IMG/VR virus record: IMGVR_UViG_3300007735_000646
Coordinates: 1 to 33,948 of that record
Direction: 5' to 3' (one strand)
Length of the DNA: 33,948 nt
Origin: a virus
How positions within the stretch are numbered: the stretch's first letter is position 1; each line of letters starts with the position of its first letter. Position numbers and translations under genes: made by a program. A model generated the notes under the pieces. That model did not search any database. It was not told where the DNA came from and worked only from the letters and a program-made list of their open reading frames with translations. Of this stretch, positions 1-33,948 are shown in pieces.

Positions 1-127
1 GGGAAAATATGGCTAAGCGTAAATTGTCAATCAAGAGTACTGTAAACGACAATTCATTCAGTAATCTAAAATCGATTGATAATGCTAATGAACTAGTTAA
101 TGTTGATAGTCAATGGCTAACACTAGA
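1..127. repeat. 127-bp exact terminal repeat, left copy
   Basis: Bases 1-127 are identical to 33822-33948. The overlap falls inside a coding frame and continues it without a break, so the two ends belong together. A length of exactly 127 equals a common maximum assembler k-mer, so this is most simply the overlap left when a circular or circularly permuted genome is written out linearly. The non-redundant genome is 33,821 bp. Confidence 0.95.
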
Positions 128-230
128 GAGAGCCGTTGGCCGTGATGTACTGGCGTTAGCAAGAGAGAGAGCCGGCGACAACGCAACACTAGAGCAAGTA
201 CAGAAACAACTACAATTAATGCTATCGTAG
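1..230 (+). CDS. 3' part of winged-helix replication-initiator-like ORF; also a probable internal-start 73-aa protein
   Basis: This is the end of the ORF that begins at 33398; the linear ends of the window cut it. Joined through the 127-bp overlap, the full product is 217 aa, and the methionine at position 9 is residue 145. That ATG looks like a real start itself: in the repeated copy at the window end, AAGGGG (33819-33824) lies 5 nt upstream of it. The same ribosome-binding site precedes four other genes of the module. One frame may therefore give a long protein and a 73-aa short form beginning MAKRKLSIKS. The 73-aa part has a basic start, a polar middle and a helical, Glu/Gln/Leu-rich end from about residue 36. 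I recognise no family for this part alone. It ends with TAG at 228-230, ahead of a 730-bp gene-free leader. Confidence 0.7.
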   Translation, partial: ENMAKRKLSIKSTVNDNSFSNLKSIDNANELVNVDSQWLTLERAVGRDVLALARERAGDNATLEQVQKQLQLMLS

Positions 231-354
231 TACATACGTAGCGTTACTTTACATAATGGTGATTGTATTAAGTAGCCGGTAGGTATATTTGTACCATTAT
301 CGATGCAGTGCGTTGTAATGCTTATTCGCTACGCTCCGCCAGAAGCACCTTATG

Positions 355-372
355 CCCCCCCCACCCACCCCC
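355..372 (-). other. C-rich tract, potential G-quadruplex on the minus strand
   Basis: The plus strand reads C8-A-C3-A-C5. The complementary strand therefore has G5-T-G3-T-G8, which satisfies four runs of at least three G with loops of 1-2 nt. Such a tract is out of keeping with the moderate GC of the surroundings. Whether it folds or acts is unknown. Confidence 0.6.
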
Positions 373-466
373 TTGCGCGTAGGGGTACCTGACACAATTT
401 TTTTCTAGAAATTAGCCTGACAGCATCTTTTTGACAAACAACTGTTACTGGCGTGTTGCCCACAGT

Positions 467-492
467 CATGGATGTATCGCAGGCGATCCATG
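467..492. other. Hairpin in leader
   Basis: CATGGA (467-472) pairs with TCCATG (487-492). TCG and CGA can extend the stem inside, beyond a small bulge, leaving a 4-nt loop. No U-run follows, so it is not a typical terminator. Confidence 0.45.
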
Positions 493-773
493 CCTGATGG
501 ACAACTTTAGCTTATAGCACTGACGGCTGGCAGACGAACTATGGCACTCACTAAAAAAAGCGAGTATGGACACCGGAGTGTGCAACACCTTGTTTATCTA
601 ATCTATTAGTGCTGGTCAGACACTAACCTCACCTGTGTGTCCCCGTTCGCTTGTGCTACTAGAAGTACCAATGAGTTCGATACGTTTATCCCAGTTGGTC
701 TGTTGCCTGCCTTCTGGAGGGCTGAGTGATGGCCCCATGTCTTGTACTATGCCATAAATATTTGTTGTACGCA

Positions 774-794
774 ATACTTTCACTGTGATAGCAT
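774..794. promoter_or_regulatory. 21-bp palindromic operator, copy 1
   Basis: The half-sites are ATACTTTCAC and GTGATAGCAT around a central T. Nearly the same 21-mer occurs at 29546-29566 and 29477-29497 in the divergent early promoter region. The shared consensus is ATGCTTTCAC-N-GTGATAGCAT. This copy lies in the leader of the structural operon, about 170 bp before its first gene, and suggests that the same repressor also controls late genes. No clear promoter overlaps this copy. Confidence 0.65.
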
Positions 795-813
795 TGTTAA
801 ACACTAAGACGCA

Positions 814-857
814 TGGAGATTGGGGGAGTTCGAAATCCCTAGCCTAAACAGTCTCCA
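814..857. other. Stem-loop downstream of operator 1
   Basis: TGGAGATT (814-821) pairs with AGTCTCCA (850-857), giving 8 bp with one G-U. An inner G-rich/CCCT stem closes a loop containing TTCGAA. It resembles a tRNA T-arm superficially, but the arms do not form a cloverleaf. It may be a leader RNA structure. Confidence 0.35.
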
Positions 858-960
858 GCCGTGTTGGTGAATCAATATCTCGGCCTTAACTGGTGATGAC
901 TAGGAGATGGATACCTAGCGCCAACAACCTTGTTCAACAGCTTTCTTAAAGGAGATAAAC

Positions 961-1233
961 ATGGAAGCCAAGGGTAGTTTGCGTAAGAACGCACGTAAAG
1001 AAAAAGAATCCCATCCTGACCTGACAGGTAAGTGGACGGATCAGACTGGTAAACAATATTGGCTATCTGCATGGCGCAATGTTGATCAAAAGACTGGTGA
1101 TGTCTACTTCAGCCTCAAACTGGGTAACCCCGTCGAAGAGCGTGGCGATGCTCCCATGAAGCCAGTCACTGCCCATAGTGCGGCTAAGGCTAACGCCTAT
1201 CAGCCAATGCCTGATGACGATATTCCGTTCTGA
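961..1233 (+). CDS. Small SSB-like protein with acidic C-terminal tip
   Basis: The product is 90 aa. It ends in DDDIPF, the acidic tip by which bacterial single-strand binding proteins recruit partner proteins. The middle (about residues 20-60) has a Trp/Tyr-rich pattern around KYWLSAWRN-like and VYFSLKLGNP-like strands, compatible with a small OB fold; it is far shorter than the roughly 170-aa bacterial SSB. The start has a strong AAAGGAG site. It is the first gene of the structural operon and overlaps the terminase small subunit start by one base. A role in coating ssDNA for the ERF/YqaJ recombination pair encoded elsewhere in the genome is inferred. It might instead be a DUF736-like protein. 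Confidence 0.55.
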   Translation: MEAKGSLRKNARKEKESHPDLTGKWTDQTGKQYWLSAWRNVDQKTGDVYFSLKLGNPVEERGDAPMKPVTAHSAAKANAYQPMPDDDIPF

Positions 1234-1670
1234 TGGCTGAGAAAATAGAGAAGAAATCTAACGGCTCTTACCCCTCTGTTCGCGGATGGGGTGGAGTGCG
1301 TAATGTTGTCCAGCGTATTGAGCGTAGCCAAACCATTGTTGCTAATCGTGAAGCAGTTGCTTATAGCCTGCTCACAATGGCAAACACAAAGATTACTGAC
1401 ATCATGGAATGGGATGACTCTGGCAATGTGCGTGTCAAGGCAAGCAACAAGATTCCTGAACATGCCCTGCAATCTATTAAGAAGATCAGCCAGCGCGTCG
1501 ACAAAGAGGGCAATGCCACCATAGACATTGAACTGTTTGACAAAGTACAAGTACTGCGTATATTGGCCAAGGCCAGTGGCTTACTTGATACACCTGATGA
1601 CGGACAGAAACCTAGCGTGATTGGCATCAACATCCAAGCACCTGATGATGTGGAGCCAAAGTATGAGTAA
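1233..1670 (+). CDS. Terminase small subunit
   Basis: The 145-aa protein has the layout of phage small terminases. After a basic start there is a segment about residues 50-85, ITDIMEWDDSGNV then a helical KIPEHALQSIKKI stretch. A conserved C-terminal piece, IELFDKVQVLRILAKASGLL, follows at about residues 97-117. Small terminase recognises the packaging site on the phage DNA and presents it to the large subunit. The start ATG overlaps the previous stop (TGATG), and the next gene, terminase large, begins 7 bases before this one ends. Position and overlap support the call more strongly than any single motif. Confidence 0.75.
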   Translation: MAEKIEKKSNGSYPSVRGWGGVRNVVQRIERSQTIVANREAVAYSLLTMANTKITDIMEWDDSGNVRVKASNKIPEHALQSIKKISQRVDKEGNATIDIELFDKVQVLRILAKASGLLDTPDDGQKPSVIGINIQAPDDVEPKYE

Positions 1671-3201
1671 TGAATTTGCCCTGTCAAACTTAAACATTGA
1701 TCTACGCTCTAGCCCCATAGCCTTCAAGTTCTTGCAAAGCAATGCCTTTGTCACTGGCATCATGGGGCCGGTGGGTTCTGGTAAGTCATTTGTCAGTGCC
1801 GCCAAGATCATGGTCAAGGCTGTACAACAAAAGCCTAGCCCAGTAGACGGCATCCGCTATAGCCGGTTTGTCATTGTGCGTAACAGCTATCCTGAATTAA
1901 AAACAACCACGCTCAAAACTTGGGCAGACTTGTTTCCAGAGAACGTCTATGGACCAATCCTACACACGCCACCTATCACGCATCACATCAAACTTCCACC
2001 CAGAGGAGATGCGGCAGGGATTGACTGCGAAGTTATATTCTTAGCCCTTGATCAACCTAAAGATGTCCGCAAATTGCTTTCGCTTGAACTCACAGGCGCT
2101 TGGGTTAACGAAGCCAAGGAATTACCCAAAGCTGTCATCGACGGACTTACCCACCGCGTTGGCCGGTATCCAACAAAGCGTGATGGCGGAGCCACATGGC
2201 ACGGAATCTGGATGGACACTAACCCAATGGACGACGACCACTGGTGGCACAAAATCGCAGAGAAAGAACCGATAACAGGAAAGTATGCGTGGAAATTCTT
2301 TAAACAACCGGGCGGAGTCATCGAAGTCAGTGGCGATGAACTACCAGAAAATCCTGAAGCAAACGATCATATATTTGCGTCTGCCAAATGGTGGAAGATC
2401 AATCCTAAAGCAGAAAACATCAAGAATTTACCCGCTGGTTACTATCTCCAACAGTTGGCCGGCAAGACTCTAGACTGGATTCGGTGCTATGCAGAAGGCA
2501 AATACACCTTTGTGCAAGATGGCAAGTCCGTTTGGCCAGAGTACGACGACAACATCATGTCCGCTGAGATAGAACCAGACCCTAATCTGCCAATTCAAGT
2601 GGGTCTTGACTTCGGTTTGACCCCTGCCGCAGTGTTTGGCCAGCGCACAATGTCCGGCCAATGGCGTGTTTTGCATGAGATCGTCACCTTTGACATGGGA
2701 TTAGAGCGATTCGGGCAAACCCTAATGGCTGAATTACAGACTAGGTTTCCAAAATACGATGTCCGCATCTGGGGTGACCCCGCTGGTATGCAACGCGATG
2801 CCATTTATGAGACTACAGCGTTTGAGTATCTGCGCTCTTTGGGACTGAGGGCAGAGCCTACGGCTACCAATGACTTTAAAGCACGTAGAGAAGCGGCGGC
2901 AAGCCCAATGAATCGCATGGTGCAAGGCAAGCCGGGCCTGCTGGTCAACAAATCTTGCAAGTTATTACGCAAATCCCTCTCTGGCGGCTACCACTTTAAG
3001 CGCATTGCCGTAGGCGCTGGTCAAGAACGCTTCAGAGATACCCCAAATAAGAACGAACACTCGCACGTTGGTGACGCTTTTGGCTATTTGATGACTGGTG
3101 GTGGCGAATATCGTCAGTTAACTAGGGGGTCAACCAAGCCAAGCGGCCTGCCATTTATAGCCAGCACAATCACAAACTCAGATTTTGATGTCTTTGCCTA
3201 G
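1663..3201 (+). CDS. Terminase large subunit
   Basis: This is the ATPase/nuclease that packages DNA into the prohead. Using the ATG at 1663, which overlaps the small terminase stop, the product is 512 aa; the frame is open further upstream but those codons lie inside the small terminase gene. Walker A is GPVGSGKS at residues 35-42. A Walker-B-like strand with acidic end follows around LTGAWVNEAKEL. The C-terminal RNase-H-like nuclease shows the expected acidic residues in GLDFGLTP, IWGDPAG and HVGDAFGYL. The length is normal for the family. The gene closes by overlapping the next gene by 14 nt. Confidence 0.95.
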   Translation: MSNEFALSNLNIDLRSSPIAFKFLQSNAFVTGIMGPVGSGKSFVSAAKIMVKAVQQKPSPVDGIRYSRFVIVRNSYPELKTTTLKTWADLFPENVYGPILHTPPITHHIKLPPRGDAAGIDCEVIFLALDQPKDVRKLLSLELTGAWVNEAKELPKAVIDGLTHRVGRYPTKRDGGATWHGIWMDTNPMDDDHWWHKIAEKEPITGKYAWKFFKQPGGVIEVSGDELPENPEANDHIFASAKWWKINPKAENIKNLPAGYYLQQLAGKTLDWIRCYAEGKYTFVQDGKSVWPEYDDNIMSAEIEPDPNLPIQVGLDFGLTPAAVFGQRTMSGQWRVLHEIVTFDMGLERFGQTLMAELQTRFPKYDVRIWGDPAGMQRDAIYETTAFEYLRSLGLRAEPTATNDFKARREAAASPMNRMVQGKPGLLVNKSCKLLRKSLSGGYHFKRIAVGAGQERFRDTPNKNEHSHVGDAFGYLMTGGGEYRQLTRGSTKPSGLPFIASTITNSDFDVFA

Positions 3202-3658
3202 CTTCCCCACACATCCAGCAATATCTTTCGTACCATTCCATGAGGCTCACCTGATGAGCCTGCGAACCACCCAAAGTGGTGATCAAGTCATCTCAAAAGG
3301 ACTAACTGTCAACCATATGATGCTCATGCAGGCCAAACATGGAGATGCTTTCACAGCGATATTACACAGCAGACCGGTTGCCTGCTTTGGTGCAGTACAT
3401 ATCTGGAATGGTGTAGAGGAAATATGGCTGTACATGGAGGAACGAGGGCGAGAATACAAGAAAACGCTCACCCGTGCGGCCATGAACTACATTGATTTCA
3501 GAGTGATATCACAAAACTTGCATCGTGTCCAGATTACTGTAAGATGCGCGGACATGAGAGCCGTTAGATGGGGGCTTGTACTTGGTTTCACCATTGATGG
3601 AATGATGAAATCATATGGGCCGGACGGTTCTGACTACTATTTAATGTCAAGGACGTGA
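3188..3658 (+). CDS. GNAT-like, T7 gp13-type internal virion or assembly protein
   Basis: The 156-aa product resembles the gp13/DUF2824-type phage proteins with an acetyltransferase fold. An N-terminal helical region (HEAHLMSL), a strand near VACFGAVHIW, a RREYKKTLTR-like helix and a C-terminal GFTIDGMMKSYG turn typical of GNAT endings are visible. In T7, gp13 is needed for virion assembly; catalytic activity has not been assumed here. The ATG at 3188 is preferred to an adjacent TTG. It overlaps the terminase gene, and a good AAGGA for the following gene lies at its end. Confidence 0.65.
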   Translation: MSLPSFPTHPAISFVPFHEAHLMSLRTTQSGDQVISKGLTVNHMMLMQAKHGDAFTAILHSRPVACFGAVHIWNGVEEIWLYMEERGREYKKTLTRAAMNYIDFRVISQNLHRVQITVRCADMRAVRWGLVLGFTIDGMMKSYGPDGSDYYLMSRT

Positions 3659-3659
3659 T

Positions 3660-3899
3660 ATGACCAATGTGGTTAAAAAATGGTCTGGTATAGATGATGG
3701 CGCATCTACCCGCGCAAAGATTGCTCAACAAGAAGCCAAGGTTGCTGAACAAGAAGCCAAGGTAAAAGTGCAAGAAAGTGAACTTGCTAAAAAGACACAA
3801 GAGCGCATCATCCAAAGACGTGGTGGTGGCCAGCGTATGTTGCTGTCTGAGGCTCGTCCTGATGCTGAACTTGGCATTGAAACTAAATTGGGCGGCTAA
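3660..3899 (+). CDS. Small coiled-coil protein
   Basis: The product is 79 aa with a direct internal repeat, QQEAKVAEQEAKVKVQE, predicted to form a coiled coil at about residues 22-50. A conserved-looking tail follows, with RRGGGQRMLLSEAR and a Gly-Gly end. AAGGA lies 6 nt before the ATG. No known function is recognised. It sits among small head-operon genes and may be a minor assembly or structural factor. Confidence 0.7.
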   Translation: MTNVVKKWSGIDDGASTRAKIAQQEAKVAEQEAKVKVQESELAKKTQERIIQRRGGGQRMLLSEARPDAELGIETKLGG

Positions 3900-3901
3900 T
3901 C

Positions 3902-4060
3902 ATGGAAAAGAAAGATAAGTTCCAAAAGAAGGTTGGCAAAGTCATGCGCGAATACAAGGCTGGCACATTGCATTCTGGCAAAGGTGGTCCTGTTGTCAAG
4001 AGCGAGAAGCAAGCCATTGCTATTTCTTTAAGCGAGGCGCGTAGAGCCGCGAAGAAATAA
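3902..4060 (+). CDS. DUF6496-like small basic protein
   Basis: A 52-aa ORF begins ATG GAA AAG two bases after the previous stop. The product is highly basic, with the sequence VMREYKAGTLHSGKGGPVV followed by KSEKQAIAISLSEARRAAKK. This matches the pattern I know from DUF6496, small proteins common in phages and soil or water bacteria, with no known function. The stop TAA overlaps the ATG of the next gene (TAATG). Confidence 0.7.
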   Translation: MEKKDKFQKKVGKVMREYKAGTLHSGKGGPVVKSEKQAIAISLSEARRAAKK

Positions 4061-4653
4061 TGGCCATCACGCCTATAGAACTAGAGTCGTTTACAACTAA
4101 GTCACGCTTTGTAACTCCAGTTCAAAAACGTAATGATGGCACATTTGCCATTGCTGGCGCTGATGCTCCGCTTATCACAATTGATGTAAACCATCAAAGA
4201 AACCATGATGGTAGAGCTTTCTTTGCTTATAAGCTAGCACCAGACTCAGCACCACTTGCTTCACTTTCAAGCATTGATATTGTTCTTGCATCTCCGTCTG
4301 GAGTATTTCCTCACATGACTGTTGATGCCATGTGTCTTGGTGATGCTGAGTTATATATTTATGAAAGTCCAAGTACAACTGGTGGAACTTCATTTACACC
4401 AATTAACAGAAACCGTAACTATGCTGTAAGCAATCCAAGTCAGATTGCAATGGTAATAAATCCAACAGTTAATTCAGTTGGAACAGAGTTGGATGCACAA
4501 ATCATTCCGGGCGGTGCTGGTAAAAAGTCTGGTGGTGGAGCGGCTGGCTCACTTGAATACATTTTAAAACCGCTAACTAATTATTTGTTCCGTCTTACAA
4601 ATGTAAACGGTGCATCTCATGCGGCATCTTTACAACTAGAGTGGTACGAATAA
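4060..4653 (+). CDS. Putative virion protein, beta-rich
   Basis: The 197-aa product has no motif I can name. It is rich in Ser, Thr, Gly and Ala with strand-like segments, has a flexible GGAGKKSGGGAAG linker at about residues 150-162, and ends in a strand, SLQLEWYE. This composition fits a head decoration or minor virion protein. It is translationally coupled on both sides through TAATG overlaps. The call as structural is inference from context. Confidence 0.6.
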   Translation: MAITPIELESFTTKSRFVTPVQKRNDGTFAIAGADAPLITIDVNHQRNHDGRAFFAYKLAPDSAPLASLSSIDIVLASPSGVFPHMTVDAMCLGDAELYIYESPSTTGGTSFTPINRNRNYAVSNPSQIAMVINPTVNSVGTELDAQIIPGGAGKKSGGGAAGSLEYILKPLTNYLFRLTNVNGASHAASLQLEWYE

Positions 4654-5111
4654 TGGCAACAAGAAACATGATTGAAAGCGAAGACATTGAAGAAACATAT
4701 CAATGTCCATTAGCAACAAAAGATGTCAAGACTAATCTCAAGAATAGAAACTGGGCGTTTGCCAATGTTGGATATGGTCCAGCAAACCCTAATGATGAAA
4801 AAAACAACGAGACATTCTGGCTCAGAAAAACAGTTATTTGGGCAACCAACTTAGATGAAGCCAAAGGGATGCGTTGCGGTAACTGCGCGGCATTTATTCA
4901 AACAACTCAAATGCTTGACTGCATCAAGGCAGGCATTGAAGCCAAGAATCCAGCAGAGGAATCTGGCTACGATGAAGATGTGATTGAGACAGCGCAACTA
5001 GGATTTTGCGAACTGTTTCACTTCAAGTGTGCAGGCACTAGAACTTGTGATGCTTGGCTAGTCGGTGGTCCTATCACTGATGAGATGGAGGAATCAGATG
5101 AGTATGAATAA
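4653..5111 (+). CDS. Cysteine-rich, probably metal-binding phage protein
   Basis: The product is 152 aa from the coupled ATG at 4653. It contains RCGNCAAF, then a lone Cys in MLDCIKAG, then GFCELFHFKC and RTCDAW near the end, plus one early Cys. The spaced pairs suggest a zinc site or an iron-sulfur cluster; the pattern recalls high-potential iron-sulfur proteins but is not a proven match. The C-terminus is strongly acidic (TDEMEESDEYE). It lies within the head operon; its role is unknown. Confidence 0.7.
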   Translation: MATRNMIESEDIEETYQCPLATKDVKTNLKNRNWAFANVGYGPANPNDEKNNETFWLRKTVIWATNLDEAKGMRCGNCAAFIQTTQMLDCIKAGIEAKNPAEESGYDEDVIETAQLGFCELFHFKCAGTRTCDAWLVGGPITDEMEESDEYE

Positions 5112-5262
5112 AAAGATATGGGAGCGCGCAAGACCTAAAAATCTTGGCGAACCAAAGAAGCTATCTTCAGGAGAAAAGAAATCAGCGCAGGCAAGTGCCA
5201 GAAGAGCTGGCAGGCCATATCCAAATTTAATTGACAACATGAATGCCGCAAAAAAGAAATGA
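5098..5262 (+). CDS. Small basic hypothetical protein
   Basis: The 54-aa product starts at the ATG at 5098, which has a GGAGG six to seven bases upstream inside the end of the previous gene. It is lysine- and arginine-rich, with KKSAQASARRAGRPYPNLI at about residues 27-45. A longer in-frame start exists at 5065 but would extend into the preceding gene without a better ribosome site. It overlaps the next gene by 4 nt (ATGA). Function unknown. Confidence 0.6.
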   Translation: MSMNKKIWERARPKNLGEPKKLSSGEKKSAQASARRAGRPYPNLIDNMNAAKKK

Positions 5263-5585
5263 GTAAATACAAAGACCCTAAAGGTGGTTTAACTGAGGCT
5301 GGCAGGCGCAAGTTTGAGCGCTCTGGAGAAAGTAAAAACCTACAAGCAGGCGTTAAAGCATCAAACCCAACTGGGCAAGATGCTAGACGCAAGGGGTCTT
5401 TTTTAACTCGATTCTTTACAAATCCAAGTGGGCCACTTGTTGACAAAAAAGGTAAACCAACAAGGCTGGCGCTCTCAGCAAACGCATGGGGTGAGCCAGT
5501 ACCACGCACTGCTGATGCGGCCGCTAGGTTGGCGGCCAAAGGCAGAGCAATTTTAAAAAGATACCAAGCAAGTAAGAAAGACTAA
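5259..5585 (+). CDS. DUF6321-like protein
   Basis: The 108-aa basic protein begins MSKYKDPKGGLTEAGRRKF. The GGL-x-x-x-GR pattern with a following Ser/Phe-rich basic segment (RRKGSFLTRFF) and a C-terminal stretch RLAAKGRAIL agrees with DUF6321. Such proteins sit beside the portal gene in many podophages. No function is established. It is coupled by ATGA to the preceding gene and stops one base before the portal gene. Confidence 0.65.
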   Translation: MSKYKDPKGGLTEAGRRKFERSGESKNLQAGVKASNPTGQDARRKGSFLTRFFTNPSGPLVDKKGKPTRLALSANAWGEPVPRTADAAARLAAKGRAILKRYQASKKD

Positions 5586-5586
5586 T

Positions 5587-7155
5587 ATGGCTGAAAAAAT
5601 GACAGTTGAGCAAATCTTACAAAGACACAAGATTGCTCAGGCACGTAAAGATGATTTCCGTAGTCTCTATGAAGATGCTATGGAGTTTGCTCTTCCACAA
5701 CGCAACCTTTATGGTGGCGAGTATGAAAGTAAAGTAGGCGGCAAGAAAAAGATGAGTCGTGTGTTTGACTCGACGGCCATCAACTCTACACAGCGCTTTG
5801 CTAACCGCTTGCAGTCTGGCATCTTTCCGCCACAGCGAAAGTGGTGTCGACTAGAACCCGGCTCTGAAATACCAATGGACAAGCGCAGTAGAGCGCAAAA
5901 CATACTTGATCTGTACAGCGACAAGATGTTTGCCGTATTGAAACAATCCAACTTTGACATTGCTATGGGCGAGTTCTTGTTGGACTTGTCTGTTGGTACA
6001 GCCGTGATGCTGGTGCAAAAGGGTGATGCTGTTAATCCAATTAACTTTATCCCTGTGCCGCAATACTTAGTGGCTTTTGAAGAAGGCGCTAATGGCCAAG
6101 TTGATAACGTCTATCGCAAGATGCGTATCAAGGGTGAGTCTATCCAGCAACAGTGGAAAGACGCTGATATCCCTGCTGATCTGCAAAAGCAGATTATGGA
6201 TAAGCCAACAGAAGAGATTGATCTGATTGAAGCTACTGTCTACAACTATGACAGAGGCGACTATGGCTACTACGTGATCCATGAGAAGTCTAAGACGATG
6301 CTTGTGTATCGCAAGAAAAAGACTAGCCCGTGGGTTGTATCGCGCTACATGAAAGTAGCAGGCGAGATATACGGACGTGGTCCAGTGCTGACTGCATTGC
6401 CAGACATCAAGACGCTAAACAAAACCAAAGAATTGCTGTTGAAAAACGCTTCCCTTGCTATTACTGGTGTCTACACTGCGGCCGATGATGGGGTACTAAA
6501 CCCAGCCACCATCAAGATCACGCCCGGTGCAATCATCCCTGTTGCACGTAACGGTGGTCCACAAGGCGAGGCTTTGAAACCTCTACCCCGCGCTGGTGAC
6601 TTCAACATCTCTCAGTTGGTCATTAATGACTTGGTGCAGTCTATCAAGCGTACATTGCTTGACGAGAGCCTACCACCTGACAACATGAGCGCTAGATCGG
6701 CCACTGAAGTGGTTGAGCGCATGAAGGAATTGGCTCAGAACTTGGGTTCAGCCTTTGGTCGCTTGATCAATGAAACCATGATTCCATTAGTAACCAAGAT
6801 ATTGGAAGTCATGGATGAGGATGGCATGATTGATCTGCCATTAAAGGTCAATGGTCTAGAAGTTAGGGTTTCCCCTGTGTCTCCGCTTGCTATGGCGCAG
6901 AACATGGATGAGATCAACAACATCATGCAGTTCATGCAGATTGCTCAAGGGCTTGGACCAGAGGGGCAGATGGCTATTAAGGCTGGTGCGGCTATTGACT
7001 ACATTGCTGACAAGTTGGGTGTGCCTGCTGTTGTGCGCGCCAGTTCTGAGGAACGTGCGGCAATGATGCAAAACATGGCTCAGATGGCTCAACAAATGCA
7101 ACAAGGTGGGGGCCAGCCTGCATTGCCAGCGCCTGAGATGGGAGCGCCAGCATGA
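5587..7155 (+). CDS. Portal (head-to-tail connector) protein, T7 gp8 type
   Basis: The 522-aa product forms the dodecameric ring at the head vertex through which DNA is packaged and ejected. Family features are the start region QARKDDFRSLYEDAMEFALP, then VFDSTAINSTQRFANRLQSG, the RKKKTSPWVVSRYMKVAGE segment and a helix with SARSATEVVERMKELAQ. Length and layout match the T7-like head-to-tail connecting family. The C-terminal 30 residues are Met/Gln/Pro/Ala-rich and low in complexity. It overlaps the next gene by 4 nt. Confidence 0.95.
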   Translation: MAEKMTVEQILQRHKIAQARKDDFRSLYEDAMEFALPQRNLYGGEYESKVGGKKKMSRVFDSTAINSTQRFANRLQSGIFPPQRKWCRLEPGSEIPMDKRSRAQNILDLYSDKMFAVLKQSNFDIAMGEFLLDLSVGTAVMLVQKGDAVNPINFIPVPQYLVAFEEGANGQVDNVYRKMRIKGESIQQQWKDADIPADLQKQIMDKPTEEIDLIEATVYNYDRGDYGYYVIHEKSKTMLVYRKKKTSPWVVSRYMKVAGEIYGRGPVLTALPDIKTLNKTKELLLKNASLAITGVYTAADDGVLNPATIKITPGAIIPVARNGGPQGEALKPLPRAGDFNISQLVINDLVQSIKRTLLDESLPPDNMSARSATEVVERMKELAQNLGSAFGRLINETMIPLVTKILEVMDEDGMIDLPLKVNGLEVRVSPVSPLAMAQNMDEINNIMQFMQIAQGLGPEGQMAIKAGAAIDYIADKLGVPAVVRASSEERAAMMQNMAQMAQQMQQGGGQPALPAPEMGAPA

Positions 7156-7406
7156 GTGGGTGGGATGATCTAGAAGGCGAAACGCAGGCGATTGAGTTAG
7201 ATCAGAAGCATATTGATATAAACCTCTTGATAGCAAGGACGTTTGCTACGGAAGAGGGACAGAAGGTGCTGAGTTGGTTGAGAGAGACATTTCTTGAACA
7301 ACCGACTTGGCAACCCGGTGCGGAGGACTCCTTTGGGCATTGGAGGTCTGGACAGAACACTGTCATCCGTGAACTTGAAGCCCGTATTAAGAGAGCTAAA
7401 ACCTAA
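7152..7406 (+). CDS. Bbp19-like small phage protein
   Basis: The 84-aa product shows the pattern of the Bbp19 family: a helix with ARTFATEEGQKVLSWLRETF, then a QPTW turn, then a C-terminal helix near NTVIRELEARIKRA. These proteins lie between portal and scaffold genes in podophages; their role is unclear. It is coupled to both neighbours by overlapping start and stop codons. Confidence 0.7.
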   Translation: MSGWDDLEGETQAIELDQKHIDINLLIARTFATEEGQKVLSWLRETFLEQPTWQPGAEDSFGHWRSGQNTVIRELEARIKRAKT

Positions 7407-8182
7407 TGAGTGAAGAAGCAAATGACAACTCTGGCCTGCTAGATGGTGTGTCTATTGAAGACCCCAATGAGCCGACAACCAGTAGCCAAGAGCAACCCAC
7501 TATCGAACACATTCAGAAACCAGCAGGAACTGAAGACGATACACCCCTAGACAGACCAGACTTTTGGCCAGAGAAATTCTGGAACAAAGACAAAGCGGAG
7601 CCTGATCTAGAGGGAATTAGTAAATCCTACGTAGAACTAGAAAAGAAGTTCAGGGCTGGCGCTCACAAGGCTCCTGAAGACGGAAAGTACAAGTTAGACA
7701 ACCTAGAGGGACTAAGTGAGGATGATCCTGTTGTCCAGTCTTACCTTGGTTGGGCGCAAAAGTATGGCATCAGCCAGCAGGCTTTTGAAGACTTAGCCAA
7801 AGAGATTACCACTATGGGCGCTAATAACGTCCAGCAAGCCCAGTTATCGGCCCGTAAAGAGCGTGAAGCCCTTGGTCCTAATGCAGATGCCATCATTGGC
7901 AATATGACCTCTTGGGCACGTGGCATGGTGCAAAAGGGAATCTGGTCTGGTGACGACTTTGAGGAATACAAAGTATGGGGCGGAACAGCACAGGGCATGA
8001 AGGCTTTGATGAAGTTACGCGAAACTTACGAAGGCCGTGTTCCAGTAGAAACTTTGAAGAATAGCGGGGAAACTGCTATGTCTGATGAGGATTTGGCCAG
8101 CATGGTTGCTGATCCCAAGTATAAAAATGATGCGGGATACCGTGCAAAGGTTGAAAAACTCTTTGAAAAGAGGTATGGTTAA
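7406..8182 (+). CDS. Capsid assembly scaffolding protein
   Basis: The 258-aa acidic, hydrophilic protein follows portal and precedes the capsid gene, the usual scaffold position. The N-terminal 60 residues are disordered and acidic; an RPDFWPEKFWNKD motif comes next, followed by helical segments and a basic C-terminal helix (KVEKLFEKRYG) of the kind that binds coat protein. The scaffold directs prohead assembly and then leaves. A strong terminator lies about 45 bp beyond the stop, ending this transcription unit. Confidence 0.85.
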   Translation: MSEEANDNSGLLDGVSIEDPNEPTTSSQEQPTIEHIQKPAGTEDDTPLDRPDFWPEKFWNKDKAEPDLEGISKSYVELEKKFRAGAHKAPEDGKYKLDNLEGLSEDDPVVQSYLGWAQKYGISQQAFEDLAKEITTMGANNVQQAQLSARKEREALGPNADAIIGNMTSWARGMVQKGIWSGDDFEEYKVWGGTAQGMKALMKLRETYEGRVPVETLKNSGETAMSDEDLASMVADPKYKNDAGYRAKVEKLFEKRYG

Positions 8183-8227
8183 GGGGCTGGCGTAAGTCAG
8201 TTTTCATGCAATTTTCCTTTTAGACTT

Positions 8228-8255
8228 AGCCCCTGCTTGCGCGGGGGCTTTTTTT
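8228..8255 (+). terminator. Rho-independent terminator after scaffold gene
   Basis: AGCCCCTGC and GCGGGGGCT form a 9-bp stem, including one G-T pair, around a TTGC tetraloop. A run of T follows. It separates the packaging/head operon from the capsid region and is immediately followed by a -10-like TATAAT. Confidence 0.9.
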
Positions 8256-8264
8256 ATGTATAAT
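8237..8264 (+). promoter_or_regulatory. Candidate sigma70 promoter overlapping the terminator
   Basis: TATAAT at 8259-8264 is a perfect -10. TTGCGC at 8237-8242, within the terminator arm, is a partial -35 at 16 bp. A start near 8271 would make a transcript beginning just before the pseudoknot-capable segment. Confidence 0.5.
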
Positions 8265-8270
8265 CCAAAC

Positions 8271-8366
8271 CGTTGTCGTTGCACACAACATGTTAGCCGC
8301 TTCATTAAGTATCTTGCCTCTAGGATTTAGAGGGTGCAACCAAGGTACTTAGTAAAGCGGCTTTTG
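8271..8366 (+). ncRNA. Candidate structured small RNA with pseudoknot upstream of capsid gene
   Basis: AGCCGCTT (8295-8302) pairs with AAGCGGCT (8355-8362). Inside, TAAGTA pairs with TACTTA and CTTG with CAAG, and the loop carries a further CCTCT/AGAGG hairpin. The remaining loop segment GTGCAAC (8334-8340) is the exact reverse complement of GTTGCAC (8278-8284) upstream, so a 7-bp pseudoknot can form. A T-rich stretch (CTTTTGTGTTT) follows the outer stem as a possible terminator. A -10 element lies about 7 bp before the start. Together this suggests a short independent transcript of about 100 nt, or a structured leader. No known RNA family is recognised. Confidence 0.5.
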
Positions 8367-8650
8367 TGTTTCTGTCTCGATAAATCGGAATCCATGCGGT
8401 ACGTCGGTGGTGGAATCTTAAAAAACCCTGTTACATGAGCGAACCAAAGCAGGGGCGGTGGGCTAAGAATAGAGCCGGGTGGTAGTGGATAGAGCCTCGC
8501 GTATGCGCCTCAATCCATATAAGTCTGTTCAGCGTGATGCGATGGCATGGCTCCGAGTAGCAATTCATCCAAGCGTAGCGATGCTGTGTTGTGACACGGT
8601 ATAGGCTACGCTTTGCTCAAACATTCACCAAGTAGCAATTAAGGGAATAG
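8367..8650 (+). other. Non-coding interval with hairpins
   Basis: No gene is seen. CCCTG (8426-8430) and CAGGG (8450-8454) can pair. A stronger hairpin occupies 8571-8613. Two direct copies of AGTAGCAATT (8556-8565 and 8631-8640) flank the second hairpin. The stretch may be part of a longer structured leader. Confidence 0.5.
8571..8613 (+). other. 9-bp hairpin flanked by direct repeats
   Basis: AAGCGTAGC (8571-8579) pairs perfectly with GCTACGCTT (8605-8613). An inner GTGT/ACAC stem has a TGTG loop. The 10-bp repeat AGTAGCAATT lies on both sides. No poly-T tract follows, so a terminator is unlikely. Confidence 0.55.
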
Positions 8651-8884
8651 ATGCTTATATGTCCATGTGGCGGTAAGGTTAGCCAAGCGGAGTTGACTTC
8701 TGGCAGGGAGCGCAGGAATTGTGCTGATTGCGGTAGGTATGAAATATTTTTAAATACCCCCTTGACAAACTTACAAAATGCTTATAATGCGGATATGGAC
8801 AACCGCAAGGCCCATGACAAAACATCTGTGCGATGTAAAAGCATAAGTCAAGGCCCAGACCTTCTGGACAACCAGCGACGATAA
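8651..8884 (+). CDS. Small zinc-ribbon-like protein
   Basis: The 77-aa product begins MLICPCGGKV and has RERRNCADCGRYEIF at about residues 21-36. The two CxC or CxxC pairs would make a zinc ribbon, and the arginine cluster before the second pair is usual for such proteins. AAGGGA lies 5 nt before the ATG. The second half is unremarkable and covers a strong promoter, so the end may be under little constraint. It is the only plausible gene between scaffold and capsid. Function unknown. Confidence 0.5.
   Translation: MLICPCGGKVSQAELTSGRERRNCADCGRYEIFLNTPLTNLQNAYNADMDNRKAHDKTSVRCKSISQGPDLLDNQRR
8762..8788 (+). promoter_or_regulatory. Sigma70 promoter for capsid gene
   Basis: TTGACA (8762-8767) and TATAAT (8783-8788) are both perfect hexamers, with a short 15-bp spacer. 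The promoter is about 130 bp before the capsid ATG and downstream of a terminator, which fits extra expression of the most abundant virion protein. It lies inside the small zinc-ribbon ORF. Confidence 0.7.
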
Positions 8885-8918
8885 AACCCTTTATCAACCG
8901 TTTTCTAGGAGAAAACAA

Positions 8919-9761
8919 ATGTCTGTTAGCATTTCTAACGCATTTGTAACCCTATTCGATACGGAAGTTAAGCAGGCATATCAAGCTGATGCTGTCCTGC
9001 GTAACACTGTCCGTCTTCGTACTGGCGTTACTGCGTCTACACATAAGTTCCCTAAGATTGGTTCTGGCGTTGCTCAAGTTCGCGTTCCGCAAACTGACGT
9101 AACACCTTTGAACGTAACTTACTCACAAGCCACTGTTACTTTGAGTGACTGGATTGCCGCTGAATACAGCGACATTTTCAATCAAGCAAAAGTTAACTTT
9201 GACGAGCGTAGCGAATTAGTCCAAGTGGTATCAAAAGCCATTGGTCGTCGCGCTGACCAACTCGTTATTGACGCTTTGGCCTCATCTAGCACATCTTTGA
9301 CTGTTGCAAACAGCGTTGGTGGTGCTACTACTAACTTGAACGTGGCTAAATTGCGCGAAGCACAGCGTCTTATGAATGCTGGCAACGTGCCAATGGAAGA
9401 CCGTTTCATTGTTATTCACGCTTCTAACTTGAGCAACTTGCTGTCTGAGACTGCTGTAACTTCCAGCGACTTCAACACAGTGAAGGCTTTGGTACAAGGC
9501 GAATTGGATACCTTCTTGGGCTTTAAGTTCATCACTTTGGGTGATCGTACTGAAGGCGGCTTGACTGGTGGTGGTTCTGGCTCTGACCGTGTTGTCTACG
9601 CTTACCACAAGAATGCAGTCGGCATGGCTGAAGGCATGGGCGTTCGCTCTGAGATCAACTACATCCCTGAGAAAACTTCTTGGTTGGTGTCGTCTATGTT
9701 CTCTGCTGGCGCAGTTGCAATTGATGCTGGTGGTATCGTTGCCATCACTTGCCGCGAATAA
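8919..9761 (+). CDS. Major capsid protein
   Basis: The 280-aa protein forms the icosahedral shell. It begins MSVSISNAFVTLFDTEVKQAY, with a TGVTAS-then-HKFPKIGSG N-terminal arm, the helix QVVSKAIGRRADQLVIDAL at about residues 106-125, and a C-terminal domain with EKTSWLVSSMFSAGAVAID. This is the T7/N4-like capsid type lacking a maturation protease segment. A clear AGGAGA site precedes the ATG. Leucine is coded by TTG in 14 of 20 cases. It is preceded by its own promoter and followed by a probable decoration protein. Confidence 0.9.
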   Translation: MSVSISNAFVTLFDTEVKQAYQADAVLRNTVRLRTGVTASTHKFPKIGSGVAQVRVPQTDVTPLNVTYSQATVTLSDWIAAEYSDIFNQAKVNFDERSELVQVVSKAIGRRADQLVIDALASSSTSLTVANSVGGATTNLNVAKLREAQRLMNAGNVPMEDRFIVIHASNLSNLLSETAVTSSDFNTVKALVQGELDTFLGFKFITLGDRTEGGLTGGGSGSDRVVYAYHKNAVGMAEGMGVRSEINYIPEKTSWLVSSMFSAGAVAIDAGGIVAITCRE

Positions 9762-9774
9762 GGAGGGCTAAATC

Positions 9775-10056
9775 ATGGCTTTTAATAAAGACAACTTCAA
9801 CGCTATTGGCGGTCAATCAAAGGCTGGCAACGGACCATCTATTTGGTCTTATTCCAGCACTGACGCTCAATCAGCAATTCGTGTTTCTGGCTACTTCAAT
9901 GGTGTCGCATCATTGTTGAGAGTTGGCGACATCATTTTCTGCTACAGCGCTACTGGTGGTACACCAGTTATGTCTACCGCTTATGTGAACAGCAACTCCG
10001 CTGGAGTCGTTGACATCACTGACGGTGTGACCGTAACTGCAACTGATACTGATTAA
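9775..10056 (+). CDS. Putative head decoration protein
   Basis: The 93-aa Gly/Ser/Thr-rich protein lies 13 bp after the capsid stop with an AGGAGG ribosome site. Strand-like segments alternate (SIWSYSST, LLRVGDIIFCYSAT, VVDITDGVTVTATDTD). Position and composition fit small head decoration proteins; no motif proves it. A terminator follows, so capsid and this gene make one short unit from the strong promoter. Confidence 0.6.
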   Translation: MAFNKDNFNAIGGQSKAGNGPSIWSYSSTDAQSAIRVSGYFNGVASLLRVGDIIFCYSATGGTPVMSTAYVNSNSAGVVDITDGVTVTATDTD

Positions 10057-10073
10057 TCAGTAGTCAAGTAAGT

Positions 10074-10108
10074 AGGCCAACTTCTAGTTATCTGGAGGTT
10101 GGCCTTTC
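10074..10108 (+). terminator. Rho-independent terminator after capsid/decoration genes
   Basis: AGGCCAAC pairs with GTTGGCCT around a loop of roughly 16 nt in which TTC/GAG extends the stem; TTTCT follows. It limits the capsid transcript from the tail genes. Confidence 0.8.
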
Positions 10109-10127
10109 TCGCATTTAGAGGTGATGT

Positions 10128-10742
10128 ATGGCAAGTGGTGATACCGATCTTAAAGTTTGTTCTGATGCCTTGCTCTTGCTTGGCGCGGCTCCTATCTCAT
10201 CATTTAATGAGGGTACGGATGGCGCAAATGTCTGTGATCGAATCTATCCTGACCTAAAGAAATCTACCTTACAGTCTTTCCCTTGGTCTTTCTCTTTTAA
10301 GAAAGTCCAGTTAGCGCGCACTATTAATACGCCTGTTAACCAATACAAATACGAATATCAACTACCGTCTGACAGACTTGGTACTGTTCGTCGTGTATTT
10401 AACAGTACAGCCGTTGGTTCTGGTACTTATACCGATTGGGTTATCCAAGGTGATAAGTTACTGACAAACCAAGAAACAGTTGTTATTGACTACCAATATC
10501 TTCCTACGGAGGCTGAGATGCCTTCGTACTTCATCCAGTTGCTCAAGTACATGATGGCTTGGCATTTGGCTGATCCTATTACTGACCAGATCACAAAGAC
10601 ACAGCAGTGGCAGATTACTGCGATTGGCACACCGGGCGAGAATGGCCGTGGTGGGTATTTCCGCACTGCTATGGTGATTGATGGTCAGGGTAATACTTCT
10701 GCCGCATTTGAAGACTTCAGCCTGATTGCTGTGAGGAACTGA
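10128..10742 (+). CDS. Tail tubular protein A (T7 gp11 type)
   Basis: The 204-aa product is the short-tail adaptor ring below the portal. Family traits are ALLLLGAAPISSFNEGTDGA at about residues 14-33, the CDRIYPDLKKSTLQSFPWSF segment and the LPSDRLGTVRRVF turn. The C-terminal part has ELLKYMMAWHLA-like helix features. It overlaps the gene for tail tubular protein B by one base, the standard order in T7-like phages. A possible AGAGGTGAT ribosome site precedes the start. Confidence 0.9.
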   Translation: MASGDTDLKVCSDALLLLGAAPISSFNEGTDGANVCDRIYPDLKKSTLQSFPWSFSFKKVQLARTINTPVNQYKYEYQLPSDRLGTVRRVFNSTAVGSGTYTDWVIQGDKLLTNQETVVIDYQYLPTEAEMPSYFIQLLKYMMAWHLADPITDQITKTQQWQITAIGTPGENGRGGYFRTAMVIDGQGNTSAAFEDFSLIAVRN

Positions 10743-12724
10743 TGACAAGACTAGTCAGCATTCAGACAAACTTTAGCAGTGGTGAGATTGATCCGCTGTT
10801 GAGGGCGCGTGTTGATTTAAAGCAATACCAAAATGGTGCTGAGACTTTAACCAATGTTCTTGTACAACCACAAGGCGGTGTTCGTCGTCGTGGTGGCCTA
10901 AAGTACATCACTGAGATTCCAAGTGCGGCAAGTCCTGCTGATGGCACTAGGTCTGTTGCATTTGAATTTAACGTAGACGATAGTTACATGCTGATATTTG
11001 CAAATCAGCGTATGTACGTCTTCAAAGACAAAGCATTGATTACAAACATCAATGGCACTGGCAATCCATATCTGTTGGTGACTGCGGTTACCAGTAGCAT
11101 CTTGTCGACGATGTGTTGGACGCAATCTGCTGATACGCTGATCATCACGCACAAAGACATTAACCCAATCAAGATCGTCCGTGGCGCTACTGATGCAAGC
11201 TGGACTGTCAGCAATATCTCGTTTACAAGCATTCCAAAATATGCTTACACGGTTAGTTCAAGCAATCCAGCGGCAACTCTGACACCATCTGCTATCTCTG
11301 GAAGTATTACGCTGACTGCAAGCAGTAGCGTATTTACTTCTGGAAGTGTTGGCCAGTATGTCAATGGTGGCATTCAAGGCCGTGCGCGCATTGTTGGCTA
11401 CACCAGTGGAACTGTAGTTACCGCTGTAACTGAAGTCCCATTTTTTGATACCAGTGCAATGGCTTCTGGTGGATGGGAATATGAGTCTGGCTATGAAGCT
11501 GTGTGGAGTTCTACAAAAGGCTGGCCACGTACTTGCACTTTCCATGAGGGTCGCTTGTACTTCGGTGGTTCTAAGTCTCGTCCGTCTACTGTATGGGGTA
11601 GTAAAGTTAATCTGTTTTTTGACTTTACACCTGATCAAGCCTACGATGATGATGCGATTGAAGCAACGCTAGATACCAACAGTTTGAACATTATTACGGA
11701 CATGATTTCTGGCCGTGATTTGCAAGTGTTTACCACTGGTGGTGAGTTCTATGTTCCGCAAAATGGACTAGAGCCTATTACGCCTGCTAACTTCTTTGTC
11801 CGTGCTGTGAGCCGTAGCGGTTCTAGAGAGGGCATACGAGTTCAAATCTTGCAGTCTGGCACGTTGTATATACAGCGACAAGGCAAGGCACTCAATGAGT
11901 TTACTTTCAGCGATACAACGCTGTCATACATAAGCACAAGCATCAGCTTGTTATCTAGCCACTTGATCATCAGCCCACAAGAGTTGGCATTGCGTAAGGC
12001 TACTTCTACGGAAGAGTCTGATACTTTGTACTTATTGAATGGCGATGGAACGATGGCGGCTTACTCAATCCTGCGTCAGCAAGAAGTGGTAGCACCAAGC
12101 AGAATTACAACTGACGGCCTATTTAAAGACGTTGGTGTCGACATTGAAGACATCTATGTTGTTGTCAAACGCACGTTTAACAGCGTGGATAAATACTACG
12201 TTGAGGTGTTTGAATCTACAAAGTTTACAGATTGTGCGTTTACTGGTGGTGCGGCATCTACTGCAACCAGCCTTCCCCATATTGGTAAAACATTAAACGT
12301 CATCTGTGACGGTAGCGTATTGTCTGATGAGGTTGTTAGCGGTGGTGGTTCAATTACCTTTGATCGCGCCAGCACAACCAGTTACGAGGTTGGATTGCCA
12401 TTTACCGTGTCTATCAAGACATTGCCAGTAGAGCCAAGATTGGCGGCTGGTGTGCGTACTGGATTTGTAAAGCGCATTATTGAGGTTAATGCCTTGCTGT
12501 ATGAGACTCAGCATTTGACTATCAATGGAAATCTTGTACCTATCAGGACATTGGATACAGTCAACATTCTTGATAATGCGATGCCATCGTTTACCGGTAC
12601 TAAGAAAGTTGGTGGAATTTTGGGATATGACCAAGATGCACAAATTACAATTGGCCAAGACTTGCCACTCAAAATGACGTTGCTAGGTCTTGAATACAAA
12701 CTTTCTATATACGGAGGCACATAA
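10742..12724 (+). CDS. Tail tubular protein B (T7 gp12 type)
   Basis: The 660-aa protein is the nozzle of the short tail. The start carries the typical QTNFSSGEIDPLLRARVDL and then LTNVLVQPQGGVRRRGGLKY. Later come FHEGRLYFGGSKSRPSTVWGS, and the conserved EIATL-like region is represented by DDAIEATLDTNSLN and ITDMISGRDLQVFTTGGEF. Length is close to the family's usual size of about 700-800 aa. The gene follows protein A and precedes internal virion proteins, as in T7-like genomes. Confidence 0.95.
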   Translation: MTRLVSIQTNFSSGEIDPLLRARVDLKQYQNGAETLTNVLVQPQGGVRRRGGLKYITEIPSAASPADGTRSVAFEFNVDDSYMLIFANQRMYVFKDKALITNINGTGNPYLLVTAVTSSILSTMCWTQSADTLIITHKDINPIKIVRGATDASWTVSNISFTSIPKYAYTVSSSNPAATLTPSAISGSITLTASSSVFTSGSVGQYVNGGIQGRARIVGYTSGTVVTAVTEVPFFDTSAMASGGWEYESGYEAVWSSTKGWPRTCTFHEGRLYFGGSKSRPSTVWGSKVNLFFDFTPDQAYDDDAIEATLDTNSLNIITDMISGRDLQVFTTGGEFYVPQNGLEPITPANFFVRAVSRSGSREGIRVQILQSGTLYIQRQGKALNEFTFSDTTLSYISTSISLLSSHLIISPQELALRKATSTEESDTLYLLNGDGTMAAYSILRQQEVVAPSRITTDGLFKDVGVDIEDIYVVVKRTFNSVDKYYVEVFESTKFTDCAFTGGAASTATSLPHIGKTLNVICDGSVLSDEVVSGGGSITFDRASTTSYEVGLPFTVSIKTLPVEPRLAAGVRTGFVKRIIEVNALLYETQHLTINGNLVPIRTLDTVNILDNAMPSFTGTKKVGGILGYDQDAQITIGQDLPLKMTLLGLEYKLSIYGGT

Positions 12725-13191
12725 TGGCAGAGTATGTAATGATTGCGGCCGCTGTTGCATCTACTACTAGTACGCTACTGTCTGCCCAACAACAGGCTAC
12801 TGGCATGAGAATTCAGGCACAGCAGGCTGAATTGCAAGGCCGTCAAGGTGCTTTGAATTACAACAAACAAGCGATTGCTGTACTAGATAGACAAGAGCAA
12901 ATACGTAGTGCTATACGCGCACGTTCTGCCGCTGGTGGTGTAAACCCTGATACTGGCAGTCCAATGACATTGCAAGAGATCAGCGCTGAAAAGGCTGGTG
13001 TTGAGTTTGGTATTGCAAAAGAAAATGCAGATTTATCTATTTATGGTGGTTTAGTTCAATCACAGAATTTGCAATCAGGCGCAAGATCGGCTGAGGCTCT
13101 TGGAACACTCAATGCCATTGCTACTGCTGGAACTGGACTCTACAGATCGCAGAGAGTTGCAACCCCTTCTACTAAAGATTGGTGGAGTTAA
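12724..13191 (+). CDS. Internal virion protein B (T7 gp14-like)
   Basis: The 155-aa protein has a hydrophobic Ala-rich N-terminal helix (YVMIAAAVASTTSTLLSA), then Gln-rich helices and a conserved motif, RSAAGGVNPDTGSP, at about residues 67-80. This pattern matches the small ejection protein of podophages that inserts into the outer membrane during DNA entry. It overlaps the end of tail protein B by one base and abuts the next ejection protein. Confidence 0.85.
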   Translation: MAEYVMIAAAVASTTSTLLSAQQQATGMRIQAQQAELQGRQGALNYNKQAIAVLDRQEQIRSAIRARSAAGGVNPDTGSPMTLQEISAEKAGVEFGIAKENADLSIYGGLVQSQNLQSGARSAEALGTLNAIATAGTGLYRSQRVATPSTKDWWS

Positions 13192-14913
13192 ATGGCCGAT
13201 CTACCACGCTATCAAAATCTAGGCGTTCAATACGCTGACATGCCGCGCATAACTCCAGTTGCACAACAAGTGCAGGCACAGGGCTTGTCTCAGTTAAGCC
13301 AGAATCTAGATCGTATGTTTTCATACGCTGAGGAGGCCGCTACCACTGAGGCCAAGAAGCAGGCTATTAAATATGCTGTTGAAAATCCCCCGACAAACTC
13401 GCAACTGAATGAGGCTATCTCTAATCCTGCCGCACTCAAAGTAAAAGGTGCTGGCTCTGTATTCCAAGAGACATATCAAAGCGTAGTTGCACAACGCTTA
13501 TCTTCTGAGTTGCTTTTAAAGGCAGACGCAGAGGCTGACACTATTGAGCGTAACTTCCAGATGGGTCAGATTACAAAGGTTCAAGCACAGCAACGTCTGG
13601 CAGACCTGATGGATGGCCAGTCTGCCGCAATGATTGCTGTTAGCCCTGAGTACTCATTGAAGCATCGTGCTTCTTTGGCCACTGTTGCCAGCACATCGTA
13701 CAAAAAGATTTCAGAACTAGAGTTAAAAACTTTCCTTGGTCAAAAGAAGGCTGAGTACACAGCCATGTTGCCTACATTGGGCAAGCAACTAGAAGACATA
13801 ATGAAATACCAGATTGACTCTATTGATCCTGAGACTGGTAAGCCAATTGATATTACAAAGATGCTCAACAGTAAATTGCAAAAGTATGCAGATTCTGTCA
13901 GTATTTTGGGTGGTAGCAATGAGATTTGGGAAAAGGCAATGGTCATTGCTGAGTCAGCAAAGAAGAACGTCATCTCTGATTACGCTACATCCAAGGACTT
14001 TGGTGCTAACCGTGTCGACAAGTTAAACAAAATTCTTGCTGGTGACTTTGGCAAGATGCAACCTATCTGGGACAGCATGGGCGGTGACCAGCAAAAGCTG
14101 ACACGACAATCCATCATTGAGCAATTTAACTTCCAAAAGAATGCAAGAGATTCATTCTTGGCGGCAGAGCAATTTGATGCTAATGACATCTTACGTAAGA
14201 TGTACATGTCTAACAATCCAAGTCAGTACTTCAAGCAATTGCAGACATTGGCTACCGATCCTGCTACGTTGAAATCTGCCCGTGAGTGGCTTGATAACTA
14301 CAACACGCAAGGTGCAAAGCAAGATGACTTGCAGACATTGGCCACAATTCAACGCAAGATATCTGCTGGCACTGCCACGGTAGAAGATGTTATTTCAGCC
14401 AAGAAGTCTGGCTTGTTAAAGAACGATACTGCCAAAACATTTGTAGTAAACATTGCTAATCCAAGCGATGATGTGACGTGGGGTGTTAAGCAAATTGAAC
14501 TGGCTCTAAACATCCAGAACTCTATGTTGCCGCCTGAGATTAATTCAAAAGAAGGCAAGTCAATTGCAATTAACACCAAGAATACTGGTGAACTTGATTT
14601 GCGTAAGTTTGCATCTACACCAGATGCAGACGGTAAATATCCAACTTCAGAGCAAATAAGAAAGAAAGCATCAGAGATCAGAGATAACGCTAAGTCATTG
14701 ATTAGGCCATATTTATTAACTGCAAATGAAAAAGCGGCTGAAGCTGTACGCTCTCAACTCAAAGAATTGAATGGCGTTAATTTAGATGATGATGCGGCAG
14801 TTAATGCGGCAATTGCTCTAGCAGTCAAGAACAAGGCTAATGAAGGCAGTATTAGTGCGGCCAAGATTGGTATACAAAACCTTCGTAAAGCCAAAAAGCA
14901 AGCAGAGGAATAA
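13192..14913 (+). CDS. Internal virion protein C (T7 gp15-like)
   Basis: The 573-aa, mostly helical protein begins with MADLPRYQNLGVQYADMPRI and a Gln-rich helix. It is charged, with no membrane segment, and follows the gp14-like gene directly. In T7, the counterpart forms part of the inner core and the periplasmic tunnel during ejection. The assignment rests on position, length and helical character rather than a short signature. Confidence 0.75.
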   Translation: MADLPRYQNLGVQYADMPRITPVAQQVQAQGLSQLSQNLDRMFSYAEEAATTEAKKQAIKYAVENPPTNSQLNEAISNPAALKVKGAGSVFQETYQSVVAQRLSSELLLKADAEADTIERNFQMGQITKVQAQQRLADLMDGQSAAMIAVSPEYSLKHRASLATVASTSYKKISELELKTFLGQKKAEYTAMLPTLGKQLEDIMKYQIDSIDPETGKPIDITKMLNSKLQKYADSVSILGGSNEIWEKAMVIAESAKKNVISDYATSKDFGANRVDKLNKILAGDFGKMQPIWDSMGGDQQKLTRQSIIEQFNFQKNARDSFLAAEQFDANDILRKMYMSNNPSQYFKQLQTLATDPATLKSAREWLDNYNTQGAKQDDLQTLATIQRKISAGTATVEDVISAKKSGLLKNDTAKTFVVNIANPSDDVTWGVKQIELALNIQNSMLPPEINSKEGKSIAINTKNTGELDLRKFASTPDADGKYPTSEQIRKKASEIRDNAKSLIRPYLLTANEKAAEAVRSQLKELNGVNLDDDAAVNAAIALAVKNKANEGSISAAKIGIQNLRKAKKQAEE

Positions 14914-14915
14914 GC

Positions 14916-15707
14916 ATGAAGCAACCTACTCTTTCAGACTTGTATCACGCAGATTTCTATATGTCGACAGAAGGTGTGGCTGGCGCTTTGCTAGAAGGCG
15001 CTGATGCTACTGACAAACGCTATGAGTTTAATGATCATGGCGACGGTAAAGAATCTGTGTTTTACGAATCAGAGGCTGGCCTGCGTTATTTCCTTGGAAT
15101 GCGTGATGCGCCTATGCCAGAGGTGCAAGTTGCCGCTGGTCCATCTCCAGTGACTTCTGATGCTGGTGCGGCATTTGGCATGTATCCAAAAGCCATTGTC
15201 AAACGCAAACCCAATGTCGGCCTTGAGCCAGATATGAATCCGTTTGCAAGAGTGATTGCAAAAGGCGCTAATTGGCTGGCAGATCAGGTGGACAAGGGTG
15301 CTACTTTGTATGACACCATGCAGTTGATCATACCGGGCGGGTTTGACCCAGACACAAAGCTGACAATCCCTACCGACTTAAAGCCAACCCCTAAGCAGAT
15401 CAATCCTGCTACTGGTGAAGAAGTGCCTGCCACAATGGGTTTAAAGCCCGTAGAAGTCACTGTTGGGGACTTGCTGAAGGCTACCCCTGTGTCTGAGGTT
15501 ATCGGCCTGCGTGGAGTTGCTAGGATCGCTGAGTCACTTGGCACTGGTAACTTGCCTGATATGTGGGATGTGTTGGATGCGGCTGGCTTAATGCCTGCTG
15601 GAACTGGAACTGCTGGAGTTTTGGAGGCCGCTGTTGGCACTGCAAAGAAGGCGGGTAAATCAATAAAATCTGGCACAATGCCACTATTTCCGCAGGAGCC
15701 TAAATAA
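14916..15707 (+). CDS. Putative internal virion or ejection-associated protein
   Basis: The 263-aa product is rich in Ala, Gly and Pro, without a motif I can name. Segments include DLYHADFYMSTEGVAGALL at the start, a proline-rich middle, and AVGTAKKAGKSIKSG near the end. It lies between two ejection-type proteins, with a GAGGAAT site and a one-base overlap (TAATG) into the next. A structural or ejection role is inferred from context only. Confidence 0.65.
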   Translation: MKQPTLSDLYHADFYMSTEGVAGALLEGADATDKRYEFNDHGDGKESVFYESEAGLRYFLGMRDAPMPEVQVAAGPSPVTSDAGAAFGMYPKAIVKRKPNVGLEPDMNPFARVIAKGANWLADQVDKGATLYDTMQLIIPGGFDPDTKLTIPTDLKPTPKQINPATGEEVPATMGLKPVEVTVGDLLKATPVSEVIGLRGVARIAESLGTGNLPDMWDVLDAAGLMPAGTGTAGVLEAAVGTAKKAGKSIKSGTMPLFPQEPK

Positions 15708-18700
15708 TGGCTATCGCCCCATTAGAAGACCGTTTAACGTCAATGATGTCTGATGTAGGCGCACCTACTCCTACTGCGGAAGAATCAGCATTACAAGACG
15801 CTCAATCTGACCAGATCATTCCACCTGAAGGTGTGCAAGTTGCTGGCTTAGAGGACGTTGTACGCATCATCAAGCAAGGTACTAAGGGTGCTGACGTACT
15901 CAAGCAAGTAGCAAAAGACAACGCCAATGCCATTGAAATGCTTAGAGAAGAAGCAACGATGGCGGCTGAGGCTAAGAAGAAAGCGGCTACTGCTGAGAAA
16001 GCAAAGGCTACACGGGCGGCCAATAAAGCGGCCAAGCAAGAAGTTGCGCCTGTTATGCCAGATTCAGAGACTACAACAATACTGCCTGAAGGCCAGACTG
16101 ATGTAGTCAAGTTAGAGCCAATGGTTGTTGACAATGTTCCACAGCCAACAGAGCGTCCTGACTTGATTCCTACTGTGGATGCCGCCAAGATTAAGGCGTA
16201 TTTCACTGGTGAAGCACCAGATGAGATACCGCTAGATATCAGCTTCCAAAACATGAAGGACCCTCAAGACATTGACTTTGTGATCCGTAAGACTGAGGAA
16301 GTATTTGCAAGTGAGTTTTCTGCCGCCAAGCGTGGTGTTATCAGTGATGATGAATTAAATGAATTAGCCTCCATGATGAATATGGAAACTGATTTGCTCA
16401 AACGGCAAGTTGGTACTGTGTTTAATGCTGAACAATTACAAGCATCTAAGATGGTAATTAAATCTTCTGCATTGAAGATTGAGGACATGCGCCAGCAGAT
16501 TAAGACTCTTGCTGAAGCAGGCAAAAATGATGATGCGCTGTTGGTCGACTTTACCAATCAGTTAGCCGTTCATGCCGCTATGCAGATGAATTTTAAGGCG
16601 GCAAAGTCTGAAGCGGCTCGTGCTTTACGTGCTTCTCGCGTCTATAAAGATGATGCTGGCGCTATTGATGCAGAACGATTGACATCGATGATCTCTGAAC
16701 TTGGTGGTGCTAACAACATCAAGAACATGGTCAACATGATGGACTTGCTTGATGACGCTCAGAAAGCCAAGTTTATTCAAGATGGCGGCACAAAGATGCA
16801 AGTCATTGGTGGCGTATGGAAAGAAGTATGGATGTCTGCCATCATGTCATCCCCTGCAACATTCACAAGAATGTTCTTTGGCTCTGCTTTCCAATCGCTT
16901 ATGCGTCCAATCGATACGGCATTTGGCTCAACAGTTGGCCGTGCTGGTGACTTTGTTTGGACTAAAGCGCGTGGTGAAGTTACTGAAGACTTTGTATCAA
17001 CAGCAGAGTCAGCCATTGAACTGGCAAACTTCTTCACTGGAAGTATTGATGCTCTAAGAGCCGCATCTAAAGCATTCAAAAATGATGCGCCTGTCTATGG
17101 TGTTGGTAGAAATATTGATACTCAACCAGACCCTGCGATCACTGCAAAACTATTTAAAGACCCAGACAGTCCTATTGCCCACATGACAGACTTTGCTGGC
17201 AAGGTAATTCGTTTACCTTTCCGTGGTGCGTTGTTTGTTGACGAGGGTACTAAGGCGCTTGTGGCCAATATGGAACTGCGTCGAATTGCTGGCCGTGATG
17301 CCGCAATCAATATCAAGAACGGCATGAGTTCAGATGATGCCATGATGTTGATGGCTGATGAAATTACTAATCCAAGCGTTGATACATTGGAAAGACTTGA
17401 TCTTGCTGTAAAAGAAGCATCACTCCAGTCTGACATGGGTGGCTTTGGTAACTGGGTTCTGGCCACTCGTAAAGCACTTGATGACAACCCAACTGGCCTG
17501 CCAGTGGGTACTTTGCTTGCACCGTTTGTCAAGACTGTTATCAATGCTGAAAAACAGATTCTTTCTCGTACACCATTTGCTCCGTTGATGTCAGAAGTAC
17601 GTGCTGAATTGCAGGCTGGTGGCGCTCGTCGTCAAATGGCTCTAGGCAAGATGGCACAAGGTTCTGCTTTGATGGGCGCGGCATATTGGATGACGACAGA
17701 AGGAATGCTAACTGGCCTTGGACCATCTGATCCTAAGAAGCGTCAATGGCTTAAAGAAAACGAAGGCTGGCAAGAGTGTTCTATTAAACTCAATGGTACT
17801 TATTACTCTATCGCTGGTCTTGAGCCTGTTGGTGGTTTGCTGTGTTCTGCCGCAACAGTTGCTGAACTTGGTTCTGTTTACGGAAAAGACGATGACGCAT
17901 CATTTGGCGATCTTTTGCTGTACTCAACACTATTGCCGTTTAAATACATTGGCCAACTACCAATGATGGATGGCCTTGGCAAGTTCTTTGATGCTTTCCA
18001 AGAAGTAACCCGTGATACTAGTGGTGAAAAGACTGGCGAGATTATGAATAAATTCTTTGGAACTTATACGCAAAATCTTGCCGGTGGCGTTGCTCCAGTG
18101 CCAATGCCATTCTCTGCAATGCTGAGACAGATTGAGCGAACTATTGATCCAACAAAGCGTGATGTAACGCTTGATCCAAGCCTGCCATCAGAAGTAAAGT
18201 ATTTTGACTTTGCTCTTCGCAGTTGGATGGCTGGTACTCCGCTGATGTCTACAGACCTAAAGCCTAAACGTAATCTCTGGGGTACAGAAGTTGAGTCTGC
18301 CAGCTTTATGAAAGACGAGAAGAACGATGCTTTATCAACAAAGTTACGTGAATTGTCTGACAAGCGTGGCCGGATGATAATGAACTATCCAAGTCGCACA
18401 ATTGATAATGTCAAGTTAAATGACAATGAGTATTCAGACTTGTTGTTATCAATGAATGAAGTTTCTTTGAATGGAATGTCACTGCGCCAGCAAGTTGCCA
18501 GCGATATAACAGCATTCAATTCAGAGACAAAGGCTGGAGCGTTTGCTGGTCTTGCTGGCAAACTATCTGAAACAGTTAGCGCATATCGTGATGAGGCTCT
18601 TAAATCACCAAAGATGCTGGTCTATCAAGACTTGCAAAAGAACATTGCAAACAATAAAGCAAAAGCAGATTTGCACGTTGATATGATTAAACGAGAGCCG

Positions 18701-18709
18701 AAAGATTAA
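15707..18709 (+). CDS. Large internal virion protein (T7 gp16 position)
   Basis: The 1000-aa protein is the largest in the genome. The N-terminal 130 residues are Ala/Lys-rich and probably disordered or coiled. A long helical body includes AIMSSPATFTRMFFGSAFQS and hydrophobic segments LMGAAYWMTTEGMLTGL and EPVGGLLCSAATVAELGS that could insert into a membrane. Size and place match the big ejection protein of podophages. Unlike T7 gp16, I see no N-terminal lytic transglycosylase domain. A tail fibre gene follows. Confidence 0.75.
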   Translation: MAIAPLEDRLTSMMSDVGAPTPTAEESALQDAQSDQIIPPEGVQVAGLEDVVRIIKQGTKGADVLKQVAKDNANAIEMLREEATMAAEAKKKAATAEKAKATRAANKAAKQEVAPVMPDSETTTILPEGQTDVVKLEPMVVDNVPQPTERPDLIPTVDAAKIKAYFTGEAPDEIPLDISFQNMKDPQDIDFVIRKTEEVFASEFSAAKRGVISDDELNELASMMNMETDLLKRQVGTVFNAEQLQASKMVIKSSALKIEDMRQQIKTLAEAGKNDDALLVDFTNQLAVHAAMQMNFKAAKSEAARALRASRVYKDDAGAIDAERLTSMISELGGANNIKNMVNMMDLLDDAQKAKFIQDGGTKMQVIGGVWKEVWMSAIMSSPATFTRMFFGSAFQSLMRPIDTAFGSTVGRAGDFVWTKARGEVTEDFVSTAESAIELANFFTGSIDALRAASKAFKNDAPVYGVGRNIDTQPDPAITAKLFKDPDSPIAHMTDFAGKVIRLPFRGALFVDEGTKALVANMELRRIAGRDAAINIKNGMSSDDAMMLMADEITNPSVDTLERLDLAVKEASLQSDMGGFGNWVLATRKALDDNPTGLPVGTLLAPFVKTVINAEKQILSRTPFAPLMSEVRAELQAGGARRQMALGKMAQGSALMGAAYWMTTEGMLTGLGPSDPKKRQWLKENEGWQECSIKLNGTYYSIAGLEPVGGLLCSAATVAELGSVYGKDDDASFGDLLLYSTLLPFKYIGQLPMMDGLGKFFDAFQEVTRDTSGEKTGEIMNKFFGTYTQNLAGGVAPVPMPFSAMLRQIERTIDPTKRDVTLDPSLPSEVKYFDFALRSWMAGTPLMSTDLKPKRNLWGTEVESASFMKDEKNDALSTKLRELSDKRGRMIMNYPSRTIDNVKLNDNEYSDLLLSMNEVSLNGMSLRQQVASDITAFNSETKAGAFAGLAGKLSETVSAYRDEALKSPKMLVYQDLQKNIANNKAKADLHVDMIKREPKD

Positions 18710-18721
18710 GGAGCCACATAA

Positions 18722-20263
18722 ATGAGTTATCCAATATCAGATGTAACCCGCAGAGTTGTCTACTCTGGCTCGGCTGGCACTGGACCGTACAGTTTCAGTT
18801 TTGAGATTCTTACAAATACAGACATTGCTGTTTACAAGAATACAACCTTGTTGACACTGACTACTAACTACACAGTTACGATCAATTCAAATGGAACTGG
18901 TTCTGTAACGCTTGTTGTAGCGGCTACTGGTGCTGATCAGATCACACTGGTTGGTGACCGTTCTATTGAACGCGCTACAGACTTTGTAACTGGTGGTGAC
19001 TTGTTTGCCAATAGTCTTAATGACGAGTTTGATAGTCTTGTTATCTATTCACAGCAGATTAAAGAAGAGGCTGGTCGAGGATTAAAAGCGCCTATCACTG
19101 ACCCTACTGATGTCAACATGGTGCTACCAGTTAAGGCATCACGCAAAGGTAAGGTGCTGGCATTTGATTCAACTACTGGCGATCCTGTTGCTGGTCCTGC
19201 ATTGGATGCTGTGACTACCGTGATTGATCAGTCTGCCAACATCAATACTGTTGCTACCAACATTGCTAGTGTTAACACGGTTGCTGGCAACAACACAAAC
19301 ATCAATACGGTTGCAGGCATATCTGGCAATGTCACAACTGTTGCTGGTATATCTGCGGCAGTTACAACAAATGCTACAAATATTGTTGCAATTCAGAATG
19401 CATCTACCAATGCTACTAATGCGGCAACATCTGCCAGCAATGCGGCCACGGCACAGACTGCGGCAGAGGCGGCAAGGGATGCAACCCTAGCGGCATACGA
19501 CAGCTTTGATGATCGCTACCTTGGTGCTAAGTCTAGCAACCCATCTGTAGACAATGATGGCAACGCACTGCTTGCTGGCGCTTTGTACTACAACACTACC
19601 GTGCCAGAGATGCGCTTGTACACAGGCTCTGCTTGGGTGGCGGCTTATGTCTCAGGTGCAAGCTACTTACTGACAGCAAACAACTTGTCTGAACTGTCTG
19701 CTACGGCCAGCACGGCAAGGACAAACTTAGGTCTTGGTACAGCATCAACAATGACTGGCCCATCTGGGACTATTGTTGGCACAACCGATACTCAGACGCT
19801 GACAAACAAGACTTTGACAGCCCCTGTCATATCTACTATCAGTAATACTGGAACGCTAACTTTACCTACATCCACAGATACATTGGTAGGCCGTGCAACA
19901 ACTGATACCCTAACCAATAAAACCCTGACAAACCCCACAGTCACTAACTATGTTGAGTCTGTTGTCTCTATCGGTAACTCAGGCACATCACAAACCTTGT
20001 CTCTTACCAATGGAACTGTGCAGACAGTCACCATGACGGGTAACTGCACATTCACCATGCCGACTGCTACGGCTGGTAAGTCATTCATTCTGATAGCGGT
20101 GCAAGATGGCACAGGCTCACGCACAGCGACATTTACATCTGTGAAGTGGGCTGGTGGAACTGCACCAACATTGACCACTACGGCAACCACAGGGCGAGAC
20201 ATCTTTGCGTTTGTGGCTGACGGCACTAACTGGTACGGAACTGTTGCACAGGCGTTTGCATAA
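18722..20263 (+). CDS. Tail fibre protein with T7-type N-terminal domain
   Basis: The 513-aa product has a virion-binding N-terminus like T7 gp17, with VTRRVVYSGSAGTGPYSFSF, ERATDFVTGGDLFANSLNDE and DSLVIYSQQIKEEAGR within the first 120 residues. A repetitive stalk follows at about 170-260, built of variants of INTVAGN-like units and Ala/Asn/Thr repeats that should form a trimeric coiled coil. Then come two TQTLTNKTLTAP-like units and a beta-rich end. AAGGAG precedes the ATG. It probably anchors receptor binding together with the next gene. Confidence 0.85.
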   Translation: MSYPISDVTRRVVYSGSAGTGPYSFSFEILTNTDIAVYKNTTLLTLTTNYTVTINSNGTGSVTLVVAATGADQITLVGDRSIERATDFVTGGDLFANSLNDEFDSLVIYSQQIKEEAGRGLKAPITDPTDVNMVLPVKASRKGKVLAFDSTTGDPVAGPALDAVTTVIDQSANINTVATNIASVNTVAGNNTNINTVAGISGNVTTVAGISAAVTTNATNIVAIQNASTNATNAATSASNAATAQTAAEAARDATLAAYDSFDDRYLGAKSSNPSVDNDGNALLAGALYYNTTVPEMRLYTGSAWVAAYVSGASYLLTANNLSELSATASTARTNLGLGTASTMTGPSGTIVGTTDTQTLTNKTLTAPVISTISNTGTLTLPTSTDTLVGRATTDTLTNKTLTNPTVTNYVESVVSIGNSGTSQTLSLTNGTVQTVTMTGNCTFTMPTATAGKSFILIAVQDGTGSRTATFTSVKWAGGTAPTLTTTATTGRDIFAFVADGTNWYGTVAQAFA

Positions 20264-22707
20264 TGTTTTCACACATTAAAGAACTTTTCACAAGACCTAG
20301 TGGCTACACCATAGCCCGAAGTGTGCGTCTGCGCTCTAGTGCGAGTGCTTACTTGAATAGGACACCTAGCGTTGCTGGTAATCAAAAAACTTGGACTTGG
20401 AGTGCATGGGTTAAGCGCGGTAAATTAGGCGCAACGCAGGGCTTGTTTGCAAGAAATGATGCTTCTGTTGCTACTTATTTAATTTTTACTTCATCAGACA
20501 CCTTAGAAATGACATCTGCTAGTGGTGCAGTTGATTTAGATTTAGTTACTACACAAGTGTTTCGTGACCCATCAGCGTGGTATCACCTAGTTCTTGCCGT
20601 AGACACAACCCAAGCAACTGCATCAAATCGCATAAAGATGTATGTTAACGGGATTCAAATTACATCGTTTAGCACAGCGACTTATCCTGCACAAAACTAC
20701 AACACTTATGTAAATACTGCGGCAACTCATTACATTGGCAACGGAAATCCTGCTGGTTCTTTAGGTTGGTATTCAGACCAATACTTAACCGAAATCAATT
20801 TTGTAAATGCTCAACAACTAACACCATCTTCATTTGGTGAAACAGACTCCATAACAGGCGTATGGAAACCCAAGAAGTACGCTGGCACTTATGGCACTAA
20901 CGGCTTCTATTTGAACTTTAGCGATAACTCTAGCAATACGTCTACGACTATCGGCAAGGACTACTCTGGCAACGGCAACAACTGGACACCTAACAACATT
21001 AGCGTGACTGCTGGTGTGACCTACGACAGTATGGTGGACTCGCCTACTGTGAGTGCGTTGTCGAGTAATTACTGCGTTCTTAATCCGCTTGAAAAGTATT
21101 CTGGCTTGACAGTTGCTGATGGCAACTTGAAAGTCACCAGTAGTGACAACACTCAGTATGGTGCGGCGGGCACATTGGCTGTCAGTTCTGGCAAATGGTA
21201 TTACGAGGCAATGTTTTCCAATGCCAGCGTCAACAATATGGCAATGGGGTTGACTACGACTCAGAACAATGTGCAAACGGCTCAATGGGCTGGTAGCACA
21301 GGAATGTTTATGTGCGGTAATTTTGTTACTGGCACAGCAATCCATGTTGGAGTAAACGGCTCATACACCCAAGTTTCTACAACTCTTCCGTCCGCTGGCT
21401 CATATCTTGTTTGCGCTCTTGATTATGACAACGGCAAAGCATGGTTTGGAACAACTACAAGTAGCGGTGGTGCAGTCACTTGGTATCCAGCATCTACTGG
21501 TGGCTCTGTTGGTGACCCTGCGGCTGGAACAAACCCAACCATTACGTTCAGCACAACCTATCCAATAAGACCATTCATGGGTTCTTATAGCGCTGGTCTA
21601 AACTGGATTGCCAACTTTGGTCAGCGTCCGTTTATAACGACTGCACCATCTGGTTTTAACGCATGGAACACCTATAACCTACCCGCATCAACCATCAAGA
21701 ATGGTGCGGCTTATATGGCGGCTACGCTGTATACGGGTAATGGAAGTACGCAAAGCATTACAAACACCGTCAATGGGGTTAATTTTCAGCCTGACATGGT
21801 GTGGGCAAAAAATAGAAGCAATGTTGAAAATCATCAAATATTTGATTCTGTAAGGGGTGTAAATAACGCCTTGTATCCAAACTTAACAAATGCGGCTGGA
21901 ACAGACCCGGGTGTAACGGCATTCAATTCAAATGGATTTTCTCTTGGCGGGACAAATAACACCAATGCACAAACCTATGTCGCATGGCAATGGAAAGCAG
22001 GTGGCACATCCTCATCCAACACTAACGGCTCTATCACATCAACTGTAAGTGTTGGTGCTACGCAAGGCTTTAGCGTGGTGACTTATACGGGTACGGGTGC
22101 AAACGCTACTGTTGGGCATGGGTTGGGTGTTGCGCCTAGCATGGTTATTGTTAAGTCAAGAACAAATGGAACTACTTCATGGGCTGTTTATCATTCAAAT
22201 TTAACATCAGCATCTTATTATCTATTTTTAGACTCAACAAGCGCACAATCATCTAATGCAACTGTTTGGAATAGTACCGCCCCAACTTCAACTGTGTTTA
22301 GTATTGGAACGGCTACTCCTGTAAATCAATCTTCTAATACATTTGTAGCCTACTGCTTTTCCGCAGTAGCAGGGTATTCAGCCTTTGGGTCATACACGGG
22401 TAACGGGTCTACTGATGGGCCTTTTGTTTTTACGGGGTTTAGGCCGAGATGGATTATGGTTAAAAATTATAGTTCTGCTGGTAATGGATGGGCTATTAGA
22501 GATACTTCTCGTGACCCATATAACGTGGCTAATGCAACTTTGACCGCTAATAGTTCAAGCGCAGAAGCAACAGCGTTATATAACATCGACATTCTTTCGA
22601 ATGGATTCAAAATAAGAGACACAGGAACAGATAGCAACGGAAATGGTACAACATACATTTACGCTTGCTTTGCAGAAAATCCATTTCGCAACGCTCTCGC
22701 ACGATAG
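20263..22707 (+). CDS. LamG/SPRY-like receptor-binding tail protein
   Basis: The 814-aa protein starts one base inside the fibre stop. Residues about 30-190 look like a concanavalin/LamG jelly roll (WTWSAWVKRG, DPSAWYHLVLAVDTTQ, KMYVNGIQI). Residues about 265-440 look like a SPRY domain (SGKWYYEAMFSN, YLVCALDYDNGKAWFG). The C-terminal half has three related units opening with YTGNGSTQSI, YTGTGANATV and YTGNGSTDGP, each continuing into an MV/IMVK strand. These features suggest carbohydrate or receptor binding as a fibre or spike. No enzymatic motif is seen. Confidence 0.75.
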   Translation: MFSHIKELFTRPSGYTIARSVRLRSSASAYLNRTPSVAGNQKTWTWSAWVKRGKLGATQGLFARNDASVATYLIFTSSDTLEMTSASGAVDLDLVTTQVFRDPSAWYHLVLAVDTTQATASNRIKMYVNGIQITSFSTATYPAQNYNTYVNTAATHYIGNGNPAGSLGWYSDQYLTEINFVNAQQLTPSSFGETDSITGVWKPKKYAGTYGTNGFYLNFSDNSSNTSTTIGKDYSGNGNNWTPNNISVTAGVTYDSMVDSPTVSALSSNYCVLNPLEKYSGLTVADGNLKVTSSDNTQYGAAGTLAVSSGKWYYEAMFSNASVNNMAMGLTTTQNNVQTAQWAGSTGMFMCGNFVTGTAIHVGVNGSYTQVSTTLPSAGSYLVCALDYDNGKAWFGTTTSSGGAVTWYPASTGGSVGDPAAGTNPTITFSTTYPIRPFMGSYSAGLNWIANFGQRPFITTAPSGFNAWNTYNLPASTIKNGAAYMAATLYTGNGSTQSITNTVNGVNFQPDMVWAKNRSNVENHQIFDSVRGVNNALYPNLTNAAGTDPGVTAFNSNGFSLGGTNNTNAQTYVAWQWKAGGTSSSNTNGSITSTVSVGATQGFSVVTYTGTGANATVGHGLGVAPSMVIVKSRTNGTTSWAVYHSNLTSASYYLFLDSTSAQSSNATVWNSTAPTSTVFSIGTATPVNQSSNTFVAYCFSAVAGYSAFGSYTGNGSTDGPFVFTGFRPRWIMVKNYSSAGNGWAIRDTSRDPYNVANATLTANSSSAEATALYNIDILSNGFKIRDTGTDSNGNGTTYIYACFAENPFRNALAR

Positions 22708-22716
22708 GAAACAATC

Positions 22717-23256
22717 ATGTTTAAACACAACAACCAAACCATCCCACTTGATACTCCATTCACCATCAATGGAACTTCATATCCAAGTAATTGGCTACGC
22801 CTGACAAGCCTTGCTGAGAAGCAAGCAGTAGGCATTGAGGAAATAGCAGACACTACGACTCATTATGATGATCGTTTCTACTGGAACGCAACCACTCCTA
22901 AACTCTTGAACGATAGAGAAGAGTCTGACGAGAACGGCAACCCCATGTATGTCAAGGTGCTAGGCACAGTAGACGGCAAGCCAGCAATGGTTGACTCCAC
23001 AGAGCGCTTGGTCACTAAGGGCTTGAAGTCTCAATGGACTGCACAAGTCAAGGACACGGCTAACAAGTTATTGGCTCAGACTGACTGGATGGTCATTCGT
23101 AAGGCAGAGCGTGATGTTGCTATACCTACGGCTACGGCTACCTATCGTGCGGCTGTGATCACAGAGTGTTCACGCTTGGTGGCGGCTATTGCAGGCTGTG
23201 CCGATGTGCCAGCCCTGATCGCTGTGGTTGGCGCACAAGGTTGGCCAGATGCTTGA
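22717..23256 (+). CDS. Putative tail fibre assembly or tail-associated protein
   Basis: The 179-aa protein begins MFKHNNQTIPLDTPFTINGT. The second half contains KLLAQTDWMVIRKAERDVAIP and CSRLVAAIAGCADVPALIAV. The L-x-x-TDW plus helical pattern is common in DUF4376-like or chaperone proteins encoded next to tail fibres. A GGAAAC site precedes the ATG. It overlaps the next gene by 8 nt. The chaperone role is inferred from place and pattern. Confidence 0.6.
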   Translation: MFKHNNQTIPLDTPFTINGTSYPSNWLRLTSLAEKQAVGIEEIADTTTHYDDRFYWNATTPKLLNDREESDENGNPMYVKVLGTVDGKPAMVDSTERLVTKGLKSQWTAQVKDTANKLLAQTDWMVIRKAERDVAIPTATATYRAAVITECSRLVAAIAGCADVPALIAVVGAQGWPDA

Positions 23257-23446
23257 AGATACTGACACACGTCTTGCCGTACATGAAGCTCTGTGTAGTG
23301 AGAGATACAAGCGCATTGATGAGTCATTGTCTGTTGGCGACAAACGTATGGCCAAGATCGAGTACCTGATCTACGCTGTCATGCTGTGCGTCTTGCTTGG
23401 GCCGGGTGTGGCGGCAGACTTTGTTAAGAAGTTGTTGGGTATCTAA
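23249..23446 (+). CDS. XhlA-like small membrane protein, lysis cassette
   Basis: The 65-aa product has a charged helical N-terminus (TDTRLAVHEALCSERYKRIDE) and one C-terminal membrane segment, YLIYAVMLCVLLGPGVAADFV. This is the layout of XhlA/hemolysin-like accessory lysis proteins. I choose the ATG at 23249, which overlaps the upstream stop; a TTG at 23228 is also in frame. It opens the lysis cassette. Confidence 0.6.
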   Translation: MLEDTDTRLAVHEALCSERYKRIDESLSVGDKRMAKIEYLIYAVMLCVLLGPGVAADFVKKLLGI

Positions 23447-23448
23447 AT

Positions 23449-24168
23449 GTGGATCCATTCAGCTTGCTTATGTTGGCACAGGGTGCTGTGTCATTTATCA
23501 AGCAAGGTTGCAACATGCTCCACGAAGGGCGCATGGAACTGGAAGGTGCTAAGAAAACAGTCGAGGGTGTCCTTGCTGATGTCAAAGCAATCAAGGGAAT
23601 CTTTCAGTGGTTCATTGGCCTATTCGCTCCTAAGTCTGACAAGCCTGCTGAAGCGCCAAAGCCTGTGGCGAAAGCGAAAGCCAAAGCAGTTGCCGCCCAA
23701 CAGTCCTACGAAGAGATGGAACTCAATCTCATTAAGCAGATTGGGGAACGCATGGGGGTGCTGTTTGACACACAGCAACAGATCAATAACTACTATCACG
23801 AACTAGAAGAAAACAACAAGAACAACTACGATCCTGAACAAAACAATAGCAAGAAAGCGATAGAGCGCGCCTTAATAGAACTTCAAATGGAGAAGTTGCT
23901 AGAACAGGTCAGAGAGGCAATGGTCTACGCGCCAGCAGAACTAAAGGATTTGTATAGCCGATTCTTAAAGATGCATGCAAAGATCGAACAAGAACAGGCA
24001 TGGGCTAGATCAGAGATGATACGCAGGGCTAGGTTGGCTAGATGGCGTAAGGAGCAGAATGAGATTAGATGTATTGAGTTAACAAGTGGGGTGATTGCCG
24101 TGACGTTCATATCATTATTTTTTGGGTGGCTAATGTGGCAACTACGAAGCTTGTCTGGTGGGTATTGA
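23449..24168 (+). CDS. Coiled-coil protein with C-terminal membrane anchor
   Basis: The 239-aa product starts with GTG, two bases after the previous stop. A moderately hydrophobic N-terminus (LLMLAQGAVSFIKQ) and a hydrophobic stretch GIFQWFIGLFAP come first. An Ala/Lys/Pro-rich linker follows at about residues 62-82, then a long Glu/Lys/Gln coiled coil. Near the C-terminus there is a clear membrane helix, GVIAVTFISLFFGWLMW. I do not recognise a family. It may be a lysis or virion-associated membrane protein. The next small gene begins inside its end. Confidence 0.65.
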   Translation: MDPFSLLMLAQGAVSFIKQGCNMLHEGRMELEGAKKTVEGVLADVKAIKGIFQWFIGLFAPKSDKPAEAPKPVAKAKAKAVAAQQSYEEMELNLIKQIGERMGVLFDTQQQINNYYHELEENNKNNYDPEQNNSKKAIERALIELQMEKLLEQVREAMVYAPAELKDLYSRFLKMHAKIEQEQAWARSEMIRRARLARWRKEQNEIRCIELTSGVIAVTFISLFFGWLMWQLRSLSGGY

Positions 24169-24302
24169 TAGCGGTGGCAGTATGTATTATTGTTGGAGTA
24201 ACATCAATGGCATACGTGGAAACCCTATACATGCGCGCACAACTCAAGCAAGAGATAAAGGAGTTACGTAAATTGAAACGCGAACTGAAAGAACAGAAAT
24301 GA
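24135..24302 (+). CDS. Small single-span membrane protein
   Basis: A GTG-initiated ORF of 55 aa overlaps the end of the preceding gene by 34 nt in another frame. It has an N-terminal membrane segment, LVWWVLIAVAVCIIVGVTSM, and a charged helical tail KELRKLKRELKEQK. Its TGA overlaps the ATG of the next gene (ATGA). A TTG at 24165 would give a shorter 45-aa form. It could be a holin-type or spanin-associated factor, but this is not shown. Confidence 0.55.
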   Translation: MATTKLVWWVLIAVAVCIIVGVTSMAYVETLYMRAQLKQEIKELRKLKRELKEQK

Positions 24303-24526
24303 AATACCTAATATGTATAGTTTTTCTGTTTTTGTATGCATGTGATGACAGATATAGATATTTTTGCCAAGACCCTAAGAACTTTTCTGCCAAAAGATGT
24401 CAGCGTCCTGACTGCCAGTTCACACAAGATTGTCCAGATTACCTTGTAGCACCCATATTGGAGAAACAAATTGTCCAACCCCCCCAAGTTCCATCCCAAC
24501 CGGCTTCTGACGCAGGAAGAAATTGA
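24299..24526 (+). CDS. Small cysteine-rich lipoprotein
   Basis: The 75-aa product has a signal peptide, MKYLICIVFLFLYAC, with the lipobox cysteine at residue 15. Asp at +2 would favour retention in the inner membrane. Four further cysteines lie in the following 30 residues. The tail is Pro/Gln-rich. It is coupled by ATGA and overlaps the next gene by 56 nt. Function unknown. Confidence 0.6.
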   Translation: MKYLICIVFLFLYACDDRYRYFCQDPKNFSAKRCQRPDCQFTQDCPDYLVAPILEKQIVQPPQVPSQPASDAGRN

Positions 24527-24959
24527 AGTACGAGTCTGGGCCTTTGTGGTCCTAGTCGTTACATTCATTCTTGCTGGCATAGTTTTCTTTATGTTGTACA
24601 GCCTAGCGTTTGTTGTACAGCCAATTAAATCTATGGCTCCGATAGATCAAGCATTCAGCAAGATGCTCAACGATGTGGTCCTCCTCATTGTGGGCGGAAT
24701 CGGTGGTGTGATGAGCCGTAAGGGTGTACAGACCGTAGCTGACAAGTTGGCATCAACTCCACCAGTTCCACCGCCTGCCCCTACTCCAGCGCCAGCACCA
24801 GCACCATCAACTCCATCTGGTGCTTTGCCTGTCTGGATTAACCCACCGTTGGATGAGGACTGGAGAGCGCCTCCACCGCCAACCACACCGCCTGACTACG
24901 TTGACCCTGCCAAAGAAGAGATAGCGCAGGAACGTGCCTTAGCGAGGGCTGAGACATGA
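24471..24959 (+). CDS. Holin candidate with proline-rich tail
   Basis: The 162-aa product starts with TTG behind a good GGAG site at 24460. Membrane segments lie at about residues 23-50 (WAFVVLVVTFILAGIVFFML) and more weakly at 66-82 (NDVVLLIVGGIGGVM). A proline/alanine-rich stretch (about 95-118) and a charged end follow. Two spans, small size and its place just before the spanin and endolysin genes fit a class II holin. The long Pro-rich tail is unusual. It overlaps the next gene by 4 nt. Confidence 0.55.
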   Translation: MSNPPKFHPNRLLTQEEIEVRVWAFVVLVVTFILAGIVFFMLYSLAFVVQPIKSMAPIDQAFSKMLNDVVLLIVGGIGGVMSRKGVQTVADKLASTPPVPPPAPTPAPAPAPSTPSGALPVWINPPLDEDWRAPPPPTTPPDYVDPAKEEIAQERALARAET

Positions 24960-25423
24960 TTCCAAACCCTTGGGTAATACTTGGTGTTCTACTGGCCTTA
25001 GCTGGCTTCTATGGCTATGGACACCATAAGGGATGGGTAGAGCGCGATGCTGAAATGCAGGCAGAGATTGCTGTCAGGAATGAAGAGGCTCGTACCAAGG
25101 AGCAAGAACTTGCTAAACAACTTAATGATCAATCGTCCAAACTAATGGAGGCAAACAATGCTATTACTGAAAAACAGTCTTCTCTTGACCGCGCTATTCG
25201 TGCTGGTCGGGTGCGGCTCCCGTCCCCAAGTTGCGTACAAACCAATGCAAATCCCACCCCTACCAGCGGAGATAGCAACAAAGCGGGAAGCGAATCTGAC
25301 ACAGAGACTCTCAGACTTATTGCTCAAATCGTCGCAGACGGAGACAAAGCAATCAACCAACTCAACGCCTGCATCTCAGCCTACGAACAAGTAATGGAGA
25401 AAGCAAATGGCAGTAAACGCTGA
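24956..25423 (+). CDS. Rz: Rz-like inner-membrane spanin subunit
   Basis: The 155-aa i-spanin has an N-terminal signal anchor, WVILGVLLALAGFYGYGH, followed by a long periplasmic coiled coil (KEQELAKQLNDQSSKLMEA). It joins the outer-membrane partner Rz1 to fuse the membranes in the last lysis step. The Rz1 gene lies entirely inside this one in another frame, which strongly supports both calls. It overlaps the endolysin gene by 17 nt. Confidence 0.85.
   Translation: MIPNPWVILGVLLALAGFYGYGHHKGWVERDAEMQAEIAVRNEEARTKEQELAKQLNDQSSKLMEANNAITEKQSSLDRAIRAGRVRLPSPSCVQTNANPTPTSGDSNKAGSESDTETLRLIAQIVADGDKAINQLNACISAYEQVMEKANGSKR
25158..25394 (+). CDS. Rz1: Rz1-like outer-membrane spanin lipoprotein, embedded in Rz
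   Basis: The 78-aa product has signal peptide KNSLLLTALFVLVGC with lipobox LVGC, the cysteine at residue 19. A proline-containing segment, YKPMQIPPLPAEIA, follows, as in other Rz1 proteins. The whole ORF lies in a different frame within Rz. GGAGG lies upstream of the ATG. It is the o-spanin partner that completes lysis of a Gram-negative host. Confidence 0.9.
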   Translation: MLLLKNSLLLTALFVLVGCGSRPQVAYKPMQIPPLPAEIATKREANLTQRLSDLLLKSSQTETKQSTNSTPASQPTNK

Positions 25424-26006
25424 ACAACTTAAACGCCTGCACATTGGTGTTGAATGGGTTGACCCATTGAACAATACCTTTGAGCGCTTTGGAATCGTTA
25501 CCATCAACCAGCAGGCTATGTTTATTGGCCAGTGTTCGCATGAGAGTGGCAACTTTAAGATGTTGCAAGAGAACCTGAACTACAAAGCGGCAACGCTTAT
25601 GAAGCTGTGGCCAAAGAGATTTCCTACTATTGAGATTGCCAACCAGTACGCAGGCAACGCACGGGCTATTGCCAACAAGGTTTACGCAGACCGTATGGGA
25701 AATAGAGATGAAGCATCTGGTGACGGATACCGGTTCAGGGGAAAAGGTCTGGTTCAACTTACCGGCCATTCCAATCATTTCCACGCTGGCAAAGCGCTTG
25801 GTGTGGACTTTGTTATGGAGCCTGATCTTGTGGCAACCCCTAAATATGCCGCACTTACCGCAGGCTGGTTCTGGTCAACACACAATCTCAATTCACCAGC
25901 GGATGCCCTTGACTTTGTTAAGGTCACCAAGATCATAAATGGCGGGACCATCGGGCTGGCCGATAGAGAAAAGCATGTGCGCGAGGCACTTGCTGTTATG
26001 GCTTAG
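25407..26006 (+). CDS. GH19-type endolysin
   Basis: The 199-aa enzyme is a chitinase-like (glycoside hydrolase 19) lysin that cuts the peptidoglycan glycan chain. The catalytic glutamate is in CSHESGNF (E46), with a second acidic residue at E55 in LQENLNY. Substrate-site motifs are GDGYRFRGKGLVQLTG and KVTKIINGG. No signal peptide or SAR segment is seen, so it needs the holin to leave the cytoplasm. It ends convergently with the minus-strand operon, overlapping its last gene by 3 nt. Confidence 0.92.
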   Translation: MAVNAEQLKRLHIGVEWVDPLNNTFERFGIVTINQQAMFIGQCSHESGNFKMLQENLNYKAATLMKLWPKRFPTIEIANQYAGNARAIANKVYADRMGNRDEASGDGYRFRGKGLVQLTGHSNHFHAGKALGVDFVMEPDLVATPKYAALTAGWFWSTHNLNSPADALDFVKVTKIINGGTIGLADREKHVREALAVMA

Positions 26007-26107
26007 TCGTTGTCCATGCTGAAGTAGAGGATGGCGATGATCACGCCAACCCCTACACAAGCACCTACCAGCAACAAAGCAATGATGGTCAGGATGCTTT
26101 CTATCAT
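26003..26107 (-). CDS. 34-aa single-span membrane peptide
   Basis: A small ORF reads MIESILTIIALLLVGACVGV followed by a second hydrophobic stretch and MDND. It is nearly all membrane helix. It is coupled to the upstream gene through ATGA, which supports translation. It lies at the end of the minus-strand operon and touches the endolysin stop. Function unknown. Confidence 0.45.
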   Translation of the reverse strand: MIESILTIIALLLVGACVGVGVIIAILYFSMDND

Positions 26108-26544
26108 GTGTTCTTATCCTTGAGTTTGGCTTCTATGGCTTCAATAAAACCATCAGAGTCCATTACTCGCCACATTTGATTGGCAACCAACTTTTCCTCA
26201 TCCGTCAGCCCAACCCATGTGCGCTGTGATGGGGTGGTGTTCCAATCTTGTACTTTTGCATCATCCAAAGACAAACCCCGCATCTTTGCAAAGTCTCTGA
26301 TTGCATCTACTGCTGGTGATGCTTCGTTAGCAGATGACAAAACAATGCGCTCCTTGCGTGATGTAAGCCAGCCCATGAAATCAAACAGTGCTCCAGCAAT
26401 GACAGGATGCGCCACAGGCTCTTGCTCTGGTTGTGCTAATGCTTCTTTGATGGACATGATTACGGCATGACATTCTTCGGTTGTAAGAATCTTTCTTCTT
26501 GCCTTTTTCAACGCCTCAAGCGCCATTTCTAATGTTTGTCTCAT
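26104..26544 (-). CDS. Hypothetical protein of early operon
   Basis: The 146-aa product starts with two short helices, MRQTLEMALEALKKARRKIL and a MSIKEALAQPEQEP stretch. A middle region with FMGWLTSRKERIV and a charged C-terminal helix follow. The N-terminal helix plus a Gln/Pro-rich linker is common in phage accessory proteins of unknown role. Coupled by ATGA to both neighbours. Confidence 0.65.
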   Translation of the reverse strand: MRQTLEMALEALKKARRKILTTEECHAVIMSIKEALAQPEQEPVAHPVIAGALFDFMGWLTSRKERIVLSSANEASPAVDAIRDFAKMRGLSLDDAKVQDWNTTPSQRTWVGLTDEEKLVANQMWRVMDSDGFIEAIEAKLKDKNT

Positions 26545-26741
26545 TGCTTGCTCTCCAGTTCTCTAACCCTGTCAGACAAAACACGTACCATCTCAGTTAG
26601 CACGGTAACCTCTGCAATTAACTGTGCTTCCTTGGATGGGTTACGGATGATCTCTTGCTTCACCTTAGACAACTTCTCCGTATCATTGAAGTCATCTTTA
26701 GACACTCTGTACGGTGCTGTTATGGCCACTGGTTTACGCAT
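26541..26741 (-). CDS. Small coiled-coil hypothetical protein
   Basis: The 66-aa product has a strong GGAGGA site. The C-terminal half, EVTVLTEMVRVLSDRVRELE, forms a heptad-like coiled coil. The N-terminus is polar. No family recognised; it lies directly after the repressor gene in the same operon. Confidence 0.65.
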   Translation of the reverse strand: MRKPVAITAPYRVSKDDFNDTEKLSKVKQEIIRNPSKEAQLIAEVTVLTEMVRVLSDRVRELESKQ

Positions 26742-26765
26742 AGTTCCTCCAACAGTTTATATGTG

Positions 26766-27350
26766 TCATGCGTTTTTCTCCTTCAAAAAAGATTGCACTA
26801 ACAAAATAAGATCATAAGTAGATGTCTTTTGCAATCTAGAACAAATCAATATTGCATCAACATCAGAATTGCTTAATGATTTAAATGAAGAATTATTGTT
26901 TTCAATATCTCCTTCGTACGTTTGTTCAACAAGGTTCTCAAACTCTACAAGTATCTCTTTGCTTGGCTTAGTTCTAGATGTTTCCCAATGGGCTATTGTT
27001 GATCTAAGTATTCCAAGCTTTTCAGCAACATCTTGCTGTCTAAGATTCTTACGCTTTCTTGCATAACGTATCCAATGAGACAAACTGTTTTGAGTTAAAT
27101 ACACATTTGGAATAAGCGATGAAGAATTCCTTAAATTTGACTCATTTCCAATTTCTAAACATTTTTGTTCAAAGAAATCACAAAGTCTATTTAATACACC
27201 AATTCGTGGATACGAAGCACCAGTCTCCCATCTTGCAACAGCTTGTTGACTAATGGAAATTGCATCAGCAACTTCCTGTTGGTTTAACCCAAGAGTAGTT
27301 CTCTCAAGTAATAATTGTTGTGCAAACTTATTCAACTTAGTCTTTTCCAA
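26766..27350 (-). CDS. Double-HTH (XRE/Cro-CI type) repressor
   Basis: The 194-aa protein carries two helix-turn-helix domains in tandem. The first is at residues about 9-64 (LGLNQQEVADAISISQQAVA then RWETG). The second is at about 90-143 (KNLRQQDVAEKLGILRSTIA then HWETS). One protein with two XRE units could bind a long palindrome as a monomer or dimer. It is the best candidate for the factor binding the three 21-bp operators. It has no internal methionine; TTG at 27350 is the likely start, coupled to the small ORF upstream. The gene is visibly more AT-rich than its neighbours, which suggests separate acquisition. Confidence 0.8.
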   Translation of the reverse strand: MEKTKLNKFAQQLLLERTTLGLNQQEVADAISISQQAVARWETGASYPRIGVLNRLCDFFEQKCLEIGNESNLRNSSSLIPNVYLTQNSLSHWIRYARKRKNLRQQDVAEKLGILRSTIAHWETSRTKPSKEILVEFENLVEQTYEGDIENNNSSFKSLSNSDVDAILICSRLQKTSTYDLILLVQSFLKEKNA

Positions 27351-27453
27351 GCAACCAAGTATGAAAATCTACAGGAACTTTACCAGCCACTTGGCACTGG
27401 TGGCAATACTCCCTGTAGCGTCTATCTAACTCTGCCCAATCACTGCTCTCCAT
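27337..27453 (-). CDS. 38-aa small ORF between ERF and repressor
   Basis: ATG at 27453 has AAGGAGA 8 nt upstream. The product is MESSDWAELDRRYREYCHQC followed by a short tail ending HTWLLGKD. It overlaps the end of ERF and the start of the repressor by 14 nt each, and so may couple translation of the repressor, which lacks its own ribosome site. The CHQC pair could bind metal. Confidence 0.5.
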   Translation of the reverse strand: MESSDWAELDRRYREYCHQCQVAGKVPVDFHTWLLGKD

Positions 27454-28189
27454 CTGATTCTCCTTCACCCAGTTGTGCGCCTAGTCGCTTTAAACGTAAT
27501 TGATAGTCAGATAACAAAGCAGTCATGTGATGGATTTCCAACTTCTTGGTTTGCTCTTCATTGGCTTCGCGCAGTTCACGTAACTTAGTCATCTTGGTAC
27601 GTGCCGCCATTGCTGACTTCTCTACTTTGTCACGCAACTCAAGCGTACCCTTCATGTAAGACTCTGATGAATCGTATATGCGTGGCTCCTTGTTGGGTAT
27701 GGCCATTGTGAAGACAGGACCACCAGCGGTAATTGTTTCTATAGTCTTTGGGCTTTCTACTTGCACAACAGAGCCGGGCTTTACGCCATCCAATGGGTTA
27801 ACTGCTGGCGCTAACTTGCGACTGGCCGCATTGCCATCGTCGTCGGACGGTGCGATGCCGCAGGCAGACATGAGGCTATACCTCCGCGCATAGGTCAAGG
27901 CACTAGCGTAGCCCTGTGGATCGTGTTTGATAGCAGGAAAGTGGACGATGCCGCACTCCAGCATTTCGCCAGACTCATGTACAAACACTGTCTCGCACAT
28001 GATGCCGTTATCGCAGTCGTAATTTTTTTGCAGTAAAAAGATGCCATTATCATTTAGTGCATCAATGACAGCTTCTATGCAGGCTGACAGATCAGCGTAC
28101 TTGCTACGGAAATGTGGGTTAGTAGATGTCTTGAGGGCTGGACCGAACTGACGTTGGGCTTTGACTAGTGCTGTGGCGATGGCTTTCAT
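27440..28189 (-). CDS. ERF-family single-strand annealing protein
   Basis: The 249-aa recombinase pairs complementary single strands for phage recombination. The ERF N-terminal domain shows KAQRQFGPALKTSTNPHFRS and then KYADLSACIEAVIDALNDNG. DPQGYASALTYARRYSLMSA is the typical core motif at about residues 92-111. The C-terminal part is a charged coiled coil. The ATG at 28189 is preferred because AAGGAA lies before it and it overlaps the exonuclease stop (ATGA); the frame is open further upstream. It works with YqaJ and RusA. Confidence 0.9.
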   Translation of the reverse strand: MKAIATALVKAQRQFGPALKTSTNPHFRSKYADLSACIEAVIDALNDNGIFLLQKNYDCDNGIMCETVFVHESGEMLECGIVHFPAIKHDPQGYASALTYARRYSLMSACGIAPSDDDGNAASRKLAPAVNPLDGVKPGSVVQVESPKTIETITAGGPVFTMAIPNKEPRIYDSSESYMKGTLELRDKVEKSAMAARTKMTKLRELREANEEQTKKLEIHHMTALLSDYQLRLKRLGAQLGEGESDGEQ

Positions 28190-29139
28190 TTGGCTTCCTT
28201 GATTGTTAGAGTTGACTGACGAATTGAATATGCTTCTTTTGCTGGTGTAATCTTTTCTGGCTGTGCTTTGAAGTGACGCATTGGCCATTTGATCTGCCAC
28301 TTGCCACATTTGGCCGTACTGAACTCTTGCATTTGCGTCTTGAGTTCTGCTTCTTTGGCTGATATTTCCTCTTCCATTCGCTTGATCTCTGCTTTAAGAG
28401 CGACGATTGCACTGGCTATGCCTTCAGCATGGTTGCCAAGATCGATGTCTTCTTCTTTAGCGTTTGGCCAGACGCGATCAGCATCTTTGCTGTCTGCTGG
28501 TGGATACCATGCTGTCTCACCAGTTTGGCGGAAGTTCTCTAAGCGTGATTCAAAGTCAATGGCCGCATTCCAGATGGTGTCCATCGTTTGCTCATGTGGT
28601 GTGAATAAGTAGATGCGTAGTTCCACGCCTGAATACAGACAGCCAATGGCCGCCCACTTCAGGCCGGTACACATCATCACGCCTTGTACTTGGATAGGAC
28701 CACGGTACAGGGGTAGGACTTCTTCAGGAGCCATCTTGGTTAACTTGGATTCAAGTACACCTTGGCCGGTGAGAACTATCTCGTCAGCACCTACTACATA
28801 AATACCTATCGAGGGATCATGTTTGATAGTTAAACCTAATAATGGTGCTGTTGCAATGGCATCTGCGCTGGCGGCCAGTGGTAATTGAGGATGCTTATAA
28901 GCTTCTTCAGGCATGACGTAGTTGTCTAACCCAAGGCGCTTGGCCATCTCCTTGATGATGGATTCCTCTAATGCGTTGCCCCAGTTGGCGGCTTCGCCTG
29001 CTTCTGTACGGGCATACTCACCTTGGATAGACTTCATGCAGAAGTTCAAGGTGTCATTGGCGCTTGCATATCTGGAGTGACCCAAAATGGCAGGCAATTG
29101 GGAGCAAGACAGCATTGTGTCTGAGGTAAGTTTAGGCAT
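28186..29139 (-). CDS. YqaJ-family viral exonuclease
   Basis: The 317-aa protein resects double-strand ends to give the single strands used by ERF. The nuclease core shows the acidic residues in GNALEESIIKE (E58), LAASADAIA (D93) and the E-x-K motif in GVLESKLTK (E130, K132). The C-terminal 90 residues form a coiled coil (KAEIKRMEEEISAKEAELKT), a usual tail of the family. It is the second gene of the minus-strand early operon and overlaps both neighbours. Confidence 0.92.
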   Translation of the reverse strand: MPKLTSDTMLSCSQLPAILGHSRYASANDTLNFCMKSIQGEYARTEAGEAANWGNALEESIIKEMAKRLGLDNYVMPEEAYKHPQLPLAASADAIATAPLLGLTIKHDPSIGIYVVGADEIVLTGQGVLESKLTKMAPEEVLPLYRGPIQVQGVMMCTGLKWAAIGCLYSGVELRIYLFTPHEQTMDTIWNAAIDFESRLENFRQTGETAWYPPADSKDADRVWPNAKEEDIDLGNHAEGIASAIVALKAEIKRMEEEISAKEAELKTQMQEFSTAKCGKWQIKWPMRHFKAQPEKITPAKEAYSIRQSTLTIKEAK

Positions 29140-29437
29140 GGTTTTCCTTGATTTTTAAGATGCGTTGTTGACGGCCAGACTTACCAGCGCGGGTGAGTCC
29201 TGTGTCGATGATGTACCCTTTGTCTAACAGCGCACGGAAACGTGCCGTAACGCTGGAATAAGGGTATTGGGGGAGGGTTGCTAAGACTTCGTCCTGAATA
29301 CAGCCTTGGTCAAATGAAGCAATAGCCTCATAGACAAGTTGCTCCATCTTAGGGGTGTCCACAGATGCGGCCGCCTCAATGCTGGTTACAGGGGAATCTT
29401 TGCGTACTAGCGTTTGCCAGAAAGTACCGAACTTCAT
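29132..29437 (-). CDS. Winged-helix DNA-binding protein, first gene of leftward operon
   Basis: The 101-aa product (start ATG at 29437, with GGAGAG 6 nt upstream) has a winged-helix pattern at about residues 33-95. It includes EQLVYEAIASFDQGCIQDEVL, then SSVTARFRALLDKGYIIDTG and a wing with SGRQQRILKI. It may be a regulator or an accessory factor of recombination. An ATG two codons earlier is possible but lies immediately after the ribosome site. Confidence 0.7.
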   Translation of the reverse strand: MKFGTFWQTLVRKDSPVTSIEAAASVDTPKMEQLVYEAIASFDQGCIQDEVLATLPQYPYSSVTARFRALLDKGYIIDTGLTRAGKSGRQQRILKIKENHA

Positions 29438-29476
29438 AGTCATCTCTCCATAATTGGTAGGTTGATGTTGCCGTAA

Positions 29477-29497
29477 ATGATTTCACGGTGAAAGCAT
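29477..29497. promoter_or_regulatory. 21-bp palindromic operator, copy 2 (leftward promoter)
   Basis: ATGATTTCAC-G-GTGAAAGCAT is a palindrome with 9 of 10 matches between arms. It overlaps the last two bases of the leftward -10 box and covers the start point. A protein bound here would block the leftward early operon. Confidence 0.75.
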
Positions 29498-29524
29498 TAT
29501 AGGACATATAAATTTAATTGTCCG
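29496..29524 (-). promoter_or_regulatory. Leftward early promoter
   Basis: On the minus strand, -35 CGGACA (29519-29524) and a perfect -10 TATAAT (29496-29501) are 17 bp apart. It drives the winged-helix, YqaJ, ERF and repressor genes. The -35 box overlaps the -35 of the rightward promoter on the other strand. Confidence 0.75.
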
Positions 29525-29547
29525 CTAAGTACATTCCCTAATAGTAT
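29518..29547 (+). promoter_or_regulatory. Rightward early promoter
   Basis: TTGTCC (29518-29523) and TAGTAT (29542-29547) are separated by 18 bp. The promoter is weaker in sequence than its leftward partner but has the same arrangement, with an operator starting inside the -10. It would drive the ribbon-helix-helix and RusA operon. Confidence 0.6.
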
Positions 29548-29566
29548 GCTTTCATAGTGATAGCAT
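29546..29566. promoter_or_regulatory. 21-bp palindromic operator, copy 3 (rightward promoter)
   Basis: ATGCTTTCAT-A-GTGATAGCAT matches the copies at 774 and 29477. It starts in the last two bases of the rightward -10 box, mirroring the leftward arrangement. One repressor could shut both early operons. Confidence 0.75.
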
Positions 29567-29578
29567 TACAATGTCTGC

Positions 29579-29785
29579 ATGAAGATTAAAAACGTACCAG
29601 TTCTAGTTCGTATCCGTCCATCGTCAAAGCAGATGCTGATTCGTGCGGCCAAAGACCAGCGCAGATCGCAGGCCAGCGTGGTGGATACGCTTATTGTTGA
29701 CAACCTTAGTCGCCAGTACGCCACTAGCGATGACAGGATCAGTCGCTTTTTTGGAGACAAAGATGCCAACACCGACAACCCGTAG
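29579..29785 (+). CDS. Ribbon-helix-helix DNA-binding protein
   Basis: The 68-aa protein has the RHH pattern: a strand PVLVRIRPSS, helix KQMLIRAAKDQRR and helix SQASVVDTLIVDNLSRQ. RHH proteins bind short operators as dimers. As the first gene of the rightward operon, facing the leftward one, it could be a Cro-like antagonist or an auto-regulator. No Shine-Dalgarno is evident before the ATG. Confidence 0.8.
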   Translation: MKIKNVPVLVRIRPSSKQMLIRAAKDQRRSQASVVDTLIVDNLSRQYATSDDRISRFFGDKDANTDNP

Positions 29786-29924
29786 GTATCCGCGTACTTT
29801 GCAGGAGGCTTTCCCGCAGGACTATCCTGAGTGGTTTGAAAAGCATAAGCCTGAGCCACGGTGGTACAGCGTTGGGCTGGCGCTTGCAACAGTTGCTGGC
29901 ATGTTGTACTGGGCTTTTAAATGA
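29763..29924 (+). CDS. Small membrane-anchored protein
   Basis: The 53-aa product begins MPTPTTRRYPRTLQEAFPQD and ends in a membrane helix, GLALATVAGMLYWAFK. GGAG lies about 8 nt before the ATG at 29763. It overlaps the preceding gene by 23 nt and the next by 4 nt (ATGA). Function unknown. Confidence 0.6.
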   Translation: MPTPTTRRYPRTLQEAFPQDYPEWFEKHKPEPRWYSVGLALATVAGMLYWAFK

Positions 29925-30157
29925 ATATTGAACAAGCGCATAGGTGGCTTGATAAGGTCAAGGAAGGATATAGATTGCCTCAACCTATGATTGATGAAGC
30001 ATTGTCTTTAACAGGGGATTTAGATGACATTCATGGTGAACTTTGTGGTGGATGGAGTGCCTGTTGGCAAGGGCAGGCCAAGATTCACCAGCAGGGGGCC
30101 ATTTGTGCGGACGTACACCCCCAAGAAAACGATGGACTACGAGGATGTAGTACGTGA
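29921..30157 (+). CDS. Small hypothetical protein overlapping RusA
   Basis: The 78-aa ORF has a plausible N-terminal half (MNIEQAHRWLDKVKEGYRLP then IDEALSLTGDL). Its last 44 residues are read out of frame over the start of RusA, an overlap of 134 nt. The N-terminal half looks like a genuine protein; the C-terminal part looks like unselected sequence, with many Cys, Gly and Gln. It is coupled by ATGA to the gene before it. Confidence 0.5.
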   Translation: MNIEQAHRWLDKVKEGYRLPQPMIDEALSLTGDLDDIHGELCGGWSACWQGQAKIHQQGAICADVHPQENDGLRGCST

Positions 30158-30452
30158 GACAGCCAGACTTGCGATGGGTGATACAAAGCCACTAGAAACG
30201 GCTGTATCAGTCTATCTCTACATACGTATGCCAATACCAGCAAGTTACTCTAAGGCGCGTACTAGAAACTGTTTAATGGGTGTGGAGAAGCATACAAAGA
30301 AGCCCGATTGGGACAACGTAGCCAAGGCAATAACCGATGCTTTAAACGGCATTGTTTACGTAGATGATTGTCAGATAGTCAGCGCGCACATCAAGAAGTT
30401 ATACGGTGCTGATCCATGTGTTGATGTGTTGGTCAAGGAGGAACTTGAATGA
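30024..30452 (+). CDS. rusA: RusA-family Holliday junction resolvase
   Basis: The 142-aa endonuclease cuts four-way DNA junctions. The strand VVDGVPVGKGRPRFT and the acidic active-site region KKPDWDNVAKAITDALNGIVYVDD are diagnostic: the Asp residues of DWDN and DALNG, with the VYVDD pair, form the metal site. The C-terminus has a short charged helix. It serves recombination and perhaps resolves concatemers before packaging. The next small ORF is coupled by ATGA. Confidence 0.92.
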   Translation: MTFMVNFVVDGVPVGKGRPRFTSRGPFVRTYTPKKTMDYEDVVRETARLAMGDTKPLETAVSVYLYIRMPIPASYSKARTRNCLMGVEKHTKKPDWDNVAKAITDALNGIVYVDDCQIVSAHIKKLYGADPCVDVLVKEELE

Positions 30453-30622
30453 ATGAAGAACTGCCAACTATTGAGGAACGGATTGAGCGCTTAGAACATC
30501 AGGTGGTGTTACTGGCTGAGTCGCTTGCACAGCACTCGCATGTTGTGCATATGCTGGCCAGACAGTTGCGGCATATATCCAATGAGTTAGATATTGAAAT
30601 ACCAAATCCAAGGACGATGTGA
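30449..30622 (+). CDS. Small coiled-coil protein
   Basis: The 57-aa ORF begins MNEELPTIEERIERLEHQVV with a leucine-heptad helix through about residue 48. Start and stop overlap both neighbours (ATGA and TGATG), which supports translation. Function unknown. Confidence 0.6.
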   Translation: MNEELPTIEERIERLEHQVVLLAESLAQHSHVVHMLARQLRHISNELDIEIPNPRTM

Positions 30623-31104
30623 TGAGAAAGAAATCCAAGTACAAGCCAAAGGGTGTGCGTCTAGACACAATGGCATGGGTTCAGTCTGGCATGAAGGTGG
30701 TGGCCAGTTTGCCTGAAGCTGGTGTGTTGCTCAGAATCAAGAACCATGATGCACTGACCAGCCTTACGCAAGGCACTGGCACAAGAGACAACATAGACAT
30801 CTTGGTGGCCGCCATGAATGTGTCTGAAGCGCTGGCCATGCTGGGTGTAGGCGAAGACTGGCGCGAGGAGATAAAGACAGCACAAGATGCGATCTTCACA
30901 ATGGGCAGGCGTGGATTGAGCAAGGGTAGGTTTTTGTTTACTGGTCCTGAGATGCAGGCTATGAACTTAGGCATGGACATACATGATGCTCAGTTAGAGA
31001 ACTGTACTGTGAAGCAATTAGAGGAAGCGCTTGGCATTGTCGAGCGCGAGATCAGACACAAGAGAGCAAGGTCAATTAAAGATGAAACGCTCTGTACCGT
31101 CTAG
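30622..31104 (+). CDS. Hypothetical early protein
   Basis: The 160-aa protein starts KKSKYKPKGVRLDTMAWV, has a Leu/Ala-rich middle (ILVAAMNVSEALAMLG) and a charged C-terminal helix. I know similar KYKPK-starting proteins from phage early regions but no function. It is coupled to the preceding small gene and overlaps the next by 23 nt. Confidence 0.7.
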   Translation: MRKKSKYKPKGVRLDTMAWVQSGMKVVASLPEAGVLLRIKNHDALTSLTQGTGTRDNIDILVAAMNVSEALAMLGVGEDWREEIKTAQDAIFTMGRRGLSKGRFLFTGPEMQAMNLGMDIHDAQLENCTVKQLEEALGIVEREIRHKRARSIKDETLCTV

Positions 31105-31357
31105 GTGGGGTGGCACTTACAAGCGCAGGCCAAAGCCAACACAAGAGCAGTTGGATAACCTAGCGCATGGCCAACGTATGTTAGAGATGGGTGAGGCAAG
31201 AGACTTGCTCAACACATGGCATAGGTTCAAAAATAAAGAGTGGGTGCGTGATGCGCTGGCGCGTACTGAAAAGTATTATGGGGTAGGTGCGCCTGAGCGT
31301 ATCAGGAAATACATGCGGCAAATACAAGATGAGGATTTTCCAGCACACGGCCAGTAG
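31082..31357 (+). CDS. Hypothetical early protein, last gene of rightward operon
   Basis: The 91-aa basic protein starts MKRSVPSRWGGTYKRRPKPT. A helical middle, EARDLLNTWHRFKNKEWVRDA, follows. The ATG at 31082 is preferred to longer forms, as the upstream part lies in the preceding gene. After it begins the gene-free boundary of the Rep module. The end of the gene carries one copy of a 14-bp repeat. Confidence 0.6.
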   Translation: MKRSVPSRWGGTYKRRPKPTQEQLDNLAHGQRMLEMGEARDLLNTWHRFKNKEWVRDALARTEKYYGVGAPERIRKYMRQIQDEDFPAHGQ

Positions 31358-31374
31358 TTGGAGGATTTTCCAGC
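31331..31374 (+). repeat. 14-bp direct repeat at end of phage operon
   Basis: GAGGATTTTCCAGC occurs at 31331-31344 and 31361-31374, 30 bp apart. The first copy is in the last codons of the preceding gene, the second just after its stop. It may be the scar of a small duplication at the module boundary. Confidence 0.75.
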
Positions 31375-31498
31375 GCCCGACACCAGCGGATTGCTATATC
31401 TATGCTTTGTAGCGCGAAGGTATTACATTGTAGTGATTTTGTGTTATCGATGCAAAAACCGGTAACGAATAGCCGCGGCCAGTGTTAAACCGCGGGTT

Positions 31499-31510
31499 AT
31501 AGCCGGCTAT
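31499..31510. promoter_or_regulatory. 12-bp perfect palindrome
   Basis: ATAGCCGGCTAT is a perfect palindrome in the leader of the Rep module, a possible binding site for the KorA-like regulator. Confidence 0.4.
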
Positions 31511-31576
31511 CTGGCCGGCGTTTAGTGCGTAGCGTTGGTGCTTTTTATGCATAGTCGTCGATTGTCAACAACTAAA

Positions 31577-31590
31577 TAGAAATATTTCTA
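31577..31590. promoter_or_regulatory. 14-bp perfect palindrome, candidate operator
   Basis: TAGAAATATTTCTA lies 110 bp before the first gene of the module. Its length and position are suited to a KorA-type autoregulatory operator, though it differs from the RK2 KorA site. Confidence 0.45.
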
Positions 31591-31700
31591 AAAACTAGGG
31601 TTTGTACCTATTACATAACGTAGTTAACGGCGTTATATTTTGTGCATCGGTTAGAAATAATCGATGTTTTTACAACCTACCTACTTATGGAGAGTAAACA

Positions 31701-32024
31701 ATGTTTAACACAAACCAAAACATCGGCCCCTATACATCGGTATCGTGCGAAATAAAACGCACGTTTAAAGGCCACGGCGAATATCGCATAGCTATCTACG
31801 GCGCTTACAACGCCTACGGCTTAATCGGGCCAGAAAAAAACGGGTTAGTAGTTCTCGACGAAACTAAACGCGCCGTTTTATGCGACGAAATAGAAAAAGC
31901 CGATAGCGGTTATTTTGGGCCTACCAAAGGCCAGTATGAAGCTATGGCGGCGTTTAAGGCTATGAAGTGGCCAGAGTTTAGAGAATTTATTAATACGCAT
32001 AACCGTGCGCGTTACTCTATCTAA
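31701..32024 (+). CDS. Hypothetical protein, first gene of the Rep module
   Basis: The 107-aa product begins MFNTNQNIGPYTSVSCEIKR and has a strand-rich first half and helical second half (KGQYEAMAAFKAMKWPEFRE). GGAGAG lies upstream of the ATG. No family recognised. Codon choice (CGC, GGC, TTA) matches the rest of the module. Confidence 0.65.
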   Translation: MFNTNQNIGPYTSVSCEIKRTFKGHGEYRIAIYGAYNAYGLIGPEKNGLVVLDETKRAVLCDEIEKADSGYFGPTKGQYEAMAAFKAMKWPEFREFINTHNRARYSI

Positions 32025-32034
32025 GGGGCTAAAC

Positions 32035-32112
32035 ATGAAAACCCAACTATTTGATAAAGTAATCTACGTTCTAGGTTTTGTTGCGTTAATCGTAATCTGG
32101 CTAACCGCATAA
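32035..32112 (+). CDS. 25-aa membrane peptide
   Basis: The ORF MKTQLFDKVIYVLGFVALIV continues into IWLTA and is almost one membrane helix. AAGGGG lies 6 nt before the ATG, the same site used by its neighbours, which argues it is translated. Function unknown. Confidence 0.5.
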   Translation: MKTQLFDKVIYVLGFVALIVIWLTA

Positions 32113-32122
32113 GGGGTAAAAC

Positions 32123-32881
32123 ATGAAAAACCCCTACAAAACTATCATTAAACAACGCGGTTTAACCTATAAAACTATCTTAGGTGAATCAAGTACTAAA
32201 ACCGTAAAGGGAGAGAAAATAGGATATCTAACGGGTATCGTATACCTTAAACCCGATAACGTTATATGCTCTATGGCTACGTTGGCCGGTTGTATGGCCG
32301 GTTGTTTAGAATCGGCCGGCCGCGGCGCGTTTAATAGCGTACAAAACGCTAGAGTAGCTAAAACTAGGTTTTTCTATGATCATAGAGAATCGTTCATGCT
32401 ATCTCTGGCGGCCGATGTATGGGCGTTAGCTCGACGCGCTAAACGTTTAGGTTTTAACCCTTTGGTGCGGCCCAACGGTACATCGGACATACCATACGAA
32501 AACATTATTATCGTTGACAATAAAAACCTATTCCAATTATTTCCCGATGTACAATTTTATGACTATACAAAACATCCGGCGCGTAATCTGGCCGGTAAAA
32601 CCGCGGGTAACTACGATTTAACGTATAGTTTTAGTGCATTAACGCCTAAACCTATAAGCATAAAGGGTTTAAGTAACCCGCATAACGCACGTACCGCGGT
32701 TGTATTTCAAAAACGCGCCGATATACCTACAACGTTTAGAACGTGGCCGGTTGTCGACGGCGACGATACCGATGTACGACATATAGAGCCGCGCGGCGTT
32801 GTTGTAGCCTTATACGCTAAGGGTAAAGCTAAACGCGATACCGGCGGGTTTGTACAGATTAAAGGGGTTAACTATGCGTAA
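32123..32881 (+). CDS. GP88-family protein
   Basis: The 252-aa protein matches the 'gene product 88' family known from phages and plasmids. KGEKIGYLTGIVYLKP leads to a cysteine cluster (C49, C57, C61) in ICSMATLAGCMAGCLESAGRG, the family signature. ARVAKTRFF and RPNGTSDIPYENI follow, also conserved. The cysteines may hold a metal or cluster; the biochemical function is unknown. Ten of its 18 leucines use TTA. AAGGGG lies 6 nt before the ATG, and its stop overlaps the next gene by 8 nt. Confidence 0.85.
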   Translation: MKNPYKTIIKQRGLTYKTILGESSTKTVKGEKIGYLTGIVYLKPDNVICSMATLAGCMAGCLESAGRGAFNSVQNARVAKTRFFYDHRESFMLSLAADVWALARRAKRLGFNPLVRPNGTSDIPYENIIIVDNKNLFQLFPDVQFYDYTKHPARNLAGKTAGNYDLTYSFSALTPKPISIKGLSNPHNARTAVVFQKRADIPTTFRTWPVVDGDDTDVRHIEPRGVVVALYAKGKAKRDTGGFVQIKGVNYA

Positions 32882-33110
32882 AACAATGATAGCTAAATAC
32901 CGCGGCCGTTGTGCCGATAGCGGCGCGACGATTAACCCCGGCGACGAAATAATCTACGATACAGTGGCCAGAAAATCGTATCTAACGGAGCCGGGCGATA
33001 GCCGCGTAGAGTTTATAACCCTAAACAATCAAGGGACCTATAAAACGTTTACCCGTAACGCCGCCGGCCGATGCATCGACGCGCCGTGTTGCGGTTGTTG
33101 CACTATCTAA
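32874..33110 (+). CDS. Small zinc-binding-like protein
   Basis: The 78-aa product starts MRKTMIAKYRGRCADSGATI. The pattern K-Y-x-G-x-C-x-x-x-G-x-x-I-x-x-G-D is that of small zinc finger-like domains where one Cys is replaced. The end has a cluster, CIDAPCCGCCTI, with four further cysteines. AAGGGG lies 6 nt before this ATG, so I choose it over the in-frame start at 32850. Confidence 0.65.
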   Translation: MRKTMIAKYRGRCADSGATINPGDEIIYDTVARKSYLTEPGDSRVEFITLNNQGTYKTFTRNAAGRCIDAPCCGCCTI

Positions 33111-33121
33111 GGGGCTAAACA

Positions 33122-33334
33122 ATGGATAAATATCAGTTTATAGCCTTAGTTGAGCTACTACGCGCTAAACCAGATAGCGTAGCCATACGCGGCGCGTATC
33201 TGGTTTTAATCGACGGCTTTACACAAACCAGAGCCGCGACAATTTTAGGTTGTCGACAATCAACGGTTAGTCATGCGGTACGGAGAATTAAAAACGCCCA
33301 ACGGTTGGCCAACAACGGAGCCGCACGATACTAG
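33122..33334 (+). CDS. KorA/TrfB-like transcriptional regulator
   Basis: The 70-aa protein resembles the DNA-binding domain of KorA (TrfB) of IncP plasmids. IRGAYLVLIDGFTQTRAATI followed by LGCRQSTVSHAVRRI (about residues 22-56) corresponds to KorA's ARGVLVDGKPQ... helix-turn-helix. It lacks the KorA dimerisation tail. KorA represses plasmid replication and maintenance genes, so a role in controlling the adjacent Rep-like ORF is likely. AAGGGG lies 7 nt before the ATG. A terminator follows. Confidence 0.75.
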   Translation: MDKYQFIALVELLRAKPDSVAIRGAYLVLIDGFTQTRAATILGCRQSTVSHAVRRIKNAQRLANNGAARY

Positions 33335-33354
33335 AGTTAAATAACCCATTAACG

Positions 33355-33380
33355 GCCGCGCTATCATGCGCGGCTTTTTT
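33355..33380 (+). terminator. Rho-independent terminator after KorA-like gene
   Basis: GCCGCGC and GCGCGGC form a perfect 7-bp stem with a TATCAT loop, followed by six T. The ORF at 33398 starts only 18 bp further on, so it needs its own start signal or readthrough. Confidence 0.85.
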
Positions 33381-33397
33381 ATTGCAAAATAGCATTA

Positions 33398-33948
33398 ATG
33401 GAAATAAAACTACCTAAAAAACCTAGAGTTATACAAAAAGAGCAACAACCGGATCAACGACAATTTAGCGTTGTACCGATACGCGCTATTACCGATAGAA
33501 CGTTAACCGGTATGGAATTACGGGTTTTAATGATGTTTTGTAGCTACACAAACCGCGGCGGGTTAACTTGGGTTAGTGTGGCCAGAATAGGAAAGCACTT
33601 AAACGTTAGCACGGTTAGAGCCGCGTTTTTAACCCGTGCGTTGATAGCTAAAGGCTACATAAGGGTTTTATATAAAGGGTTCGCCGGAGAACGCGCACAA
33701 ACCCGCCAGATTATCTACAACGATACGCTATCAGTTGACGAAATAGTTAGCGCAACCGGAGAGCCGGCGCCGTATATGATAGCCAACAATGAAAAAAGCT
33801 TTATAAATCAACAACATAAAGGGGAAAATATGGCTAAGCGTAAATTGTCAATCAAGAGTACTGTAAACGACAATTCATTCAGTAATCTAAAATCGATTGA
33901 TAATGCTAATGAACTAGTTAATGTTGATAGTCAATGGCTAACACTAGA
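33398..33948 (+). CDS. 5' part of winged-helix replication-initiator-like protein (continues at 1-230)
   Basis: The ORF begins with ATG GAA ATA and stays open to the window end, then through 1-230 of the circle, giving 217 aa. Residues about 22-110 look like a winged helix: RQFSVVPIRAITDRTLTGME, VLMMFCSYTNRGGLTWVSVA, then IGKHLNVSTVRAAFLTRALI and GYIRVLYKGFAGERAQTRQI. This layout is common in replication proteins of small plasmids and some phages, but a plain regulator cannot be excluded. No Shine-Dalgarno is visible before 33398. Residue 145 is an ATG with a good AAGGGG, pointing to a second, shorter product. If it is the initiator, it is the only replication starter in this genome. Confidence 0.6.
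   Translation, partial: MEIKLPKKPRVIQKEQQPDQRQFSVVPIRAITDRTLTGMELRVLMMFCSYTNRGGLTWVSVARIGKHLNVSTVRAAFLTRALIAKGYIRVLYKGFAGERAQTRQIIYNDTLSVDEIVSATGEPAPYMIANNEKSFINQQHKGENMAKRKLSIKSTVNDNSFSNLKSIDNANELVNVDSQWLTL
33822..33948. repeat. 127-bp exact terminal repeat, right copy
   Basis: Identical to 1-127. It lies within the winged-helix ORF and allows the sequence to be closed into a circle of 33,821 bp. Confidence 0.95.

Follow-up and report, generated by a model that had tools for sequence, protein, structure and literature searches.

Methylophilales phage MEP301 (MW452941; PMC8024684) is a 34.8-kb podovirus whose genome runs from an initiator-like gene through a gap to the genes for a single-strand DNA-binding protein (SSB), the small and large terminase subunits (TerS and TerL), portal, capsid and tail. 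Other described systems resemble single parts of the locus studied here: KorA/TrfB of the IncP plasmid RK2, a protein of ~101 aa with a C-terminal dimerisation domain; the lambda O-like and DnaD-like phage initiators, with an N-terminal winged helix, a linker and a small C-terminal helical domain; the phi29 packaging RNA (pRNA), a phage RNA that is compact and structured and is linked to packaging; and Acinetobacter plasmids, candidate phage-plasmids that are circular, 37-44 kb long and carry a podovirus-type portal gene. We analysed all 33,948 nucleotides of IMG/VR record IMGVR_UViG_3300007735_000646 (hereafter the window), which the initial annotation had read as a podovirus of unusual design fused to a plasmid-type module.

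The genome is that of a MEP301-type podovirus, and the supposedly unusual design is in fact the layout of MEP301, with the same gene order. Homologues of the MEP301 TerL, portal, capsid and tail tubular genes were found in conserved order at 60-75% identity (TerL 74%, portal 75%, and capsid 69%). On the plus strand, SSB (961..1233; phrog_7364, 3.4e-9) is followed by TerS (1233..1670), identified by homology to MEP301 gp49 (62% identical), and TerL (1621..3201; phrog_2, 1.4e-21), the counterpart of MEP301 gp45. The phage structural set is complete, and the T7-type virion and lysis genes that had been proposed are real, namely portal, capsid, two tail tubular proteins, internal virion proteins, endolysin, and spanin. 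Recombination genes comprise an ERF single-strand annealing protein (27440..28309, minus strand; phrog_2324, 1.6e-39), a RecE/YqaJ-type exonuclease (28186..29139, minus strand; phrog_434, 3.1e-29), and a RusA Holliday-junction resolvase (30024..30452, plus strand; PF05866, 113 bits). MEP301 also shares a structured RNA with the window, whereas the GP88 and KorA-fold genes of the window were not found there, and its initiator-like protein is only 36% identical. The first and last 127 bases of the window are identical (1-127 repeats 33822-33948), so the map closes as a 33,821-bp circle; an overlap of 127 bp is also what a k-mer length common among assemblers would leave.

Within this genome, positions 31358-33948 together with 1-230 probably constitute an exchangeable early-gene and replication-initiation cassette rather than a plasmid maintenance module. 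All open reading frames proposed for this region are present, on the plus strand, and their order is kept in related viruses. The segment opens with noncoding DNA (31358..31700; CpG 1.61, TpA 1.31), followed by a 107-aa protein with no function assigned (31701..32024), which is 96% identical in the related viral contig L083 and was not found in a second one, L085. Next come a GP88-family protein (32123..32881), a certain assignment (PF17338, 121.9 bits against a cut-off of 24.4) of a common phage gene that occurs in 265 phage records versus one plasmid, and its 78-aa companion (32874..33110; phrog_2656/phrog_5664), present in 51 of 80 GP88 loci. A 70-aa helix-turn-helix regulator with a KorA fold (33122..33334) is separated from the initiator-like gene, which starts at 33398, by a Rho-independent terminator-like hairpin (33354..33385, plus strand) with an 8-pair stem and a T-run.

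The cassette is compositionally foreign, with dinucleotide values of 1.8 for CpG, 1.4 for TpA and 0.6 for CpA, while elsewhere CpG and TpA do not exceed 0.92 and CpA is at least 1.10. This signature extends over noncoding DNA, lies beyond the range of 200 synonymous recodings, and fades inside the initiator-like (Rep) gene; k-mer signatures shift sharply at ~31.4 kb and ~33.8 kb. Compared with its L083 homologue, the initiator-like protein is 96% alike at the N-terminus and ~55% alike at the C-terminus. These patterns suggest that the cassette came in as one piece of DNA from a donor whose genome signature differs, and that recombination took place close to the linker of the initiator gene. 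No such donor turned up among the 78 other GP88 loci, none of which has this signature. A sharp signature change would also be expected if a podovirus and a piece of plasmid had been misassembled into a chimera, but these joins, genes and signature recur in contigs of other records (L082 and L083). Moreover, the two supposed junctions at 31358-31700 and 231-960 are contiguous, with gene order kept, in viral contigs L083 and L085, and 231-960 is conserved noncoding DNA. With both regions spanned in related viral contigs, the chimera is refuted and its probability negligible. Of the proposed fused module, what stands is a compositionally foreign block with a KorA-fold regulator directly before a winged-helix initiator-like gene; the label plasmid-type does not.

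The kinship of the regulator with KorA/TrfB holds for the DNA-binding fold and for homologues on plasmids, but not for Pfam membership or for a dimerisation domain. Its predicted structure (pLDDT 94) gave KorA as all of the top 14 Foldseek matches, and plasmid proteins annotated as 'TrfB-related DNA-binding protein' are 45% identical to it. It shares the DNA-binding domain fold of RK2 KorA (34% identity over 59 aligned columns, TM ~0.7), but ends at residue 70, without the C-terminal dimerisation domain of PDB KorA chains (~101 aa), and, unlike RK2 KorA, adjoins no plasmid replication or partition genes. Against the Pfam KORA profile it scored 17.8 bits, below the gathering cut-off of 26.7 and below its own scores for HTH_23 (20.3) and Cro (19.5), so that family membership was rejected and fold resemblance alone retained; one relative, in the record of L007, passes the cut-off at 27.9 bits. 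The KorA-fold protein may repress cassette promoters.

The initiator-like gene does run on to position 230 once the ends are joined, as had been proposed, and encodes an intact 217-aa protein across the circle closure, whose L083 homologue is in one piece at 75% identity. Its N-terminal part (33398..33948, plus strand) matches HTH_36 (26.2 bits, cut-off 25) and, weakly as initiator profiles go, phrog_270 (E = 1.3e-4), and continues at 128-230. The C-terminal part (1..230, plus strand, of which 1-127 repeats 33822-33948) contains an in-frame ATG at 9-11 after aaagggg, and this internal SD-ATG is kept in relatives down to 36% identity. The proposed Rep-like protein has a predicted winged helix and may be O/DnaD-like, but its plasmid side found no support: nothing in 72,556 plasmids matched the protein at E ≤ 0.01, and the RPA profile scored 14.1 bits against a cut-off of 27, while the weak matches are to phage initiators. 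For lack of a plasmid match, a plasmid Rep identity was rejected. From sequence and structure models, the protein appears to share the winged helix, linker and small C-terminal helical domain of lambda O-like and DnaD-like initiators, as well as their neighbourhood of recombination and SSB genes, although its own sequence scores are weak. The homologue of relative L061 scores better (phrog_428, 4e-10; O-like, 1e-7), and DnaD N-domain is among the fold matches of the L083-homologue model (mean pLDDT 68). The gene precedes SSB-TerS-TerL in MEP301 and other relatives, and a chromosome-integrated relative has it in the same place, before TerS-TerL. The winged-helix domain would bind the phage origin, and the C-terminal domain would recruit host replication proteins in the manner of lambda O or DnaD-type proteins; no origin iterons were identified. 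The conserved internal start could yield a C-terminal short form that tunes initiation.

Whether this module keeps the phage as an extrachromosomal prophage, as the initial annotation had inferred, was weighed against these results. The circular map, the regulator's KorA fold and its homologues on plasmids, the lack of a detected integrase in the window genome and 17 related records, and a repressor with operators suggestive of a temperate circuit all fit such a phage-plasmid, and podovirus-type phage genes are known on the 37-44 kb Acinetobacter plasmids. The portal of the latter, however, is ~25% identical to that of the window, and pZS-1, the one such plasmid inspected, bears a toxin-antitoxin pair together with many insertion sequences, features not seen in the window. 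Against the reading, ParA was found in none of the 18 records (the window and the 17 related ones), the initiator-like protein is unmatched in plasmids, one relative is integrated in a chromosome, and a circular assembly would arise just as well from packaged DNA that is circularly permuted or terminally redundant. The phage is represented by a virus record, and it turned up in no cell genome. Extrachromosomal persistence is thus unsupported, and we consider it improbable.

The window encodes a cI-like repressor with two HTH_3 domains (26766..27350, minus strand; PF01381, 79.2 bits in two stretches; phrog_8) and three copies of a palindromic putative operator, TTTCACTGTGATAGCATT, all on the plus strand. 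One lies upstream of the SSB-terminase genes (778..795) and is conserved in L083/L085; the other two lie between the divergent early genes, at 29481..29498, overlapping a minus-strand TATAAT, and at 29550..29567, before the rightward early genes. The operator search returned 8 matches against 0.13 expected. The double-HTH cI-like protein may be the ligand of these operators. As known from lambdoid phages, temperate phages usually combine a repressor with operators placed at their early promoters. This arrangement speaks against a strictly lytic phage in which repressor and KorA-fold protein merely time early and late genes, yet the integrase search was negative throughout, and MEP301, isolated as an infecting phage, carries a partial serine-recombinase-like gene, while in the judgement of its authors a functional serine recombinase may be missing (PMC8024684). 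A strictly lytic lifestyle is accordingly a serious contender, somewhat short of an even chance.

Alternatively, a temperate phage could integrate at the host dif site through host XerC/XerD and need no integrase of its own. In addition to the repressor and operators, this is suggested by a related prophage in a bacterial chromosome, which is flanked by a 16-bp repeat and lies at a dif-like site. That site, TCGCATAA-N6-TTATGGAAC, was present in 52 of 60 genomes of the prophage's host family, usually once and with a variable spacer, and a reversed control gave no matches. However, a tyrosine recombinase (PF00589, 113 bits) is encoded by the integrated relative itself, and the best dif-like score in the window, 16, falls within shuffled null maxima of 15-17, so that a dif-like attP was rejected for the window genome. 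Integration by this route appears unlikely here.

Within 231-960, covariation is strong for a pseudoknotted RNA with its core at 567..740 (plus strand). Helices pair 606-610/622-626, 628-631/672-675, 691-694/714-717, 697-699/709-711, and 719-722/732-735, and the pseudoknot joins 582-586 with 702-706. Single-sequence folding of 500-810 was no better than shuffles (z = 0.48), and the RNA claim thus rests on covariation; a closing helix, TGGCA/TGCCA, was broken in several relatives and dropped. None of the 4,227 models of Rfam 15 match the element (RF04325 and RF04048, at E 0.06-0.4, are chance hits far under gathering scores), and no tRNA or tmRNA was found in 231-960. A distant DNA search of sequenced phages gave no match, so detection needs the structure model, which finds MEP301 at 37.5 bits. 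Judged from sequence, the RNA is very probably real and absent from Rfam. It lies upstream of the large terminase gene, on the same strand, in all 62 terminase-anchored matches, and accompanies two terminase lineages of no detectable mutual similarity. Its link to packaging is suggested by this position beside terminase genes, and for the element at ~535-745, apparently a new family of pseudoknotted phage RNA, we propose only tentatively that it takes part directly in packaging or in controlling the terminase operon. It might act with the terminase as a packaging RNA, or as a transcribed packaging or antitermination signal. The likeness to phi29 pRNA is by analogy only; one difference is that the phages here have TerS/TerL terminases.

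These results correct the phage-plasmid claim and provide a clean case of cassette exchange, in which recombination seems to have occurred close to the initiator's linker. They also indicate that a tailed phage of this lineage can reside at a dif-like chromosomal site. The RNA, which seems not to have been described before and accompanies terminase genes in unrelated phages, makes a packaging role for RNA outside phi29 testable. If borne out, the family would join phi29 pRNA as a second type of RNA linked to packaging, one shared by phages whose large terminases are unrelated.

The window, a virus record of 33,948 bases, carries the same 127 bases at its start and end. We take this repeat to be a one-k-mer overlap left by the assembler, which gives a circular map of 33,821 bp or, alternatively, a linear genome that is circularly permuted. 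The reading frame that starts at 33398 continues to 230 across the map closure and encodes a 217-aa initiator-like protein, and its homologue is uninterrupted within L083, a related viral contig from another record. The initial annotation had described a podovirus fused to a plasmid-type KorA/Rep module and had questioned the intervals 31358-31700 and 231-960 as possible assembly junctions. Both are natural, because the order lysis end, RusA, cassette, initiator-like gene, SSB, TerS, TerL and portal is conserved through them at high identity in two contigs of other records, L083 and L085. The 107-aa gene (31701-32024) and GP88 (32123-32881) were not found in L085. The closest isolate is the Methylophilales podovirus MEP301, which has the same layout (identities of 74% for TerL, 75% for portal and 69% for capsid). 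Its authors detected no DNA polymerase or RNA polymerase gene and stated that a functional serine recombinase may be absent (PMC8024684).

The 70-aa KorA-like protein (33122-33334) scored under the Pfam cut-off for KORA, and its KORA match ranked lower than its matches to generic HTH models. A profile built from seven relatives picked out PDB chains of KorA, but only at E 0.005-0.016, and six of the seven matched the KORA model, mostly weakly (best approximately 1e-6). With the AlphaFold2 model (pLDDT 94), the top 14 Foldseek matches were all KorA, at approximately 34% identity. Plasmid proteins annotated as 'TrfB-related DNA-binding protein' were 45% identical, while the sequenced phages searched gave no match; in the one plasmid inspected, the gene for such a homologue lay among genes for hypothetical proteins and a mercury operon, with no replication genes as neighbours. 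The proposed resemblance thus holds for the DNA-binding domain, but we do not file the protein as KorA because it ends at residue 70, without the KorA dimer domain. It was present in 7 of 19 records searched, its gene lying directly ahead of the initiator-like gene wherever seen in detail. Within the cassette, a 25-bp repeat occurs in near-identical copies at 32011-32035 and 33097-33121, spanning a stop codon and the next ribosome-binding site.

The initiator-like protein has a winged helix (HTH_36 just over cut-off) and a weak phage-initiator match, and its relative in L061 matched initiators, O-like proteins and DnaD-like loaders more clearly. The L083 homologue is predicted to fold into a winged helix and a long helix, with a disordered linker and, at the C-terminus, a small helical domain; its fold matches were winged helices of the MarR type and the N-domain of DnaD. 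No relatives were found among 72,556 plasmids at E ≤ 0.01. An in-frame ATG behind an AAGG-type Shine-Dalgarno lies inside the gene (33816-33836, repeated at 1-15). Relatives as distant as 36% identity retain this internal start, which points to a separate product from the C-terminal part. The two halves of the gene appear to have been exchanged independently, since comparison of the window with L083 gave, by our own count, approximately 96% agreement in the N-terminal part and only approximately 55% in the C-terminal part. No Shine-Dalgarno was found ahead of the initial ATG (33378-33400); a -10-like sequence ends near this ATG in L084, L085 and L086, so the mRNA may be leaderless.

Dinucleotide composition also sets the cassette apart. 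Between approximately 31.4 and 33.8 kb (31400-33800), CpG, TpA and CpA occur at 1.8, 1.4 and 0.6 of expectation with GC content unchanged, whereas 2-kb stretches of the remaining genome never exceeded 0.92 for CpG or TpA and never fell below 1.10 for CpA. The noncoding part of the segment carries the same signature, and none of 200 synonymously recoded versions that followed the codon usage of this genome attained it. GCTG/CAGC is missing (approximately 24 expected). The signature tapers off within the initiator gene and is common to L082 and L083, and it was not seen in L085, L084, L007 or 78 other GP88 loci. We infer that the segment was acquired; no donor was found among those 78 loci.

The suggestion that this module makes the virus a phage-plasmid was weakly founded and is, in our judgement, improbable. 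GP88 belongs to the phage gene repertoire (265 phage records versus 1 plasmid), and neither ParA nor a tyrosine integrase was found in the window genome or 17 relatives. The data are better explained by an exchangeable cassette of phage early genes. The initial observation is confirmed in part. The window also encodes a double-HTH repressor, whose probable sites are three copies of the palindromic operator TTTCACNGTGAWAGCATT (778-795, 29481-29498 and 29550-29567), located at early promoters and ahead of SSB. The operator search gave 8 matches versus 0.13 expected, and the operators are conserved in relatives. Together these features indicate a repressor circuit, so the phage may be temperate. 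A related 35-kb podovirus prophage, with a capsid 70% identical to the window's, occupies positions 63502-98844 of a 186-kb contig in a Hyphomicrobiales MAG, flanked by a MazG gene on one side and other host genes opposite. It encodes its own tyrosine recombinase (113 bits) and has a 16-bp repeat at both ends. The empty site reconstructed from its two flanks, TCGCATAA-N6-TTATGGAAC, was found in 52 of the 60 genomes examined from that host family, mostly as a single copy and often one per large contig. Its spacer is variable, and the reversed pattern had no match. A dif site would look like this, and we infer that it is one.

The interval 231-960, ahead of SSB, TerS and TerL, is conserved noncoding DNA, and the comparative evidence identifies positions 535-745 (core 567-740, plus strand) as a strongly covarying, predicted pseudoknotted RNA. 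RNAalifold found 13 covarying pairs in 19 sequences. In 17 sequences, 99.7% of cells in four named helices pair, versus 27-47% in slid controls, and both partners vary at 12 of 20 pairs; G-U pairs favour the plus strand (9 of 17 at one pair). In a larger set of 41 sequences, pairing holds in 93.3% of cells and covariation in 18 of 20 pairs; this alignment was fitted to the model and so leans towards structure. A further helix, a pseudoknot between 582-586 and 702-706, is paired in 17 of 17 rows of a MAFFT alignment, and in a wider set the true partners beat all 2000 shuffles (mean 4.37 versus a null maximum of 4.0). No Rfam family matches.

A covariance model found the element in MEP301, whose paper makes no mention of noncoding RNA (PMC8024684), and in phages reached through GP88, with no homologue of the window capsid protein in the loci examined. 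Among terminase-anchored loci, it gave 28 hits in 80 loci with the window's TerL type and 34 hits in 80 with a second type; the two types share no BLASTP similarity (E 0.36), and both match terminase profiles. In 62 of 62 such matches the RNA lies upstream of TerL and on its strand. These do not amount to 62 independent events, because the loci are short, many of them are truncated and some of the viruses are near-identical. The sole exception to the usual placement is L070 (2971-3133), where the RNA is on the opposite strand and adjoins the 3' end of TerL. A replication role seems less probable, as no initiator-like gene was seen close to the RNA in the second phage type. Literature searches of open-access papers turned up no comparable RNA linked to terminase genes, and the RNA beside the cassette is our most novel result; its position suggests a role in packaging or in control of the terminase operon.
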